This document shows positions 1 through 64,000 of a stretch of DNA of 64,000 nt, one piece after another. The first letter of the stretch is position 1. Each line of letters opens with the position of its first letter. The stretch is from positions 169,501 through 233,500 of the forward strand of contig NC_016024.1 in assembly GCF_000226295.1 (NCBI RefSeq), written 5' to 3'. This DNA comes from Chloracidobacterium thermophilum B. GTDB lineage: Bacteria; Acidobacteriota; Blastocatellia; Chloracidobacteriales; Chloracidobacteriaceae. The notes under the pieces are model-generated. The model did no database searches. It saw nothing but the letters and a program-made list of their open reading frames with translations, and was not told the origin of the DNA. The position numbers and the translations under genes are program-made.

Positions 1-272
1 ACATTGCCGCGGCGCAGCAGGGGGCGGCTTTGCGGGAGTACCACTACGAACCGCTGGGTGAAATGATGACCCTGGGGCGTGGCTGTGCGGCGGCCAACAT
101 CCTTGGTGTGGTGTTCAATGGTGTGGCTGGGTATCTCACGCGCCGTTTGGTGTACCTGCTGGCTATGCCAGAGCCGTGGCATGCCGCGCGGGTTGGCCTG
201 AGCTGGCTAGGGCAGTCGCTGGAAGAAACCTGGCAGGCATGGTCAGCGCCGGTGCCCACATCGGCTTCCTGA
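1..272 (+). CDS. Type II NADH dehydrogenase (NDH-2), C-terminal fragment
   Basis: Partial gene entering from the left edge; the frame is open from base 3 and stops at 270-272. Only about 90 C-terminal residues are visible. They match the membrane-anchoring tail of cyanobacterial-style NDH-2: a GEMMTLG motif followed by a short segment with RRLVYLL and a P-x-x-H-x-x-x-VG-x-x-W pattern. NDH-2 is a single-subunit flavoprotein that oxidises NADH and reduces quinone at the membrane without pumping protons. The FAD and NADH Rossmann folds lie outside the window, so the call rests on the tail alone. The tRNA gene follows 73 bases downstream. Confidence 0.7.
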   Translation, partial: IAAAQQGAALREYHYEPLGEMMTLGRGCAAANILGVVFNGVAGYLTRRLVYLLAMPEPWHAARVGLSWLGQSLEETWQAWSAPVPTSAS

Positions 273-345
273 GCAGGGGCAGCACCCGGCTTGACAAAAA
301 TGACTGGTGCCACCTATACAATTCGGCACACGGTTTGGCACACGT

Positions 346-421
<76 letters not shown>

Positions 422-443
422 CACTGCCTTGTTCCCGACCTCA

Positions 444-618
444 CTGGAAGCGCGGGCTTTCCAACCGCTTCCATGGAAGCTTGGTCTTTCCTCTCGCTTC
501 CTCTGTCAGGTAGGGTAACTCAGGAAAAGCCGGTCATCCGATAGATGCCTTGCGTGCGACGCACCTGCGCCCCATGGTAGGTCTCCCTAAGATGCGGGCG
601 GGACGCCCGCACTCCCAG
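444..618. repeat. Composite palindromic element, copy 1 (~175 bp)
   Basis: Begins with an imperfect copy of the GGGAGCGCGGGC module and ends with GCGGGCGGGACGCCCGC followed by CTCCCAG, so its ends are roughly inverted repeats. A 38-bp core at 485-522 (starting TCTTTCCTCTCGCTTC, ending GGTAACTCA) matches the core of copy 2 at 2631-2668 with only a few differences. The two copies bracket the broken membrane-protein gene. The interval 421-659 holds no other gene. Confidence 0.7.
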
Positions 619-659
619 GAATGCCATAAGCAGGCTGGACGCTCACGCCCCCGGTGTTT

Positions 660-2511
660 ATGTTGTTTTACCTCGTTGCATGGGCGCTCTTGTTCGGCGT
701 CTGCCTGATGGTCGGGACTTCTGTCCTAAGCTTGGTTGGCTGTCCTTCTGCTATTGAGCGTCCGGCTGACCGTTTGTTGGCAACCCTGTGGGTGGGATTG
801 CTGACCTTGGCGACGCGTTGCTGGCGTTGTCCATTGTCGCACCGCTGCGTCCGCACTGGTGCGCCCTCGTTGCGGCTGGGTTGTCTCTTCCGGCTCTGTG
901 GTCAAAGGAATCACTTCAGGCACTGAAAGCCTACCGTGGCTTTTGTACGCTGCCAGTTGTTTTGGGCGTTCTAGTTGTATCAAGTGCTTCGGCCTGGCTT
1001 GTTTTGCGCGGTACAATCTCTGGAGATGCTCACATCTACCATATTCCACGAGTACGCTGGTATAGCGAATACGGGACACCTTTTGGACTGGCCCTTTTGG
1101 AAGCACACCTGGGTCTGACAAGCAGTTGGCATACGCTTACAGCCGTGTTTGATGTAACGCCATTCCGTGGGCGTACTTATGCAGCAGCAAATGGTTTTCT
1201 CTGTGCCCTTTTCATGCTGAACTTTCTTGTAGTTGGTCAAAGGATTTATAAAAGGCAAGCACTTGACTCAGATATATTCCTGGCTACTGTATCAGTGGTT
1301 TACTTTGCTGCTGTTATTAGAAGGCTGAACCAGACGTTTACTCTCCCTCTCCAGATATTGCCGTGGTGTTTTCGTTCGCTACAATTACTTGGCTTTTTTG
1401 GGTTGAGCCAGATTCTCTGGTACAAAGAGCAAAAGCTGCTTGGCTGGCATCTTTAGGCGCTTTAGGATTAAAACTTTCACTAGCTCCACTACTTGCTACC
1501 GTTGCGTTAGCAGAATTTTGGAGAGTAAGAAACTATCCATCTCTGGTGCAGCGATTTATCACTTTAGTAATTGCATACACTCTACCTTTTTTGATGGTCC
1601 AGTTTATCTCAACCGGGTACTTTTTGTATCCGGTGACAATCCCGAACTTTTCTCTTGATTGGTCTTTACCCCCGGAAACGGTAGAGTGGGAAGCCAAGTT
1701 GCCGGTATTTATCGCCCCTTTCAAGCCAATACCGGACTCGTACCACTCGGCAGTACCGGCAGATTACGGTGAAATGACTCTAACTTTTCTTAGGAATCAA
1801 AAGTCTTTCATCTTTCTCTCGATAATCAACTTATCGATATGTTCTTGGATTATATTCATAGTAAGACCAGAGAAAATAATATATCTGATAGCTACAATTG
1901 GATTGATAGGAAACGTTTTCATTCTAGCCTCAGGTCCAGATGGAAGATACGGCTTTTCGTATGTCCGTATTGGTCTGGTTTTGCTTTTTGTAATACTGGT
2001 CAGATATGTAAATGAGGCAAGAGAAAAGATGCCGGAATTTCTTTTCCGTCTAAATTACTTTTATCTTTTCTTGTTTATAACGGCCTTGACATTTCTTCCG
2101 CTGCGGGTATCCATCGGGGCTGCGATTCTGGCACTGGTTGGTGGCAGTGCATTGGTGCTGCTCCCTTTTCGTCACTCAGTCTGGTTGCGTACAAGAAGCC
2201 TGCCTTGGCAATGGGCACCTCTGGTTGCGGCACTGACAGTTGCTGCTGGAGTAGCTGCGACAGCCTGTGCCAAAGACCAAATTGAAATGGCTATTGAGTC
2301 CTATGCTGGAGCTGGTCTGTTGCGCCTGCCGGAAAATTCAGTGTCCACGTGGCTTCTGCCGCCACCCACGATACGCTTTTATCTGACCAGGGGGCCAAAC
2401 GGAGAACTCATACCGGCGAATTCGCGCTACGAGATAAAGACCGTCAGAGGATACCAATACGTGTATCCAGTCAAAGGACTTTGCGGGGATGCCGAACTGC
2501 CCTGCGGCTAG
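660..2511 (+). pseudogene. Polytopic membrane protein, two frameshifts
   Basis: Coding similarity runs through three frames. The first piece starts at ATG 660 (GTG 654 is an alternative) and runs to about 815. A second frame continues to about 1345, and a third to the stop at 2509-2511. Each junction is a net -1 shift. Adding back two bases gives exactly 618 codons, about 617 residues with many hydrophobic segments. The third frame opens with SPSPDIAVVFSFA, a motif I associate with large LIC_10190-type or GT39-like membrane proteins, probably of cell-surface polysaccharide metabolism. Base composition from 1250 to 2100 is clearly AT-richer than the surroundings, which suggests acquisition. 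It could be a real pseudogene or carry sequencing errors. The family name is tentative. Confidence 0.65.
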
Positions 2512-2591
2512 TTTGGCATTCGTCCTGACATCCTCTGGCGCGATCCAAAGCGTGGGCTGGCCGGGGGGTTCTCCCGCGCCGAATAGCCTTG

Positions 2592-2759
2592 CTGGGAGCG
2601 CGGGCGTCCCGCCCGCTTCCATGCGTCTGATCTTCCCTCTCGCTTCATCTATCAGGTAAGGTAACTCACCAGGTGGGTTGGCAGCCTGTGACTCCAATAT
2701 GTACTGCGACGCGCCGGCATCCGCACGGTAAGAAGCGGGCGGGACGCCCGCGCTCCCAG
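2592..2759. repeat. Composite palindromic element, copy 2 (~168 bp)
   Basis: Starts with CTGGGAGCGCGGGCGTCCCG and ends with GCGGGCGGGACGCCCGC plus GCTCCCAG. The termini are therefore near-perfect inverted repeats, each itself palindromic. The core at 2631-2668 matches copy 1 at 485-522. The element lies directly upstream of the FAH-family gene, and an in-frame GTG/ATG run through it would give a spurious N-terminal extension of that protein. Confidence 0.72.
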
Positions 2760-2774
2760 CAATACTTCCCAATT

Positions 2775-3647
2775 ATGCGCCTTGGATTGTTTCGTCACCC
2801 GTCCCGCCCCTTGCCCTTCACCGGTCTTGTGCTGGACAGCCTGGCCGTGGATGTCAGCCACGCCCTGACCACACCCGGCGATGTCTTCAACCTTGATACC
2901 AACGCCCGAATTGCTCTTGTCACCCACGCCCAGGCCGAAGCCGAACGGCAAAGCCAGTCCGTCCTTCCCCTGACCGAAGTGACCTACCTGCCGCCTGTGC
3001 CGCGTCCGGGGAAAATCATCGCCGTCGGACTGAACTACCGCGACCACGCCGCCGAACAGGGCAAAACACCGCCCACGGAACCCGTCATCTTTGCCAAGTA
3101 CGCCAGCGCCATAACCGCCCACAACGCACCCATCGTCCTGCCGCCCAACAGCCGCGAAGTGGACTACGAAGCCGAGCTGGCTGTCGTCATCGGAAAAACC
3201 GCCCGCTGCGTGCCGCGCGAAGCCGCGTACGACTACGTTGGCGGCTACACCATTCTCAACGATGTCAGCGCCCGCGACATGCAACGCCAGGACAAGCAGT
3301 TTACCCGCGCCAAATCCTGCGACACCTTCGCGCCCATAGGTCCGTGGCTCGTGACGCCGGACGACATCCCCAACCCGCACGCCCTCGACATCCGCCTGAC
3401 GCGCAACGGAGAGGTCATGCAGGCTTCCAACACCCGGGAAATGATTTTCGACATTCCCTATCTCATCTGGTTTCTGTCACAGTCCATGACGCTTGAACCC
3501 GGCGATGTCATCTCAACCGGGACACCCGGCGGCGTCGGCGTGTTCCGGCAACCGCCGGTCTTTCTCCAGCCCGGCGACGAAGTAGCCATCACAATCGAAC
3601 ATATCGGCACCCTTCGCAACCATGTCGTCGCCAGCGCCGCCGCCTGA
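2775..3647 (+). CDS. Fumarylacetoacetate hydrolase family protein
   Basis: A 290-residue enzyme of the FAH superfamily, metal-dependent hydrolases, isomerases or decarboxylases acting on 2,4-diketo acids in aromatic or amino-acid catabolism. The C-terminal two thirds hold the family core: GLNYRDHA, then P-V-IFAKY, the metal-ligand stretch VDYEAELAVVIG, NDVSARDMQ, and GDVISTGTPGGVG near the end. The substrate cannot be read from sequence. I start at ATG 2775 because the frame upstream lies inside the repeat element. The 3' end overlaps selA by 26 bases in another frame, which implies co-transcription but no obvious metabolic link. Confidence 0.88.
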   Translation: MRLGLFRHPSRPLPFTGLVLDSLAVDVSHALTTPGDVFNLDTNARIALVTHAQAEAERQSQSVLPLTEVTYLPPVPRPGKIIAVGLNYRDHAAEQGKTPPTEPVIFAKYASAITAHNAPIVLPPNSREVDYEAELAVVIGKTARCVPREAAYDYVGGYTILNDVSARDMQRQDKQFTRAKSCDTFAPIGPWLVTPDDIPNPHALDIRLTRNGEVMQASNTREMIFDIPYLIWFLSQSMTLEPGDVISTGTPGGVGVFRQPPVFLQPGDEVAITIEHIGTLRNHVVASAAA

Positions 3648-5055
3648 CGTACGCCAGCGGTTGCGCGCCCTGCCGTCGGTCGAACGACTGGCCCAGGCCC
3701 TGGCCCGGTCGCTTGCCGCCGATGCCGCACCAGCCCGCCACACGCCCGCCGAGCAGCGCGCTGCCGCCCGCGAAGCCATTGCCCGCCTGCGCGCCGAACT
3801 CCGCCAGCAGCCCGCAACCGAGGCCACACCGGCAGACCTGCTGGCGCGTGGGCTGGACCTCGCCCGGCAGCGGCTGGCCGCCCAGCCGGGCCTGATCCCG
3901 GTCATCAATGCCACCGGCGTCATCCTGCACACCAACCTCGGCCGCGCGCCCTTGGCAAAAGCGGCGCTGGATGCCCTGCTGGCTGTCGGACAGGGCTACA
4001 GCAACCTGGAATATGACCTGTCCGCCGGCGAACGCAGCCGCCGTGACCGCCACGGCGAAGCCCACTGGCAGGCGCTGCTTGGCTGCGAAGCCGCGCTCGT
4101 CGTCAATAACTGCGCCGCCGCCGTGTGGCTGGTTCTCGATACGCTGGCACGCGGCCAGACAGCCCTGATTTCACGCGGCGAACTCGTGGAAATCGGCGGC
4201 GGGTTCCGCATTCCCGACATCATGGCCAAAAGCGGCGTCCGGCTGTGCGAAGTCGGCACAACCAACCGTACCCGCCTGTCCGACTACGAAGCCGCACTGG
4301 CAAACACGCCGGATGTACGCCTCATCGTCCGGGTTCATCCCTCGAACTTCCGCCTGCTGGGTTTTACGGAACGTCCATCGCTGGCAGCGTTGGCCGCACT
4401 GGCACGCCAGCACAACCTGCTGCTGTTTGAAGACGTGGGCAGCGGACTGCTGGCCGACCTCGCCGGCTGTGGGCTTGACGATGAACCATCTCCGGCGCGC
4501 TCGCTGGCCGAGGGCACCGATGTCGTGACCTTCAGCGCCGACAAACTGCTGGGCGGCCCCCAGGCCGGCATCATCGCCGGACGGCAGGCGCTCATCGCGC
4601 GCATCCGGCAAAATCCGCTGCTGCGCGTGCTGCGCGCTGACAAGCTGACCTACGCGGCGCTGGAAGCCACCCTGCGGCTGTACCGCACCGGTCAAACGGA
4701 TGCCATTCCGGTACTGGCCATGATCCGCCAGTCGCCAGCCGACCTTGACCGCCGCGCCCGGCGGCTCGCCCGTTCCATTCGTCGTCAGATACCGCCCGGA
4801 AGCGCCACGGTGACGCTGGAAGCCGGCCAGTCCGTCATCGGCGGCGGCTGCGCGCCCCACGTCCAGCTTCCCACGACGCTCATCTGCCTCTCTCCCAGAC
4901 ACCTTGCAGCCGAAGAACTGGCTGCCCACCTGCGCTGTGGTACACCGCCTATCGTGGCGCGCATCGTGCGAAACAACATCGTGTGCGACCCGCGTACCGT
5001 GCTGCCCGCCCAGGAACGTGATCTGGTGGCAGGCATTGTCAGAAGTCTGGCCTGA
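3622..5055 (+). CDS. selA: L-seryl-tRNA(Sec) selenium transferase
   Basis: A PLP enzyme of 477 residues, full length for the family. It converts seryl-tRNA(Sec) to selenocysteinyl-tRNA(Sec) using selenophosphate. The N-terminal domain reads RLRALPSVERL, followed by the hallmark INATGVILHTNLGRAPL. The PLP lysine lies in SADKLLGGPQAG, and LFEDVGSG supplies the aspartate of the PLP pocket. The start at ATG 3622 overlaps the FAH gene. No selB, selD or tRNA-Sec gene is seen in the window, so the rest of the selenocysteine machinery must lie elsewhere. Confidence 0.95.
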   Translation: MSSPAPPPDVRQRLRALPSVERLAQALARSLAADAAPARHTPAEQRAAAREAIARLRAELRQQPATEATPADLLARGLDLARQRLAAQPGLIPVINATGVILHTNLGRAPLAKAALDALLAVGQGYSNLEYDLSAGERSRRDRHGEAHWQALLGCEAALVVNNCAAAVWLVLDTLARGQTALISRGELVEIGGGFRIPDIMAKSGVRLCEVGTTNRTRLSDYEAALANTPDVRLIVRVHPSNFRLLGFTERPSLAALAALARQHNLLLFEDVGSGLLADLAGCGLDDEPSPARSLAEGTDVVTFSADKLLGGPQAGIIAGRQALIARIRQNPLLRVLRADKLTYAALEATLRLYRTGQTDAIPVLAMIRQSPADLDRRARRLARSIRRQIPPGSATVTLEAGQSVIGGGCAPHVQLPTTLICLSPRHLAAEELAAHLRCGTPPIVARIVRNNIVCDPRTVLPAQERDLVAGIVRSLA

Positions 5056-5153
5056 CGGGCCTTCCGCCCAAAGTCGCTGGCGACGGCCACAGCGCCTTTC
5101 GGTTATGCTTGCCGGACATCGCATGATTTCCGGTCAGATAACCCTTTCCGTCT

Positions 5154-6425
5154 ATGCGCCAGCTTTTGCCTGAACGGTTTCGGCCACTCCTTTCGGCGAC
5201 GGTGATTGTTTCGGCTTTGGGCTACTTCGTGGACATCTATGACCTGCTGCTGTTTGGCATCGTGCGCGTTCCCAGTTTGCAGGCGCTTGGTCTGGAAGGC
5301 CAGCGCCTGCTCGATGACGGCATCCTGTTGCTCGATGTGCAGATGATCGGGCTGCTGCTCGGCGGCATCCTGTGGGGCGTCCTTGGCGACAAGCGCGGAC
5401 GGCGTTCCGTCCTGTTCGGTTCGATTCTGCTCTATTCCGTCGCCAACTTTGCCAACGCCTTCATCATCGAGCTGGCGGCGCTGCTGCCCGGCGGCGTCAC
5501 GGCATTCCAACTCTATGTTGTGCTGCGTTTTCTGGCCGGCGTCGGGCTGGCCGGAGAACTGGGGGCAGCCGTGACGCTCGTCAGTGAAAGTCTGCCCAAA
5601 GACCTGCGCGGCTACGGAACAGCCATTGTCGCCGGCGTCGGCGTGTCAGGGGCCGTGGTGGCCGCTACCGTGGGCAAGTATTTCTCCTGGCAGGTGGCCT
5701 ACATGACGGGCGGCATCCTGGGCTTTCTCCTGCTGGCGACCCGCGCCACCCTGCTCGAATCGCGGATGTTTCAGGCGCTTGAAACCCAGGAAGTGTCGCG
5801 CGGCGATTTCTTCGCCCTGTTTACAAACGGCGACCGCTTCCGCCGCTTCTTCTGCTCGATTCTCATCGGCGTGCCGCTGTGGTTTGCCATCGGGATTCTC
5901 ATCACGCTGTCGCCGGAGCTGTCCCGTGAGTTGGGCATTCCGGGCATCACCGCCGGCGAATCCATCAAGTATGCCTACGCCGGACTCGTGGTGGGCGATC
6001 TGGCCAGCGGCCTGCTCAGCCAGTATTTCCGCAGCCGGCGGCGGGTCGTCTTTGCCTTTCAGACGCTGACCCTGCTGCTGACCTTCGTCTATGTCGGCTC
6101 ACGGGGCGCGTCGCCGACCTACTTCTACGGGCTGTGCTTCTGCATCGGCATTGCGGCCGGCTACTGGGCGGTGTTCATCACGATTGCCGCCGAACAGTTC
6201 GGCACAAACCTGCGCGCCACTGTGGCCACCAGTGCGCCGAATTTTGTCCGGGCCTCGGTCGTCCCCCTGACGCTGGCGCTCCAGTGGCTGACACACCACA
6301 CGGCGCTTGGGCTACTCTACAGCGCCCTGGCCGTCGGGATTGGCTGCACGCTGCTGGCCTATCTCGCGCTGGCGCTGCTGGAAGAGTCCCACGGCAAGGC
6401 GCTGGATTTCGTCGAGGCGACATAA
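5154..6425 (+). CDS. Major facilitator superfamily transporter
   Basis: Inner-membrane carrier of 423 residues with about 12 hydrophobic segments. The loop between helices 2 and 3 has the MFS signature G-x-L-G-D-K-x-G-R-R (GDKRGRRSVLFGS). The N-terminal YFVDIYDLLLFGIV, with acidic residues inside helix 1, resembles the metabolite:H+ symporter/sugar-porter groups. The substrate is unknown. It lies 98 bases after selA and 16 bases before trpS on the same strand, so an operon is plausible, but the neighbours do not suggest a substrate. Confidence 0.85.
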   Translation: MRQLLPERFRPLLSATVIVSALGYFVDIYDLLLFGIVRVPSLQALGLEGQRLLDDGILLLDVQMIGLLLGGILWGVLGDKRGRRSVLFGSILLYSVANFANAFIIELAALLPGGVTAFQLYVVLRFLAGVGLAGELGAAVTLVSESLPKDLRGYGTAIVAGVGVSGAVVAATVGKYFSWQVAYMTGGILGFLLLATRATLLESRMFQALETQEVSRGDFFALFTNGDRFRRFFCSILIGVPLWFAIGILITLSPELSRELGIPGITAGESIKYAYAGLVVGDLASGLLSQYFRSRRRVVFAFQTLTLLLTFVYVGSRGASPTYFYGLCFCIGIAAGYWAVFITIAAEQFGTNLRATVATSAPNFVRASVVPLTLALQWLTHHTALGLLYSALAVGIGCTLLAYLALALLEESHGKALDFVEAT

Positions 6426-6441
6426 CCGAGGCAACATCACG

Positions 6442-7416
6442 ATGACCCAACCAAAACGTTTTCTCTCCGGCATTCAACCTTCGGGCAAACTCCATCTGGG
6501 CAACTACTTTGGCGCCATTGCGCAGCATCTGGCGCTTCAGCACGAAGGCGAGGCGTTTTATTTCATTGCCAACTACCACGCGCTGACGACCATCAACAAC
6601 GCCGCCCAACTGCGTGCGCTTACGCGCGAGGTGGCCGCCGCCTACCTGGCGCTGGGACTCGACCCCCAGCGCGCCGTGCTGTTCCGCCAGTCGGACGTTC
6701 CCGAACTGCACGAACTCGCGTGGCTTCTGGCCACCGTGACCGGCATGGGGCTGCTCGAACGCGCCCACGCCTACAAGGACAAGGTTGCGCGCGGGATTGC
6801 TCCCAAAGTCGGGCTGTTTTACTACCCGGTGCTCATGGCCGCGGACATCCTGGCTTACCGTTCAAACGTCGTTCCGGTCGGGGCCGACCAGGTGCAGCAC
6901 GTGGAGATGACCCGCGACATGGCCGGCTACTTCAACCACACCTACGGCGAGGTGTTCGTGCTGCCGGAAGTCCGCGTCAGTGAAGTGGCCGGCCTCGTGC
7001 CGGGAACCGACGGGCAGAAGATGAGCAAGTCGTACGGAAATGTCATCGAACTCTTTGCTGATGACGCGGCGCTGAAAAAGTCCGTCATGGGGATTGTCAC
7101 TGACTCCGCGCCCGTTGAAGCCCCCAAGGACCCGGAGCGGAATACGATTTTCCAGCTTTACGCGCTGGTCGCCACGCCGGAGGAAAAGGCTGCCATGGCG
7201 GATGCCTTTCGCGCTGGCGGCTACGGCTACGGGGAAGCCAAAAAAGCCCTGCTGGCCAAGCTGAAAACCTTTTTCGGTCCGGCGCGTGAGCGTTTTGCGG
7301 CGCTGCTGGCGCGGCCCGATGACATCGAGGACGTACTGCGGGAGGGCGCCCGGCGCGCACGCGCCGAGGCGCTGGCAACCATCGAGGCCGCGCGTGCGGC
7401 CTGCGGTCTGGCATGA
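6442..7416 (+). CDS. trpS: Tryptophanyl-tRNA synthetase
   Basis: Class I aminoacyl-tRNA synthetase of 324 residues, typical of short bacterial TrpRS. The HIGH-equivalent is PSGKLHLGNY at residues 12-21, the tryptophan pocket region carries GADQVQHVEMTRD, and the KMSKS loop is QKMSKSYGN. I start at ATG 6442 because MTQPKRFLSGIQPSG is the normal N-terminus; the longer upstream frame belongs to the 3' end of the transporter region. The stop overlaps the next gene's start (ATGA at 7413-7416), indicating translational coupling. Confidence 0.96.
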   Translation: MTQPKRFLSGIQPSGKLHLGNYFGAIAQHLALQHEGEAFYFIANYHALTTINNAAQLRALTREVAAAYLALGLDPQRAVLFRQSDVPELHELAWLLATVTGMGLLERAHAYKDKVARGIAPKVGLFYYPVLMAADILAYRSNVVPVGADQVQHVEMTRDMAGYFNHTYGEVFVLPEVRVSEVAGLVPGTDGQKMSKSYGNVIELFADDAALKKSVMGIVTDSAPVEAPKDPERNTIFQLYALVATPEEKAAMADAFRAGGYGYGEAKKALLAKLKTFFGPARERFAALLARPDDIEDVLREGARRARAEALATIEAARAACGLA

Positions 7417-7982
7417 AAGGTCCGCGTGATTCGGCGGCCGGGTGGCGGCACCGGGCCCAGACGCTGCGCGTTCCGTTGGGTTTTGTGGCGGCGGCGCTGT
7501 TTGTGCTGCTGGCGCAGCCGACGCCGGTTTCCATGGCAATTGGCGGCAGCCTCAGTCTCGTCGGGCTGGGCTGGCGGGCCTGGGCCACCGGCCACCTGCG
7601 CAAGGACGAAGTGCTGACGGTGCGGGGGCCCTACCGACTGGCGCGCAATCCGCTGTACTGGGGAAGTGCCTGGATGACCACGGGCTGTCTGACGGCCGGC
7701 GCGCCATGGCCGCTCGCTCTGTTGGTTGCCGGGTTGTTTGTCGGGATTTACTGGCCGGTCATGCAGGCGGAAGCCGCGCACCTGGCCCGTTTGTTTCCCA
7801 ATACCTATCCGGCATACGCGGCCCAGACACCGCTCTTCGTGCCCGACCTGCGCCGCCTGGCGGCCGCCTTGGGAGATGGCTTTGACTGGCGGCTGTACGT
7901 ACGCCACCGCGAATATCAGGCCGGGCTGGGGCTGGCGGCGGTTTTCCTGCTGCTGGGCCTCAAGCTCTGGTGGGCAGGGTGA
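7413..7982 (+). CDS. Isoprenylcysteine carboxyl methyltransferase-like membrane protein
   Basis: A 189-residue integral membrane protein with four or five hydrophobic segments. The motif VRGPYRLARNPLYWG followed by E-A-A-H-L-x-x-x-FPNTYPAYAAQTP is the SAM-binding signature of the ICMT/phospholipid N-methyltransferase superfamily (R-HP/NP-Y-G, then E-E/H-x-L-x-x-x-F-G-x-x-Y-x-x-Y). The methyl acceptor in bacteria is generally unknown; lipids are possible. It overlaps trpS by four bases and converges on the ABC permease gene. Confidence 0.8.
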   Translation: MKGPRDSAAGWRHRAQTLRVPLGFVAAALFVLLAQPTPVSMAIGGSLSLVGLGWRAWATGHLRKDEVLTVRGPYRLARNPLYWGSAWMTTGCLTAGAPWPLALLVAGLFVGIYWPVMQAEAAHLARLFPNTYPAYAAQTPLFVPDLRRLAAALGDGFDWRLYVRHREYQAGLGLAAVFLLLGLKLWWAG

Positions 7983-7991
7983 AGGTGCAGG

Positions 7992-9254
7992 CTACTCGTA
8001 CCGCAGCGCCTCGGCCGGGTCGAGCTGGGCGGCCCGCAGCGCCGGCAGGAAACCGGATACCAGTCCGACAGCAACCGAAATACCAAAACCGACGCCGATG
8101 GACCAGAGTGGCACCAGCGACGGCACGCTGGGGACAAAGGCGTTGAGTCCAGCGCTCATCCCGACGCCAATCCCGATGCCCAGCGCACCGCCGATGAGGG
8201 AAAGCACCACCGCTTCAATGAGAAACTGCGTCAGAACGTCCCGGCGGCGTGCGCCGACGGCGCGGCGCGTCCCGATTTCCTTTGTGCGCTCCGTGACCGA
8301 CACGAGCATGATGTTCATCACACCGATACCGCCGACGAGCAGACTGACCGACGCCAGGGAGACGGCAATGATGCCCAGCACAGAGGTGATGCTGTTGAAA
8401 GTCTCAAAAATAGCATCGGGCGTGCTGATGCCGAAGTTGTCGGGCTGGTCCGAGCGAAGCCGGCGGCGACGGCGCAGCAGTTCCGTGATTTCATCGCGCA
8501 TGGCTTCGAGGCGTCCCTCGCGGGCGTGGGCAATGATGGTGATGCCACGGTCACGGAGCAGGTCGGGATACCGCTGGGCCAGATTGGCGTAGGGAATCAG
8601 GATTTGCCGGTCTTCCGGCGTATCACCGAAAATGCCGGTCGGACCCTTTTCGACGACCCCGATGACCCGGTAGGCGCGTCCTTCAAATTCCACCATCTCG
8701 CCGAGCGGGTTCTGCGTGCCAAAGAGCTGTTCGGCGGCGACGGGGCCGAGCACGGCTACGTCCAGCTTGCGGTCGTGTTCTTCCGGGGTAAAAAAGCGTC
8801 CCAGGCGCAGGTTCAGCCAGCGGACTTCCGGGTAGTTGGCCCAGACGCCAAAGGCAATCGGGCGAGTGGCTTCGCGCCCCTTGTACTTGAGACGGTACTG
8901 CGTGGCACTCGGCCCAAAGCTGCCGACAACAAGCTGCGGGGTGGCGGCACGGACGGAAGGCAGGCGGTTGACGGCTTCGGCATCCTCTTCGGTGAGCGGT
9001 TTGCGCTGTCTTTCTTCGGGCGTCACCCGTGAAAAGCGCGGCCCGATGGAATCGTAGCGGCTGATGTAAAGCACCTCGGGCCCAACCTGCGCCGCCAGCT
9101 TCGCCGTCCGGTCCTTGACGCCGGTCAGTACCGAGGAAACAGCAATGACCGTCGCCGTGCCCACCAGCACGCCCAGAACAGTGAGCAGGGAGCGGAGCTT
9201 GTTGGCCCAGACGTTGATGAGCGCCAGCCAGATGTTTTCAAGAAAGAGTTGCAC
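7992..9254 (-). CDS. MacB-like ABC transporter permease
   Basis: A 420-residue permease. One N-terminal transmembrane helix (LRSLLTVLGVLVGTATVIAVSS) is followed by a roughly 230-residue periplasmic MacB_PCD domain, then three helices forming the FtsX domain with VGGIGVMNIMLVSVTERTKEIG and RAVGARRRDVLTQFLIEA. This architecture belongs to MacB/LolE-type mechanotransmission exporters, which act on periplasmic or envelope substrates rather than pumping across the inner membrane. No ATPase or membrane-fusion gene is adjacent. It lies 30 bases downstream of the SPOR/Ycf48-like gene on the same strand. Confidence 0.9.
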   Translation of the reverse strand: MQLFLENIWLALINVWANKLRSLLTVLGVLVGTATVIAVSSVLTGVKDRTAKLAAQVGPEVLYISRYDSIGPRFSRVTPEERQRKPLTEEDAEAVNRLPSVRAATPQLVVGSFGPSATQYRLKYKGREATRPIAFGVWANYPEVRWLNLRLGRFFTPEEHDRKLDVAVLGPVAAEQLFGTQNPLGEMVEFEGRAYRVIGVVEKGPTGIFGDTPEDRQILIPYANLAQRYPDLLRDRGITIIAHAREGRLEAMRDEITELLRRRRRLRSDQPDNFGISTPDAIFETFNSITSVLGIIAVSLASVSLLVGGIGVMNIMLVSVTERTKEIGTRRAVGARRRDVLTQFLIEAVVLSLIGGALGIGIGVGMSAGLNAFVPSVPSLVPLWSIGVGFGISVAVGLVSGFLPALRAAQLDPAEALRYE

Positions 9255-9284
9255 CGTCAGCGTCCCGGTTTCAGAAATCAGCCA

Positions 9285-10997
9285 TCAGGGACGGTAGCGC
9301 AGCACCGTGCCGCCCTGCCCCACGGCCCAGCCGGTTTGCGGATCGAGGAAGAAGGCCCCGTAAATCTGCGTGCCGGCAAGGGTTTTTTCCTCCCGCCAGG
9401 TGCGGCCGCCATCCCGTGTCGCCCAGATGCCGACTTCATAGGGCGGGGAAGAGCTGTCACGGGAAAGCAGTGCCCCGATAGTCCAGCCCGTACGTTCGTC
9501 CAGAAAGTGTGTCACATGAAAGCCCGGCACTGCCATCCGGCGTTCGCTCCACGTCGCGCCGCCGTCGTTGGTGAAGTGCAGGGTGACGAAGCGGGCGTCG
9601 CCCCGGTAGAGTTCCGAGACGACACTGCCGCGCCGGGCATCGAGGAAGCGCATCGAGGTGATGTCGGCGCTGGTGGCGGCAAATGGAATGGGGTAGCGCG
9701 TCCAGGTTTCGCCGCCGTCCTGCGTCCAGAACACGCCGGCCGGGCGCGTGATGCCGCGTCCGAAAAAGTTGCCGGCCACCCAGCCCCGACGCTCATCGAG
9801 AAACTGCACGAGCGTAAACGTCAGGACGGCATCGGGGAGACCTTCGGGCCGCTCGATGGCACGCCGCAGTCCCTCGCAGGCCGTCCACGTTGCACCGCCG
9901 TCCGTGGTACGGAACACCGAGCCGTAGTTGCCGACGGCAAACCCAACCTGTTCGTTCACAAACCACAGGCTGCGCACATCGAGTTCCGCAATGGGACGCC
10001 AGAGCGTCCCGCCATCGTCCGTGCGCAGGATGGTTGGTTCAATGCCATCTACGGCTGGATCAAGACCATAGGTGCCGCCGACGGCGGCCCAGCCGGTCTG
10101 GGCATTCAGAAAAAACAGACTGGTGATGTTGGCTTTGGTGCCAGTGACCTGTTCGACCCAGTGCCGGCCGCCATCTTCGGTGTGGAGAAGCGTGCCACGC
10201 CGTCCGCCAACCCAGCCTTTTTCCGGGCTGATGAAGTAGGCGCAGTGCAGGTCGGCGCGGGTGGGCGTGGAAAGGCGTATCCAGGGTGACGGGTCGGGAC
10301 GGAAATCCGCCCAGGCGGGCGTCACCGGGGCCGCGCTCCCTTCCAGCAGCAGCACCAGCCGGTCGGCCCGCCGGGGCAACTGCCGCCCCGGGGCTTCGGC
10401 TGGTGGAGGGGGTGTTTCTCCGGGCGCTGCGGCTGCGTCGCCGGGTTGTCCGCCGGGTCTTCTGTCAGTGCTTTGATTGCCGGCCGGCGGCGGAGTGGCA
10501 TCCGGCGGCGGCTTGACGACGGCCGGCGGTGGTGCCGGCTGGCCCTTTGGCTTGATGACCAGCACCGGCGGCGGCAGGGCTTTGGCAGGAGTGTTTCCCC
10601 CGGATGCCGTGGTTGACGGCGGAGTGTTTCCCGGCGGTGGAAGCGGGGCCGGGAGCGCCGGCGCGCGCGTCAGCGCGGCATCTGCCGGGCCGTCATAGAC
10701 CGTGATAAACGCATCCCGGACGCCGATGGCACGCGCGTAGCGTTGGGCTTCGGCCGGGCTGGCAAAGCGTCCGACCCGCACCCGGTAAAATGTCCCCTGG
10801 GGCAGTTCGACCTTGACGTAGTAGGCCGCCACGCCCCGCGCCCGGTAGGCGGCCACGGTTTCGCGGGCTACCGTTTCATCGTTGACCGAGGCCACCTGGA
10901 CGGTGTGCGTCCGTCCCTGGCCGTGGCCGATGGACGTTCCCAACCAGAACAACAGGATGGCAACCAGAATGTATCCGGTGGGCGAGCAGGTTCTCAC
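9285..10997 (-). CDS. Exported SPOR-domain protein with Ycf48-like beta-propeller
   Basis: About 570 residues. After a signal peptide (YILVAILLFWLGTSIG) comes a SPOR-like domain (HTVQVASVNDETVARET...YYVKVE...YRVRVGRFASPAEAQRYA), then a 100-residue Pro-rich linker. A C-terminal propeller has repeated TEDGGRHW, TDDGGTLW, TTDGGATW, TQDGGETW, TNDGGATW and TRDGGRTW motifs, as in Ycf48/Hcf136-type photosystem assembly factors and sialidase-like BNR repeats. SPOR domains bind denuded septal peptidoglycan. I start at GTG 10997 because GGGAGA lies 5-6 bases upstream and a clean signal peptide follows; ATG at 11030 is the alternative. The function is unknown; a photosynthesis role is only suggested by the fold and organism. 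Confidence 0.8.
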   Translation of the reverse strand: MRTCSPTGYILVAILLFWLGTSIGHGQGRTHTVQVASVNDETVARETVAAYRARGVAAYYVKVELPQGTFYRVRVGRFASPAEAQRYARAIGVRDAFITVYDGPADAALTRAPALPAPLPPPGNTPPSTTASGGNTPAKALPPPVLVIKPKGQPAPPPAVVKPPPDATPPPAGNQSTDRRPGGQPGDAAAAPGETPPPPAEAPGRQLPRRADRLVLLLEGSAAPVTPAWADFRPDPSPWIRLSTPTRADLHCAYFISPEKGWVGGRRGTLLHTEDGGRHWVEQVTGTKANITSLFFLNAQTGWAAVGGTYGLDPAVDGIEPTILRTDDGGTLWRPIAELDVRSLWFVNEQVGFAVGNYGSVFRTTDGGATWTACEGLRRAIERPEGLPDAVLTFTLVQFLDERRGWVAGNFFGRGITRPAGVFWTQDGGETWTRYPIPFAATSADITSMRFLDARRGSVVSELYRGDARFVTLHFTNDGGATWSERRMAVPGFHVTHFLDERTGWTIGALLSRDSSSPPYEVGIWATRDGGRTWREEKTLAGTQIYGAFFLDPQTGWAVGQGGTVLRYRP

Positions 10998-11194
10998 AGG
11001 TGTCTCCCGGCGTGGAAGGCTGCAATGCAAAGTCCTGACCTGGATAACTGCCGTCGCTTCAGAGAAAAAGGCGGACAGATGTGCCGGGCCTGTGATGAAA
11101 CATACAAAAGTTGGCGGGATGTCGCTTGCCGTCGCTTGCGCCGGTGATTATGGTGCGGTGTGCGCAAGTCCATTTCGTTTCTGCTCCATCCACG

Positions 11195-12703
11195 ATGCCC
11201 GTCAATCCAGACATCAACTATACCGCAGTTCTCCCGGAAATCTGCCTGACCGCTACCGGTTTGGTGGTCATGATGTATGACGCTTTTGCCAGAGAAAGCC
11301 GGCGGTGGGCTGGTCTGATCGTGTTGGGCGGGCTGGGTCTGGCCGCCTATGGCGTCTGGCGCTGGGTTGGTCTGTCGCCGGGTTCAAGCTTCAACGGCAT
11401 GCTGGTGACGGACCCCCTGCGTACCGCCTTTGCCTTTGTGTTGCTCCTTGTGGCGGCGCTCTCGGCCCTGCTGGCGATGCCAACTTTTGGACATCAGTCC
11501 AAAAGTGGCGGCGAATACTTTGCCCTGCTGACCTTTGCCACGGTAGGCATGCTGCTCATCGCCGGCGCTGGCGACCTCGCCATGCTGTTTCTGGGTATCG
11601 AGATTCTTTCGATTGCCTCCTACGCCATGGCCGGTTTCCGGCGCAGCGATCTGCGGTCGAATGAAGCGGCCGTCAAGTATTTCATTCTGGGTTCGTTTTC
11701 GACGGGCTTTCTCGTCTATGGCATGGCGCTGGTCTATGGCGCGACGCGCACGACCAATCTCAAGACCATTCAGATCGTCGTGCAAAACGGCAACCTGACG
11801 TCGGAATCACTGCTCCTGACCGGGGCGGCGCTGATGCTGGTCGGACTGTGTTTCAAGGCAGCCGCCGCACCGTTTCACCTCTGGGCGCCGGATGTGTACC
11901 AGGGTGCGCCGACGCCCGTGACGGCCTTTATGGCGGCCGGCCCCAAGGCGGCAGCCTTCGTCGCCCTGCTGCGGGTCTTTGCCGAGATGTTTCCGGCTGA
12001 AGCCGGGGCGCTGCACCAGACGTGGACGCTCATCCTCGCCACGGTGGCCGTGCTCTCGATGGTCATCGGCAACGTCGTAGCCATCGTGCAGGACGACATC
12101 AAGCGCATGTTGGCCTATTCCTCGATTGCCCACGCCGGCTATGCCCTGTTGGGGGTTATCGTCGGCGACTGGAAAGCCACTCTGTTTTACCTCGCCGGCT
12201 ATGCCGTGATCACCTTGGGGGCGTTTGCCGTCGTGGCCTATGTGGCGCGTGAGGACGACCGCCAGACGCTCATTCTGGACTACGCCGGGCTGGGCTTTCA
12301 GGCACCGGGAGCGGCTGTGGCGCTTGCGGTCTTCCTGCTTGCCCTGGGGGGGCTTCCGCTGACGGCCGGCTTTATGGGCAAGTTCGTTCTGTTCCGGGAG
12401 GTGTGGCAGGGGGGCTACGCCGAACTGGTCATCGTTGCCGTGCTCAACAGCGCCGTGTCGCTTTACTACTACCTGCGCCCGATTGTGACGATGTTTTTCC
12501 AGGAAGGACGGCAAAATGAGGACGAACTGCCCGACCTGCCGTGGACGCTGACCACGGTGCTGTCAGTGACGCTGGCTGCCGTGTTCTACCTTGGCATCTT
12601 TCCGGAACCCATCCTGGCTGGGCTGACGCGCAAGGTGGAATCCGCCCCGGCCGGTGAGCTGCCACGGGCTACGCCGTTGCCACGGGCGATGCCGGGCCGG
12701 TAA
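11195..12703 (+). CDS. nuoN: NADH-quinone oxidoreductase subunit N
   Basis: A 502-residue proton-channel subunit of complex I with about 14 helices. Conserved features are FLGIEILSIASYAMAGF, the helix with KYFILGSFSTGFLVYGMALVYGATRT, FKAAAAPFHLWAPDVYQGAPTPVTAFMA (helix 7/8 lysine and histidine), and DDIKRMLAYSSIAHAGY. I start at ATG 11195 (MPVNPDINYTAVLPEI), the usual N-terminus. It stands alone here without the other nuo genes, and its stop is only 9 bases from the convergent bchP stop. Confidence 0.95.
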   Translation: MPVNPDINYTAVLPEICLTATGLVVMMYDAFARESRRWAGLIVLGGLGLAAYGVWRWVGLSPGSSFNGMLVTDPLRTAFAFVLLLVAALSALLAMPTFGHQSKSGGEYFALLTFATVGMLLIAGAGDLAMLFLGIEILSIASYAMAGFRRSDLRSNEAAVKYFILGSFSTGFLVYGMALVYGATRTTNLKTIQIVVQNGNLTSESLLLTGAALMLVGLCFKAAAAPFHLWAPDVYQGAPTPVTAFMAAGPKAAAFVALLRVFAEMFPAEAGALHQTWTLILATVAVLSMVIGNVVAIVQDDIKRMLAYSSIAHAGYALLGVIVGDWKATLFYLAGYAVITLGAFAVVAYVAREDDRQTLILDYAGLGFQAPGAAVALAVFLLALGGLPLTAGFMGKFVLFREVWQGGYAELVIVAVLNSAVSLYYYLRPIVTMFFQEGRQNEDELPDLPWTLTTVLSVTLAAVFYLGIFPEPILAGLTRKVESAPAGELPRATPLPRAMPGR

Positions 12704-12712
12704 ACGCACGAA

Positions 12713-13909
12713 TCAGGCGGGAGTGGCGTCGAGCCGGGTAGGGCGGTACAGCCCCAGCAGGGCGCGGGTCAGGTGATAGAAGTTCTTGCTCATGATGCGG
12801 ATGCCGTCGAGCATCGGCATCCGCACCAGCGTTTTGTACATGTAGGATTGAAACGTCAAATCCTGCACGCCACGGTCGCGGCAGATGGCCACGAATGCTT
12901 CCCGCCGGGCGTCGTTTTTGTAGTACAGGTTCTGCATCAGTTCGAGGAAGCGGAACGTGGCCCCGTACTTCTTCAGAAAAGCCTTCTGGTAGGCGCGATA
13001 GAGTTTTTCGCTGCGCAGATCGTGACGACATTCCAGCATGGCCTCGGCGGCCATCTCGCCGCTTTTCATGGCGTAGAAAATCCCCTCGCCTGAACTGGAG
13101 GCCACGAGTCCGGCGGCGTCGCCAACCAGCGCGACGCGGTTCGTCACCCAGCGGTCATAGGGGCGGAGCGGGATGGGCGCGCCTTCGCGCAGCGTGGGGC
13201 GTTCACTGATGCCCAAGTGCTGCTTGAAGGCTTCAAGGTGTCCCTTGAGATTGGCGCTGCGAATGGCCGTGCCGGTGCCGACGGCGACGTGGTCGGCTTT
13301 GGGAAAGACCCAGCCGTAAAAGTCGGGCGAGTAGCGGCCGTCATAGTAAATGGCACAGCGTTCGTTGAGGCGGCGCGCTGTTTCGGTATTGAGGGCAAAC
13401 CGCTCCTGGATGGCCGCCGCGACGAGACCGCCTTGGTGAAGATTGAAGGTACGTGCCACGAAGGAATTGGCCCCGTCCGCGCCGATGATGGCATCGGCCA
13501 CCAGCGTCTGGCGGTTTCCCTGGGGCGTGGTGAAGGTGACGGTCGCGCCGCGTTCGGTGGCATCCACGCCTTCAACCCGTCCCTCGACGACAAGAGCGCC
13601 GAGTTGGCTTGCCCGCTGGCGCAGAAACGCATCGAACGCCTCGCGGCAGACCATGCCGACGTAACCCTGGTGAATGTCCATGGTGACGGCCCGCCCCGAC
13701 GGGGCATAAACCGCCACGGAGGAGACCCGCCGCTGGATGAGGTGCTCAGGAATGTCGAAGTCCCGCACCAGAACCGGTGGAATGGCACCACCACAGGGCT
13801 TGATCCGGGAAAAACTTTTTTCGATGAGTACCGTCTCAACGCCGGCCCGCGCCAACGTGGCCGCCGCTGTGGACCCGCCCGGCCCCCCTCCACATACAAT
13901 CACCCGCAT
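12713..13909 (-). CDS. bchP: Geranylgeranyl reductase (BchP/ChlP type)
   Basis: A flavoprotein of 398 residues that reduces the geranylgeranyl side chain of (bacterio)chlorophyll, or geranylgeranyl-PP, to phytyl using NADPH. The FAD-binding GxGxxG is at the N-terminus (MRVIVCGGGPGGSTAA), followed by KPCGGAIPP, typical of the family. The middle carries IGADGANSFVAR, YGWVFPK, and GDAAGLVASSSGEGIFYAM. Archaeal-type lipid reductases share these motifs, but the nearby BCD-family transporter supports the chlorophyll assignment. The next minus-strand gene upstream is that transporter, 480 bases away across the structured repeats. Confidence 0.85.
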   Translation of the reverse strand: MRVIVCGGGPGGSTAAATLARAGVETVLIEKSFSRIKPCGGAIPPVLVRDFDIPEHLIQRRVSSVAVYAPSGRAVTMDIHQGYVGMVCREAFDAFLRQRASQLGALVVEGRVEGVDATERGATVTFTTPQGNRQTLVADAIIGADGANSFVARTFNLHQGGLVAAAIQERFALNTETARRLNERCAIYYDGRYSPDFYGWVFPKADHVAVGTGTAIRSANLKGHLEAFKQHLGISERPTLREGAPIPLRPYDRWVTNRVALVGDAAGLVASSSGEGIFYAMKSGEMAAEAMLECRHDLRSEKLYRAYQKAFLKKYGATFRFLELMQNLYYKNDARREAFVAICRDRGVQDLTFQSYMYKTLVRMPMLDGIRIMSKNFYHLTRALLGLYRPTRLDATPA

Positions 13910-14064
13910 AAAACACGCTCCCGGTAATGGATTTCAACGGTGGGAAGCCGGGCGGTTCTGTGCCTGGCCACTTCTGCATCACGGTTTTATGCCGCGCTCC
14001 CGGCAAAACCGGGCGAGCTGTCCGGGGTAACGTGTGTAACGCTACAGAGAAAAAGTTTCAAAAG

Positions 14065-14124
14065 GCGCAGCGTACCTTTGCTCGTTCCCACTCGACTCGG
14101 ACACTCAAGCTCCATCCTTCCGGC
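14065..14124 (+). repeat. Degenerate copy of the structured repeat unit
   Basis: Shares GCGT, CTTGCTC/CTTTGCTC, CCCACTC, GGACAC and GCTCC blocks in the same order as the two well-kept 75-bp copies that follow, but lacks the left arm of the long stem and has no terminator-like hairpin after it. Read as a decayed first member of a tandem set. Confidence 0.45.
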
Positions 14125-14236
14125 AATCAATTTGCAGGGAAGGAAGCGTCTGCTTGCTGCGTCCCCACTCAACAAGGACACGCTCCTCCCTGCAAACCCG
14201 GCCGTACTTCCCCACCAACGGAAGTACGGCTTTATT
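14125..14236 (+). ncRNA. Candidate small RNA, unit 1
   Basis: The 75-bp repeat (14125-14199) can fold into a long stem. TTTGCAGGGA-A-GGA-A-GCGT pairs with ACGC-TCC-TCCCTGCAAA, giving 17 base pairs with two single-A bulges, closed by an inner loop containing CCCCACTCAAC. A perfect 11-bp hairpin with a T-rich tail follows immediately, as expected for a transcript with its own intrinsic terminator on the + strand. There is no open reading frame of note. It resembles nothing I can name, and the 5' end and promoter are not identified. Confidence 0.5.
14201..14236 (+). terminator. Intrinsic terminator, unit 1
   Basis: GCCGTACTTCC (14201-14211) pairs perfectly with GGAAGTACGGC (14220-14230) across an 8-nt loop, followed by TTTATT. 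The T tract is on the + strand, so it cannot serve the flanking minus-strand genes. Confidence 0.75.
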
Positions 14237-14243
14237 CCTCCAG

Positions 14244-14367
14244 AATCAATTTGCAGGGAAGGAAACGTCTGCTTGCTGCGTCCCCACTCAACAAGGACAC
14301 GCTCCTCCCTGCAAACCCATGACCGTATCGGGCACCTTTGGCCGCCACACGATACGGGCTGTCTTTT
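14244..14367 (+). ncRNA. Candidate small RNA, unit 2
   Basis: A second copy of the 75-bp repeat (14244-14318), 119 bases from the first and differing at a single base: G to A in the inner GCGT of the stem. The loop sequence is unchanged. It is followed by a different hairpin with a T tract. Two copies with the same body but unrelated terminators suggest that the body is selected as an RNA rather than copied with its flanks by simple tandem slippage. Confidence 0.5.
14323..14367 (+). terminator. Intrinsic terminator, unit 2
   Basis: CCGTATCG (14323-14330) pairs with CGATACGG (14350-14357), with an inner loop that includes GGC/GCC pairing potential, followed by GCTGTCTTTT. The T tract again lies on the + strand. 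It ends about 25 bases before the stop of the minus-strand BCD transporter gene. Confidence 0.65.
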
Positions 14368-14391
14368 CAAAGCGCGCTCATCAGGGTTTCA

Positions 14392-15783
14392 TCATGAGTT
14401 CGCGCTGACGACATCGGCCAGATGCTCGATGCCGTGGCGGTCATCCCGCCGTTCTTCCAGTTTCTGGGGCGTCGTCCGCCCCATAGACAGCAGCAACCAC
14501 ACGGTGGCCATCAGAGCCAGGGCTTCAAGGGCAAACACACCCTGGTAGGCCAGCCCAATCTGTCCCGTCACCGCTTCCAGTCCGGCGCGTCCGACACCGG
14601 CGGTCAACCCGGCCGTGCCCTGCGCCAGTGCCTGAGCAATGCCCCAGACGCCCAGGTAGGTGGCCGCCTGACCGGGGCGCGTCATGTCCATCATCATCGA
14701 AAGGGCCCCGACAGCGAAAATCCCGCTGCCCATTCCCAAAGTGAACACCCCAACCCGCAGGACTCCGCTTCCCAAGCCTGCGGCTGCAATAACAAGTCCC
14801 AATCCCAACGTACTCAAAAATGCTCCCAGCAATGCAATCTGTTTGCGCGAGAGGCGTCGGGCCAGGATGAAACCGGCAAACAGCATTGAGATGAGTGTGG
14901 CTCCGCCCCAGGTCGGCTGAAGGCGGGTTGTATCTGCCAGCGACATCTGCAACACCTGCGCGCCGTAAGGTTCGAGGAGCACATCCTGGGCGTTGACGCC
15001 GAAGATACCCAGCGCGACGACGGCGAAGAAAATCTTTGAATCCCGGTCAGCCGTCATGACGGCAATCGTTTCGCGCAGCGTCGGGGGCTTTTCATCTTCG
15101 GCCGCCAGGTTCCGGTGGCGCGGCTCCATGCCGATGACGGCCGCCAGCATCAGCAGGGCGGAAATCCCTACCACGGTGTAGAACAACTGCTGAAGCACCT
15201 GGTCGAGTGCAGCCGTGTCGAGGGCCGTTATGTCGGTGGACAGCTTCGACAGGTTCAAGTCAAAGTACTTCGCAATGACGATGCCCGTCGCCACGATGCC
15301 AAAGGCCACCATCATGAACCAGGCCACGGAAATCGTCCGGGCGCGGTGTGGCCCCGACAAATCACTCATCAACGCCAGGTAGGGCACCGAAGCGGCGTTG
15401 AGTCCCAGCCCCCAGAGCGCAAATGCCATCCCACAGGCCAGACTGCCCCAGAACGGTTGGGTCCGCATCCACTGCGCCGCATGCAGGATGAGCAACAGTG
15501 AGCCGAGGGCGACCAGCATGCCGCCCACGATGTAGGGCGTACGGCGGTAGCCCCAGAGCGGCCGCGTGTCCGAGGCATAGCCAGCCAGCGTGCGCATCGG
15601 GCAGACGACATAGTGCGCACAGACGAATATCCCCACGAGCGCTGCGTTGATTTGCCACTCACTGATCATCACCCGGTTCAGGATGCCGAAGACGAGCAGC
15701 GCATTCATGCCAATCGCCACATTGAGCAGTCCCAATCGGATGGTCGCCGGTAATGACAAAGGGAGTACGGATGGGGATGACAT
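14392..15783 (-). CDS. BCD-family (PucC/LhaA-type) major facilitator
   Basis: A 463-residue membrane protein with about 12 helices. The N-terminal IRLGLLNVAIGMNALLVFGILNRVMISEW, the PMRTLAGYASDTRPLWGYRRTPYIVGGML loop, and the later FILARRLSRK and MMMDMTRPGQAATYLGVWGIAQALAQG are typical of the PucC/LhaA/Bch2 family. Members act in assembly of light-harvesting complexes or bacteriochlorophyll handling in phototrophs. It shares strand with bchP downstream, separated by the tandem RNA-like units. Together they support a chlorophototrophic host. The exact cargo is unknown. Confidence 0.88.
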   Translation of the reverse strand: MSSPSVLPLSLPATIRLGLLNVAIGMNALLVFGILNRVMISEWQINAALVGIFVCAHYVVCPMRTLAGYASDTRPLWGYRRTPYIVGGMLVALGSLLLILHAAQWMRTQPFWGSLACGMAFALWGLGLNAASVPYLALMSDLSGPHRARTISVAWFMMVAFGIVATGIVIAKYFDLNLSKLSTDITALDTAALDQVLQQLFYTVVGISALLMLAAVIGMEPRHRNLAAEDEKPPTLRETIAVMTADRDSKIFFAVVALGIFGVNAQDVLLEPYGAQVLQMSLADTTRLQPTWGGATLISMLFAGFILARRLSRKQIALLGAFLSTLGLGLVIAAAGLGSGVLRVGVFTLGMGSGIFAVGALSMMMDMTRPGQAATYLGVWGIAQALAQGTAGLTAGVGRAGLEAVTGQIGLAYQGVFALEALALMATVWLLLSMGRTTPQKLEERRDDRHGIEHLADVVSANS

Positions 15784-16108
15784 AGGTTTCAGGCGTTTGG
15801 TTGGGGGGATTCAGTTCATCTGCTACCAACCTACTTTCAACTCGGCAGAAGTCAAAGCGAAAGTGTCTTTTTACGAACAGAACTTTTTGACGCCCGGCTC
15901 CCCCGGCTTTCCGTGGATGTCATCGGGCAGGTCTCTGCCGGTTCGGTCCGGTTTCGGGGTGCGCCACGGCTTTGTGCGGCGACTGTCCGCCAACCTACTT
16001 GAGTCACGGCAAGTCTTGGCGTAAGTATGGAATACGCCGGGTAATCCTCCGGCTGGCGCTGCGTCCTCACCTTTTTCAGAAGCATTGCCTGCGGAGTCGT
16101 GTGAACCT
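15784..16108. other. Divergent intergenic region upstream of the BCD transporter and MoaD-like gene
   Basis: No gene of its own in 325 bases. An 11-bp direct repeat CCAACCTACTT occurs at 15826-15836 and 15990-16000. The second copy runs into GAGTCACGGCAAGTC, which shares the ACTTGA block with motifs upstream of the photoreceptor gene near 33.8 kb. Promoters for both flanking genes should lie here, but I cannot place them firmly. Confidence 0.4.
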
Positions 16109-16402
16109 ATGGCTGTCACCATTGAACTGTCTTCGGTGTATCTTCCCCTGACCGACAACCAGCGCGCCGTTACTGTCGAGGCGACGACGGTCGGCGAGGC
16201 GCTACGCAAGCTGACGGAGAAATACACCAAGCTCAGCAAAGAGATTTACAACGGGCGTGGGCTGCGTCAGCCAAGCGTGAGCATTTACGTCAACAGCCGT
16301 GACATCAACACCCTGGACGACATCAACACGCGCCTTGAAAACGGCGATGTGGTTACGGTTGTGCCTTCCGTGGGGTGGAAACGCCCGTACGGCACAATAT
16401 GA
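16109..16402 (+). CDS. MoaD/ThiS-like ubiquitin-fold protein
   Basis: A 97-residue protein with the beta-grasp pattern of small sulfur carriers: VTIELSSVYLPLTDNQRAVTVEATTVGEALRKLTEKY, then VSIYVNSRDINTLDDINTRLENGDVVTVVPSVG. MoaD donates sulfur for molybdopterin and ThiS for thiamin, both through a C-terminal Gly-Gly thiocarboxylate. Here the tail continues past the usual VVPxVaGG position as GWKRPYGTI and has no Gly-Gly, so it may be processed, or may not be a sulfur carrier. I start at ATG 16109. No moaE, moeB or thiamin gene is adjacent. Confidence 0.75.
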   Translation: MAVTIELSSVYLPLTDNQRAVTVEATTVGEALRKLTEKYTKLSKEIYNGRGLRQPSVSIYVNSRDINTLDDINTRLENGDVVTVVPSVGWKRPYGTI

Positions 16403-16463
16403 ACCGTGCCTTCGCCCGGGATGCTCCGGGTGGCAGAGCCGGATGGGAAGCCGTGCTGTCGTC

Positions 16464-17183
16464 ATGCGCCTGAGTCTGACGTGTCTGGTGGGTACGGCGG
16501 TCATCCTGTCCGGTTGTGCGTCTGACGCGCCACGTCCTGTCACCACACCGCCGACACCGCCAGCCGCGGCCCCGGTGGCTGATGCCGCGCCCGAACCGCC
16601 ACTCAGTCCGCTTGATGATCCCCGCGCTCCGGTCGAACGTGTCGCGCAGGCGCTGCTGGCGCAGCGCGAGTTGAAGGACCGGGCCTTCCGGCTGGAGGCT
16701 GATTCACCCATCCCGGCCGAACGGCGGACGACCTTCAGGGGGCTGACCTATTTTCCCTTTGATCCCAACTATCGCTTCGTTGTCACCCTCGAACCCTGTT
16801 CCAAAGAAACCACCATTGAGATGGCGACGAACCGCCCCGGTGAAATCCGGCGCTACCGCTGCGCCGGGGTCTTCCGGTTCAAGGTGGAGGGCGTGGACTG
16901 TTCGCTGCTGGTCCTGACGCCGGACCTGGGCGTGCCGGAAGCTGCGGCCGATTTGTTCATTCCGTTTCGGGATACGACCGCCGGCCGGGAAACCTATGCG
17001 GCCGGGCGTTACCTTCAGCTCAGACGCCGCCCGACCAACGAATACGTGCTCGATTTCAATCAGGCGTTCCATCCGTACTGCGCATACGGCGGCGCTTACA
17101 GTTGTCCCCTGCCGCCGCCGGAAAACCACCTACCGGTCGCCATCCGGGCCGGCGAGAAGCTGCCGGAAAAGCCGCCAAAGTAG
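16464..17183 (+). CDS. DUF1684 lipoprotein
   Basis: A predicted lipoprotein of 239 residues; the lipobox ILSGC closes an N-terminal signal peptide, and a Pro/Ala-rich spacer follows. The body matches DUF1684: RGLTYFPFDPNYRF, RRYRCAGVFRFKVEG, LFIPFRDTTAGRETYAAGRYLQ, and the terminal FNQAFHPYCAYGGAYSCPLPPPENHLPVAIRAGE. Function in the family is unknown. ATG 16464 is preferred since it begins the signal peptide directly; ATG 16443 is also in frame. Confidence 0.82.
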   Translation: MRLSLTCLVGTAVILSGCASDAPRPVTTPPTPPAAAPVADAAPEPPLSPLDDPRAPVERVAQALLAQRELKDRAFRLEADSPIPAERRTTFRGLTYFPFDPNYRFVVTLEPCSKETTIEMATNRPGEIRRYRCAGVFRFKVEGVDCSLLVLTPDLGVPEAAADLFIPFRDTTAGRETYAAGRYLQLRRRPTNEYVLDFNQAFHPYCAYGGAYSCPLPPPENHLPVAIRAGEKLPEKPPK

Positions 17184-17240
17184 CCTTCGGCCGGCGGGCG
17201 TGGGGTCTCTCACTGGTTTGCGCCCGGTGGGGCGGAAGGG

Positions 17241-18761
17241 TTACGCGCTGTTGCCGGCGACAGCATTCCGGGCTACGTCCAGGATGTCCGGCAGGCGCGT
17301 CTGGATGGCCTGAATGCAGGGTGTCAGGGGCGTGTCGCCTTCCAGCGGCGGCGCGAGCGTGTGAATGAAGTCCTCAACCTGTTGGAGTTGTGGGCTGGTG
17401 CGCAGCGGCCGCAGAAAGGGCAGGGCCTGGGTGGCCACCAGCAGTTCAATGGCCAGGATGGCCGCAAGGTTTTCGGCAACCGTCCGCAGCTTGAGCGCCG
17501 CCGTCATGCCCATCGAAACGAAGTCCTCCTTGGCGGCTCCGGTGGGCAGCGACCCCACGGAAGCCGGATGGGCCAGTCCCATGTTTTCGTTGCACAGCGC
17601 AGCGGCCGTCACCTGCGCCATCATCAGCCCCGACTGGAGTCCCGGCTGCCGCGAAAGAAACGCCGGCAGCTCCGACAAGTCCGGGTTGAGCAGACGCTCG
17701 ATGCGGCGTTCGGCAATGCCGCCCAGGGTGGCCGCGGCCATGGCGCAGGCATCCAGCGCCAGCGCCACCGGCGCGCCGTGGAAGTTGCCGCCAGAGAGCA
17801 CCTCACCTGTGTCGGTGAAGACCAGCGGATTGTCGGTGGCGCTGTTGAACTCGGTCTCAAGGGTGTGCTGCGCGAAGTGAAAAACATCCCGCGCCGCGCC
17901 GTGTACTTGGGGCATGCAGCGCAGGCTGTAGGCATCCTGTACCCGTGGGCAGTCGCGGTGCGACGCCATAATCGCGCTGCCGTCCAGCAGGGTGCGCAGA
18001 TGCCGGGCAACGGTGATCTGTCCGGGATGGGGACGCGCCGCGTGAATGCGGGCGTCAAAGGCCGCAGCCGTACCGTGGAGCGCATCGAGCGAAAGCGCGC
18101 CGGCGATGTCGGCCAACTCGGCCAGTTCGAGCAACCGGGCCAGCGCCAGCCCGCCCACGGCGCTCATCGCCTGCGTGCCGTTCAGAAGCGCCAGACCTTC
18201 CTTGGCCTCAAGGGCAAGCGGGCGCAGCCCGGCGCGGGCCAGAGCGATGCATCCGGGCAGGCGTTCGCCCTGAAAACTGGCTTCGCCTTCACCGATGAGC
18301 ACCAGCGCCAGGTGTGCCAGCGGCGACAGATCGCCGCTGGCCCCGACCGAGCCTTTTTCCGGGATGACCGGATGCACACGGGCATTGAGCAGCGCCACAA
18401 GCTGTTCCAGAACCACCGGCCGGACGCCGGACGTGCCCTGCGCCAGCACGTTCGCCCGCAGCAGCATCATGGCGCGGGTTTCGGCTTCAGAGAGCGGCAC
18501 TCCGACGCCACAGGCATGCGAGCGCACGAGGTTGAGTTGCAGCTCCGTCAGCGCTGTCGGGGAGATGGTGACAGACGACAGCTTGCCAAAACCCGTGTTG
18601 ACACCATAGACGATGCGTCCTTCAGCGAGAATGGCGTTGATGAGTGCGCGACTGCGGGCCAGCCGGGCCGGAACGTCAGGGGCAATTTCGACCACTGCCG
18701 AGCCGTCGCAGGCGACCTGAACGACATCGGCCAGGGTCAGTCCATGACCGCGAATGTGCAT
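17241..18761 (-). CDS. hutH: Histidine ammonia-lyase
   Basis: A 506-residue enzyme that deaminates L-histidine to urocanate, the first step of histidine degradation. The MIO prosthetic group forms from Ala-Ser-Gly in [16 protein letters not shown]. Other family blocks are [40 protein letters not shown] and [12 protein letters not shown] start at ATG 18761 ([14 protein letters not shown]); a TTG seven codons upstream is weaker. No other hut gene is present. It diverges from gatA across about 140 bases. Confidence 0.93.
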
Positions 18762-18904
18762 TGGGGGGAAACTCCACAGCAAAAATGGGTGAGAGGTTGG
18801 CCGGTGGGGACAGGCGTCGAATTGACCGCAGGGGGATTACCGATTACCGTCACGGCATCCGCCGGCCAGCCACGGCGACGACTTCCAAATTCCTTGAATC
18901 AAGC

Positions 18905-20350
18905 GTGAACGTGGTGAATCTCCTCGATTTCGATATTGACCGCCTGCATGCCGCGTTTCAGGCGCGGACCTGTTCGGCTACCGAAGCCTGCCAGGCGGCG
19001 CTGGAAACTATCGCGCAACGCAATCCCGACCTCAATGCCCTGCTTTCGGTGCTCTCTGACCGGGCGCTGCAACAGGCCGCAGAAGTGGATGCCCGGTTGG
19101 CCGCCGGCGAACCGCTGCGCCCACTGGAAGGAGTGCCCATTGTCGTCAAAGACAACCAGTGTCTGGCCGGCACCCGGACGACCTGCGCCTCAAATATCCT
19201 GGCCAACTACACGGCAACCTATACGGCCACGGCCGTGGCGCGCCTGGAAGCCGCCGGAGCTGTCATCGTCGGCAAGGCCAATCTGGACGAATTCGCCATG
19301 GGGTCGTCGAATGAAAACTCGGCCTTTGGCCCCGTCCGCCATCCGCTGGACGCGACGCGCGTTCCTGGCGGGTCAAGCGGCGGCAGCGCGGCCGCCGTCG
19401 CCGCTGGCATGTGTCTTGCGGCAACGGGCAGCGACACGGGCGGCTCCATCCGGCAGCCGGCCAGTTTCTGCGGCATCGTCGGCGTCAAGCCGACCTACGG
19501 GCGCGTCTCACGCTATGGCCTCGTCGCCTTTGGTTCATCGCTGGACCAGATTGGCCCGATGACGCGCACGGTACGCGATGCCGCGCGCATGCTCGGCGTG
19601 ATGGCCGGCTACGACGTGCACGATGCCACGAGTTCGCTGCATCCGGTTCCCGACTATCTTGCCGAACTCGAAGCCGACCTGCGCGGCTGGCGGGTGGGCG
19701 TGGTACAGGAAGCCTTCGGTGCCGGGTTGGACGCGGACGTGGAAGCCGCCGTGCGGGAAGCCCTGAAGACTTACGAAAGCCTGGGGGCAACGCTGGTTGA
19801 AGTCTCCCTGCCACATCTGGGCTATGCCATTGCCGACTACTACATCATCGCCACGGCCGAGGCGAGCGCGAACCTGGCGCGCTTCGATGGCGTCCGCTAC
19901 GGCTACCGCGCACCGGAGGCGACCACGGTTCACGACATGTATGCCCTCAGCCGTGAGCAGGGCTTCGGGCCTGAGGTGAAGCGGCGCATCCTGCTGGGAA
20001 CGTATGCGCTTTCATCGGGCTACTATGACGCCTACTACCTCAAGGCCCAGAAGGTGCGGACTCTCCTGCGCCGTGATTTTGAACGGGCCTTTGAGCAGTG
20101 CGAGGTGCTCATGATGCCGACCGCGCCAACGCCGGCGTTCAGGCTGGGCGAAAAGACGGACGATCCCTTGCAAATGTACCTGTCTGACATTTACACCGTT
20201 ACGCTGAACCTGGCCGGTGTTCCCGGCATGAGCCTGCCCTGTGGCACAAGCCGGGAAGGGTTGCCAATTGGCCTGCAAATTGTGGCCCCGGCCTTTGAAG
20301 AGACCCGGATGTTCCAGGCCGGGCGGGCGCTGGAGCGTGCCCGCGCGTGA
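18905..20350 (+). CDS. gatA: Glutamyl-tRNA(Gln)/aspartyl-tRNA(Asn) amidotransferase subunit A
   Basis: Amidase-signature enzyme of about 481 residues. It releases ammonia from glutamine for transamidation of mischarged tRNAs. The catalytic triad is visible: Lys in PIVVKDNQ, the cis-Ser region in [14 protein letters not shown], and the nucleophile in [49 protein letters not shown] is typical of GatA rather than other amidases. The start is uncertain among GTG codons at 18905, 18911 and 18914, none with a strong ribosome site. gatB and gatC are not here. Confidence 0.93.
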
Positions 20351-20391
20351 CAGCGCGCCCCGGGAAGCCGGAACCGACTGGAGGTGTCAGT

Positions 20392-21360
20392 ATGGTAGCT
20401 GTGTCCAGCCGCGGCTGGAGACCGGCGAAGCGGTGGCGCTGGGGACGCCTGGGCGGCGGGCTGTTGCTCGTGCTTGGGCTGTCGCCAGCGCTTGTGGGCG
20501 GCCAGTCGCTGGCGGCCGGGGCCGCTCCGATGAAGGAAGCAGTTGCCGACGAACGGCAGGCGAACCTCGAAGCGGCGCGCCTGATCCTGGAGCAGGGGCT
20601 GAAGGAAAGAAATCCCGACCACCGATGTGAAGCCGTCATCGCACTGAGCCTGACCCGCGTCGAGAACAATCCCTTTCCGTTGCTTGAAACCGCCCTGGCC
20701 GACAAGGATGTGTACGTTCAGGTGGCCGCCTGCGCGACGCTGGCCGGGCTGTCCGATCCGCGCGCGCTGCCGCTGCTCCGGCAGGCGCTTGGCAGCGAGA
20801 CACCCGAAGTGGCCTTTGCTGCAGCTAAGGCCCTGTATGCCCAGGGAGATGAAGAGGGGCGGCAGGCGCTGCTCGATGTCGCCATAGGGGAGCGTCAGGC
20901 CAGGTCGGGTTACTTTTCGGTACAGCGGCGCAACCTGTTGCGTACGATGAAGACACCGGGTGGTTTTTTTCGTCTGGCCTTTCGCTACGGGATCGGTTTT
21001 GCGCCCGTGCCGGGGCTGGGGATGGGACTGTCTTCGCTTGCCGGGCTGCTGGCCGATGCCAACATTTCGGGCCGCGCCCAGGCCATTGCCGCCCTGCCGC
21101 CTGTCCGGGACCAGGAGACCGTCGCCATGCTGCGCGAGGCGCTGACGGATGAGGACTGGGCCGTGCGTGCGGCGGCCGTCCACGCGCTGGCGGTCAGTGA
21201 CCAGAGCCTGGCGGTGCATGATCTCGTGCCGCTGTTTCAGGACAGGAAGGAAGCCGTACGGTATCGCGCGGCGGCGGCGTATCTCCGCCTGGCGACGCCG
21301 CCGGCAGCGTCAGCGCGCCCGCCGGCCAAGAAGCCACGTCCGGGGCGTCGCCGGGGTTGA
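20392..21360 (+). CDS. Exported HEAT-repeat protein
   Basis: About 322 residues. An N-terminal basic stretch and hydrophobic segment (LGGGLLLVLGLSPALVGG) look like a signal peptide or anchor. At least five helical HEAT units follow, for example DHRCEAVIALSLTRVENNPFPLLETAL, DKDVYVQVAACATLAGLSDPRALPLLRQAL and DEDWAVRAAAVHALAVSDQSLAVHDLVPLF. Such solenoids bind proteins; the partner is unknown. The start at ATG 20392 has GGAGG 7 bases upstream; a GTG overlapping the gatA stop is the alternative. Confidence 0.75.
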   Translation: MVAVSSRGWRPAKRWRWGRLGGGLLLVLGLSPALVGGQSLAAGAAPMKEAVADERQANLEAARLILEQGLKERNPDHRCEAVIALSLTRVENNPFPLLETALADKDVYVQVAACATLAGLSDPRALPLLRQALGSETPEVAFAAAKALYAQGDEEGRQALLDVAIGERQARSGYFSVQRRNLLRTMKTPGGFFRLAFRYGIGFAPVPGLGMGLSSLAGLLADANISGRAQAIAALPPVRDQETVAMLREALTDEDWAVRAAAVHALAVSDQSLAVHDLVPLFQDRKEAVRYRAAAAYLRLATPPAASARPPAKKPRPGRRRG

Positions 21361-21539
21361 CATGGCACACCTGCACCCGGCGGAGTATGATGGTGAAACT
21401 TCACGGATGTTGGTACCTCAAACGCCTCCGGTCTGAGAGGCTTTGGCGCTGTCCGTATTTGGTGCCGGCGACAGGCATTGTCGGGCGGGGGATGAGGCCG
21501 GTGGCGACGGTTTTCTTTCGGTTTTTCTGAACAACAGCC

Positions 21540-24500
21540 ATGGCTCAAAAAATTCGTGACTGCCTGAGTGTGGCGGAGTTTGTGCCGGTGGATTTCACTT
21601 CTCCGGGCTGGGAAAGTGAACTGCTCCAGCGGGCGCTGTTGACCTACGAGTTTGGGGATGTGTTGCAGCGTTTGAGTGAGCGCCTGTTGGCTCCCACACC
21701 GGCCGGGCACCGGGCGTCACTGCTGGTCGGCCCGCCGGCCAGTGGAAAGTCGTTTCTGCTGCGCCTGGTGCATGCGCTGGCCCGGTCTGCCGGCCGACCT
21801 CTGGAACAGGCGGCGCGGCGGCTTCAGGACATCCATGCCCAACTTGGTTCCCGGCGCTGGCACGTTGTGAGCATCTATGGGGAGCAGGTCAGCACCTCGG
21901 AGGTGACCCTCACGCCACTGGACTACCTGGGGCGTTTCATCAGCTACACGCTGGCTTCCAGCGACTCAACAGGAGTCGGGAGCAATCTGACAGCGGCGGA
22001 CATTCTGATGTCCTGCCGTGCCATCCCGGATGAGGAAGGCATTGTCGTGATCATAGATAGCCTCGACGATCTGCTGCGAAACCGCACGCCGCGCACGGCC
22101 GGTGTCGTGGTGGCGATGCTGGAACTGCTCAGCCAGGTCTCGCGTCAGTTTCCGCTCTGCGTGTATGTCGCGGCAACTGACATCCTGCTCGACAGCGCCA
22201 AGGGGCATCGGCTGTCACCCGCGCAGGTGGCGACGCTGCTGGCCAGCCATACAGTTGAATACATCGGGGAAAATGCCATTCCGGCGCTTATTGGCGCGCA
22301 TCTGCTGACCAAAAATGCCCGGCAGCGCCATGCCGTGGCTCAGGTGCGGGAGCAACTGCAACGCAAGCTGCCGGAACTGCACCTCGACGAACAGCGGCTT
22401 ATCAACCTCTATCCGCTGCATCCGATGGCGTGGGATATTGGGTCACGGCTGCGCCGCTACCTGGGTGGTTTTTCCTTCCCGGCCTTTGCCCTGAAAGCTG
22501 CGGAGCGGATTCGGAATCGTCCGGCGGAAAGCCTGTTTACCGTGGACGAAATGTTCGATGTGCTGGAGCCGCTGCTGCGCGCCGCGCCGCCGCTGGCCCA
22601 CGCCTTCGAGAACTACGACCAGGCGGTGGAAGCCGTACTGCCGCGCATCAGCCAGGGGCAGCGGCTGCATACGCGCATGCTGCTCAAGGCGATTCTCATG
22701 CACTCCCTGGCCGGCATTCCCGCCACAGTGCGCGACCTGACCAATGGCATCCTGTTTTACGATCTCTATGGGCAGAAGCCGACCTACAAGCTGTCGGCGG
22801 CGTTGCTTCAGCAGATCAGGGCGCTGGCCAAGAATGTCATCGTCACAGGGGATGACCCGGAGACCCGTGAGTATCGTTTTCCGCTCCATCCGGGCGAAGC
22901 CCTGACCAATCTGCTGGATGCCCAGGCGGCAAGTCTGTCTGACCACGATCCGCGCCTCAGCCTGGCGCTGCTGGCTGCAGCCAGTCAGCTCTTTGAGGAT
23001 TTTCCCCTCGGCTTTGCCGAGGGGGGCGACAAACTGTGGGGGCTACGCTGTACGCACCTGTGGCACATCATCCGCCAGGACGTGCTCGGTGTGATCTGGG
23101 AACCGGCTCAGGCGAACCGGGGGAGTGACTACCAGATGCGGGTTCATTTTCCGCGCCGGGTCGGGCAGGCGGACTTTGATCTCGAAGCCATCCGGGCGGA
23201 AGACCTGGGCGTGCACTGGTTGCCGGGCGCGCTTGATACTGAGGATGTCTGGGCGCTCAAACGCCTTGTGTGTCTCTCTGATCCAACCCTGCTAGGGGGC
23301 GTAACGCCGACGGACGAACCAACGCAGCGCCTGTTTGAGGAAGTGCGCCAGGCCGGTGTTGCCCTCTTTCGCCGGAAGTACCTGACCGAGGGCCGCTTCG
23401 TCTTTCGGAACGGGACGGTCAGCGATGTGCCGCTGCCCGTCCGCCCGGAACCCTGGCAGATGTGGGAGTGGCTCCTGCCGTTGATCTCGCCGGTTTCGCC
23501 TGAAGGCATGCCGGAGGCGCTGTCTCTGGATGCGGCGCTGTGGATTGGGCATCTCGTGGCCCCGACGCGCCAGCGCGTGGAGATGTGCATTCCCGACGAT
23601 CTTGACCGGGCACTGGCGGAACTGGGCGCGTACTACCATGCCTGGCGGCAACGCGATCTCTCCAAAGCCGTTGAAACGCTGTCTCAGGCACCGGAAGAAG
23701 CCACGGATATCTGGGAAGCCATCCAGGTCATCCGCCGCTTTGACCGGGTGGCGGCGCACGTCCGACATGCGCTGATGCACAAATCCATCGCCGAAGAAAT
23801 GGAAGAAGTGAGCCTGCTGTTTGACAGCGATCTCGATGCGTTCTGGCGCGACCGGGCAACACTGGAGGCCGTCTATAGCTACAGTCAGGCGCAAGCCAGT
23901 TGCGAAGCGAAGTTGCGTTACCTCAACGAGAGCTTCCCGACCAACAATCCCGTTGCCGAGCGGATTCGCTCCACGTTCAAGCTCCGGGGGGCGCCGCCCT
24001 GGCAGTTGTTTTATCCGAACAACCGCAAGCAGGTGGATTTGGCCTTTGGTGCGTTCCAGCCGGTGTACGCCGAGTTTTACATCCTGCTCCACGCCAGCGC
24101 GACTCAGTCGAATGTCATCGAACCGCTCTGTACGCGCCTGGTTTCCAGTCCCGAATGGCGCAACCTGGAAATGCTCACCCAACTCAGCATCAGCCGGCAG
24201 GACTTTCTCGTGGACGCCATCAACGAAATCTCAAACCTGTATCAGATGGTGTGTACAGAGCCGGTGGAAGACATCCTGCTCACCCAACCCAAATGCCGCT
24301 GTGGGTTTGCGCCGGAAGAAGCCGGCCGGCTCAAGCTGGCGGAGGAACGGGCGCTGAGTCTGGTGCGGCGTGGGCTGGAGATTCACCGCGACATTCTCCG
24401 TGGCCAGCGCGATGTGATTCGGGACCGGCTCAAGCGCCGCCGCCAGCAGGTGCCGCCGGAAATCATTCACACCATTGCCGCCCTGGTGGGCAATGACGAG

Positions 24501-24557
24501 ATGCCGCTGCTGGATGATAGAACCATCGCGGTTCTGAATGAGGTGCTGGAAGCGTGA
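21540..24557 (+). CDS. Large P-loop ATPase, DUF6079/BrxC-like architecture
   Basis: A 1005-residue protein. Residues 64-71 form a Walker A motif (GPPASGKS), 168-179 a Walker B (IVVIIDSLDDLL), and 207-222 a sensor-like strand (CVYVAATDILLDSAKG). After the NTPase domain come long helical regions with EYRFPLHPGEALTNLLDA, and a C-terminal KCRCGF pair of cysteines. Layout and size recall DUF6079-type ATPases and the BREX proteins BrxC/PglY, but no BREX or other defence genes adjoin it, so the family name is tentative. It is followed within 52 bases by a small gene, then P-II and amt on the same strand. Confidence 0.6.
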   Translation: MAQKIRDCLSVAEFVPVDFTSPGWESELLQRALLTYEFGDVLQRLSERLLAPTPAGHRASLLVGPPASGKSFLLRLVHALARSAGRPLEQAARRLQDIHAQLGSRRWHVVSIYGEQVSTSEVTLTPLDYLGRFISYTLASSDSTGVGSNLTAADILMSCRAIPDEEGIVVIIDSLDDLLRNRTPRTAGVVVAMLELLSQVSRQFPLCVYVAATDILLDSAKGHRLSPAQVATLLASHTVEYIGENAIPALIGAHLLTKNARQRHAVAQVREQLQRKLPELHLDEQRLINLYPLHPMAWDIGSRLRRYLGGFSFPAFALKAAERIRNRPAESLFTVDEMFDVLEPLLRAAPPLAHAFENYDQAVEAVLPRISQGQRLHTRMLLKAILMHSLAGIPATVRDLTNGILFYDLYGQKPTYKLSAALLQQIRALAKNVIVTGDDPETREYRFPLHPGEALTNLLDAQAASLSDHDPRLSLALLAAASQLFEDFPLGFAEGGDKLWGLRCTHLWHIIRQDVLGVIWEPAQANRGSDYQMRVHFPRRVGQADFDLEAIRAEDLGVHWLPGALDTEDVWALKRLVCLSDPTLLGGVTPTDEPTQRLFEEVRQAGVALFRRKYLTEGRFVFRNGTVSDVPLPVRPEPWQMWEWLLPLISPVSPEGMPEALSLDAALWIGHLVAPTRQRVEMCIPDDLDRALAELGAYYHAWRQRDLSKAVETLSQAPEEATDIWEAIQVIRRFDRVAAHVRHALMHKSIAEEMEEVSLLFDSDLDAFWRDRATLEAVYSYSQAQASCEAKLRYLNESFPTNNPVAERIRSTFKLRGAPPWQLFYPNNRKQVDLAFGAFQPVYAEFYILLHASATQSNVIEPLCTRLVSSPEWRNLEMLTQLSISRQDFLVDAINEISNLYQMVCTEPVEDILLTQPKCRCGFAPEEAGRLKLAEERALSLVRRGLEIHRDILRGQRDVIRDRLKRRRQQVPPEIIHTIAALVGNDEMPLLDDRTIAVLNEVLEA

Positions 24558-24609
24558 GGCCAACCTCTTGCCAAATCCAGTCTCTTGTCTGGCGGTGACC
24601 GGAAAGCCT

Positions 24610-24963
24610 ATGGTCAGAACGGAACGGACCTATCTCGGCAAGCGCGACATGATTTTCGGCTCGCGGTATATCACCCAGACGGATGATGACCGGGTTGAGT
24701 ACCGCTACATTGTCTCCTGTGGGGAGAGTTACCTGTTTGAGATCATTGGAGATGATGTCTATATCGTGGCCGAAGGGGGCAATCTGGATGAGTTTGAAGC
24801 CTATGCCCGCTATCTGGCCGAGGTGGTCTATCCGGGGCAGGCACTCCGCTCTCCCGAAGACCCAACGCAGTCGGGCGCACTGGCTCTGCCGCCAGAGCCA
24901 CAGGAAGGACCACAGGAACAGATGAACCGCCAGGAACCAGGAGAAACCAAGGCAGTATTATGA
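24610..24963 (+). CDS. Small uncharacterised protein between the ATPase and P-II genes
   Basis: A 117-residue protein I do not recognise. The first 80 residues look folded, with alternating strands (YITQTDDDRVEYRYIVSCGE, YLFEIIGDDVYIVAEGG) and a helix LDEFEAYARYLAEVV. The last 35 residues are Pro/Gln/Glu-rich and probably disordered. ATG 24610 has GGAAAG upstream at suitable distance. Its stop overlaps the P-II start by four bases (ATGA), so the two are translationally coupled. It may act with the ATPase or with P-II; this is inference from position only. Confidence 0.65.
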   Translation: MVRTERTYLGKRDMIFGSRYITQTDDDRVEYRYIVSCGESYLFEIIGDDVYIVAEGGNLDEFEAYARYLAEVVYPGQALRSPEDPTQSGALALPPEPQEGPQEQMNRQEPGETKAVL

Positions 24964-25391
24964 AGCTCATCACGGCCATCATTCGTCCCGAACGTCTCCC
25001 AGAGGTCAAAAATGCGCTGTTTCGCATTGGTGTCACCGGTTTGTCCGTCCACGGTATCCGGGGACACGGCGGTGAACCCGAAATCATCGAGTATGTTCGC
25101 GGACAACGCATCGTGGTTGACTTCACGGAAAAAGTCGCGCTGCGCATTGCCGTTTCCGAGCCTTTCGTGGAACCGACCATCACGGCCATTCTCACGGCGG
25201 CACGCACTGGGAACGTGGGCGATGGGAAAATCTTTGTTCAGCCCCTGGAGCGGGTCATCCGCATCCGTACCGGCGAGGAAAATGAAGCGGCCCTGACGCC
25301 GCTCACCGCGGACGAGGTACAGGCGCGGGCGCTCCAGGAAGCCTCTGGCCAGACAACTTCCGGGAAGACAACCGACCATTCTGAGCGATAG
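24960..25391 (+). CDS. P-II family nitrogen regulator with atypical T-loop
   Basis: A 143-residue GlnB/GlnK homologue. P-II trimers sense ATP/ADP and 2-oxoglutarate and bind targets, usually AmtB when next to amt, as here. The core is well kept: MKLITAIIRPERLPEVKNAL, RTGNVGDGKIFV and RVIRIRTGEENEAAL. The T-loop aligns without gaps to E. coli GlnB, but position 51, the uridylylated Tyr, is Ile, position 46 is Val, and Gln39 of the 2-oxoglutarate site is Glu. There is a roughly 30-residue polar C-terminal extension. Covalent modification at Tyr51 is therefore impossible, and effector binding may differ. Confidence 0.85.
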   Translation: MKLITAIIRPERLPEVKNALFRIGVTGLSVHGIRGHGGEPEIIEYVRGQRIVVDFTEKVALRIAVSEPFVEPTITAILTAARTGNVGDGKIFVQPLERVIRIRTGEENEAALTPLTADEVQARALQEASGQTTSGKTTDHSER

Positions 25392-25409
25392 CACTTTGGG
25401 TAAAGCGCC

Positions 25410-26705
25410 ATGAACGAGACAGCGATTTCATCCGGTGATACCGCGTGGCTGCTGGTTTCCACTGCGCTGGTGTTCCTCATGACGCCCGGGCTGGCCTTTT
25501 TCTACGGCGGGCTGGTCAGCCGGCGGCACGTGCTCAATACCCTGATGATGACTGTCGGCGCGCTGTGTGTGTCCGCCGTCATCTGGGTACTGATAGGCTA
25601 CTCTCTGGCCTTTGTGCCCGGCGGGCCGCTGGTGGGCGGACTGGCCTGGGTAGGCTTTCAGGGAGTAGGCGACGCACCCCAGTCCGATTATGCCGCTACA
25701 GTGCCTCACCTGGCATTTGCCGCTTTTCAGGGCATGTTTGCCGTCATCACCCCGGCGCTCATTGCTGGTGCCGTGGTCGGGCGCATGAACTTCCGGGCCT
25801 TTCTGCTGTTCGTTGCCCTGTGGTGTCTTGGGGTCTATGCCCCGGTAGCGCACTGGGTGTGGGGCGTTGGGGGATGGATTCGCGCTTCCGGGGCGCTGGA
25901 TTTTGCCGGTGGCACCGTGGTTCACATCACCGCCGGCTGTGCGGCGCTGGTGGCCGCCGCGCTCGTCGGCGCGCGCGCGGATGTCAAGCGTGCGCCTTTG
26001 CGTCCGCACAACGTGCCCTTCGTCCTGCTGGGGGCGGGGTTGTTGTGGTTCGGGTGGTTTGGTTTCAACGCCGGTTCGGCGCTCACGGCAGGCGGCCTGG
26101 CCAGTCTAGCCCTTGTGACCACGCATCTGAGCGCGGCGGCGGCCGTCCTCATGTGGCTGGCTATCGAAGTCTGGCGCACCGGGAAAGCCACGGCTGTGGG
26201 CGCGGCGACGGCTGCGGTTGTGGGATTGGTCGGCATCACGCCGGCGGCAGGTTTCGTGTCACCGTTGGCAGCTCTGGTCATCGGTGGTGTGACCTCGGCC
26301 GTGTGCTATGCGGCGATCCAGTGGCGCAGCCGCCTCAGCCTGGACGACACCCTCGATGTCTTTGCCTGCCATGGTGTCGGCGGCATGTGCGGCGCTTTGC
26401 TGACCGGCGTCTTTGCCCGGCAGTCGCTCAACGAAGCCGGGGCGGATGGTCTGCTGGCTGGCAACCCGAAGTTGCTGCTGATCCAGTTGATGGCCGTAGC
26501 GGCCACGCTGGCCTACACCCTGGTCGTGACGTTCGTTCTGCTGAAGCTCGTGGGTCTCATTGTGCCACTGCGCCTGTCTCCGGCGCAGGAGCGGGAGGGA
26601 ATTGACCGGTCGGTGCATGGCGAAGCGGCCTATCACGAGACAACTGGCGATGATTTGTTTGACCTGGGCGCGGCTTCGGACAACCTTGACCCGGCCGTGA
26701 TGTAG
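25410..26705 (+). CDS. amt: Ammonium transporter
   Basis: Amt/Mep/Rh family channel of 431 residues with 11 predicted helices. Family motifs include TPGLAFFYGGLVSRRHVLN, the AFQGMFAVITPALIAGAVVGRM block, the FAGGTVVHITAGCAALVAA segment carrying the first pore histidine, WFGWFGFNAGSALTAGG, and DVFACHGVGGMCGALLTGVFA with the second. It lies 18 bases after the P-II gene, the usual pairing in which P-II blocks the channel when nitrogen is plentiful. Confidence 0.94.
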   Translation: MNETAISSGDTAWLLVSTALVFLMTPGLAFFYGGLVSRRHVLNTLMMTVGALCVSAVIWVLIGYSLAFVPGGPLVGGLAWVGFQGVGDAPQSDYAATVPHLAFAAFQGMFAVITPALIAGAVVGRMNFRAFLLFVALWCLGVYAPVAHWVWGVGGWIRASGALDFAGGTVVHITAGCAALVAAALVGARADVKRAPLRPHNVPFVLLGAGLLWFGWFGFNAGSALTAGGLASLALVTTHLSAAAAVLMWLAIEVWRTGKATAVGAATAAVVGLVGITPAAGFVSPLAALVIGGVTSAVCYAAIQWRSRLSLDDTLDVFACHGVGGMCGALLTGVFARQSLNEAGADGLLAGNPKLLLIQLMAVAATLAYTLVVTFVLLKLVGLIVPLRLSPAQEREGIDRSVHGEAAYHETTGDDLFDLGAASDNLDPAVM

Positions 26706-26772
26706 TCCTGGGGGTGTCCGGCGTGACCGGGCGCTGTCACTTGTTGTGAAACCGTAGCCTGGTGGGTGTTTT

Positions 26773-27228
26773 GTGGAACCTCTCGCGCGACTTCTCCCAG
26801 AGCTGATCCGGCTGTCCAACGGGCAGCCGGAAGTGCTTTCGGCGGCCTGCTGCGCGGCCTGGGCGCTGTCGGTCGGCGACGCCACGCTGCGGGCCAGCCG
26901 GGCGGTGGCGCTGACCGACCGCACGTTGACCGTTGCCGTCCAGGACGCCCGCTGGAAACGCCAGCTCGAAGTGCTCGCCCCTCAGATTCTGTTTCGGCTC
27001 AACGGTCTGCTGCGGCAACCGCTTGTGACCCGGATTCACATCATTGTGGACAGAAAGTTCGTGGCGGCTGAAAACCGGCGGCCGGCTCCGGCAGCCCTGC
27101 CGCCCGTCACCCTCCCGACAGAGCTGGTGGAGAGTGCCAGCGTCATCCGCGATGAAGCTTTACGCGCCCAATTCCTGCGGCTGGCCGCAGCCTGCTTTGC
27201 CCGTGACCGTCTGGCGGAAGGCTCCTGA
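26773..27228 (+). CDS. DUF721/DciA-like protein
   Basis: A 151-residue protein matching DUF721: an N-terminal helix, WALSVGDATLRASRAVALTDRTLTVAVQDARWKRQLEVLAPQILFRLNGLL, and a strand with IHIIVDR. This is the KH-like domain of DciA, the ancestral loader/partner of replicative helicase DnaB in bacteria lacking DnaC. DUF721 paralogues of other function exist. It starts with GTG at 26773. A downstream Pro-rich stretch and a short helical tail follow the core. Confidence 0.75.
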   Translation: MEPLARLLPELIRLSNGQPEVLSAACCAAWALSVGDATLRASRAVALTDRTLTVAVQDARWKRQLEVLAPQILFRLNGLLRQPLVTRIHIIVDRKFVAAENRRPAPAALPPVTLPTELVESASVIRDEALRAQFLRLAAACFARDRLAEGS

Positions 27229-27360
27229 CCGGGTCCGCAGTCTCTCCGCGGCCTGTGTCGGCAAGGTGTCGTGCATCTTCCGTGGCGAAACGTAAACTAA
27301 GGGAAACATCCGATTCCGGCTTTTCCAGTCTGGGCGGCCAGCGGCAAGCCCTCTGTACCC

Positions 27361-28728
27361 ATGTTCGTTTGCGCTGTTTGCCAGTATGCACTTGAGGATG
27401 ACCTGCGTGTTCCTGCTTCTGCGATTTCCCACGTTTCGCGGGATATGCTGCATCTCAATCTGCCTTACTGGGATGAGCGCGAAGGCATCTGCCGCGACTG
27501 CCTCGACCGTTTTACCCATGCCCGGTCACGGGTAAGTCTTTATCTGCCCACTCCCGGCGGAACATCTCTGCCCAAGTTCAAAATTCTGCCCACCCCCCTG
27601 CGGCTTGGGGCGAGTCCCCGCTACACAGGCCGCGGTGTGACCATTGCTTTTCTGGATTCGGGCTTTTATCCGCACCCGGACATCACCCAGCCGGTCAACC
27701 GCATTCTCCACTACCACAACGTGTTGACGCGGCGGGCTGACCCTGCCGAGTTGGCCACGCCGGATGACTCCAGTTGGCATGGTTTGATGACCTCGGTTGT
27801 GGCGGCGGGCAATGGCTTCCTGTCCAAGGGGCTGTATCGCGGGATTGCTTCGAGCGCGAAACTGGTGCTGGTCAAGGTCGGCACCACCCGCCGGATTTAC
27901 CACGACGACATCCGGCGTGGTTTGGACTGGGTGTACCGCCACCGGCACCGCTTTGGTATCCGCATTGTCAACATTTCCTGCGGCGGCGATTATGAAGCCT
28001 CGTACCTGACGGATCCGCTCTCCCAAGCGGCCGAACGGCTGGTCAAGGCCGGCGTGGTGGTGGTGGCGGCCAGTGGCAATGCCGGACACCAGCGGGAGCA
28101 TCCTGTCCTACCGCCGGCCAGTGCTCCGTCGGTCATTGCCGTCGGCGGTTTTGACGACAAAAACACCCTCGACCCCAACGAACACGACGTGTATCACTCC
28201 AGTTACGGCGTGACGGTGGACGGTCTTCAGAAGCCCGAAATCATTGCACCGAGCATCTGGATTGCCGCGCCCATTCTGCCGGGGACGCCGACCGCCCAGC
28301 AGGCCGCCCTGTATGAGCAACTCAGCCGCGCGCCGGATGGCGAACTCCGCGCCATTCTGGCCCGGCACACCGGGATTGACGCCGAACTCGATGCCGCCGC
28401 GCACCTGGAGCCGTACCAACTGCGCCTGCTGGTGGAAGGCAAGATGCGCAACGAAAAGGTCATTTCCGGGCACTACAAACACGTGGACGGCACTTCATTT
28501 GCCGCACCGATTGTTTCTTCCATCGTGGCCCAGATGCTGGAAGTCAATCCGCGCCTGACGCCGCAGCAGGTCAAGCGCATTCTCATCCGTACGGCGCGGC
28601 GGTTGCCCAACATCGAAGCCGACCGCCAGGGGTGGGGCGTGGTCAATGCGCGGCTGGCCGTGGCGGCCGCGCTCAATGGCGGCGACATCCTGCCTTCAGG
28701 GCACGACTTCCACCTCAACGGGCTGTGA
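27361..28728 (+). CDS. Subtilisin-like (S8) serine protease with N-terminal Cys cluster
   Basis: A 455-residue protein without a signal peptide. Cys4/Cys7 and Cys44/Cys47 (CAVC and CRDC) form a likely zinc-binding pair ahead of the protease. The triad is Asp99 (AFLDSGFYPHPD), His140 (SSWHGLMTSVVAA) and Ser379 (DGTSFAAP), with Asn240 (AASGNAGH) as oxyanion residue. About 70 residues between PEIIAPSIWIAAP and the Ser motif form an insertion not found in plain subtilases. An intracellular processing role is plausible. Its 3' end overlaps the convergent Fn3 lipoprotein gene by 33 bases. Confidence 0.88.
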   Translation: MFVCAVCQYALEDDLRVPASAISHVSRDMLHLNLPYWDEREGICRDCLDRFTHARSRVSLYLPTPGGTSLPKFKILPTPLRLGASPRYTGRGVTIAFLDSGFYPHPDITQPVNRILHYHNVLTRRADPAELATPDDSSWHGLMTSVVAAGNGFLSKGLYRGIASSAKLVLVKVGTTRRIYHDDIRRGLDWVYRHRHRFGIRIVNISCGGDYEASYLTDPLSQAAERLVKAGVVVVAASGNAGHQREHPVLPPASAPSVIAVGGFDDKNTLDPNEHDVYHSSYGVTVDGLQKPEIIAPSIWIAAPILPGTPTAQQAALYEQLSRAPDGELRAILARHTGIDAELDAAAHLEPYQLRLLVEGKMRNEKVISGHYKHVDGTSFAAPIVSSIVAQMLEVNPRLTPQQVKRILIRTARRLPNIEADRQGWGVVNARLAVAAALNGGDILPSGHDFHLNGL

Positions 28729-29757
28729 CCGTTCGCTTTCATTCCCGAACACATCCACGGCCGTGACGAAGTAGAGATAGACCCTGCCGCGTACGCCGGT
28801 CAGGTCCTGGAAAGTCGTACGCTGGATGGGGGTGGGCGTCAGCCGGGTCGGTGGGTCATTCGTGCCGCGTTCGCGGCGATAGATGATGTAGCCCCGCAGG
28901 TCCTTCTCCGGGCTTGACGGAAAAAAGAGATTGACGATGCCGGCCGCGGAAGCGCCGGTCACGTTGGTTGGGGCGGCCGGCGGGAAGGTGTCCACGGGGC
29001 GGACCCGTAACGCTGGCGACGGGCGGCTCTCCACTGGCGCGCCCTGAACGTAGCTCACCGCCCGCACGACGTACTCATACTCCTCGCCAAACGTGAAGTC
29101 CGTCTCAGCAAACTGGGGGGTGGGCAGAGGTGCACTGTTGCGCCGGGATTCCACGGCGCTTCCGGCAGCGCGCCGATAGACGTTGAAGCGCACCTCCGTT
29201 GCCGGAGAGGCGTCAAGGTTCTGCTCCGGCGGTTGCCACTGAAGACGGATGGCTTCCTGAGTGACTGCGGCCTGCAAATCGCGTGGCGGCTGCGCCACGG
29301 ACAGCGCCGGATAGACCAGGGCATATCCCGACAGGGGAGACGGGCGCCCACGGGCATCCACCAGCCGGATGGCATACCGAATCCGTTTGTCTTTCCAGCT
29401 TGTGTCTTGGGGGTCGAAGGCATCCGCGTAGGCCGGCCCTGCGCCGGAAGACAACTCCTGACCGGTAAGCGACCCGATAAGCCGCGCGTCCTGCACAAAG
29501 CGGTCTTCCGGCAGCGCCAGCGGGGCGTTGCGGGGTTCAATCCGGCGCAGAATATCGGCGCGCGCGGCCCGGTCGGTGGCGACAAAGCGCACCACAATCT
29601 GGTCGCCGTACTGGGTTGCAGTTGGCTCACCGGCCGCCGCCAGCGTGAAACGCGGCGGAGGCACGGGCGGCCCGACTTTGGCGCAACCGGCGCTGCCCAG
29701 CGCCAGCAACAGCCCGCTCCAGGCCAGCCAGAGCCGGACGGTCTGCCGCCAGCCCAA
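28696..29757 (-). CDS. Fibronectin type III lipoprotein
   Basis: About 353 residues. A signal peptide ending in the lipobox LGSAGC is followed by KVGPPVPPP. Two Fn3-like domains are visible, the second with FPPAAPTNVTGASAAGIVNLFFPSSPEKDLRGYIIYRRE and a closing YLYFVTAVDVFGNESE. It is probably an outer-envelope adhesive or structural lipoprotein. The start is TTG at 29757 or 29769, since the frame further upstream lies inside hslU; GGGGAG lies between the hslU stop and these codons. It is the last gene of the minus-strand run starting at the TPR gene. Confidence 0.72.
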   Translation of the reverse strand: MGWRQTVRLWLAWSGLLLALGSAGCAKVGPPVPPPRFTLAAAGEPTATQYGDQIVVRFVATDRAARADILRRIEPRNAPLALPEDRFVQDARLIGSLTGQELSSGAGPAYADAFDPQDTSWKDKRIRYAIRLVDARGRPSPLSGYALVYPALSVAQPPRDLQAAVTQEAIRLQWQPPEQNLDASPATEVRFNVYRRAAGSAVESRRNSAPLPTPQFAETDFTFGEEYEYVVRAVSYVQGAPVESRPSPALRVRPVDTFPPAAPTNVTGASAAGIVNLFFPSSPEKDLRGYIIYRRERGTNDPPTRLTPTPIQRTTFQDLTGVRGRVYLYFVTAVDVFGNESERSQPVEVEVVP

Positions 29758-29776
29758 GTGGGGCTGCAACTCCCCG

Positions 29777-31162
29777 TCAGAGGATGTACTTGCTGAGGTC
29801 TTCATCCTGCACGATGTCGGCCAGAACCTTGCGGACGTATTCGGCATCCACGCGGAAGTGCTTGTCTTCCAGGTCGGGCGCCATGAAGGACACCTCATCA
29901 AGCACCTTTTCCATCACCGTGTGCAGCCGGCGGGCACCGATGTTTTCGGTGTTCTGATTGACGGTGTAGGCAAAGTCGGCGACGGCTTCAATGGCATCTT
30001 CGGTGATCTCAAGCGTGACGCCTTCCGTTTCGAGCAGGGCAACGTACTGCCGGATGAGTGAGTTGCGCGGCTCGGTCAGAATCCGTTTGAAGTCTTCCTT
30101 GGTCAGGGGATCGAGATTGACGCGGATGGGAAAACGTCCCTGAAGCTCCGGGATGAGGTCCGAGGGTTTCGAGACGTGAAAGGCCCCGGCGGCAATGAAC
30201 AGGATGTGGTCCGTCCGCACCATGCCGTAGCGCGTGTTGACCGTCGTGCCTTCGATGATGGGCAGGATGTCGCGCTGGACGCCTTCGCGGGAAACATCGG
30301 GGCCATTGCTGTTTTCGCGGCCGGCAATCTTGTCAATTTCATCCAGAAACACGATACCGGATTCCTCGACGCGCTCGACAGCGAGGCGCGCCACCTGATC
30401 CATGTCCACCAGTTTTTGCTCTTCCTCCTGGGTCAGGTACTCTACGGCCTCCCGTACGGACATGTTGCGCACCTTCGTGCGCGTTCCTGGAAACATACCC
30501 GGCAGCATGTCCCGCAGGTTGATGTCCATTTCCTCGATGCCCTGGGGCGTGATGATTTCGATGCCGGAGGGAAAACCACGTTCCTTGACCTCGATTTCCA
30601 CAAGCCGGTTGTCGAGCCGGCCTTCACGCAACTGCTGGCGGAGTTTTTCGCGCGTCCGCTGGAAGGCGGCTTCATCCTCCGGCGCGGCGGCCTCACTGTC
30701 ACGGCGGGTTGGGAGCAGGATGTCCAGCAGCCGTTCCTCGGCGTTCTGGCGGGCCTTTTCCCCGATTTCCGCAATCTTTTCCTCCCGCACGAGGTCAATG
30801 GCAATGTCCACGAGATCGCGGATGATGGATTCCACATCGCGCCCGACGTAGCCGACTTCGGTAAACTTCGAGGCTTCGACCTTCAGAAACGGCGAGTTGG
30901 CCAGACGCGCCAGACGCCGGGCAATTTCGGTTTTGCCCACGCCGGTCGAGCCAATCATGATGATGTTCTTCGGAATGACATCCTGTGCCAGGTCAGGCGG
31001 TAACTTCTGGCGGCGGATGCGGTTGCGCAGGGCAATGGCTACAGCCCGCTTGGCAGCGGCCTGACCGACAACGTACTTGTCGAGTTCCTGAACAATTTGG
31101 CGGGGCGTCAGATCATCGAGGCGAGGCGTGTCTTCAACCGTGCCGGGGAGGTAAATGACCAT
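29777..31162 (-). CDS. hslU: ATP-dependent protease ATPase subunit HslU
   Basis: A 461-residue AAA+ unfoldase of the HslUV protease. Residues near the N-terminus read [17 protein letters not shown], with Walker [16 protein letters not shown] followed by [26 protein letters not shown]. The central I-domain is present, then Walker [13 protein letters not shown] and the C-terminal [19 protein letters not shown] with terminal SKYIL, the hook that docks into HslV. I start at ATG 31162 ([18 protein letters not shown]). HslV, normally adjacent, is absent from this window. Confidence 0.95.
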
Positions 31163-31332
31163 GGGTGTCAAGCGGGCGGGATCAGAGGTGTTCTTCCCAT
31201 CCTGAAACGGTAACGGGGCAGTGGGTCCATGCCCGTGCACATAATCCGATTGCCCGGTCTTGTCAACAGACGGGCGGCGGGAACAAAACCGTCTGGAAAA
31301 GGATTCGTTGAACCGCCCGCGCGCCGTCAACC

Positions 31333-31734
31333 TCACGGCTGGACGTTCTGCAACCAGGTCGGAATGGCCGCCAGCATTTCGTCGCGCACGCGGCGAAAGT
31401 CAGCCAGGTCATCCGTCTGGGCCGGGTCAAAGAAGCTGTGGTGCAGTTTCCGGCCCGAACCCAGCCATACCGGACAATCTCCGGCGGCCGCGTCACAGAC
31501 GGTCACAACCAGATCAAAGGCCTGATCCTGAAGCTCATCGGCGTGTTTGGAGCGCCCCGCGTGCCGGATACCGATTTCTTCCAGCACGGCCAAGGCTTTG
31601 GGGTGCACGTAGCCGGCAGGCCGGGTGCCGGCGCTGAACGCCTGCCACTCACCGGCATACCGGGCATTGACGATGGCTTCCGCCATCTGCGAGCGGCAGG
31701 AGTTGCCGGTACACAAAAACAACACCTTTTTCAC
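31333..31734 (-). CDS. arsC: Arsenate reductase, thioredoxin-coupled (low-MW phosphatase fold)
   Basis: A 133-residue protein with the P-loop [13 protein letters not shown] (C-x5-R-S) at the N-terminus, typical of ArsC and low-molecular-weight tyrosine phosphatases. The ArsC-type relay cysteine is likely in [16 protein letters not shown], and the HHSFFDPAQ segment matches arsenate reductases. The enzyme reduces arsenate to arsenite. No arsenite exporter or ArsR gene is adjacent. It lies 33 bases downstream of the polyprenyl synthase gene on the same strand. Confidence 0.88.
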
Positions 31735-31767
31735 GGGGTTTGCCTCCTGGTTCGTCAGTGTCGGCTG

Positions 31768-32823
31768 TCAATGTCGCCGTTGCAGCATGAAGTCGGCGTA
31801 CATGTCGAGCAGCTTCCGGTGCGGCCCGGCCGGTAGGACGGACAGGTGCTGCTTGGCGTCCACCAGATAACGGATGGCAAGGTCGCGGGCAAAGGCAATC
31901 GAGCCGGTTTCTTCGAGCAGGGCAATGGCTTCGGGCAACTCTCCATTGAGATCGCGTTTCCCCAGCAACTCCAGGAAGCGGCGGCGGGCCGCGGGCGATG
32001 CATGCTGGAGAAAGTGAATGACAATGAGCGTCTTTTTGCCTTCACGAATGTCAAGACCGAGCGGCTTGCCCAGACGTAGCGGGTCGGCCTGCAGGTCGAG
32101 CACGTCATCCCAGATTTGAAATGCTGTGCCGATGTTTTCCCCGAAGGTCGCCATGGCTTGCAGATCGGCTTCGTCGGCGTCCGCCGTCAGCATCCCGAAG
32201 ATGCAGCTTGCCCGGTACAGCGCCGAGGTCTTGCGGGCGGCCATGCGCAGGTAGTCTTCAATGGTCAAATCCAGGCGGCGCTCGAAATAGAGATCGTCAA
32301 ACTGCCCGTAGCACATCTGTTTCGCCGTCTGGCCCAGGATGTGCACCATCCGCAGGGCATGGTGACGGATGCGGGAGGCCTGCTCGACGGCTTTGGCATA
32401 GAGCAGATCACCGACCAGCAGGGAAAGGTTCAGTCCGAAACGGGTGTGGAGCGTGGGGCGGCCGTGCCGTTCAGGGCTGCCATCCATCATGTCGTCGTGG
32501 ATGAGCGAGAGATTGTGCAGGTACTCCACGGCCAGTGCCGGCGGCAGGGCCGCTTCCAGTGTGCCGCCCGCCGCCTCGGCCGTGGTGATGACCAGAAACG
32601 GACGGAGCCGTTTGCCCTTGCCGTCAAACAGGTGCAGGACCGCCTGACGGAGTTCCGGCTGTGTGACTTCGCTCAGGTCCTCGGCAATTGCCGTCTCGAC
32701 GAGGTGGGCAACCGTCTGAATCCGCTCGACAAGCGGCGCGAAGGTCGTTGGCAGGGAAAGACCGGGCGGTATGATGGACAATCCATTGGTGGTCGGCACC
32801 GCGTTGGCGGGCACATGCGTCAT
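31768..32823 (-). CDS. Polyprenyl (geranylgeranyl-type) diphosphate synthase
   Basis: A 351-residue trans-prenyltransferase that chains isopentenyl diphosphate onto an allylic primer. It carries GKGKRLRPFLVI, the first Asp-rich motif HDDMMDGSPERHGRPTLH, and the second in FQIWDDVLDL followed by GKPLGLDIREGKKTL. Product length cannot be fixed from sequence; quinone side chains or GGPP for carotenoids and chlorophyll are possible. Its start overlaps the stop of the TPR gene (ATGA), and the B12-photoreceptor gene diverges from this operon, which fits light-controlled isoprenoid synthesis. Confidence 0.9.
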   Translation of the reverse strand: MTHVPANAVPTTNGLSIIPPGLSLPTTFAPLVERIQTVAHLVETAIAEDLSEVTQPELRQAVLHLFDGKGKRLRPFLVITTAEAAGGTLEAALPPALAVEYLHNLSLIHDDMMDGSPERHGRPTLHTRFGLNLSLLVGDLLYAKAVEQASRIRHHALRMVHILGQTAKQMCYGQFDDLYFERRLDLTIEDYLRMAARKTSALYRASCIFGMLTADADEADLQAMATFGENIGTAFQIWDDVLDLQADPLRLGKPLGLDIREGKKTLIVIHFLQHASPAARRRFLELLGKRDLNGELPEAIALLEETGSIAFARDLAIRYLVDAKQHLSVLPAGPHRKLLDMYADFMLQRRH

Positions 32824-33380
32824 GATGGGCGTCTCCCGAAAGAGATTCGACTGGGACGCTCACCCGCCGGGAGGCTGGGCGGGAGGCGGCGGGCGTCATC
32901 CGAAATTTTGGGCGATACGTTCAAGTCCGCCAGGCGCCGTTCGAGCCGTTGCCGCTCGAACGGGCTGACTTCGGGGAAGTCACGCAAATAAGCGTGGTAA
33001 GCCTGATGCGCTCCCTGCCGGTCGCCGGCATATTCCAGCGCGCGTCCCAGCCAGGCGGCGGCGGCGCGGCGCAGTTCGCGGTCTTCCGCTGCATTGGCGA
33101 CCCGTTGAAAATGTTGGGCGGCTTCAGCATAGGCGCGCTGACGGATACACAACTCACCCAGCGCCTGAACGTCCTGCCAGTCGGTGTCGTCCCCGGCCGT
33201 CGCCTGGCGGAGTTCCTGTGTGAGCAGCGCAACGGCCTGGTCTTCAGCCGCCAGACGGGCCCGCCAGAAACGACGGACCAGCCACGGCCCAATCCGCTGG
33301 GCCACCCACCAGGTGAAACGCGGGTAGCGCAGGGCAATGCGCGTGATGACCGTCACGACTCGCATCTTGAGAGTTGTCAT
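32820..33380 (-). CDS. TPR-like membrane-anchored protein
   Basis: A 186-residue protein. The N-terminal 45 residues are basic and partly hydrophobic (VVTVITRIALRYPRFTWWVAQRIGPWLVRRFW), possibly a membrane association segment. Two TPR-like helical hairpins follow (VQALGELCIRQRAYAEAAQHFQRVAN and RAAAAWLGRALEYAGDRQGAHQAYHAYLRDFPE). ATG 33380 has AAGAAGG upstream. It is first in the operon with the polyprenyl synthase and arsC. Function is unknown. Confidence 0.68.
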   Translation of the reverse strand: MTTLKMRVVTVITRIALRYPRFTWWVAQRIGPWLVRRFWRARLAAEDQAVALLTQELRQATAGDDTDWQDVQALGELCIRQRAYAEAAQHFQRVANAAEDRELRRAAAAWLGRALEYAGDRQGAHQAYHAYLRDFPEVSPFERQRLERRLADLNVSPKISDDARRLPPSLPAGERPSRISFGRRPS

Positions 33381-33986
33381 GAGAGTGACCTTCTTTTGAG
33401 CTGGCGATGCGGGAACGTGTCGCGCCATCCTATATGAACCGGCCGGATGTACCAAGCCAGCCAAGGCTACCCTTCAGACGTTGCTGACACGGCTGGCCGG
33501 AGCTGCCTGGCCGCCGGTTTCAAACGCAAGGCCGAGGGGGTGCAAACCCGTCCTCGGCCCGATTCGTGTCGGTTGTCCCGACTCCCTAAGTTTTGACGCG
33601 CACCGCAACCCCCCAAGCGTCAAGAGACTTGAAAACTCCCCCCGGAGTCGTCGTTCCAAGCCTCCAAACAAGAGCGACGCGCGCCAAGCTCGCAAATACC
33701 TCTGAGCGCCGGGCCGTGTCACCGTTGCACGGCAGTGTTTGGGTCGCTCACAGGCGGAAAGATATGGAAAACGCTCAAAGCGGTCAAGTCAGTTTGTAAG
33801 ACTTTTTCCGAGGGCTTGGCTGCCGGTTCGGACTGTCTGGCTCAAGTGGCGTGAAATCAAGATTTTGTAAGTTTGCTGGAGAAGTTGGGGTGACTTGACC
33901 AAATGCCTTCGATGGCTGTAGAGTAGGCGCGTTCCCAGTTGGAAACGTTCAAAACGTTCACCCTTGTCGGAATTGGGAAATCCGGC
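33381..33986. other. Divergent control region between the prenyl-synthase operon and the photoreceptor gene
   Basis: No gene in about 600 bases. A GC-rich hairpin GGCCGAGG/CCTCGGCC lies at 33530-33559. The part nearest the photoreceptor gene is AT-richer and carries the repeated motifs given in the separate regulatory entry. The rest shows nothing I can name. Confidence 0.5.
33782..33900. promoter_or_regulatory. Repeated motifs, candidate operators
   Basis: GGTCAAGTCA at 33782-33791 is a perfect inverted repeat of TGACTTGACC at 33891-33900. A related GCTCAAGTGG sits between them near 33840. Overlapping this, TTTGTAAG occurs at 33793-33800 and again at 33864-33871, 71 bases apart, the two copies facing the same way. 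The cluster ends within 90 bases of the likely start of the regulator gene, a fitting place for autoregulation. Which protein binds is not shown by the sequence. Confidence 0.45.
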
Positions 33987-34967
33987 GTGCCGCGTTCAAA
34001 ACACACCATCCAGCCTGTCACCGCCCCACAACAGACCTATTCCACCGCCGAGGTTGCCCGGATGTGGGCCGTCAGTGAGTCCTCGGTCAAACGTTGGAGC
34101 GACAGCGGTGCTCTGGCCTGTATTCGGACACCAGGCGGGCACCGGCGCTTTACCCTGCAGGCGTTGCTGGATTTTCAGCAGGCCGGTGGTGTGCTGCAGC
34201 ACAGCGGTCGAGCCAGCACAGCACCTGGGCAGGGCGACGAGGTGGCAGCAACAGATGCCACGTCACTGGAGGAGGCGTTGGCGGCGCGCGACTGGGCGGC
34301 ACTTCAGGCGCGGTACTACGAGGTGGCAGTGGCGGGTGACGAACCGGCCGGCGTGGCATTGTTGGAGCGGGCTTACCGGAGCGGGATACCGGTGGTGGCG
34401 TTGAAAGAGCACGTGTTGACGCCGGTGCTGCACCTGATTGGCGAGCGGTGGCGGCGAGGGGAACTCAATATCTGGGAAGAACACCTGGCGTCGCAGGTGA
34501 CACTGGCGGCGACCGAGCATCTGCACCGGCAACTGCCGCGCGCGCCGTTCAACGGGCGGCTGGCACTGTGTGGTTGCCCGGAGGGCGACCTGCACGAAAT
34601 TGCCCTGCATCTGGTGGTGGAACTGCTGGAAGTGGAAGGGTGGCGGGTGCTGTCGCTCGGGCCGAACACGCCGTTGTTTTCGTTTGCCGATGCCGTCCGG
34701 CGGTTTTCACCCCAACTCGTGTGTATTTCGGCGACGATTGTGCACGATCTGGAGCGGCTGCGACGCGACTACGGAGACTTTTACCATACGGCGCGGCAGC
34801 ACGGAGCGCGGATTGTCATTGGCGGCGCGGCGTTTGCCGATCCGCAGGTGCGGGAAATTTTCATTCACGACTACCAGGCGGCAGGACTGACGGATTTTCT
34901 CGACTACCTGCGGCGTGAATTCCCCACATCGGATGTCAAACCCGACCAACTGCGAAAAGCCCGGTGA
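33987..34967 (+). CDS. MerR-type regulator with B12-binding domain, CarH/LitR-like photoreceptor
   Basis: About 326 residues from GTG 33987 (GGGA 8 bases upstream; TTG 33939 is an alternative). The N-terminal MerR-like helix-turn-helix reads YSTAEVARMWAVSESSVKRWSDSGALACIRTPGGHRRF. The middle four-helix cap contains W155-x9-E165-H166, the signature that contacts the upper face of adenosylcobalamin in light-sensing CarH/LitR. The cobalamin Rossmann domain has GDLHEIALHL with the ligand His203, SATIVHD and VIGGAAF. The classic D-x-H-x-x-G has Ala in place of Gly. Such proteins repress carotenoid or photosynthesis genes in the dark; heme-binding relatives also exist. Confidence 0.8.
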   Translation: MPRSKHTIQPVTAPQQTYSTAEVARMWAVSESSVKRWSDSGALACIRTPGGHRRFTLQALLDFQQAGGVLQHSGRASTAPGQGDEVAATDATSLEEALAARDWAALQARYYEVAVAGDEPAGVALLERAYRSGIPVVALKEHVLTPVLHLIGERWRRGELNIWEEHLASQVTLAATEHLHRQLPRAPFNGRLALCGCPEGDLHEIALHLVVELLEVEGWRVLSLGPNTPLFSFADAVRRFSPQLVCISATIVHDLERLRRDYGDFYHTARQHGARIVIGGAAFADPQVREIFIHDYQAAGLTDFLDYLRREFPTSDVKPDQLRKAR

Positions 34968-35024
34968 AAGCCAACGGGCTGGCCGTCCCCGGCAGACAAC
35001 CGGGGCACACCGCGGTAAGGTTTC

Positions 35025-36167
35025 TCACTTGGATTTGCCTTTGGGTTTATCCGTCGGTGGTTTGCGCGTGAACGTGTAGTTTCCCTGGTTGACGTTGGCA
35101 ATCCAGACCTCAATGGTTTCCCCGATGGGAATGTCTGGCGGTGGCTCACCTGCAAATTGACCAAGCAGGTCGTCGTCTGTCTTAAACTTGATTTTCCCTT
35201 TGCCGCTGGGGTCTTCCACACGTGTCACCGTGACTTTGTCGTGCTTCCGGTAGCGAGGTGTGGGAGGCCCTCCCGTGGTTGTCTGTGCTGGTTGGTTGCC
35301 GGGCCGGAGCAGGCGGCCATAGCCGGCACTGGTTTTGCCGCCGACACCCCACTCCTGAAGCGCATCCACCAGGAGCGATTCCGCCAGTTCAGTCCAGTCT
35401 GCCGGGCCGGAAAGTGCAAACAGAAAGTGCGTACCGGGGCGTACCGTGAGAAATGAAACCGGATTGGGGCTGCTGTAGTCATTTGGCCAGTGCTGCCCCA
35501 AGTCATCGTAGTAGGGTTTCTGGTGGACGGTCAGCACATCCAGCGCGAAGGGTTTGTCGTCCTGGGCGTTCCGCGGCACGTAAAGCGCATCGTGAAAAGT
35601 AACAAGCCCGGCCACCGCTCCGGCATCAAAGCCGTGTTTACGAAACAGATCGTCTTCATCGGCATCCGGCGCGCCAAAAAGCGCCCGGTACACAGCTCCT
35701 GGACCGCGTTTGATGCGCTTGCCCTGCCAGAGCACACCTTGATACTCGGCGCGTGTTTGTTCTTCGCCGGTTTGTTCCCAGGGCCAGCAGTGGGGATCAC
35801 TCGGACCAAAAACAGCCGAGACATAGTGGGCAAGCAGCCCTTTGAGGGCCGAGCCGGGAATGACCGGCACGCCCCAGGTGTGGTGCACCGTCAGGCCGAC
35901 ATCTGTAGCGCTGGTGTTGCCATGACCAATGAGCAGGCGGCTGACCAGCTTTAGCTCGAAGGTACGGTCGCCGGGGGCTGAGAAGCTGGCTTTCCACCGC
36001 GCATAGCTTCGAGCGTAGTCAGCAGCAATGGCCATGTCGGCAATCTGCCTAAGCCATTCGGCCCGCTCGCTGTCGGGGACTTTGCCGTCTTTCCCGACTG
36101 GTGCCCAAACTTCGTATGCCAGCCCAAAGTGCTCAGGAACCTGCTTGTTTGGTAGGGTTTGGCGCAT
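35025..36167 (-). CDS. cmr6: Type III-B CRISPR RAMP protein Cmr6
   Basis: A 380-residue RAMP subunit. Conserved blocks are FELKLVSRLLIGHGNTSATDVGLTVHHTWGVPVIPGSALKGLLAHY, the glycine-rich RAMP signature near residue 125, FHDALYVP, and EWGVGGKTSAGYGRL. Cmr6 caps the backbone of the Cmr effector next to Cmr1 at the 3' end of the crRNA. The C-terminal 65 residues form a lysine-rich tail containing an OB/TRAM-like stretch (KHDKVTVTRVEDPSGKGKIKFK), which is unusual for Cmr6. It is the last gene of the cmr operon. Confidence 0.92.
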   Translation of the reverse strand: MRQTLPNKQVPEHFGLAYEVWAPVGKDGKVPDSERAEWLRQIADMAIAADYARSYARWKASFSAPGDRTFELKLVSRLLIGHGNTSATDVGLTVHHTWGVPVIPGSALKGLLAHYVSAVFGPSDPHCWPWEQTGEEQTRAEYQGVLWQGKRIKRGPGAVYRALFGAPDADEDDLFRKHGFDAGAVAGLVTFHDALYVPRNAQDDKPFALDVLTVHQKPYYDDLGQHWPNDYSSPNPVSFLTVRPGTHFLFALSGPADWTELAESLLVDALQEWGVGGKTSAGYGRLLRPGNQPAQTTTGGPPTPRYRKHDKVTVTRVEDPSGKGKIKFKTDDDLLGQFAGEPPPDIPIGETIEVWIANVNQGNYTFTRKPPTDKPKGKSK

Positions 36168-36184
36168 AGCAAAGCTCCCGCTGC

Positions 36185-36553
36185 CTATTCAAAAGTTGCC
36201 TGGACGGCGCGTTTGAGCCACATCGCCACCTGGAGCATGTCACGGGTTGCGATCATGTAGGCATCAGCATCGAGTTCACGCACTCGTTGGGCAAGGTTTT
36301 CAGCCGTAACGTCTTCAAGACCAATGACCTCTGCACCGGCAACGTGTTCGAGCAGCAGCGTCCCTTGCTTGCCAAGCCGCTGCACGGCGGCAATGGCCGC
36401 ACACAAGCCACTGCGCAGGATGTTGGCCCCAAAGTCGTTCACCGCAATTTTGTAGTCTTTCTGGGCATCCTTCGGCACTTGGCCGACGACGGTGTAGGCG
36501 TAGAGCGCCCGTTGCTGATCCCGAAACAGCCGTTTTTCAGCGGTTGCTGCCAT
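36185..36553 (-). CDS. cmr5: Type III-B CRISPR small subunit Cmr5
   Basis: A 122-residue helical protein. DQQRALYAYTVVGQV, FGANILRSGLCAAIAAVQRLG, and DADAYMIATRDMLQVAMWLKRAVQATFE at the C-terminus match Cmr5, the small subunit that lines the target RNA in the Cmr complex. It sits between the CARF effector and cmr6 with only a few bases on either side. Confidence 0.93.
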   Translation of the reverse strand: MAATAEKRLFRDQQRALYAYTVVGQVPKDAQKDYKIAVNDFGANILRSGLCAAIAAVQRLGKQGTLLLEHVAGAEVIGLEDVTAENLAQRVRELDADAYMIATRDMLQVAMWLKRAVQATFE

Positions 36554-36557
36554 AGGC

Positions 36558-37682
36558 TTACCTCACGATGTTGCGCCGGATGTATTCCGCCACCAGCGTG
36601 CACTGTTCGCGTCCCTTGGCCGTGGTCTCGACCCGTAGCGGCAGTGGTGGATCATCCCCAAAGCACACCCCCAGTACGCCGGAAGCTTCGTCCAGTATCT
36701 GTACCTTACGATGGCTTCGCGCCTGGTTATGGCTTCGCGCCTGGTTGTCGTACCGCACCTGTTCAACACATGCGAGCGCACAGAGGCGTTGGACCACCTT
36801 CTCCCAGCCTGCCGGGCGATGGTGCGCTACTTTTGAGACCTCATCCTTGTCTTCGGGCAGGCGCGCACTGTTCGGCGGCCAGGTCGGTGGTTCGGTGCCC
36901 TCCCGTGCCTTGGCTGCTTTGAAAAGCAACTCGCCGGCTGCGGAGAGGTAGGTGTTGCCGTCTTCTGCTTCCTCGACCAGCGTACGCAACGCCGGGGTAG
37001 CTTTCAGACGCGACTCAACTTCATGGCTTGGGCGCGGTGCGTCATCAATCCACTCGAAAAAATCCCGGTGGTTCGTAACGAAGTAGGTGTCCCAGGTCAA
37101 CGGCAGTTGTGGGAGGCGTACGAGTTCGCGGTGAAGCTCGTGCATGTACACAACTTCGGCGCCGAGCAAGGCTCCCACAAGATTGAGAAAGGCAATTTCG
37201 GCTTTGAAACCACCCGTGGCGCACAGGATGGGTATTTGGCGTTGGTCGCGGGCCTTCTTGATGGCGCGAATGGCTTCATTGACCAGTGACTTGAGTCCGG
37301 CCGTGAAACGGTCAGCGCTATAGCCTAACCCGGCAATGGTTTGCACGCCGGTTGTGACCTTCCGGGACGTATAAAAGTCCCAGAGCACCCTGGTACAAAA
37401 ACGGCCTTCGTCGGTCAGTGAGCCAAACAGGACGAGTTCATCCCCCTCGTCAATCTCCATGGCGCGGAGCGTGTTGGTTTCCGCGCTGGCCCTGGTGAGA
37501 TCAGCCTGGCGAAGCCAGGCGAGCACCTCGTCGTGAGGGGGCAGTGGGTTTCCGGGCTGCCAGCCGCTCCACGGGCGTTCATCCCGGTTGGTGAGCAACG
37601 AAGTTCCAACACTGCAAATGATGGTCCGGTACATGGCTTTGTGGGGAAGTGAAAGGGTTTCAGTTTGTTGCCAGGTTGACAT
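36558..37682 (-). CDS. CARF-domain CRISPR ancillary effector (APE2256-type)
   Basis: A 374-residue protein starting at ATG 37682, which overlaps the cmr4 stop as TAATG. Residues 20-30 (IICSVGTSLLT) and a later ATGGFKAEIAFLNLVGALLGAEVVYMHE are the ligand-binding signatures of CARF proteins in the APE2256 group, which bind cyclic oligoadenylate made by Cas10. The last 120 residues form a separate alpha/beta region ending PLRVETTAKGREQCTLVAEYIRRN. No HEPN R-x4-H motif is seen; a RelE-like interferase as in Cami1 is one possibility. An 18-bp tandem duplication (NQARSH twice) lies near 36720-36755. Confidence 0.8.
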   Translation of the reverse strand: MSTWQQTETLSLPHKAMYRTIICSVGTSLLTNRDERPWSGWQPGNPLPPHDEVLAWLRQADLTRASAETNTLRAMEIDEGDELVLFGSLTDEGRFCTRVLWDFYTSRKVTTGVQTIAGLGYSADRFTAGLKSLVNEAIRAIKKARDQRQIPILCATGGFKAEIAFLNLVGALLGAEVVYMHELHRELVRLPQLPLTWDTYFVTNHRDFFEWIDDAPRPSHEVESRLKATPALRTLVEEAEDGNTYLSAAGELLFKAAKAREGTEPPTWPPNSARLPEDKDEVSKVAHHRPAGWEKVVQRLCALACVEQVRYDNQARSHNQARSHRKVQILDEASGVLGVCFGDDPPLPLRVETTAKGREQCTLVAEYIRRNIVR

Positions 37683-38515
37683 TAGACCGGGATGATCCGG
37701 CACCGCCCACGTCCGATGGTTGCCTTGCCGCCAAACTGAAGGATGGTTTCTTTTGGTAGCGCAAAGTCCAACACGGCATCGGGCGTCATTTCCGTTTCCG
37801 GCCGCCGACTGCGGTCGGCAGCCAACAGTCCAATCAGCAGCGTCTCCGGCGGCAGGCTTTCCTCAAGCCAGAGAGCACCTTGTGCAACGGTTCGCGTGGC
37901 GTCATCCAGACGTACCCGCGCATCCACCTGCGTGGCGGTTTCCCAGAGGAAGGTCAGCGTGTCGTCGTCCACAACGACGAAGCGGCGGGTGAACAGGTCG
38001 TCTTCGAGCGCGGCCAGGGCGGCCAACCGTTGCGCCCAGGTTTTTACGTCGGCGGAGGATTCGGCCGGCAGGTCAATGTCTTCCAGGTACAGCCGTTTCT
38101 GATACACGCAAACGTTTTCCGAAGCAACCTGCGCGCTCCGACCCGCCATGTGCGGCACCGGAAGCTCAGACGCCACCAGATCACGTTTGGCGAGTCTGAG
38201 CAGCAGCGGCGAGCTGACCCAGGTAAATGTCCCGCGAAAGCTGCGTACCGGGAGCGCCAGCAAGCGGGCATCGCCAACGATGAGCGCGCCAGCGTGGGCC
38301 GCCGGGTCGTCAGAAGGTCCAAAGACGGCTTCGGTGCGCTCATAGTCCACTTGCCGACACGCATCCCGCAGGACGCCTTTGATGGATGAACCGGGCACAA
38401 TCGGTATGCCGGTGGCTTTCATCCGGGCAATGGGCAGGTCAATCACGTCGGCTGCATGGCCGGTGCCGGCGTGCAGCGGAGAGAGGGCATGCAGGAGAAA
38501 CGGTCTGGTCTTCAT
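37682..38515 (-). CDS. cmr4: Type III-B CRISPR RAMP nuclease Cmr4
   Basis: A 277-residue backbone subunit. LLHALSPLHAGTGHAADVIDLPIAR places the target-RNA-cleaving aspartate at residue 26, exactly as in characterised Cmr4. GIPIVPGSSIKGVLRDACR is the RAMP glycine-rich loop, and the C-terminal LQFGGKATIGRGRCRI is typical. Several Cmr4 copies polymerise along the crRNA and cut bound RNA every six nucleotides. It is flanked closely by cmr3 upstream and overlapped by the CARF gene downstream. Confidence 0.94.
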   Translation of the reverse strand: MKTRPFLLHALSPLHAGTGHAADVIDLPIARMKATGIPIVPGSSIKGVLRDACRQVDYERTEAVFGPSDDPAAHAGALIVGDARLLALPVRSFRGTFTWVSSPLLLRLAKRDLVASELPVPHMAGRSAQVASENVCVYQKRLYLEDIDLPAESSADVKTWAQRLAALAALEDDLFTRRFVVVDDDTLTFLWETATQVDARVRLDDATRTVAQGALWLEESLPPETLLIGLLAADRSRRPETEMTPDAVLDFALPKETILQFGGKATIGRGRCRIIPV

Positions 38516-38527
38516 ACCTGAGCCTCG

Positions 38528-39721
38528 CTATGGCGTGGGCTGTGTGGTGTTTGGAGTTTTGGGCGTGGGATGCCAGATGCCGGGCACAACCCGGCCAAAG
38601 CCTTCTTCCGTGCGCGCACCAAGTGCCGCCAGCCACAGGGAACGGGCGTGGGCCGCGTCAAAGGGCTGTTCGTCAACCCGCTCGAAGAAATAGACAGCTC
38701 CGGGAGCGACCATACGCGCCGTTGGTTTGGGCGCACCCTTGCCGCTGTGGGCCGCTCGGTTCCAGCCCGATACGTGAAGTGGCCGTGGCACAAAGGCCGC
38801 CCGGAGCACGAGGTCATGGGGAAGGCCGGGCAAGCGCCCGACGTACTGACCATCGTGTTGTTCAAAACCATCTGGGAGCCAGCCGCGTGCGAAGGCAAGC
38901 GGCGTAACGGCAATGATGCGCAGTCCCCGGCTGCCTGCCTGGAAGGTTTCAAGCAGGCGCGCCGGCGGCGCAAACAGGGTTTCAGGCAAGGTCTCGATGC
39001 GCACAAGCCGCGAATCCGAGCCAAGGGTGGCTACCGCATCCACTGCGCCGCCCGGCAGTGTGACTTCGACGCCGATGGCCCACTCTGCATGAAGCTCCAA
39101 AGTTTCAAGCACATCGTGCGAAAACAGCAGGCCGTCATCGGTGGTGAGCGTTTCGGGACGGATACCGACGCGCGTTTGCACGCGCCGGGCCGTGGCCGGA
39201 AAGGGCTTTTGGGCGGAAACCGGCTGTCCCGTCAGCCAGGCCACGAAATCATCCTGCCGCCACCACCGTGGCGATGGAAGCGGCTTGCCAGCTTCTTCCA
39301 GCGCCGGACGCCACAGGGTTTCCCGTGCCGCATCATCATCCCGGCCAAGGGTTGGCACATGGCTTGGAAGCGGTTGCAGGCGACAGACTTCAGGGCGTCC
39401 GGCAAGCCAGAGCGCATCCAGCGGGACAGGCCAGACCAGATGGGTCGTGTTCCAGTCGGTATCCGGTGGACGCCGGAGCGTCAGCATCCGCCCCAGTTGC
39501 ACGGCTGCTGTCTCTTCCAGCCACGTTCTATGGTCGAAAAGCTTCCCGGAGACGGCTTCTGCTGTTCTTCCCCACGCTGTACGCAGGGCGCCCAGGATGG
39601 TCGAAGGCCACGGCCAGTCAAGCCCATGCCCACGACCGGAAGCGCTCGTGTACCAGCCGCGTCCGTCCTTGCAAAACAGCCCATCGCGCGGCAGCAGGGC
39701 GAGGTAGGTGTAGGTCGTCAT
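38528..39721 (-). CDS. cmr3: Type III-B CRISPR RAMP protein Cmr3
   Basis: A 397-residue RAMP that holds the crRNA 5' handle beside Cas10. The N-terminal TYLALLPRDGLFCKDGRGWYTSASGRGHGLDWPWPSTILGALRTAWG is diagnostic, and LWLAALGARTEEGFGRVVPGIW closes the second RAMP fold. ATG 39721 overlaps the cas10 stop as ATGA, so translation is coupled; an in-frame upstream extension lies inside cas10. Confidence 0.92.
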   Translation of the reverse strand: MTTYTYLALLPRDGLFCKDGRGWYTSASGRGHGLDWPWPSTILGALRTAWGRTAEAVSGKLFDHRTWLEETAAVQLGRMLTLRRPPDTDWNTTHLVWPVPLDALWLAGRPEVCRLQPLPSHVPTLGRDDDAARETLWRPALEEAGKPLPSPRWWRQDDFVAWLTGQPVSAQKPFPATARRVQTRVGIRPETLTTDDGLLFSHDVLETLELHAEWAIGVEVTLPGGAVDAVATLGSDSRLVRIETLPETLFAPPARLLETFQAGSRGLRIIAVTPLAFARGWLPDGFEQHDGQYVGRLPGLPHDLVLRAAFVPRPLHVSGWNRAAHSGKGAPKPTARMVAPGAVYFFERVDEQPFDAAHARSLWLAALGARTEEGFGRVVPGIWHPTPKTPNTTQPTP

Positions 39722-41505
39722 GCCGATACCTCGTTCGCCTTTGAACGGCCTTGTTTCCGGGGAAGGGCCCGCGCAAAGGTGCGGGCAACCAGCAACCGCT
39801 CGACCCACTCACGAACGCAGGCATGAAGGGTCGGGTAATCAGTGGCGTGGTCAAGCTGCAAACCGACATCTTCCGGTGCAAGCCCGCCCTCTTCGGTACG
39901 CGCCAGCGCCCGGCGCACTTCTGCCGCCAGAACCCCTGACCAGCTATCCGGTGTGCCCTGGACGGGTTTGGGGAGCCGTTCCAACAGGTTGGCAATTTCG
40001 TAAACCTTGCGCGATGAAAGCCGTTGGGCGAGCAGTTCCGTTGCCTTGTGCAGAAGGGAAGCCGGCCCGTCATCCCAGCCTGCCCGCCAGGCGTACGTGT
40101 TGCCGGAGCGCTTTTCCACAATGACAGCCAAGGCATTGCGGATGTCCTTGGCCAGCCGCTCGGCGCGGCGTCCAAGCGCCAGCAATTCACCCAAACTCTC
40201 CAAAAGATGCCCAATGCCGAGGCCAACCGAGAGTGTGGGGCAGGGAATGATGTCAGCGCAGGCCGAAGCCATAGCTGTGGCAAAACAGTTGCGGAGGTCT
40301 TCTGCACAGGCCAGGGCTTCGGGCAGCGGCAGAAACGCCAGAACGTCATCGCCGCCGGCATAGACCAGCACGCCCCGGTGTTGTTGTTCGACAATCTGGC
40401 GCGCCTGCTGGGCAAATCCGGCCAGCGCGCAGGAAAACGTCCGGTGGTCGGCCGCCGAAGTCAGGCTGCTGATGGCCCGGCCCATGTGGTCTCCATCGGC
40501 GACCAGGCAGGCCACGTAGGGATATGGCTCGCCGACCTTCCGAAGCACCGGGCTTACATACTGGCTGCCCCAGACGTTTGGGTAGCCAGGAAGGCCCTGC
40601 TCTTCAAAGAGCGTTTTCCAGCGGTTGGGGAAAAACACACTGGCGTCAAAGGGAAATGGCACCGCGCACGGCAGGTCGCGCCGCGATACGCGGGCAAGGC
40701 CAATCTCCCTGCAGCCTTCTCTGAGCGCGTCAAGCTCGGTTTTTGCACATTGATCGGCACACGCGATCCAGGAAGCCAGAGCAATGTTGACCACAGCTAC
40801 AAACTGGTCTGGCTCTCCGCCAGCGCGTTTGACAAGGCCAACCGCATCGAGCTGCTCGCCGTCCGTAATCCGATACTTGTGAACCAGCTCGGAACGGCGT
40901 TGCTCTGGTGGCGCCAGTACGGTTTCCCGTCCCCCGTCCAGGCTTGACTTGGGAACGTTGCCGCGCTGATGGCGCCAGGCAGAAAAATCGCGGAGCAGCT
41001 TGCGGCCGGCAACGGCCTGCTCAAGCTGCCGGCGGGTGGTGGCATAGTTGCCAAGCGGCAACCAGCTCGCCGTGAATTCGAGCAGCGTTTCGATCTGTTC
41101 GTTCCACAGGTCATCCGTCAGGTTTGGCGTCAGGAGTTTGGCACACTTGGCTTTGACGGGTGCGGCAGGGTCGTCCCGCCAAAAACACATCACCGCCTCG
41201 CGCACGGTGCGCGCCAGAGCTTCCGGGTCAGTCCCGGAAGGCACCTCGGCCAGCAGTTTGTTGGGAATGTTCTGGGGCGGCTGTCCGTTTGGCCGAAGCG
41301 GGGCCAGGCAGGGAGCAAGTTCGGGGTCGTTTTTTGCCAGCGCCGGAAAGATGAGCTGGGCGTCGCCGCCCACCAGCGCACGGGCCGCTGCGCGTCCCAG
41401 CTCGGAAAGCATGTGGCTTCCGTACCAGAGGTCGCGCGTGCGTCGCGCCTGGGCAATGAAGTCCTGGACAGGGCCAAGCGTCACCAGAAGCAGGTGGGCG
41501 GTCAT
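39718..41505 (-). CDS. cmr2: Type III-B Cas10 (Cmr2), HD-less
   Basis: A 595-residue Cas10. It begins straight at the first palm-associated domain (LLLVTLGPVQDFIAQARRTRDLWYGSHMLS), where full-length Cmr2 first has a roughly 200-residue HD nuclease, so HD activity is missing. The cyclase palm has VADGDHMGRAI near residues 335-345 and GGDD at 384-387, the catalytic pair for making cyclic oligoadenylates from ATP on target RNA binding. The helical D4 region follows. A CARF effector in the same operon matches a signalling mode of immunity. Confidence 0.94.
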   Translation of the reverse strand: MTAHLLLVTLGPVQDFIAQARRTRDLWYGSHMLSELGRAAARALVGGDAQLIFPALAKNDPELAPCLAPLRPNGQPPQNIPNKLLAEVPSGTDPEALARTVREAVMCFWRDDPAAPVKAKCAKLLTPNLTDDLWNEQIETLLEFTASWLPLGNYATTRRQLEQAVAGRKLLRDFSAWRHQRGNVPKSSLDGGRETVLAPPEQRRSELVHKYRITDGEQLDAVGLVKRAGGEPDQFVAVVNIALASWIACADQCAKTELDALREGCREIGLARVSRRDLPCAVPFPFDASVFFPNRWKTLFEEQGLPGYPNVWGSQYVSPVLRKVGEPYPYVACLVADGDHMGRAISSLTSAADHRTFSCALAGFAQQARQIVEQQHRGVLVYAGGDDVLAFLPLPEALACAEDLRNCFATAMASACADIIPCPTLSVGLGIGHLLESLGELLALGRRAERLAKDIRNALAVIVEKRSGNTYAWRAGWDDGPASLLHKATELLAQRLSSRKVYEIANLLERLPKPVQGTPDSWSGVLAAEVRRALARTEEGGLAPEDVGLQLDHATDYPTLHACVREWVERLLVARTFARALPRKQGRSKANEVSA

Positions 41506-42884
41506 AGCGCTACTACCGTTGTTTGGTGTTTCGCGCGAAGCCAGTCAAAAAACGCCTCACGCAAGCTTTGTTTGCCGTCAAGGACGGAAAACTGCGGTGT
41601 GTCGCCCGGAGCAACGAGCTGATCAAAGGGAGCGGCACTGTTTTCCACACTGCGCAGGAAGACTTCTCCCGGCGGGTACGCCCGGTTGAGCCACAGGGCA
41701 CATGGGACAAATTGACCATTGGCAAGCGGCAGGGCTTTGACGATCAGAGGGCTGGCGAGGCGGTCATACTCTTCCGTTTCGTCTTGCTGTTGGTTGTCTC
41801 CCTGTTGGCGACGCCAGCGCAGCTCAAAGCCATCCGGTTCGTCATAGTGTTTCCCATTGCGCCCCTGCTTTTGGAACTGTCCGATGATGGGCAGCCCGAA
41901 GCCGGCGCGCGGCCAGACAGGAATCTGATTATGCCGAGGTGGGTGGCTTTGAGTCTTCCCCGTGAGATGCCGCACCTTGTCGGCTTCGGGCCAGTTGGAA
42001 ATGGATGGGCGGTTAGGTTGTGTCTTGCCAGTGCCCGGCTCACGCGCACGTTGGCCCGGCGGGCCATCTGTGCCCTGCCGGAAGTGCCTGAGCCAGTCAA
42101 GGGCAGTTGTCCAAGCCTTCTCGGCTTCTGGCACTGCTTTTCCGATGTGAAGCGTAGCGCCGGCCAGCCAAGGGACATCCGTTGGGCTTTTGCCCGGTGC
42201 AGCAAAGATGTCCCGCCCGAAAAGGGAGCGGAACGCTTCCCTAAGCCCTTTTCCCTGGTCTTCTTCCTTGTCTGGCATTTTGGGAAGCCATTTGTCGGCT
42301 GCTTCGATGAGTTTGAAGCTGCCCAGTCCACGGCGCGTACGGCTGCCATAGCCGCCGAAAAGAAGCCAGGCACGCAGGGTAGCCCGGATTTCCGCTTCAT
42401 AATGCGCTGGGACACGAAGCGTCAGGCGAAACCGTGTTCCGGGACGGCGGCGGGGGGCGGTTGCCTGATTCTTGTCTTTGCGCGCCGGCCAGAGCGCATA
42501 GGCCCCGACCGTTGCCTTGGCTTCTTTGGAGTCGTAAAGCTGAATGTCGGTGGTATCAACCTGTCCGGGGTGCGTGACGTGAACGCTTATCTCGACCGCC
42601 GAGCGGCCGCCGTGCTCGTCTGCCGCCCGCCCCCAGCGTTCGCTTTCGTCCTTATACAATGCGGTTGGGCAGTCATACTGGTGGGCATACAGCGCGCGCC
42701 ACCAGAGCCGCAGGTGTCCGCGTATGGTGGCAGCCCGAATGATGTCAACCGCGTCAATGGTGCGGGTTTGCGGGCTGCCGCCCAAGATGGGTGTGACGAC
42801 CTCGATCGGAAGGGCTATTTCGGCAGCATCCGGTGGTCGCCTGAGTTTGAGCAGACTGGCGTATGTCGGAGCCTTGTTTTCCAT
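41502..42884 (-). CDS. cmr1: Type III-B CRISPR RAMP protein Cmr1
   Basis: A 460-residue first gene of the operon. ALPIEVVTPILGGSPQTRTIDAVDIIRAATIRGHLRLWWRALY is the diagnostic N-terminus, and RAWLLFGGYGSRTRRGLGSF the RAMP glycine-rich loop. Cmr1 caps the 3' end of crRNA. AGGA lies about 8 bases before the ATG. The stop overlaps the cas10 start (ATGA). Asp/Gln-rich and basic stretches around residues 270-340 form a low-complexity insertion. Confidence 0.93.
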   Translation of the reverse strand: MENKAPTYASLLKLRRPPDAAEIALPIEVVTPILGGSPQTRTIDAVDIIRAATIRGHLRLWWRALYAHQYDCPTALYKDESERWGRAADEHGGRSAVEISVHVTHPGQVDTTDIQLYDSKEAKATVGAYALWPARKDKNQATAPRRRPGTRFRLTLRVPAHYEAEIRATLRAWLLFGGYGSRTRRGLGSFKLIEAADKWLPKMPDKEEDQGKGLREAFRSLFGRDIFAAPGKSPTDVPWLAGATLHIGKAVPEAEKAWTTALDWLRHFRQGTDGPPGQRAREPGTGKTQPNRPSISNWPEADKVRHLTGKTQSHPPRHNQIPVWPRAGFGLPIIGQFQKQGRNGKHYDEPDGFELRWRRQQGDNQQQDETEEYDRLASPLIVKALPLANGQFVPCALWLNRAYPPGEVFLRSVENSAAPFDQLVAPGDTPQFSVLDGKQSLREAFFDWLRAKHQTTVVAL

Positions 42885-43312
42885 CGTCGGTCCTGGTTGA
42901 TGGCGGCTTGGGTAACTTGAAAGGACAGTCTAGGCGGCCCACAAAAGAAGCCTCCGCCCCTTCCGGCCAGCACGCCTGACGGCTGCTTTTCAGGTTGAAA
43001 CCGTTATGTTTTCGGGCTTTTTCTGCCAGAATAGCATGGCTTTCTGCACCTCGCATCACGCTTTTTCGTTCAGGAAAAACATCTTTTGCCGTGGGCAACA
43101 CCTCCGCTGCCATCCTCTGCGGGTGTCCAGCCGTCACCAGCCAGTGGGCGAAAGCCGGGGGCGCATCGGGCAGAGTGCTCTGTCGGAGATTGCTGCCGTC
43201 ATTTCCATGTGGCGACAAGTTCGGTTAGATTTACGGACTGCAACCGCGCCTCGCCGGAGGCGTATGATGAGTTCCAGGCTTCTCCCTGCGCACATTTTGG
43301 AGTTTCACCGCC
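42885..43312. other. Divergent intergenic region upstream of the cmr operon
   Basis: 428 bases without a supported gene; short frames here have no recognisable protein features. It should contain the promoters of the cmr operon (leftward) and the TPR gene (rightward). I see no CRISPR repeats, leader or clear palindromic operator. Confidence 0.5.
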
Positions 43313-45352
43313 ATGTCAGCTTCACGCCTTGCCCTATTGCTTTCAGGCTGCTGTCTCACGGTCGGTTCCCTTGCGGCCCCGGCGTTTTCCCAGCAATCAC
43401 CCAAGCCACGGGTCGAGAAGCCCCAGCCTGCCGCCTCAACCTCAGCTCCGGCACCGGCCAAAGTGTCCCGTGAGCAGCGCATCCAGGCCTACGAAAAGTT
43501 CCTTCAGGCGCGACGCTACATTGCCCAGGCCGACCCGCTCAACGCCATTGCCGCCTTCAAGGAAGTGCTGACGCTCGATCCCACGGCTGCCGCGGCCCAC
43601 GTCGAGTTGGGCAATCTGTATCTGGAAGGACGCAACCTGCGGGATGCCGAATATCACGCCCGCCAGGCCGTGGCGCTCGATCCCGAAGATGCCATGGCCC
43701 ACTGGCTGCTCGGACGGGTGCTCTTTTCCCAGTCCATCGGCGCAGCACTCAACCGTGAAAAGGCTCGCGAAGCCGTTGCCGCCTTTGAAACTGTTGCCAA
43801 ACTGGACGCCCTCAACCTTGAGGTGTACCGCTTGCTCGGCCGGCTCTACCGCGATTTGAACGATACTGAAAACGCCCTCTCCGCCTATGCCAAACTCATC
43901 GGTGCCAATCAGGGCGGGCCGGAAGAGTTTGCCGCCGCCACTGAGCTGTATCTCCGCAAGCGACGTTACCGGGATGCCGCTAACACGGCCCGCCAGGCCT
44001 ACATCCTGAGCGGTGAAAATCCCCAGTGGGGCTACCAGCTTTCACAGGCCCTGCTGTATGCTGGCCAAACCGCCGAGGCCATTGATGTTCTCAAGGAACT
44101 GCTTGAAGAAAACGGCAACAACCTGCGGCTCATCCTCAGCTATGCCGAGGCCCTCATGCGCGGCGGACGCTACGCTGAAGCCGAACAGCAGGTGCAGCGC
44201 ATTCTCTCCGAACGCCCCAACCATCCTGAAGCCCTCTCCATTCTGGCCCAGGTGCAACGGCGCAGCGGGCGGCGCGAAGAAGCCGTCAAAACGCTCCGCC
44301 AGGCGCTGGCCGGACAGGACGTGACGGAGACGCTCGCCCAGCAGTACGCCCTGGCTGAAACCCTTGTGGAGTTGGGGCGGACTGAAGAAGCCGTGGCCGC
44401 TTACGAATCAGCCCTGCGCAGTGTCTCCAATCCCGACAACACGGTGAGCGAAAGCCAGCGGGAGCGCGCGGAACTCATCCTGATGCGGATTGCCAGCGCC
44501 TACAAGGCGGCCGGAAAAGTCGAGCAGGAACTGGCTACTTACGACCGCATGCGCCGCCTGCTCGGCAGTGAAAGCACCCTGGCCGACCTGCTGCTCATTG
44601 AGTCGTTGCGCAATGAAGGGAAACACGAAGAAGCTCTCAAGGCGGCTCGCGCCGCCCGGCAGCGCTTTCCCAACGAGCGCCAGTTTGTGTACCTCGAAGC
44701 CCAAGTGCTGGCCCGCCTGGGACAGGTTGACCAGGCCCTGAAAGAGTTGTCCAAGGTTGCCGAAGAGACCGACGACGCCGGCGAAGTCGCCCAGATGAAA
44801 GCCATCGTGCTCAGCGACGCCAACCGCTTCGAGGATGCCGAACGCCTGGCGCGCCAGGCCGTGCGCTACGACGAGAAAAACATCGCTTACCTTGTCACCC
44901 TCAGCTCCATCCTCGAACGCCGCAAGCAGTATGCCGAATCTGAACAACTGCTGCGCACCGTGCTGGCACTCGACCCGGACAACCCCACCGCCCTCAACAA
45001 CCTGGGCTACTTCCTCGCCGAGCGCAACGAGCGCCTCGATGAGGCCCTGGCCCTTGTCCAGCGGGCAGTCAACATCGAGCCGACGAACAGCTCCTTTCTC
45101 GACAGCCTGGGCTGGGTTTATTTCAAACAAAACCGCCTCGACCTGGCCCGGCAGTACATCGAGCAGGCCCTCAGCTACGACCGGCGCAACGCGACCCTCA
45201 ACGATCACATGGGGGATGTACTGGAGCGCCTGGGCGATCTGGAAGGTGCCCGGCGGTACTGGAAAATCGCCCGCAGCCTGGCCACCGACCCGGAGGACAT
45301 CAACCGGATTGACGCCAAACTGCAACGCGGACAAACGGCTGAAACCCAGTAA
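43313..45352 (+). CDS. Exported TPR-repeat protein
   Basis: A 679-residue protein with a signal peptide (LALLLSGCCLTVGSLAAPAFS; the SGC may also act as a lipobox). About 14 TPR units cover most of its length, such as PLNAIAAFKEVLTLDPTAAAAHVELGNLYLEG and DPDNPTALNNLGYFLAERNERLDEALALVQRAVNIEPTNSSFLDSLGWVYFKQ. The last resembles TPR proteins of cell-envelope assembly such as BepA or PilF-like factors. It precedes a LolC/E-type permease by 38 bases, so a role in lipoprotein or outer-membrane biogenesis is possible. Confidence 0.82.
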   Translation: MSASRLALLLSGCCLTVGSLAAPAFSQQSPKPRVEKPQPAASTSAPAPAKVSREQRIQAYEKFLQARRYIAQADPLNAIAAFKEVLTLDPTAAAAHVELGNLYLEGRNLRDAEYHARQAVALDPEDAMAHWLLGRVLFSQSIGAALNREKAREAVAAFETVAKLDALNLEVYRLLGRLYRDLNDTENALSAYAKLIGANQGGPEEFAAATELYLRKRRYRDAANTARQAYILSGENPQWGYQLSQALLYAGQTAEAIDVLKELLEENGNNLRLILSYAEALMRGGRYAEAEQQVQRILSERPNHPEALSILAQVQRRSGRREEAVKTLRQALAGQDVTETLAQQYALAETLVELGRTEEAVAAYESALRSVSNPDNTVSESQRERAELILMRIASAYKAAGKVEQELATYDRMRRLLGSESTLADLLLIESLRNEGKHEEALKAARAARQRFPNERQFVYLEAQVLARLGQVDQALKELSKVAEETDDAGEVAQMKAIVLSDANRFEDAERLARQAVRYDEKNIAYLVTLSSILERRKQYAESEQLLRTVLALDPDNPTALNNLGYFLAERNERLDEALALVQRAVNIEPTNSSFLDSLGWVYFKQNRLDLARQYIEQALSYDRRNATLNDHMGDVLERLGDLEGARRYWKIARSLATDPEDINRIDAKLQRGQTAETQ

Positions 45353-45390
45353 ACCTGACCCGGCAGGGCTGGAACCGTGGGTCTGAAACT

Positions 45391-46638
45391 GTGGGCTACG
45401 TCTGGTTCATTGCGCAGCGCTACCTTCGCGCCCGCCGCCGCGCGACGCTGTCCGTAGCGGCCGGGCTGGCCGTGCTGGGCATCACCGTTGGCGTCTGGGC
45501 GCTGACCGTTGTCCTCGCCTTCCAGAGCGGAATGGAATCCGAGCTGCAGGGCAAAATCCTGGCCGGAACGGCCCATCTCAACATTCTGCGCCGGGGTGGG
45601 CGTCCGCTGCCCGACCCGGCCGGCCTCAAGGCGCAGATTCAGCAGACGCCGGGCGTCCGGTCAGCCACACCAACGACCTACCGGGAGGTGTTGCTGACGA
45701 GCGGCTCGCGGGCGGCCGCCGGGGTTTTGAAAGCTGTTGACCTTGCGGAGCCGCCGGAAACACTTGAAGTCACCCGCACCCTCTGTCCGGGAACCAACCT
45801 GAAAGACCTTCAGCCGACACGCGGCCCCGAAGGACGGGTGCTCGACGGCATCATTCCCGGCAAACGCCTGGCGCAGGAAGCCGGACTGCGCATTGGCGAT
45901 CTGGTGGAAGCCCTGACCCCCGGCGCCCGTGGGGAACTGTCGCCCTTTGGCTGGCTGCCGACGACCTACACCTTTCGCGTCGTGGGTTTTTTTGAGTCCG
46001 GGTTGTATGAGTACGACGCCGCCTGGGCCTACATTTCCCTCGATGCAGCGCGGCAGCTTACGGGTGAGGAGACACCAGCGACGGTCATTCAGGTCATGCT
46101 CGACGACGCGCGCGCCTACCGTGAAGTGGGCGCGGTGCTCCAGTCCCGGCTTGGCCCCGACTACGTCATCGAAGACTGGGCCACACTCAACCGGACGGCC
46201 TTTGCCGCCCTCAACCTCCAGCGCCTGGCCTTTGCCGTCGTCATCGGGCTGGTCATTCTCGTGGCGGCGCTCAACATCGTGACGACCCTGATGTTGCTGG
46301 TCACGGAAAAACGCCGCGACATCGCCATTCTGCTCGCCATGGGAGCGACGCCGCGCACGATTCTGCTGGTATTTCTGGCGCAGGGATTGGCGCTGGGACT
46401 CGCGGGGGCGCTGTGTGGCGGTTTGCTGGGCGCCGCCACGGCCATTATCTGTGACCGCTACGACCTGATTCAGCTCGATGCCCGGATGTACTCCATCGCG
46501 TCCGTACCTTTTCGCTTTTCGCTGCTCGATACGGGCATCGTGCTGGGCGTTGCGCTCAGTGTGAGTCTGCTGGCCACTATCTATCCGGCGTGGCGGGCCG
46601 CCACGCTCAACCCGGTGGAAGGATTGCGCCATGCGTAG
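45391..46638 (+). CDS. LolC/LolE-type ABC transporter permease
   Basis: A 415-residue permease starting at GTG 45391. The N-terminal FIAQRYLRARRRATLSVAAGLAVLGITVGVWALTVVLAFQSGMESELQGKILAGTAHLNI is typical of LolC/E, which extract lipoproteins from the inner membrane for outer-membrane delivery. A periplasmic domain follows, then three helices with VTEKRRDIAILLAMGATPRTILLVFLAQGLALG and YPAWRAATLNPVEGLRHA. No LolD ATPase adjoins it. The 3' end overlaps the HEAT-repeat gene by 8 bases. Confidence 0.88.
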   Translation: MGYVWFIAQRYLRARRRATLSVAAGLAVLGITVGVWALTVVLAFQSGMESELQGKILAGTAHLNILRRGGRPLPDPAGLKAQIQQTPGVRSATPTTYREVLLTSGSRAAAGVLKAVDLAEPPETLEVTRTLCPGTNLKDLQPTRGPEGRVLDGIIPGKRLAQEAGLRIGDLVEALTPGARGELSPFGWLPTTYTFRVVGFFESGLYEYDAAWAYISLDAARQLTGEETPATVIQVMLDDARAYREVGAVLQSRLGPDYVIEDWATLNRTAFAALNLQRLAFAVVIGLVILVAALNIVTTLMLLVTEKRRDIAILLAMGATPRTILLVFLAQGLALGLAGALCGGLLGAATAIICDRYDLIQLDARMYSIASVPFRFSLLDTGIVLGVALSVSLLATIYPAWRAATLNPVEGLRHA

Positions 46639-49300
46639 CCTGCGGCACATCACCTGGCTGGTGGTGGGGTTCACCGGCTGGCTGGTTCTGGAAGCTCCGG
46701 CACAAACGTCGCCCCCGCCCGGTGACTGGCTGGCGCGCGCGACGGTGCTGGCCGCCGCGCCCCCCTGTGCGCCGGATGTTGCTGCCGCACTCGATGACCC
46801 GCACTGGTACGTCCGCGCCCGCGCCATCCAGACTCTGGGACGGCAACGCTGCACAGCGGCGGTCCCGGCCCTGCTGGCCCACTTCGACCACGAGGATTGG
46901 GACAATCAGGCACGCCTGCTCGTGGCGCTGGGGCAGATTGGCGACCCGGCCGGGTTGCCGCTGGTGGCCCAGTACGCTACGGGCCCGGCCGGCACGCTGC
47001 GCACCGTGGCCCTGGCCGCCCTGGGAGGTTTTACGGCCGCCCAGGTCGCGCCGGTGTTGGCCACGGCGCTCGAACAACCGCTGAACCGCGATGAAAAGTG
47101 CATTGTTGCCCGCCAGATTGGCGTCTTCCGCCTGGGGGACTGTGTCTCCCGGCTGGCGGACTGGCTCGGGCAGGATGAGGAACTCGACCGCCTCATCGCT
47201 GTGGCGCAGTATCGCACCGGGGATCAGGCTGCCGGGCGGCACGTCCTCGAAGTTTTTGACCGTCTCGATGCGCCAACCCGGTTGCAGCTTCTTGGTGATT
47301 GGGCGGAACGCCCCGACGTGCGCGCCACAGACCTCCTGCTGAAGGTTCTCCGGTCGGACTCTCCGGAGCACCGGCTGGCGGCAGCACGGGCCTGGGCGGC
47401 ATACGGCGCGCAGATGCCCATCGCGGAAACCCTGACCGTCCTGCCCGATGTGGACGCCGAGGTGCGTCACGTCCTCGTAGCGGCGCTGGGAGGCTGCCCG
47501 GCAGAAGAAACCGTGGCGGCCGTCATCGAACGGCTGAAGGCGGACCCCCCGGCGGAGGCCCGAGCGACCTACTTGGACGCACTCGACACCCTTGACCGGG
47601 AGGCGGTGACGGCAGCGCTGCTGGCGGCCCGGCAGGCGCGGCTGCCATTCGCCGAACAGGCTCTGGAAAAGCTGGGCATCACGCCGGAGGCGCTGGCGGC
47701 CCGGCTGGCCGTGCCGACGTTGACGCCGACGGCGCGGATCACCCTGGCGGTTCAGCTCGGACAACTCGGCGACCTGCGGGCCTTTGACCTTCTCCGCCAG
47801 GCGTTGCTGTCCGGGGATGAAGTGACGCGCTGCGCTGCCGCCGAAGCGTTGGGGCAGTTGCAGGATGCGCGGGCGGTCGAACTGTTGCTCGATGTCCTGG
47901 ACGATGAGGTGCCACGTGTCCAGTCGGCGGCGGCGGCGTCCCTGGCACGCCTGGGGATGACACCCGCCCGCCTGGTGGCAACGCTGGATGCCCCGAACAT
48001 CAGCCTGCGCACTGAGGCACTGCGGCTTCTCGGAAGGCTCAGTGACGTTACGACGCTGCCGGCCGTGGCGGCGCAGACGCGGGAAGGGGAGCCACTTCCG
48101 GTACGCCTGGCCGCCGTGGCAGCGCTGGGTCGCCTGCGTCATCCAGATGCCGTTCCGGTGTTGGTACGTCTGCTGTCGGCCCGGGAGCCAGCCCTGCGGA
48201 TGCAGGCGGTCAGCGCCCTGGGCGAGATTGGAGAGGCGCGCGCCGTTGCCGCGCTGCTGCCGCTGCTGCGCGACCCGGATGCGGCCGTGGTGGGAAAGGT
48301 CGTTGCGGCGCTCTCCCGGACGAAAGCCCCGTCGGCTGTGACACCTCTGCTGGCGGCGCTTCAGCACCCGGACTGGCGGGTCCGCGCCGCCGTGGCGCGC
48401 AGTCTGGATGCCTGGGAGGACACACGCATTCCGCCGGCCCTGGCAGCGGCGTTGGAAGACCCTTCCGCGCTCGTGCGGTTTCACGCCCGCCAATCGCTGC
48501 TGAAACTGGCCGTTGCGCCAGAGACGCTGCTGCCGGTAGCCCTCGGCCAGAGCCGCCCGCGTGGGTGGTATGGCGCTTACGTTACGTTGCAGGAACTGGC
48601 GCCCGAATCCATACGGGATGAGCTGCGGCGCTCCCTCGATGCACCCGACCCGAAGACCCGTGCCCTGGCGGCGGCGCTGGCGCGGCGCTACCCGGACCCA
48701 GACATGCTGGCGTTGCTCTGGCAGCGCCTGGACGCCGAAACCCGCTTTGCCGTCCGGTGGTGGCTCGTCCGCGCCCTGGCCGACTTCGGGGAAGCAGCCC
48801 GGGAAGGGGCCATGAAGCGCGCCCGGTCAAAACATCCCCGGTTGCGCGCCGACGCCATGCGCGTTCTGGGTTGGCTTCCGTCCAACCGGGAAAGCCAGTT
48901 GGTGTTGCGGGAAGGGCTGGCTGATGCCGAAAACCAAATCCGTTCGGCGGCCGTGGAAGCTTTGGGACGCATCGGCGATGTCGCTGCCCTGGCACCGCTT
49001 CTGGCACGTCAGAGTGGGGCTTTCACCGTTGCCCCGGATGAACTGGTGGATGCGCTGCTGGCCTGTGGCGAGGCCGGGCGGGCCGTGTTGCGTCAGGCCG
49101 TGGCCGGAAGTGAGCCAGCCATTCGGGCGCTGCTGCTTCAGCGGCTTGGGGCCGATGGGCATCCCGATGCGCTGCCCCTGCTGCTGGAGGGCCTGCGCGA
49201 TGCGTCGCCCCTTGTACGCCAGGCGGCACGCCAGGGTTTGGCGCGGCAATCGGATGAACGCGCGGCGCAGGCGCTGGCCGCGTTGCCCGATGAACCATAA
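46631..49300 (+). CDS. Exported HEAT-repeat protein (large)
   Basis: An 889-residue protein with a signal-like N-terminus (ITWLVVGFTGWLVLEAPAQ) and about 25 HEAT/PBS-lyase-like helical repeats throughout, for example DPHWYVRARAIQTLGRQRCTAAVPALLAHF and EPALRMQAVSALGEIGEARAVAALLPLLRDPDAAVVGKVVAALSR. It is probably a periplasmic scaffold. The 8-base overlap with the LolC/E-type permease gene suggests that the two act together. Repeat-internal recombination is likely, but none is evident. Confidence 0.82.
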   Translation: MRSLRHITWLVVGFTGWLVLEAPAQTSPPPGDWLARATVLAAAPPCAPDVAAALDDPHWYVRARAIQTLGRQRCTAAVPALLAHFDHEDWDNQARLLVALGQIGDPAGLPLVAQYATGPAGTLRTVALAALGGFTAAQVAPVLATALEQPLNRDEKCIVARQIGVFRLGDCVSRLADWLGQDEELDRLIAVAQYRTGDQAAGRHVLEVFDRLDAPTRLQLLGDWAERPDVRATDLLLKVLRSDSPEHRLAAARAWAAYGAQMPIAETLTVLPDVDAEVRHVLVAALGGCPAEETVAAVIERLKADPPAEARATYLDALDTLDREAVTAALLAARQARLPFAEQALEKLGITPEALAARLAVPTLTPTARITLAVQLGQLGDLRAFDLLRQALLSGDEVTRCAAAEALGQLQDARAVELLLDVLDDEVPRVQSAAAASLARLGMTPARLVATLDAPNISLRTEALRLLGRLSDVTTLPAVAAQTREGEPLPVRLAAVAALGRLRHPDAVPVLVRLLSAREPALRMQAVSALGEIGEARAVAALLPLLRDPDAAVVGKVVAALSRTKAPSAVTPLLAALQHPDWRVRAAVARSLDAWEDTRIPPALAAALEDPSALVRFHARQSLLKLAVAPETLLPVALGQSRPRGWYGAYVTLQELAPESIRDELRRSLDAPDPKTRALAAALARRYPDPDMLALLWQRLDAETRFAVRWWLVRALADFGEAAREGAMKRARSKHPRLRADAMRVLGWLPSNRESQLVLREGLADAENQIRSAAVEALGRIGDVAALAPLLARQSGAFTVAPDELVDALLACGEAGRAVLRQAVAGSEPAIRALLLQRLGADGHPDALPLLLEGLRDASPLVRQAARQGLARQSDERAAQALAALPDEP

Positions 49301-49481
49301 GCGAAACACGCCCCCGGCGTTGCCATCACACGCTGCCGGCTGCTTGGTTGATGCGTCGCACATGTGTTACAAAACGCAAATGTCATAACGCTCTGCCGAT
49401 GGGAATCCGGCTGCGTTATGACCGGTACCGGTTACGGCTTCCGGCCGCGTAACTTTCCCGTAAAAACACAGGACGGTCACC

Positions 49482-49895
49482 ATGCCCCGCGTTGGCGGCG
49501 TCATCATCACTCACGGACAACTGGCGACGGAGTTGCTCCACGCCGCAGAAATGATTGTCGGCGACATCCGCCACGTGCGCGCTGTCTCGATTGACTGGCA
49601 CGACGATGTGGATGTGGCGCGGCAGGTCATTGAGCGCGCCATTGCGGAAGCCGATCAGGGATGTGGCGTGCTCATTCTTACGGACCTGTTTGGCGGTACG
49701 CCGACCAACCTCGTCATGGCTTACAGCGGGCAGGTGCGGGTGGAAATCGTTACCGGCGTCAACCTGCCGATGGTTATCAAGCTGGCGACGGCACCTTCTG
49801 ACTGGTCGCTTCTCGATGTTGCCCGGTGTGTGACTGAACAGGGGCGCAAGAACATTCATCTGGCAAGTGAGCTGGTGCAGATGCGGACAAGTTGA
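49482..49895 (+). CDS. PTS EIIA, mannose/fructose family
   Basis: A 137-residue EIIA-Man domain. GGVIITHGQLATELLHAAEMIVG places the phosphorylated histidine at residue 11, and GVLILTDLFGGTPTNLVM is the family loop. It accepts phosphate from HPr. No EIIB, EIIC or EIID is present in the window, so it may be a regulatory EIIA. It is the first of a three-gene PTS set. Confidence 0.92.
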   Translation: MPRVGGVIITHGQLATELLHAAEMIVGDIRHVRAVSIDWHDDVDVARQVIERAIAEADQGCGVLILTDLFGGTPTNLVMAYSGQVRVEIVTGVNLPMVIKLATAPSDWSLLDVARCVTEQGRKNIHLASELVQMRTS

Positions 49896-49969
49896 GTCTC
49901 CTGCTACCCGGGCCGGCTTGATCGCTCTCCATTTTTCCTTGCTTTCCGAAGCATTGTCGAAAGGTCCCC

Positions 49970-50254
49970 ATGCCACTTGAGCGTCTGGTCACGGTGACGA
50001 ATCCGTTGGGGCTGCATGCGCGTCCCTCGGCGCGTCTGGTGACTGTCGTCAATCAGTTCAAGAGCCGGGTGCTTCTGCGCCGGGCGGATGATCCGAACTT
50101 TGTGGATGCCGGAAGTATCCTGAGCGTGATGTTCCTGGCCGCGGCGCGTGGAACACCGCTCGTCATCCGCGTCGAAGGCGAAGATGAAGCGGCGGCAATG
50201 GCGGCTGTTGTGGCGCTGTTTTCCGAAGGCCAGGAGTCCTCCCATGTCTTCTAA
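49970..50254 (+). CDS. Phosphocarrier protein HPr
   Basis: A 94-residue HPr. NPLGLHARPSARLV carries the active-site histidine, and AGSILSVMFLAAARGTPLVIRVEG contains the serine at the position targeted by HPr kinase, within a stretch like GKSIMGVM(M/L)LAA of regulated HPr proteins. It passes phosphate from EI to EIIA. Its stop overlaps the ptsI start by 11 bases. Confidence 0.93.
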   Translation: MPLERLVTVTNPLGLHARPSARLVTVVNQFKSRVLLRRADDPNFVDAGSILSVMFLAAARGTPLVIRVEGEDEAAAMAAVVALFSEGQESSHVF

Positions 50255-51986
50255 TCCACTGACCAACACCGAACAACACTTCACGGGGCTGGCCGCTTCG
50301 CCCGGCGTTGGTTTCGGGCAGGTGGTGCGCCTTGTCCCGCAGAGCCGCCCGCCGTTGTTCATCCATGTGCTGCCGCACCGCGTGACGCTCGAAATCGAGC
50401 GCGTCAAACGCGCCATGCAGCGCGCCCGCCGGCATCTGGAAAGCATTCAGCACCATTTTCGGGAGCAGGTCGGACATGGCTCGGCCTATCTGCTTGATCC
50501 GTACATTCTCATGCTCGATGACGCGGTTTTGACGCAGGCCATCGAAGACAACATCCGCCAGCACCGCATCAATGCGGAGTGGGCGGTCAAGAGAGCGGTC
50601 GAGTCCCTGCTGGCCTCCTTCGACAACATCCAGGACGCCTACCTCGCACAGCGCCGGGACGATATCCGGGACGTTGGTCAGCGGCTCATCGGCATTCTGT
50701 CAGGCCAACCAATGCGCATGCCGCAGTTGGATACGCCTTCGATTCTCTTTGCCGATGACATCCTGCCGACCATGCTGGCCGAGGTGAATCCGACGAACCT
50801 GAACGGACTCGTGACAGATACCGGCGGGGTGATGACGCACACGGCAATCATTGCACGCAGCCTTGGCATTCCAGCGGTATTCGGCGTTCAGGAAGCCCTC
50901 AATCAGGCGACTGAAGGTGCCGCCTGCATCGTGGATGGCTCGCACGGAGAAGTCATCCTGCATCCCCGGCGGGCAACCCAGACCGTCTATCTGGGACGCC
51001 GTGCCGCCGAGCAGCGTCTGCGCCGGGACGGGCTGAGTGTGGCGCGGCTGCCGGCGGTGACGCGCGATGGCATCGCCTGTCACCTGCTGGCGAATGTCGA
51101 AATCCAGTCGGAACTGCCCGGCGTCGAACGGTGTGGGGCGCAGAGCATTGGGCTGTTTCGCTCCGAGTTCATCGTTTCCAGTGATGCCAGCAGCCTGCCG
51201 GATGAAGACACCCAGTGCGCGGCCTATCAGGCGGTCATTACCGCTTCACCTGACCACACCGCGACGATTCGGACGTTTGATTTCAGCAGCGACACCCTGC
51301 CGGGCGAAACGCGCATCGTGGAACCGAATCCGGCCCTTGGTCTCCATGGCGTCCGGTGGTGGCTGGCCCACGAAAACGTTGCCAAAACCCAGCTCCGCGC
51401 CATCGTGCGCGCGGCGGCGAGCGGGCGCGTACGGATTCTGCTCCCCCGTGTGACCTGCATCACCGAGTTGCGTGCTGCCCGCGAGTTGCTCACGGCTGTC
51501 TGCCGCGAGCTGGGCACAGACGACCGGCTCCGCCGGCGACTCGAACTGGGAGCAATGATTGAAATGCCGGCCGCGGTATTCATTGCCGACCGTCTGGCGC
51601 GGGAAAGCGATTTTCTCTCCATTGGCAGCAACGATCTGGTGCAGTACGTGCTGGCCAGCGACCGGGGCAACGAGCGGGTGAGTTACTTACAGCAACCGCT
51701 GCACCCGGCCGTGCTGGCGAGTCTGAACCTGGTTGTCAGGGCGGCGCAGGAAACCAAAAAACCACTGACGATGTGCGGCGAGATGGCGGCCCAGCCGGTC
51801 TGTGCCTTCGCCCTGCTTGGTCTGGGAATCCGCCGGTTCAGCCTGTCGCCAGCCGCCCTGCCACAGCTCAAGTCCACGTTGCGCCGGTTGTCCGTCCGGG
51901 ATGCCGAACAGTTCATGGCACAGGCGCTGACCCTTGATACGGCCCACGCCATCGAAGCCTGCGCGCAAACCTACCTCAAACCTTGA
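50244..51986 (+). CDS. ptsI: Phosphoenolpyruvate-protein phosphotransferase (EI)
   Basis: A 580-residue enzyme I. GLAASPGVGFGQVV opens the domain, the phosphohistidine lies in TDTGGVMTHTAIIARSLGIPAVFG, and the PEP-binding barrel has GLFRSEF, EIEMPAAVFIADR-like EMPAAVFIADRLA, IGSNDLVQYVLASDRGNERVSYLQQPLHPAVL and the active Cys in MCGEMAAQP. ATG 50244 is chosen over upstream in-frame codons that lie inside the HPr gene. Confidence 0.93.
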   Translation: MSSNPLTNTEQHFTGLAASPGVGFGQVVRLVPQSRPPLFIHVLPHRVTLEIERVKRAMQRARRHLESIQHHFREQVGHGSAYLLDPYILMLDDAVLTQAIEDNIRQHRINAEWAVKRAVESLLASFDNIQDAYLAQRRDDIRDVGQRLIGILSGQPMRMPQLDTPSILFADDILPTMLAEVNPTNLNGLVTDTGGVMTHTAIIARSLGIPAVFGVQEALNQATEGAACIVDGSHGEVILHPRRATQTVYLGRRAAEQRLRRDGLSVARLPAVTRDGIACHLLANVEIQSELPGVERCGAQSIGLFRSEFIVSSDASSLPDEDTQCAAYQAVITASPDHTATIRTFDFSSDTLPGETRIVEPNPALGLHGVRWWLAHENVAKTQLRAIVRAAASGRVRILLPRVTCITELRAARELLTAVCRELGTDDRLRRRLELGAMIEMPAAVFIADRLARESDFLSIGSNDLVQYVLASDRGNERVSYLQQPLHPAVLASLNLVVRAAQETKKPLTMCGEMAAQPVCAFALLGLGIRRFSLSPAALPQLKSTLRRLSVRDAEQFMAQALTLDTAHAIEACAQTYLKP

Positions 51987-52092
51987 GAGACGGCGGCCCG
52001 CCTCGCGCCGCCAGCGTCGGACTTCCGGGCGTTGACAGCGCGCCCGGTTTTCGTCAGAAGTCACACCAACCTTTGCCTGCGGACGGGTCACG

Positions 52093-54573
52093 GTGACATC
52101 CAGGACGCCCTTTACTGCCGATTTCGAGACGCTGGATTTCGATGCCATCCGGGAACATCTGGCGCGTGAGACACGAACGCCTTACGGGCGCGAGCTGGCG
52201 CGCGACCTGCTGCCCAGCGCCGACCCGTCTGAAGTGCGCTACCGGCTGCGGTTGACGACGGAAGCACGCCATTGGTTGGCCGAGCAGGGGGGCTTCGGAA
52301 TGGGCGAACTGCCGGATGTGCGCCCGCTGCTGGAGCGTCTGCGGCTGGAAAATGCCACATTGACCGTGGACGAAATCCATGCGCTGGCGCGAACCATGGA
52401 GGCGGGGCTGCATCTGCGCGCGACGTTGCGCCCGCACCGGGAGCGATTTCCACGGCTCGGCGCGATTGCCGAGACGATTCCCGATTTCCGGGACACCCTG
52501 GCGCAGGTTCGCCGCATCGTGGCACCGGACGGACAGCTCGATGAACGGGCCAGCCCGGAGTTGCAGCGCCTCCGCCAGGAACAGCAGGTCCAGCGCGACC
52601 GCCTGCAACGGCGGCTGGAGCGGTTGCTCCGCCGCCCCGACCTGGAAGGCGTTTTTTCTGACGACATTGTGACCCAGCGCCACGGCCGGTTTGTCATTCC
52701 GGTGCGGGATGATCACCGGGGACGGGTGGCCGGGGTCGTCCACGGGATGTCGGGCAGCGGCATGACGGCTTTTGTCGAACCACTCGACGCCATCCCGCTC
52801 AACAACGAACTCACCCGCCTGCAGGAGCTGATCGAAGCCGAAGTCCTGCGTCTGCTCCAGGAAGCCACGCAGCAGTTGCGTCACCGGCAGTCCTGCCTGA
52901 CCGCGTTGGTGACGGCGCTGGGCGAACTCGACCTGGTGGTGGCCAAAGCCCGTCTGGCCGAGCGTTTGCGCGCCGTCGAGCCAACGGTTTCGGAAACCGG
53001 CCGGTTTCAGCTCACGGCCGCGCGGCATCCGTTGCTGATGCTGACGTTTCAGGCGCAGGGGCGCGAAGTCGTGCCGTTGAGTCTGACGCTGGATGCGGAG
53101 CAGCGGGCGCTTGTCGTCAGTGGAGCCAATGCCGGCGGCAAGACGGTCGTTCTCAAAACGGTCGGGCTGTGTGTGCTGCTGGCGCAGTCGGGGTTGCACG
53201 TTCCGGCGCAGGCGGCCGAGTTGCCGGTGCTGCGGCAGGTTTATGCCGACATTGGCGATCAGCAGTCGCTGGCAGCCAACCTTTCGACGTTTTCCTCCCA
53301 CATCACCAAACTGGCCCGGATGGCGGCCGAGCTGACACCGCCAGCGCTGGTGCTGCTCGATGAAGCCGGAACAGGTACGGACCCGGATGAAGGCGCGGCA
53401 CTGGCGCAGGCGCTCATCGAGCATTTTCGGACGCGCGGGGCCTATGTCCTGGCGACGACCCACTTCAACGCCCTGAAAATCTATGCCGATTCGACGCCGG
53501 GCGTCATCAGCGCCGCCGTGGCCTTCGATCTGGAAACCCTGACGCCGACGTATCAGCTTCATCTGAACGCCGTCGGCAGTTCGAGCGGACTGGTCATTGC
53601 CCGCCGCCTGGGCCTGCCGGAGGCGCTGATTGAACAGGCGCAGAGCTATCTGCGCGAACGGGAGGTCATCCTGGCGCAGTATGTCGCCGAACTCGAACGC
53701 CGGGTGACGGAAGCCCGTGACGCCGCTGCCGCGCTGGACGAGGAGCGCGCCGCGCTGGCCGAACGCTATGCCCGGCTCGAACAGGAATTTCTGGCGCGCG
53801 ATGCGGCCCGGCAGGCGGATTTCGAGGCCCGGGTACAACAACTGACCGCAGCGTTTGAATCGCGCCTGGCGTCGCTGCTGGAACGCATCAGCGAAGCCGA
53901 AACCCGCGAACGTCTGCGCCGGGAAGCTGTCCGCCAACTGGAAGCCACGGCGGCCGATGTCAAGGCCGACGCCAAAGCCGGCAAGCCGCTGGACAAGCCC
54001 TCGCTTGCCGCCGAGGTGGCCGCGCGGCGTCCGCAGAAGTCCAAAACCGCGCAGCGGGCGCTGGTGGCGGAGTCGTTGACGGCACAGCCGGTCAGGACGG
54101 CGGCCGACCTGCGCCCCGGCGACCGCGTCCGCACGGCCTTCGGGACGGTCGGGCAGGTTGAAGCCATTTCCGGTGAAGAAGTAACCGTCACCAGTGGCGC
54201 TTTGCGTCTGAAAGTGCCGGCGACAACCCTGGCCAAGCTCCCGCCGGCAAAGTCCCAGCCGACACCGTCTGCGCCCCCGGCGCGGCAAACGCTCGTGGCC
54301 ATGCACGATGTGACGCTGGAAGGGCAGGTGCCCTCCGAAATCAATCTCATCGGGCTGACGACGGATGAAGCGACCGATGCCCTCGACCGCTATCTGGATC
54401 GCGCCGTGCTGGCCGGGCTGACCCAGGTGCGGGTCATCCACGGCGTCGGCACGGGGGCCCTGCGAAAGGCCGTGGAGACCTTTCTGCTGACCCATCCGCA
54501 CGTGGAAAGCTTTGCCCGCGCCGACCGGCGGCAGGGCGGAGACGGGGCCACGCTGGTGAGTTTGCATCCGTGA
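52093..54573 (+). CDS. mutS2: MutS2 family protein
   Basis: An 826-residue protein starting at GTG 52093. The N-terminal FETLDFDAIREHLARETRTPYGRELARDLLPS and RFVIPVRDDHRGRVAGVVHGMSGSGMTAFVEPLDAIPLNNEL are typical. ATPase: Walker A SGANAGGKTVVLKTVGL, Walker B LLDEAGTGTDPDEGAALAQALIEHF. A long coiled coil precedes a C-terminal Smr domain (VIHGVGTGALRKAVETFLLTHPHV). MutS2 limits recombination or rescues collided ribosomes. The usual LDLRG start of the Smr nuclease site reads INLIG here, which may abolish cutting. Confidence 0.93.
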   Translation: MTSRTPFTADFETLDFDAIREHLARETRTPYGRELARDLLPSADPSEVRYRLRLTTEARHWLAEQGGFGMGELPDVRPLLERLRLENATLTVDEIHALARTMEAGLHLRATLRPHRERFPRLGAIAETIPDFRDTLAQVRRIVAPDGQLDERASPELQRLRQEQQVQRDRLQRRLERLLRRPDLEGVFSDDIVTQRHGRFVIPVRDDHRGRVAGVVHGMSGSGMTAFVEPLDAIPLNNELTRLQELIEAEVLRLLQEATQQLRHRQSCLTALVTALGELDLVVAKARLAERLRAVEPTVSETGRFQLTAARHPLLMLTFQAQGREVVPLSLTLDAEQRALVVSGANAGGKTVVLKTVGLCVLLAQSGLHVPAQAAELPVLRQVYADIGDQQSLAANLSTFSSHITKLARMAAELTPPALVLLDEAGTGTDPDEGAALAQALIEHFRTRGAYVLATTHFNALKIYADSTPGVISAAVAFDLETLTPTYQLHLNAVGSSSGLVIARRLGLPEALIEQAQSYLREREVILAQYVAELERRVTEARDAAAALDEERAALAERYARLEQEFLARDAARQADFEARVQQLTAAFESRLASLLERISEAETRERLRREAVRQLEATAADVKADAKAGKPLDKPSLAAEVAARRPQKSKTAQRALVAESLTAQPVRTAADLRPGDRVRTAFGTVGQVEAISGEEVTVTSGALRLKVPATTLAKLPPAKSQPTPSAPPARQTLVAMHDVTLEGQVPSEINLIGLTTDEATDALDRYLDRAVLAGLTQVRVIHGVGTGALRKAVETFLLTHPHVESFARADRRQGGDGATLVSLHP

Positions 54574-55319
54574 CCGTCCTGCGTCTGTTTCTGGCGGCAG
54601 TGGCGTTTCTGACGCGCCTGCCGATACCGGCCTGGGCGCACCCGGACGGCCGGACACTGGCTGCCGCCATGGTGTTTTTTCCGCTGGTCGGGGCGCTGTT
54701 GGGCGCGGGACAGGCGGCGCTCATCCTTGTGCTGCGCCCGGTGCTTGCGCCGGATGGGCTGGCCCTGCTGCTCATTGCCACGACGGTACTCGTCACCGGG
54801 GCATTGCACTACGACGGGCTGGCCGACACGGTGGACGCGCTGGGCGGCGGCTGGTCGCCGGAGCAGCGGCTGGCCATCATGAAAGACCCGCACATCGGAA
54901 CGTTCGGCGTGCTGGCGCTGGTGGTGGCCGTTCTGGCCCAGTTTGTGGCGCTACGGAGTTTTCAGCACGTGGAATCGCTGTGCCGGGCGGTGATTGTTGC
55001 GCCCTGTCTGGCCCGGATGACGATTGTCTGGTTGGCGTGGCAGGAGCCTTATGCGCGGGCTGAAGGCGGCAAGGGACGCTTCATCGAGGCGCTCCAGGGG
55101 CAGCAGGTGTTGGGGGCGCTGCTGACCGGCGGGGCAATCGTGCTCGGCGTGGGCGGCTGGCTGGGCAGTCTGCTGTTGGCGTTGGCGGCGGTACTCGTCA
55201 TGATGGCGGCCTTTCGTTTTCGGCGCTGGCTGGGTGGGATTACCGGCGATGTGCTGGGTGCGGTCAGTCAGACGTGTGAACTTCTGGTCTATGGCGTGTG
55301 GGTTGCATTTCGGCCGTGA
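54570..55319 (+). CDS. cobS: Adenosylcobinamide-GDP ribazoletransferase
   Basis: A 249-residue inner-membrane enzyme of cobalamin synthesis that joins adenosylcobinamide-GDP to alpha-ribazole. LAAVAFLTRLPIP, GALHYDGLADTVDALGGG, KDPHIGTFGVLAL and the C-terminal GGITGDVLGAVSQTCELLVYGV are the family signatures. It starts with GTG overlapping the mutS2 stop. Its presence shows that cobalamin is completed or salvaged here, in keeping with the B12-type photoreceptor at 34 kb. Confidence 0.93.
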   Translation: MTVLRLFLAAVAFLTRLPIPAWAHPDGRTLAAAMVFFPLVGALLGAGQAALILVLRPVLAPDGLALLLIATTVLVTGALHYDGLADTVDALGGGWSPEQRLAIMKDPHIGTFGVLALVVAVLAQFVALRSFQHVESLCRAVIVAPCLARMTIVWLAWQEPYARAEGGKGRFIEALQGQQVLGALLTGGAIVLGVGGWLGSLLLALAAVLVMMAAFRFRRWLGGITGDVLGAVSQTCELLVYGVWVAFRP

Positions 55320-55953
55320 ATCGGCATCCGGCGGCTGGCGCTGGCGGCTGGGCGCGGCTCTGCTGGGGCTGCTGCTGGCTGCCTGCGCCCGTGAGCCGTT
55401 TCGCGTCCGTCCCAAAACGGACCCGCCGGTGTCTGAAACCCGGGCCGTGGCCGTTGCGGAAACCGATTACGTTCTGCGCGCCCGTGCCGTCTGGGATGGC
55501 AACGAACTGGTGGACCGCTTTGACGCCAATCACCTGACGGCAGGGATGCTGCCGGTGTATGTCTGGCTGGACGTACGCACGGCCGCACCACTTGACCTCA
55601 AGGCCTTTCGCTTCCGCTTGCACGATGCAGCAGGGCAAACCTGGCGGCTACTGTCCGTCCGGCAATCCGAAAAGCGGCTGATGAAGTCCTACGGCATCCG
55701 CGCCTACAGTGTGGATGGCTACCAGACGTTTCGCCGGCGCTACACCGACTCGTGCTTTCCGACGACGGGCACTGTGGCCGCCGGGGAGCGCGCCGATGGC
55801 TTTCTGTTTTTCGAGATACCACGTGCCCGGCGCGACCTCCCGGCCGGAACTCTCTGGCTGGAAGTCGAACGGCGCGGGCCGGGTTCGCACACTGTGACGC
55901 GCATCGAACTCCCAGCAGCGGATGTGGTAACGTCGTCTGCACCGAAGGAGTGA
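55291..55953 (+). CDS. Uncharacterised lipoprotein
   Basis: A 220-residue predicted lipoprotein with RLGAALLGLLLAAC as signal and lipobox. The body is mostly beta-predicted (YVWLDVRTAAPLDLKAFRFRLHD, GERADGFLFFEIPRA). I do not recognise a family. It starts within the 3' end of cobS (ATG 55291; TTG 55303 possible), overlapping by 29 bases, and is followed at once by another exported protein. Confidence 0.68.
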   Translation: MACGLHFGRESASGGWRWRLGAALLGLLLAACAREPFRVRPKTDPPVSETRAVAVAETDYVLRARAVWDGNELVDRFDANHLTAGMLPVYVWLDVRTAAPLDLKAFRFRLHDAAGQTWRLLSVRQSEKRLMKSYGIRAYSVDGYQTFRRRYTDSCFPTTGTVAAGERADGFLFFEIPRARRDLPAGTLWLEVERRGPGSHTVTRIELPAADVVTSSAPKE

Positions 55954-55955
55954 GT

Positions 55956-56594
55956 GTGTGTGGTATGAAGCCTTTACGAGTATTCGCCCTGATGGGGTTG
56001 GGGTGGCTGGTGCTGGGCAGCGGCGCGGGCGAAGCGCCGGCGCAGTTTTCGGTGGCGGCCGGCTCGCTGACCGTGCGCGGGCGGGTCCTGGATGCCCAGA
56101 CAAAGCAACCGCTGGTCAACGCGCAGGTGAATATACGGACGAAATATGACGACTACCGGACGCTGACCGATGCCGAGGGGTACTATACGCTTCAGGTGTC
56201 GGCCGGACGGGAGTTGCGCGACTTTGAGCTGATTTTCAGTCACCCGGACTACCGGGAGAAGTACTTTCACACGGCGTTCCAGCCCGTTCTGCGGGATGAC
56301 CTGACAGCAACCGTCGAACCGCTGCGCGCTCGCGTCAAGTACCGCAAAAACAAGCTGGACATGCCATGTGGTGACCGCAAGGCGCTCATCACCAAGAGCG
56401 GCGATACGCTTTCGTGTACCTTTGCCTGTGAGTCGGCTCCGGCGCTGACGGTGCGCCTCCCGGCCGGCAATGAAATGCGTGTGACGGCGGCCGGCGGCTT
56501 TTCACTCAGGATTACCGATGAGAAAGTGGAGTTGCGCGGCGCGGAAAACCAGGCGGTGGCTTTGCAGGTGACCGCCGTGATGTTCAGGCGTTGA
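55956..56594 (+). CDS. Exported protein with carboxypeptidase regulatory-like domain
   Basis: A 212-residue protein from GTG 55956, with AAGGAG 5 bases upstream (ATG 55965 is the alternative). After a signal peptide (VFALMGLGWLVLGSGAGEAPA) comes a transthyretin-like CarboxypepD_reg domain (LTVRGRVLDAQTKQPLVNAQVNIRTKYDDYRTLTDAEGYYTLQVSAG). A second beta domain with two CxC-like cysteines (LSCTFACES) follows. It is probably an envelope protein; the function is unknown. The palindromic array starts 3 bases after its stop. Confidence 0.75.
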   Translation: MCGMKPLRVFALMGLGWLVLGSGAGEAPAQFSVAAGSLTVRGRVLDAQTKQPLVNAQVNIRTKYDDYRTLTDAEGYYTLQVSAGRELRDFELIFSHPDYREKYFHTAFQPVLRDDLTATVEPLRARVKYRKNKLDMPCGDRKALITKSGDTLSCTFACESAPALTVRLPAGNEMRVTAAGGFSLRITDEKVELRGAENQAVALQVTAVMFRR

Positions 56595-56596
56595 CT

Positions 56597-57717
56597 GCCT
56601 GGGAGCGCGGGCATCCTTGCCCGCATGAATCCAACGGGCGGATTCAACCGTCGCTACGCGACGGGGGGGTTGGGGGCGTATGTGATCCGTGGGTTGAAAC
56701 CCACGGCTAAATTCATCCGTCGCTACGCGACGAGTCTGGGAGGGCGGGCATCCTGCCCGCGTGATGAGTTGGAGGCGTGGGCATCCTTGCCCGCATGAAT
56801 CGAACGGGTGGATTCAACCGTCGCTACGCGACGGGGGGGTTGGGGGCGTATGTGATCCGTGGGTTGAAACCCACGGCTAAATTCATCCGTCGCTACGCGA
56901 CGAGTCTGGGAGGGCGGGCATCCTGCCCGCGTGATGAGTTGGGGGCGTGGGCATCCTTGCCCGCATGAATCGAACGGGTGGATTCAACCGTCGCTACGCG
57001 ACGGGGGGTGTGTTGGGGGCGTACGTGATCCGTGGGTTGAAACCCACGGCTAAATTCATCCGTCGCTACGCGACGAGTCTGGGAGGGCGGGTATCCTGCC
57101 CGCGTGATGAGTTGGGGGCGTGGGCATCCTTGCCCGCATGAATCGAACAGGTGGATTCAACCGTCGCTACGCGACGGGGGGTGTGTTGGGGGCGTATGTG
57201 ATCCGTGGGTTGAAACCCACGGCTAAATTCATCCGTCGCTACGCGACGAGCCTGGGAGCGCGGGCATCCTGCCCGCGTGATGAGTTGGGGGCGTGGGCAT
57301 CCTTGCCCGCATGAATCGAACGGGTGGATTCAACCGTCGCTACGCGACGGGGGGTGGGGGCGTACGTGATCCGTGGGTTGAAACCCACGGCTAAATTCAA
57401 CCGTCGCTACGCGACGAGTCTGGGAGGGCGGGCATCCTGCCCGCGTGATGAGTTGGAGGCGTGGGCATCCTGCCCGCATGATGAGTTGGGAGCGCGGGCA
57501 TCCTGCCCGCATGAATCCAACGGGTGGATTCAACCGTCGCTACGCGACGGGGGGTGGGTTGGGGGCGTATGTGATCCGTGGGTTGAAACCCACGGCTAAA
57601 TTCAACCGTCGCTACGCGACGAGCCTGGGAGGGCGGGCATCCTGCCCGCAGGATGAAATGTAAAGCGCGGGCATCCTGCCCGCAGATGAGTTGAGAGCGC
57701 GGGCATCCTGCCCGCAT
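56597..57717. repeat. Tandem array of three palindromic modules (170-173 bp unit)
   Basis: About six units of 170-173 bases, the later ones shortened. Each is made of module A (GCGGGCATCCTTGCCCGC or GCGGGCATCCTGCCCGC), module B (CCGTCGCTACGCGACGG), module C (CCGTGGGTTGAAACCCACGG) and a second B. All modules are self-complementary hairpins. Several frames stay open across it and would give repeated peptides such as NRRYATGG, but the unit length is not a multiple of three and no ribosome sites fit, so I treat it as non-coding. Confidence 0.9.
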
Positions 57718-57749
57718 TTTGGCCGGACAGTCCGGCAGGGAGGTGCGTC

Positions 57750-58904
57750 ATGACGGATTACTTCGACCGTTTCAGTGAGTGGCGACGCAAAATCCAGCGC
57801 AAGGCCGAGGAAGTGGATGCGCAGTTGGGACTGTCGGAGGCCATCGGGAAAACCGTCGAGAAGACGGTAGAGCAGACCGAAAAGCTGACCGAGGAAGTCC
57901 GGCGGGCGACCGGACAGCTTTCGGCGAGCTTTCAGCGGGCGGCCGAAAACGCGCCGGAAGTCGTCAGTGAAGTGGTGCAGGAAGTGGTTCATGCCGTCGA
58001 GGAAGTTTCGGAGCGGTTGCCCGATGCACAGACCGTGACAGACACCATGGCACGGGTGGTGGAGACGGTACGCGACGAGTTCAGGAACCTCGATGAAAAG
58101 CACCACGTGACGGAAAACCTCAAACAGGCGGCAGAAAAGGTGGCCGACAAAGTGACCGAAGTCGGGGCGGAGACCCTGCGTACCGGTGGCGAGAAGGCCT
58201 CCGAGGTGGTGGATCGGGCCGGTGAAGCGTTTGATGCCGTGCGGGAGACGGCGCACAGGTATTACAGCCGGGCGGAAGAAGCCTACAACTTTGGTTCGCG
58301 CGTGTTTCACGCGACGGTCGAAACCCGCGACGGCTACCGCAAGGCGCGGGAGTGGGTTGTGGCGAATCCGGGTACGTCGGCCCTGATGGGGCTGTCCCTG
58401 CTGCTGGGTTTCCGGTTGGGCGCGGCCTTTCCGGGTCTCGACCGGGTGGTGGTGGGGCAGTCACGGCACTGGCTGTTTCACAGCGGACTTGCTGCCTACG
58501 GGGCGAAGCAACTGGCGGAACGCTACATGCGCTTTCTGCGCGAGCAGGAACGGCTGGTGGCCGAAGGCAGGCTGGATGAAGCCGCTCAGGCGCGGGTCGC
58601 CTTTCAGCGGAAGGCAGCGCGCTACGTGGGCGCGCCGTTGCTGGGGGCGTTCAACGTCGCCCTGGGGACGGCGCTCTGGGCGGAAATCTTTTCACCGGGA
58701 CGGATCGTGGGGTTTCCAATCAGCATCGTGCTGGGGGGCAATCCGGTACTGGAAACGGTCTGGCTGTTTGGCAACGGGCTGGTGTGCATTTACACCGGCT
58801 ATGAACTCGTCATGCTGGCCTTTGAGGATGAAGCCGACGTGCAGCGGGTCGTCCGCGCCATTCGCGCGCTGCTGCCGGAAGCCGACAGCTCGCAGGCGGC
58901 CTGA
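57750..58904 (+). CDS. Coiled-coil membrane protein, uncharacterised
   Basis: A 384-residue protein with GGGAGG just before ATG 57750. The first 190 residues are amphipathic helix rich in E, K, V and A with 11-residue-like periodicity (KTVEKTVEQTEKLTEEVRRATGQLS, AAEKVADKVTEVGAETLRTGGEKASEVVDRAG), similar in style to LEA or apolipoprotein-like sequences. The C-terminal half has hydrophobic segments (ALMGLSLLLGFRLGAAF, GAFNVALGTALWAEIF, VWLFGNGLVCIYTGYELVML). No family is recognised. A membrane-shaping or stress role is possible. Confidence 0.68.
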   Translation: MTDYFDRFSEWRRKIQRKAEEVDAQLGLSEAIGKTVEKTVEQTEKLTEEVRRATGQLSASFQRAAENAPEVVSEVVQEVVHAVEEVSERLPDAQTVTDTMARVVETVRDEFRNLDEKHHVTENLKQAAEKVADKVTEVGAETLRTGGEKASEVVDRAGEAFDAVRETAHRYYSRAEEAYNFGSRVFHATVETRDGYRKAREWVVANPGTSALMGLSLLLGFRLGAAFPGLDRVVVGQSRHWLFHSGLAAYGAKQLAERYMRFLREQERLVAEGRLDEAAQARVAFQRKAARYVGAPLLGAFNVALGTALWAEIFSPGRIVGFPISIVLGGNPVLETVWLFGNGLVCIYTGYELVMLAFEDEADVQRVVRAIRALLPEADSSQAA

Positions 58905-58925
58905 ATCCGACGCCTTTGGATTCAC

Positions 58926-60389
58926 ATGCTGGCAACTTTCCGCGAGCGCCTCGCTTCGCCTGAATTTCGCGCGGAACTCAAAAGCGCGACCATCGCATTT
59001 GTCATCACCAGCCTGCTGTTTGGCAGCTCGCTGCTGTGCCTGGTGCTGGGCTTCCTAATCCAGCTCCTGCCTGCTTATAACGTTGACCTGCTGGCCGAGG
59101 TGCTTTTTGCCCTGTCGCTGGGGCTGGCTGCCATTGCCGGGGTGTACGTCATTCCCAGGCTGGCCCGCCGCGTCCGTATGGAGCTGGCCCGCCTGGACAT
59201 CAGCTATGCCCCGACGCAGGAAACGGCGTTTTTCGTACTGCTGACAGTGGTTGTGGCGCTGTCGGCCTTCAACACCGGCAACAACCTGCTGTACCTGATT
59301 TTTGCCATTCTCATCAGCGTCATTGTGGCGTCGGGGATTGTCTCGGAAAGCATGTTGCGCGGGTTGACGGTGGGGCTGCGCTTCCCGGAGCACATCCACG
59401 CCGGACAGGCGGCAGTGCTGGAAGTGAGCGTGGCCAATCAGAAACACCTTGTGCCTTCGATGTCGCTGACCGTAGGCGTCCGGGTGTCGCAAAAGGCCGG
59501 CCCACGTCTGCCCGCCCGGGACACGGTCAAACGGTGGTGGACGTGGCGCGGGAAGTCGCCAAACAAGCCGCAGAACAGTTCGCCGGCGGACACGACAAAA
59601 ATGGACAATCTCGTGCACTTCGTCATCGTCGGGCCGCGCGCCAGAGTACGCCAGACCATCGAGCACCGGTTTCCGGCGCGTGGTCAGTACAACATCACGG
59701 GTTTCACGGTGACGACGAAGTTTCCCTTTGGCTTTCTGCAGAAGACGCGCCGTTTTGCAGCTTCCGGGACGATTGTGGTGTATCCGGCTGTGGATGCAGC
59801 GGTTTCCGTCCCAAAGGCGTTGTCGGAGGCGCTGGGGGCGCGGGAGACGAACCGGCGCGGGCTGGGGGCGGACCTCTACGCCATCCGGCAGTACCGCGAT
59901 GGCGACCGGCGGCGCGACATTGACTGGAAGGCCACGGCGAAAACGCGCCGGCTTATGGTGCGTGACCGTCTGCGCGAGGATGAGCGCCGGGTGACGGTGC
60001 GGTTTGACCCGCGTCCGGCGCGTGATTTGAGCGATGCTGAGCTGGCGGCCTTTGAAACCGGCGTGACCTATGCGGCGTCGCTGCTGAACCGGTTGGTCAA
60101 GTCCGGGGTGCTGGTGCGGCTGGTGACACCGGAGGCGGCCACCGAGTTTGGCAACACGCCACGTCACCTGCACGACATGCTGCGGATACTGGCGGTGGTC
60201 GAGCCACGGCGGGAAGTCTCCGCGACCGGAAGTGCGCCGAACCTGCCGACGCGGGAGCCAGCGCCGGAGGTGGTGTTTGCGTGGAACGGCCTGCCGGCCG
60301 GCGGGCCGGTTCTGGCGCGTATCAGCTTCGATGACCTGCCGCTGGCGGATGACCTGAAGCCGGAAGATAAGGCGAAAAAAGACGTGTAA
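58926..60389 (+). CDS. DUF58 membrane protein
   Basis: A 487-residue protein. Four N-terminal helices in two pairs (IAFVITSLLFGSSLLCLVLGFLIQLLP, FALSLGLAAIAGVYVIP, TAFFVLLTVVVALSAFNTGNNLLYLIFAILISVIVASGIV) precede a beta-rich domain and the DUF58 core with LYAIRQYRDGDRRRDIDWKATAKTRRLMVRDRLREDERRVTVRFD. DUF58 proteins usually sit beside MoxR AAA+ ATPases and act in envelope assembly; no moxR gene is adjacent here. The extra first helix pair makes it longer than usual. It lies 21 bases after the coiled-coil gene. Confidence 0.87.
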   Translation: MLATFRERLASPEFRAELKSATIAFVITSLLFGSSLLCLVLGFLIQLLPAYNVDLLAEVLFALSLGLAAIAGVYVIPRLARRVRMELARLDISYAPTQETAFFVLLTVVVALSAFNTGNNLLYLIFAILISVIVASGIVSESMLRGLTVGLRFPEHIHAGQAAVLEVSVANQKHLVPSMSLTVGVRVSQKAGPRLPARDTVKRWWTWRGKSPNKPQNSSPADTTKMDNLVHFVIVGPRARVRQTIEHRFPARGQYNITGFTVTTKFPFGFLQKTRRFAASGTIVVYPAVDAAVSVPKALSEALGARETNRRGLGADLYAIRQYRDGDRRRDIDWKATAKTRRLMVRDRLREDERRVTVRFDPRPARDLSDAELAAFETGVTYAASLLNRLVKSGVLVRLVTPEAATEFGNTPRHLHDMLRILAVVEPRREVSATGSAPNLPTREPAPEVVFAWNGLPAGGPVLARISFDDLPLADDLKPEDKAKKDV

Positions 60390-60410
60390 GGCCACGTCCG
60401 GGGAGCAGCC

Positions 60411-60911
60411 ATGATTGTCTGTGTCAACTGTGGACAGGTGAATGAAACGGCTGCCAGCCGGTGTCTGCGCTGCGGGGCTTCGATCTTTGAGTATCCCAGT
60501 TACCTGGGTTCGGCTGGGGTTGCGCCGTCCGGTCCGCCGCCAGCTCCGCCCCCGCCGTCAGTGCCACCGCCGAAGCCTGCACCACCGCCACACAAACAGC
60601 CGCTGCCGCCGCCATACGGTTCGCCATACGGTGCATCGCAAACGGCGGCTCCTCCGCCAATGCCGTTGCCGCCGCCGGTGTCTCCGCCGTTGGCACATCC
60701 GCTGCCGGTTCAGCCCGTGGTGGTGGTTGGCGGTTTTGCGTGTCCTTATTGCCGGACAACCCTGCCGCCGCGCATTACCTATCGCACGTCACCGGCCGGG
60801 TGGGTCATTTTCGCCCTGCTGCTGTTGTTGTGCTGGCCGCTGTTTTGGGTTGGTTTTCTGTTTCAGGAAGAGTGTCTCCGGTGCCGCAACTGCGGCCGGC
60901 GGCTGGCGTGA
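60411..60911 (+). CDS. Double zinc-ribbon protein with LITAF-like C-terminal domain
   Basis: A 166-residue protein. The N-terminal ribbon VCVNCG...SRCLRCG is followed by about 75 residues of Pro-rich linker. The C-terminus has CPYC, a hydrophobic insertion (WVIFALLLLLCWPLFWVGFLF) and CRNCGRRL. A zinc ribbon split by a membrane-embedded segment is the hallmark of LITAF-like domains, which lie in the membrane surface as monotopic anchors. The partner is unknown. It lies 21 bases after the DUF58 gene, likely the same operon. Confidence 0.78.
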   Translation: MIVCVNCGQVNETAASRCLRCGASIFEYPSYLGSAGVAPSGPPPAPPPPSVPPPKPAPPPHKQPLPPPYGSPYGASQTAAPPPMPLPPPVSPPLAHPLPVQPVVVVGGFACPYCRTTLPPRITYRTSPAGWVIFALLLLLCWPLFWVGFLFQEECLRCRNCGRRLA

Positions 60912-61035
60912 GTTGCCGAAAAAACCATTTGCGCCGGTGCAACGCGCTGCGTAATGTCTCGCCGTCATGCTGGCCGGATGCCGATGATCACTGGTTTTGC
61001 CGGTGACGCCTGAAGCTTGTGGAGAGGGGACTGCG

Positions 61036-61950
61036 ATGAAGATCATTCGGGAACCACACGAAATGCAGCAGACGGCGCTGACGTTGCGGGACAAAGCCAT
61101 TCGCATCGGGCTGGTGCCGACCATGGGGGCTTTCCACGATGGTCATGTTTCCCTGATGCGGCGCGCCAAGCAGGAAAATGACGTGTGCGTGGTGTCGCTT
61201 TTCGTCAATCCGCTGCAATTCAACGACCCTTCGGATTTCGAGCGGTATCCGCGCGATGAAGCGGCTGACCTGGAGATTGCCCGCACGGTTGGCGTGGACA
61301 TTCTGTTTATGCCGAGTGCGGCGGCGATGTATCCGCCCGACGCACAGACCTTTGTGGAGGTGACGCGGGTTTCGCAACCGCTGTGTGGTCGGCATCGTCC
61401 CGGACACTTTCGCGGCGTGGCGACGGTCGTGGCGAAGCTGTTGATGATTACGCTGCCGCGCCGGGTCTATTTTGGTCTGAAGGACTATCAGCAGTGCCGC
61501 GTGGTGGCGCAGATGGCGCGGGACCTGTACTTTCCGCCGGATTTGGTCTTTTGCCCGACGGTACGGGAAGCCGACGGGCTGGCGATGAGTTCGCGCAACG
61601 CCCGGCTTTCGCCGGAAGAGCGGCGCGCGGCCGTGGTGTTGCCCCGGTCGCTGGAGTTGGCGCAGGAACTGTTTGCGGCGGGGGAAACGAATCCGGCGGT
61701 GATTCGGGAGCGGGTGCACGGGCAGCTTATGACGGAGCCGCTGGCCGAGGTGGAGTACGTTGAGGTTGTGGATGCTCAGACGCTGGAACCCATCACGGAG
61801 ATTACCCAACCGGCGCTGGTGGCCATTGCCGCGCACTTTGGCCGGACGCGCCTTATTGACAGCGTGGTGCTGACGCCGCCGCGTCCTGAACCGGAGCCGT
61901 CAGCGCCCGACCCGCTGGACATTTCGGACGTGCCTGGCCGCGCCAGGTAG
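61036..61950 (+). CDS. panC: Pantothenate synthetase
   Basis: A 304-residue enzyme that joins pantoate and beta-alanine with ATP in coenzyme A synthesis. The nucleotidyltransferase motif is PTMGAFHDGHVSLM (HxGH), followed by FVNPLQFNDPSDFERYPR, YFGLKDYQQCRVV and the KMSKS-like MSSRNARLSPEER. GGAGAGGGG precedes ATG 61036. A roughly 25-residue Pro/Glu-rich tail extends beyond the normal C-terminus. Confidence 0.95.
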   Translation: MKIIREPHEMQQTALTLRDKAIRIGLVPTMGAFHDGHVSLMRRAKQENDVCVVSLFVNPLQFNDPSDFERYPRDEAADLEIARTVGVDILFMPSAAAMYPPDAQTFVEVTRVSQPLCGRHRPGHFRGVATVVAKLLMITLPRRVYFGLKDYQQCRVVAQMARDLYFPPDLVFCPTVREADGLAMSSRNARLSPEERRAAVVLPRSLELAQELFAAGETNPAVIRERVHGQLMTEPLAEVEYVEVVDAQTLEPITEITQPALVAIAAHFGRTRLIDSVVLTPPRPEPEPSAPDPLDISDVPGRAR

Positions 61951-61980
61951 CCATTCATTGGTCATCGCAGGAGAAACATC

Positions 61981-62490
61981 ATGTCAACAAGCCGGTTGCG
62001 GTGGATGGGGGTCGTGTGGGTGCTGGCGCTGGCGGTTGGGGTGGGCGCTCAGGATGCGGGGCTTCAGGATGCGGGCCGCACGGGGGAAGGGCGGCAGGGG
62101 ACGATTGTCAACAGCCGGACGGGCTATGCCCAGCTTCTGGGGCGGCACAAGCTCCAGTTGCAGTGGATAAGCTGGTTTGAGCCGAAAAAGTCCGGTGATC
62201 TCACGGTGACGGACCGGCAGGGATTGCTCGTGATACAGGGGGCGCAGCGGGACCCGCGAACCGGGGATTTCGTCGAGGTGGATGGCATTGTGACGCGCGT
62301 TGAGGACCGGACGTTTGACTTTCGGGGGAGGATCGTCACGCGCGTGAGCCACATCAACGGTGGCGAGCCATGCCTGCGCGAAGGCGATATGACGTTTGCC
62401 ATCAAGGGGAAGCGGCGTTTCTGGCGGCTGCAGCAGATGGACAACCCGTGTGATGGCGTGACCGATTACGTGGATATTTTCCTGCGCTGA
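61981..62490 (+). CDS. Uncharacterised exported protein
   Basis: A 169-residue protein with AGGAGA before ATG 61981 and a signal peptide (WMGVVWVLALAVGVGAQ). The mature part is beta-rich (HKLQLQWISWFEPKKSGDLTVTDRQGLLVIQGAQ, IVTRVEDRTFDFRGRIVTRVSHINGGEPC) with two cysteines that may pair (GGEPCLREG, DNPCDGVTDYVDIFLR). No family is recognised. It lies 30 bases after panC. Confidence 0.7.
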   Translation: MSTSRLRWMGVVWVLALAVGVGAQDAGLQDAGRTGEGRQGTIVNSRTGYAQLLGRHKLQLQWISWFEPKKSGDLTVTDRQGLLVIQGAQRDPRTGDFVEVDGIVTRVEDRTFDFRGRIVTRVSHINGGEPCLREGDMTFAIKGKRRFWRLQQMDNPCDGVTDYVDIFLR

Positions 62491-62492
62491 TT

Positions 62493-63560
62493 GCCGGGAG
62501 CACGGGCGTCCCGCCCGCATTGGCCCGTATGGGAATGGGGGCATCACCGCGATCCGTGGGTTGAAAACCACGGCATTCAACCGTCGCTGACGCGACGGGC
62601 CTGGGAGCGCGGGCGTCCCGCCCGCATTGGCCCGCATGGGAATGGGGGCATCACCGCGATCCGTGGGTTGAAACCCACGCCTCAATTCAACCGTCGCTGA
62701 CGCGACGGGCCTGGGAGCGCGGGCGTCCCGCCCGCATTGGCCCGCATGGGAATGGGGGCATCACCGCGATCCGTGGGTTGAAACCCACGGCTAAAATCAG
62801 GCGTCACTACGCGACGATGGAGATTCCAATAAATTCAACCGTCGCTACGCGACGCGGGCCGATGCGGCACGTTTTCCCTGCGCGAGGGGGGCAACCTGGC
62901 GGGGTGGTGGCTGCCCGTACGCAACGATGAAGATTTGGGGATGCCCACGGAAATGCGGGGTGGGAATACCTACGGGCCGCGAAGTGGGAACGGGCCGCGA
63001 AGTGGGAAACCATGCCGCGTCAGCGGCAACTGAATTTAGCCGTGGGTTTCAACCCACGGATTCGGGGGGGCAACCCACGGATCACGTCGCCCCCAATTGT
63101 TTCCCGTCGCGTAGCGACGGATGAATGCCACCGGCAGGGGGCGTCCGATACGTCGCGCAATCCGTGCGGGCGGGACGCCCGCGCGCCCAGGCGCGTCGCG
63201 TTAGCGACGATTGAATTTAGCCCGGCGTTTCAACGCCGGGAAAACGGTGTCACATCGCCCCGCGTCGTGTAGCGACGCCTGAAATCCACCGTGGGTTCAA
63301 ACCCGCGACGGATTTCAACCCCCGAATCGTGTGATGCCCCATGCCCACGCGGGCGGGACGCCCGCGCTCCCAGGAGCCGTGGGTTGTGAAACCCATCATG
63401 GGTTGAAAAAACACGCCTCAATTCAACCGTCGCTGACGCGACGGGGGTGTGGGGGCACCGCGTCCGTGGGTTGAAACCCACGGCTAAAATCAGGCGTCGC
63501 TACGCGACGAGCCTGGGAGCGCGGGCGTCCCGCCCGCACAGGAACCACAGCTCTGAGAGT
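62493..63560. repeat. Second palindromic-module array, partly degenerate
   Basis: From 62493 to about 62820 three units of about 110 bases repeat the series A (GCGGGCGTCCCGCCCGC), a spacer GGGAATGGGGGCATCACCGCG, C (CCGTGGGTTGAAACCCACGG) and B (CCGTCGCTGACGCGACGG). From 62820 to 63560 the same modules appear in both orientations with mutated or exchanged arms, such as CCGGCGTTTCAACGCCGGG. The stem variants differ from those of the 56.6-57.7 kb array but follow the same plan. Confidence 0.85.
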
Positions 63561-63915
63561 GCGGGCGTTCCGCCACACAGAAAAAGCATGGTCATCCCTT
63601 TTGCCAGAAGGAAAGCCTCGATTTCCCAAGGCCTTATCCCAGAGCAAGCCTGTCCGGGGCTGTCGTGCTTCAGGGAAAGAGGTTTGCAAGTTTTTCAGGA
63701 AGCTTATTGACCCCTTATTGCCCCTGAGCCTTCACTTCTTGCAATAAACCTGCCAGCGCATTATCTTCAGAAGAAGCGACAGAAAAGCCAGACGCGCATT
63801 TCAGTGACAGGTGCTGCCCACGGCCCGGCTGATGGCCCGGATGACACCAGCCGGAGGGCAGCAAAGACAGGCCATGTCCCCCCCCGGAGAACAGCTCACC
63901 TGATGCGGGAAAGAT
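63561..63915. other. Non-coding interval before the last gene
   Basis: 355 bases, AT-richer than average, with no repeat module except a broken one at its left edge. No supported frame or RNA is seen. It presumably holds the promoter of the gene starting at 63916. Confidence 0.4.
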
Positions 63916-64000
63916 ATGCCCAAAATTTACGACAACATCGAGTGGCCGCTGGTTGAAGGGCTGCGCCGCATCCTCCCGGAAGCTGTCGCATGCTCGTTCT
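63916..64000 (+). CDS. Start of a gene, possibly a PLD-domain helicase
   Basis: Only 28 codons are present before the window ends. ATG 63916 is preceded by GGGAAAG. The opening MPKIYDNIEWPLVEGLRRIL resembles the N-terminus of large helicases that begin with a phospholipase-D-like nuclease domain (KIYDN-x5-L-x-x-x-L). With so little sequence this is a weak match. Confidence 0.35.
   Translation, partial: MPKIYDNIEWPLVEGLRRILPEAVACSF

What the first reader, a model, noticed from the sequence alone, without database searches (positions are those of the whole stretch)
14065..14367. Tandem structured units with their own + strand terminators: candidate new small RNA family
Two 75-bp copies differing at one base, plus a decayed third, each able to form a 17-bp bulged stem with a CCCCACTCAAC loop. 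Each kept copy is followed by a different intrinsic-terminator hairpin with a + strand T tract. Flanking genes bchP and the BCD transporter are both on the minus strand, so the terminators cannot serve them. The CCTCC-containing arm could pair with ribosome-binding sites. Target and function are unknown; pairing with photosynthesis mRNAs is speculation.
Basis: partly seen in the sequence, partly recalled or inferred. Interest (0 to 1): 0.72.

Follow-up and report, generated by a model that had tools for sequence, protein, structure and literature searches.

The report
Conserved tandem RNA hairpins beside bchP
Between two photosynthesis genes of a phototrophic acidobacterium lie repeated RNA hairpins that have stayed letter-for-letter the same across several species while neighbouring DNA changed, which marks them as a probable functional RNA whose strand and job still have to be measured.

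Summary
The repeat is real and under strong selection. Two 75-nt copies differ at one base. Homologues lie between the same genes in 8 genomes, the same 8 of 162 in the class that carry the FMO photosynthesis protein. Of 16 copies, 9 (six species) are identical over 66 nt, while bchP fourfold sites of four of these species match the window's at 37-54%. The 'decayed third' is a distinct first unit found in all 8. Three stem pairs show double changes. No Rfam family matches. The strand is unsettled: T-rich tails favour +, but the second hairpin is a poor terminator, and four of four separate one-sided stem changes are A.C on + and G.U on -. I favour a tandem + strand small-RNA operon acting through its invariant C-rich apex, perhaps with Hfq (10 of 10 genomes; CsrA 0 of 10). 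Main rival: a minus-strand leader or 3' UTR between the PucC-type transporter and bchP. No conserved target was found.

The parts
14131..14196 (+). type-A unit, copy 1 (66-nt core of the 75-nt repeat; strand as favoured, not proven)
   Evidence: repeat; fold; identical 66-mer in 9 of 16 copies; coordinates
14250..14315 (+). type-A unit, copy 2; one base different (14265, A for G), shared by the second copies of G000, G004 and G005
   Evidence: 8 genomes; 7 genomes; model scores
14200..14238 (+). hairpin T1 with T-rich tail, intrinsic-terminator-like on +
   Evidence: d=21.7; nT 4.24
14323..14368 (+). hairpin T2 with weak T-containing tail; in the output of neither terminator scan
   Evidence: nT 2.18
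14029..14053 (.). conserved block AACGTGTGTAACGCYACAGAGAAAA, one site per genome (up to 3 mismatches) in 7 of 7 genus genomes; holds a CRP/FNR-spaced dyad-like TGTGT-N6-ACAGA (14033-14048)
   Evidence: regulator type is recalled knowledge and inference
13999..14013 (.). conserved CGGYAA element (CGGYAAAA in 7 of 8), 30-31 nt from the dyad in 8 of 8 genomes; promoter-like constant spacing
12713..13909 (-). bchP, geranylgeranyl reductase (neighbour)
14392..15783 (-). PucC-family (BCD-type) transporter (neighbour)

Best explanation
A lineage-specific small-RNA operon. A promoter in the conserved block beside bchP (14029-14053) drives a + strand transcript holding a first unit, then one to three nearly invariant 66-nt hairpin units, each followed by a hairpin that acts as a leaky or full terminator. 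Nested 3' ends or processing would release hairpin RNAs of about 100 nt or more. The units act in trans through the invariant C-rich apex (CCCCRCUC..GACAC), by pairing with mRNAs, perhaps with Hfq. Shown: conservation, tandem build, stem compensation, T-rich + tails. Inferred: transcription, strand (about 0.55 for +, shared with the sponge rival), Hfq, pairing, any link to photosynthesis.
For: Same locus in 8 genomes. 9 of 16 copies, from 6 species, identical over 66 nt, while bchP fourfold sites of G006, G005, G003 and G002 match G000 at 46, 48, 37 and 54%. Three pairs with double changes, 6 of 500 shuffles as high on + and 4 of 500 on -. T-rich tails after 17 hairpins: T 93 against A 36 of 204; mean nT 2.85 against 1.95 (sd 0.13) at random + places of the same regions, 0 of 5000 draws as high; minus-side tails 1.88 (orthologous hairpins are not independent). 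Linkers between U1 and the first type-A unit are not T-rich (T 43, A 50 over 8 genomes). First terminator scores above 0 in G000, G004, G005, G006 and G002. Conserved block just upstream, one site per genome in 7 of 7. Hfq in 10 of 10 genomes searched.
Against: No transcript data. No sigma-70-like promoter in 13900-14500. Copy 2 lies behind the strong T1 with no promoter of its own seen, and the last hairpin has a poor tail in most genomes (nT 1.8-2.8 in 7 of 8, 3.7 in G002). On + the same 21 pairs hold in 93.3% of cells with 0 G-U; on - 98.1% with 10 G-U cells. All 6 distinct units fold 4.6 to 9.5 kcal/mol better on -, though shuffles of the minus sequence also fold better. Inter-unit hairpins hold 7 G-U pairs on + and 15 on -. 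Consensus folds are better on - for U1 (-12.4 against -8.0) and for U1 and type A together (-18.5 against -8.7). The minus model scores the held-out first unit higher in 5 of 7 genomes compared. No conserved target of the loop: 20 exact 10-mer complements outside the arrays, fewer than the 56 of the reversed control pattern, each shared by at most two genomes.
Confidence: 0.45

Rival explanations
1. The folded RNA is on the minus strand: tandem hairpins in the transcript that runs from the transporter towards bchP, acting as a 3' UTR / intercistronic stabiliser or as an attenuating leader of bchP. The last unit (U1) is followed on that strand by a U tract (UUUUCUC).
For: One-sided stem changes are G-U on minus and A-C on plus; 98.1 against 93.3% of cells paired. 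Minus folds are more stable, and U1 folds over most of its length on minus in G001, G002, G003 and G008. Consensus folds are better on minus for U1 and for the joint alignment. U1 scores higher on minus in 5 of 7. Terminator-like structure on minus at U1 plus U tract in G002 (d=21.4) and G001 (11.4), borderline in G003 (-0.4); on minus G002 T1 (14.0) and G001 T1 (6.9) also score above 0. All units would then be transcribed equally.
Against: It leaves the T-rich + tails after the hairpins unexplained. Of the 10 G-U cells 6 come from the shifted bulge of the G008 copies and 4 are separate one-sided changes by my hand count, three of them in G008 (a fair coin gives 4 of 4 at p=0.06). In the G001 U1 one wobble speaks for + (by hand, folds). 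U1 and U tract give no terminator above d=-25 in the window's own genome. Unit z-scores are alike on both strands for the common form (-5.41, -5.39).
Confidence: 0.33
2. A protein-sponge or scaffold RNA: the units are repeated binding sites for an RNA-binding protein, so that sequence as well as structure is frozen.
For: Paired and unpaired positions are alike invariant in 9 of 16 copies; the number of type-A units varies from 1 to 3.
Against: CsrA, the known partner of such sponges, is absent in 10 of 10 genomes searched. GGA is not kept in every unit (G003 U1 has GAA). No Hfq-binding motif was tested.
Confidence: 0.15
3. DNA-level repeat or remnant without an RNA role (REP/MITE-like, recombination site, or homogenised tandem duplication).
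For: Tandem, copy number varies; an inverted repeat in DNA also folds on both strands.
Against: One locus only in the window's genome at the sensitivity tried; the model's clear hits in the other 7 genomes are all at this locus. Fixed synteny in 8 genomes, compensated changes, identity across species at large silent divergence. The copy-2 variant shared by position in G000, G004 and G005 speaks against plain homogenisation.
Confidence: 0.07

Closest known systems
CcsR1-4 small RNAs of Rhodobacter sphaeroides (cuckoo RNA family)
   Same: Several homologous small RNAs in a row in a phototroph; there one co-transcript cut by RNase E, and Hfq-dependent (passages read in PMC10253847, and PMC7866481).
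   Different: CcsR genes are co-transcribed with the small protein gene ccaF1 and a terminator is drawn at the 3' end of the operon; here hairpins with T tails lie between units, and a DUF1127 gene was not searched for. Sequences not compared directly; no Rfam match.
LhrC1-5 of Listeria monocytogenes
   Same: Five almost identical RNAs of 111-114 nt with C-rich (UCCC) motifs in loops, also in the terminator loop; bind Hfq and block a Shine-Dalgarno sequence (passages read in PMC4132741). Here a UCCCC motif is in the unit apex and in the T1 loop of G000, G004, G006 and G002.
   Different: Different phylum and sequence; here no shared promoter before each copy was seen (by eye), and no target is known.
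Yfr1 / Yfr2 / Yfr10 of cyanobacteria
   Same: Small RNAs of phototrophs with a highly conserved short pairing motif; yfr2 in several copies (passages read in PMC6778093).
   Different: yfr2 copies are at unconserved loci; here one syntenic array.
Acido-Lenti-1 and Acido-1 RNA motifs (Weinberg et al. 2010)
   Same: Candidate RNAs listed for Acidobacteria (passages of PMC2864571); Acido-Lenti-1 matches occur elsewhere in this window.
   Different: The array matches neither at gathering score nor at E up to 10.

Membership tests
multicopy tandem small-RNA genes (the CcsR/LhrC kind, as a kind, not a homologous family) | near-identical structured copies in a row | tested here: met
   (two genomes, G001 and G003, have a single type-A unit beside U1)
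multicopy tandem small-RNA genes (the CcsR/LhrC kind, as a kind, not a homologous family) | transcribed as stable small RNA | not testable with these tools
   no expression data held; paper searches listed no such study of this genus
multicopy tandem small-RNA genes (the CcsR/LhrC kind, as a kind, not a homologous family) | intrinsic terminators on the RNA strand | tested here: inconclusive
   first hairpin good in 5 genomes, last ones mostly weak
multicopy tandem small-RNA genes (the CcsR/LhrC kind, as a kind, not a homologous family) | pairs with mRNAs | tested here: inconclusive
   no conserved exact 10-mer site; bchP ribosome-binding site ranks 3 of 44 window genes in G000; duplex energies in the 8 genomes run from -14.7 to -21.6 without a common pairing
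CsrB/RsmZ-type CsrA sponges | CsrA in the genome | tested here: not met
   0 of 10 genomes
6S RNA | match to RF00013 | tested here: not met
   no match at this locus; 6S-like matches lie elsewhere in 7 of 8 genomes, 1 of them over the cut-off
any Rfam 15 family | match at or above gathering score | tested here: not met
   window; three matches far below their gathering scores, best for the array region BcKCsr2 11 of 40 bits and mir-1179 14.3 of 80; 6 homologous loci, none to E 0.5
cis-regulatory leader of bchP | lies in the 5' part of the bchP transcript on the minus strand | not testable with these tools
   transcription start unknown; wobble pattern is compatible

The most novel reading that the evidence does not exclude
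On the minus strand the array is a multi-hairpin attenuator between the PucC-type transporter and bchP: U1 can fold either as a unit hairpin or, through its GUGGGG apex, as a terminator stem before the conserved UUUUCUC tract (as computed for G002), so that binding of a ligand or protein to the tandem units sets how much bchP is made. That would be a cis-acting RNA switch on bacteriochlorophyll tail reduction in the phototrophic Acidobacteriota.
Probability: 0.12. Interest if true: 0.75.

Novelty: new member of a known kind. Interest (0 to 1): 0.5.

Why it matters
Little is known of gene regulation for phototrophy in Chloracidobacterium (recalled). An RNA element kept almost letter for letter beside bchP in each of the 8 FMO-bearing genomes among 162 of the class gives a concrete, testable regulator candidate, and the strand conflict found here tells which blot to run first.

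Tried and rejected
Rejected: a dispersed repeat or mobile element (one locus); CsrA sponge; 6S RNA; known Rfam family; phage origin (no match; plasmids not searched); a small coding frame (by eye: the TTG at the start of the unit is missing in two of three G008 copies). G007 and G009 carry a bchP-like gene (51-59%), but within the 6.5 kb fetched it lies beside what by eye are ATP synthase genes, with no transporter hit and no unit (best 10.2 bits). The weak model hits outside (G092 and G132; G323) are at chance level for 162 and 396 genomes searched and were not followed.

Led nowhere: complement of the loop (TTGAGTGGGG) in 8 genomes, 38 sites, 18 in the arrays and 20 outside, against 56 for the reversed control; each outside site lies in an open stretch of 113 codons or more on one strand, and only three pairs of genomes share a site. 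Duplex of the 3' part of the unit with bchP ribosome-binding sites: -20.4 in G000/G004 and, with another pairing, -21.6 in G003, weaker in the other five; that arm is buried in the stem. Sigma-70 promoter scan: 0.

Limits of my counts: alignments A1/A5 used 10 of 16 copies (6 distinct cores); A4 used 7 of 8 first units (G004 left out as near-identical to G000). The terminator score d and tail score nT follow the d'Aubenton-Carafa form as recalled, written into my scripts; one search printed d above -25 only. Shuffle z covers 5 of 6 distinct units (the copy-2 variant was left out) and runs from -2.0 to -5.4 on +. The separate-event count for one-sided changes was made by hand.

Full report
The window lies in a two-contig genome of 3.70 Mb. 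Its closest named relatives are contigs titled Chloracidobacterium (two), uncultured Blastocatellia (one) and 'Actinomycetota ... WN_Acidobacteria' (one). I therefore read it as a Chloracidobacterium genome (inference).

The observation. Two copies of a 75-nt repeat are present, 14125-14199 and 14244-14318, differing at one base. With short flanks both fold better than all 200 dinucleotide shuffles. Copy 1 has a 17-pair bulged outer stem. Copy 2 has 16 of 17 pairs, since its difference gives an A.C mismatch on +. A terminator-like hairpin with a T tail follows copy 1. The hairpin after copy 2 has a poor tail (nT 2.18) and is in the output of neither scan. The 'decayed third' (about 14060-14106) shares the core CCCACTC..GACAC.

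Homologues. A DNA search of 58 relatives gave strong matches in 8 genomes: the 7 held genomes of the genus (G000-G006, the window's own included) and G008 of another genus of the family. The best match in each of the other genomes was at E 0.02 or worse, or there was none. In all 8 the element lies between bchP and the transporter. There are 2, 2, 2, 2, 3, 1, 1 and 3 type-A units in G000, G004, G006, G005, G002, G003, G001 and G008, 16 in all with 6 distinct 66-67-nt cores. Nine copies, from 6 genomes each of its own species (G000, G004, G006, G005, G002, G003), are identical. For comparison, bchP fourfold sites of G006, G005, G003 and G002 match G000 at 46, 48, 37 and 54% (G004, a near relative, 96%). 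Neutral sequence at that distance would not stay identical, so the unit, paired and unpaired, is constrained. The first unit and an upstream block (AACGTGTGTAACGCYACAGAGAAAA) are also conserved. The block occurs once in each of the 7 genus genomes, always here, and in diverged form in G008. So the third copy is a distinct first unit rather than a relic, although in this genome it matches the unit model weakly (6.4 bits).

Range. A covariance model of the unit (R1) gave clear matches in 8 of 162 genomes of the class (E 4e-18 or better) and two chance-level ones. FMO, the bacteriochlorophyll a protein, is in exactly the same 8 of 162. The mirrored model R2 in 396 genomes drawn from the phylum, which apparently held only three of the eight, found those three plus one weak match. 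Co-occurrence with phototrophy rests on one clade and one locus, so it is weak evidence for function. G007 and G009 have a bchP-like gene elsewhere without the element.

Structure and compensation. On alignment A1 (10 of 16 copies) with 21 pairs, 3 pairs show changes on both sides (6 of 500 shuffles as high) and 93.3% of cells pair. The clearest cases are G-C to A-U in G001 and A-U to G-C in G008. In G008 the bulged A moves so that most of the stem stays paired (17, 14 and 14 of 17 pairs in its three copies). The hairpins between units differ in sequence from genome to genome but keep a stem in most of them; the one of G003 is weak.

Which strand. For +: the 12 nt after 17 inter-unit hairpins hold T 93 and A 36 of 204. 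The mean tail score is 2.85 against 1.95 (sd 0.13) at random + places of the same regions, 0 of 5000 draws as high, and 1.88 on the minus side. A tail score of 3.6, which the first hairpin reaches in G000, G004, G005, G006 and G002, occurs at 58 of 3844 + positions and 93 of 3844 minus positions. Linkers between U1 and the first type-A unit are not T-rich (T 43, A 50). Orthologous hairpins are not independent, so the 5000 draws overstate the case. The first terminator scores above 0 in these 5 genomes, and the last one of G002 too. For minus: with mirrored alignment and identical pairs, 98.1% of cells pair, and the 10 cells gained are all G-U; 6 of them come from the shifted bulge in G008, and the other 4 I count by hand as separate one-sided changes, all A.C on + and G.U on minus, which a fair coin gives at p=0.06. 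All six distinct units fold 4.6 to 9.5 kcal/mol better on minus, and inter-unit hairpins hold 15 G-U pairs on minus against 7 on +; shuffle z-scores are alike for the common form and the G001 form and better on minus for the three G008 forms. Consensus folds favour minus for U1 (-12.4 against -8.0) and for U1 with type A (-18.5 against -8.7), with like conservation index for type A alone (1.50, 1.49). The held-out first unit scores 27.6/27.2, 24.4/26.6, 22.6/24.2, 20.9/22.2, 17.0/20.0, 11.6/16.5 and 6.4/4.7 bits on +/minus in G001, G002, G003, G008, G005, G006 and G000. On minus a U tract conserved in the genus follows U1, with a terminator-like stem in G002 (21.4) and G001 (11.4), and two inter-unit hairpins also score above 0 on minus (G002 14.0, G001 6.9). 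I weigh this as about 0.55 for +, 0.33 for minus, the rest both or neither.

Promoter-like elements. The block holds TGTGT-N6-ACAGA, spaced like sites of CRP/FNR-type regulators (recalled). A CGGYAA element lies 30-31 nt from it in 8 of 8 genomes. This looks like a promoter region shared by bchP and the array or belonging to one of them; no sigma-70 consensus is present.

Mechanism. My preferred reading is a small-RNA operon on +, with terminators of varied strength giving nested products, acting in trans by the invariant C-rich apex. Hfq is present in 10 of 10 genomes of the family searched and CsrA in 0 of 10. The loop complement TTGAGTGGGG gave 38 sites in 8 genomes, 18 of them in the arrays; the reversed control gave 56. 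The other 20 lie in open stretches of 113 codons or more, and only three pairs of genomes share one, so no conserved target is shown. The 3' part of the unit could pair with the bchP ribosome-binding site in G000 and G004 (-20.4 kcal/mol) and otherwise in G003 (-21.6), without a common pairing over the 8 genomes.

Comparison with what is known. It works most like CcsR1-4 of Rhodobacter (co-transcribed, RNase E-processed, Hfq-dependent; passages) or LhrC1-5 of Listeria (near-identical copies with C-rich loop motifs; passages), without a test of sequence membership beyond Rfam. It matches no Rfam family at gathering score; three matches in the window stretch searched at E up to 10 are far below their cut-offs, and six homologous loci gave none to E 0.5. 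6S-like matches lie elsewhere in 7 of 8 genomes. Searches of the paper library (listings only, 8 of 8, 12 of 34 and 3 of 3 papers shown) showed no small-RNA study of Chloracidobacterium by title or abstract start.

Verdict: real, conserved and not in Rfam; strand and function open. I file it as a new member of the known kind 'tandem multicopy small RNA', with the minus-strand leader as the live alternative.

Noticed in passing
56687-57621 and 63194-63509: Rfam Acido-Lenti-1 (RF01687) matches 8 times in the window. Six lie in a 173-205-bp tandem array of GC-rich palindromes at 56600-57717, two near 63.2-63.5 kb outside the arrays listed; here the family looks like a palindromic repeat rather than a single small-RNA gene.
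   Followed up: partly
14032-14048 with 13999-14013: A dyad-like GTGTGT-N6-ACAGA and a CGGYAA element at constant 30-31 nt spacing in 8 of 8 genomes between bchP and the array: a possible regulated promoter of bchP, of the array, or of both.
   Followed up: partly
L129 4016-5218 and L130 3831-5015: In two genomes of the same family without FMO a bchP-like reductase (51-59% identical) sits beside what by eye are ATP synthase genes, perhaps a relative with another substrate.
   Followed up: no
G000:C1:2379373-2379550 (own genome, outside the window): A 6S RNA match just under the cut-off (46.1 of 46.4 bits) recurs in 7 of 8 genomes searched; probably a divergent 6S RNA.
   Followed up: no
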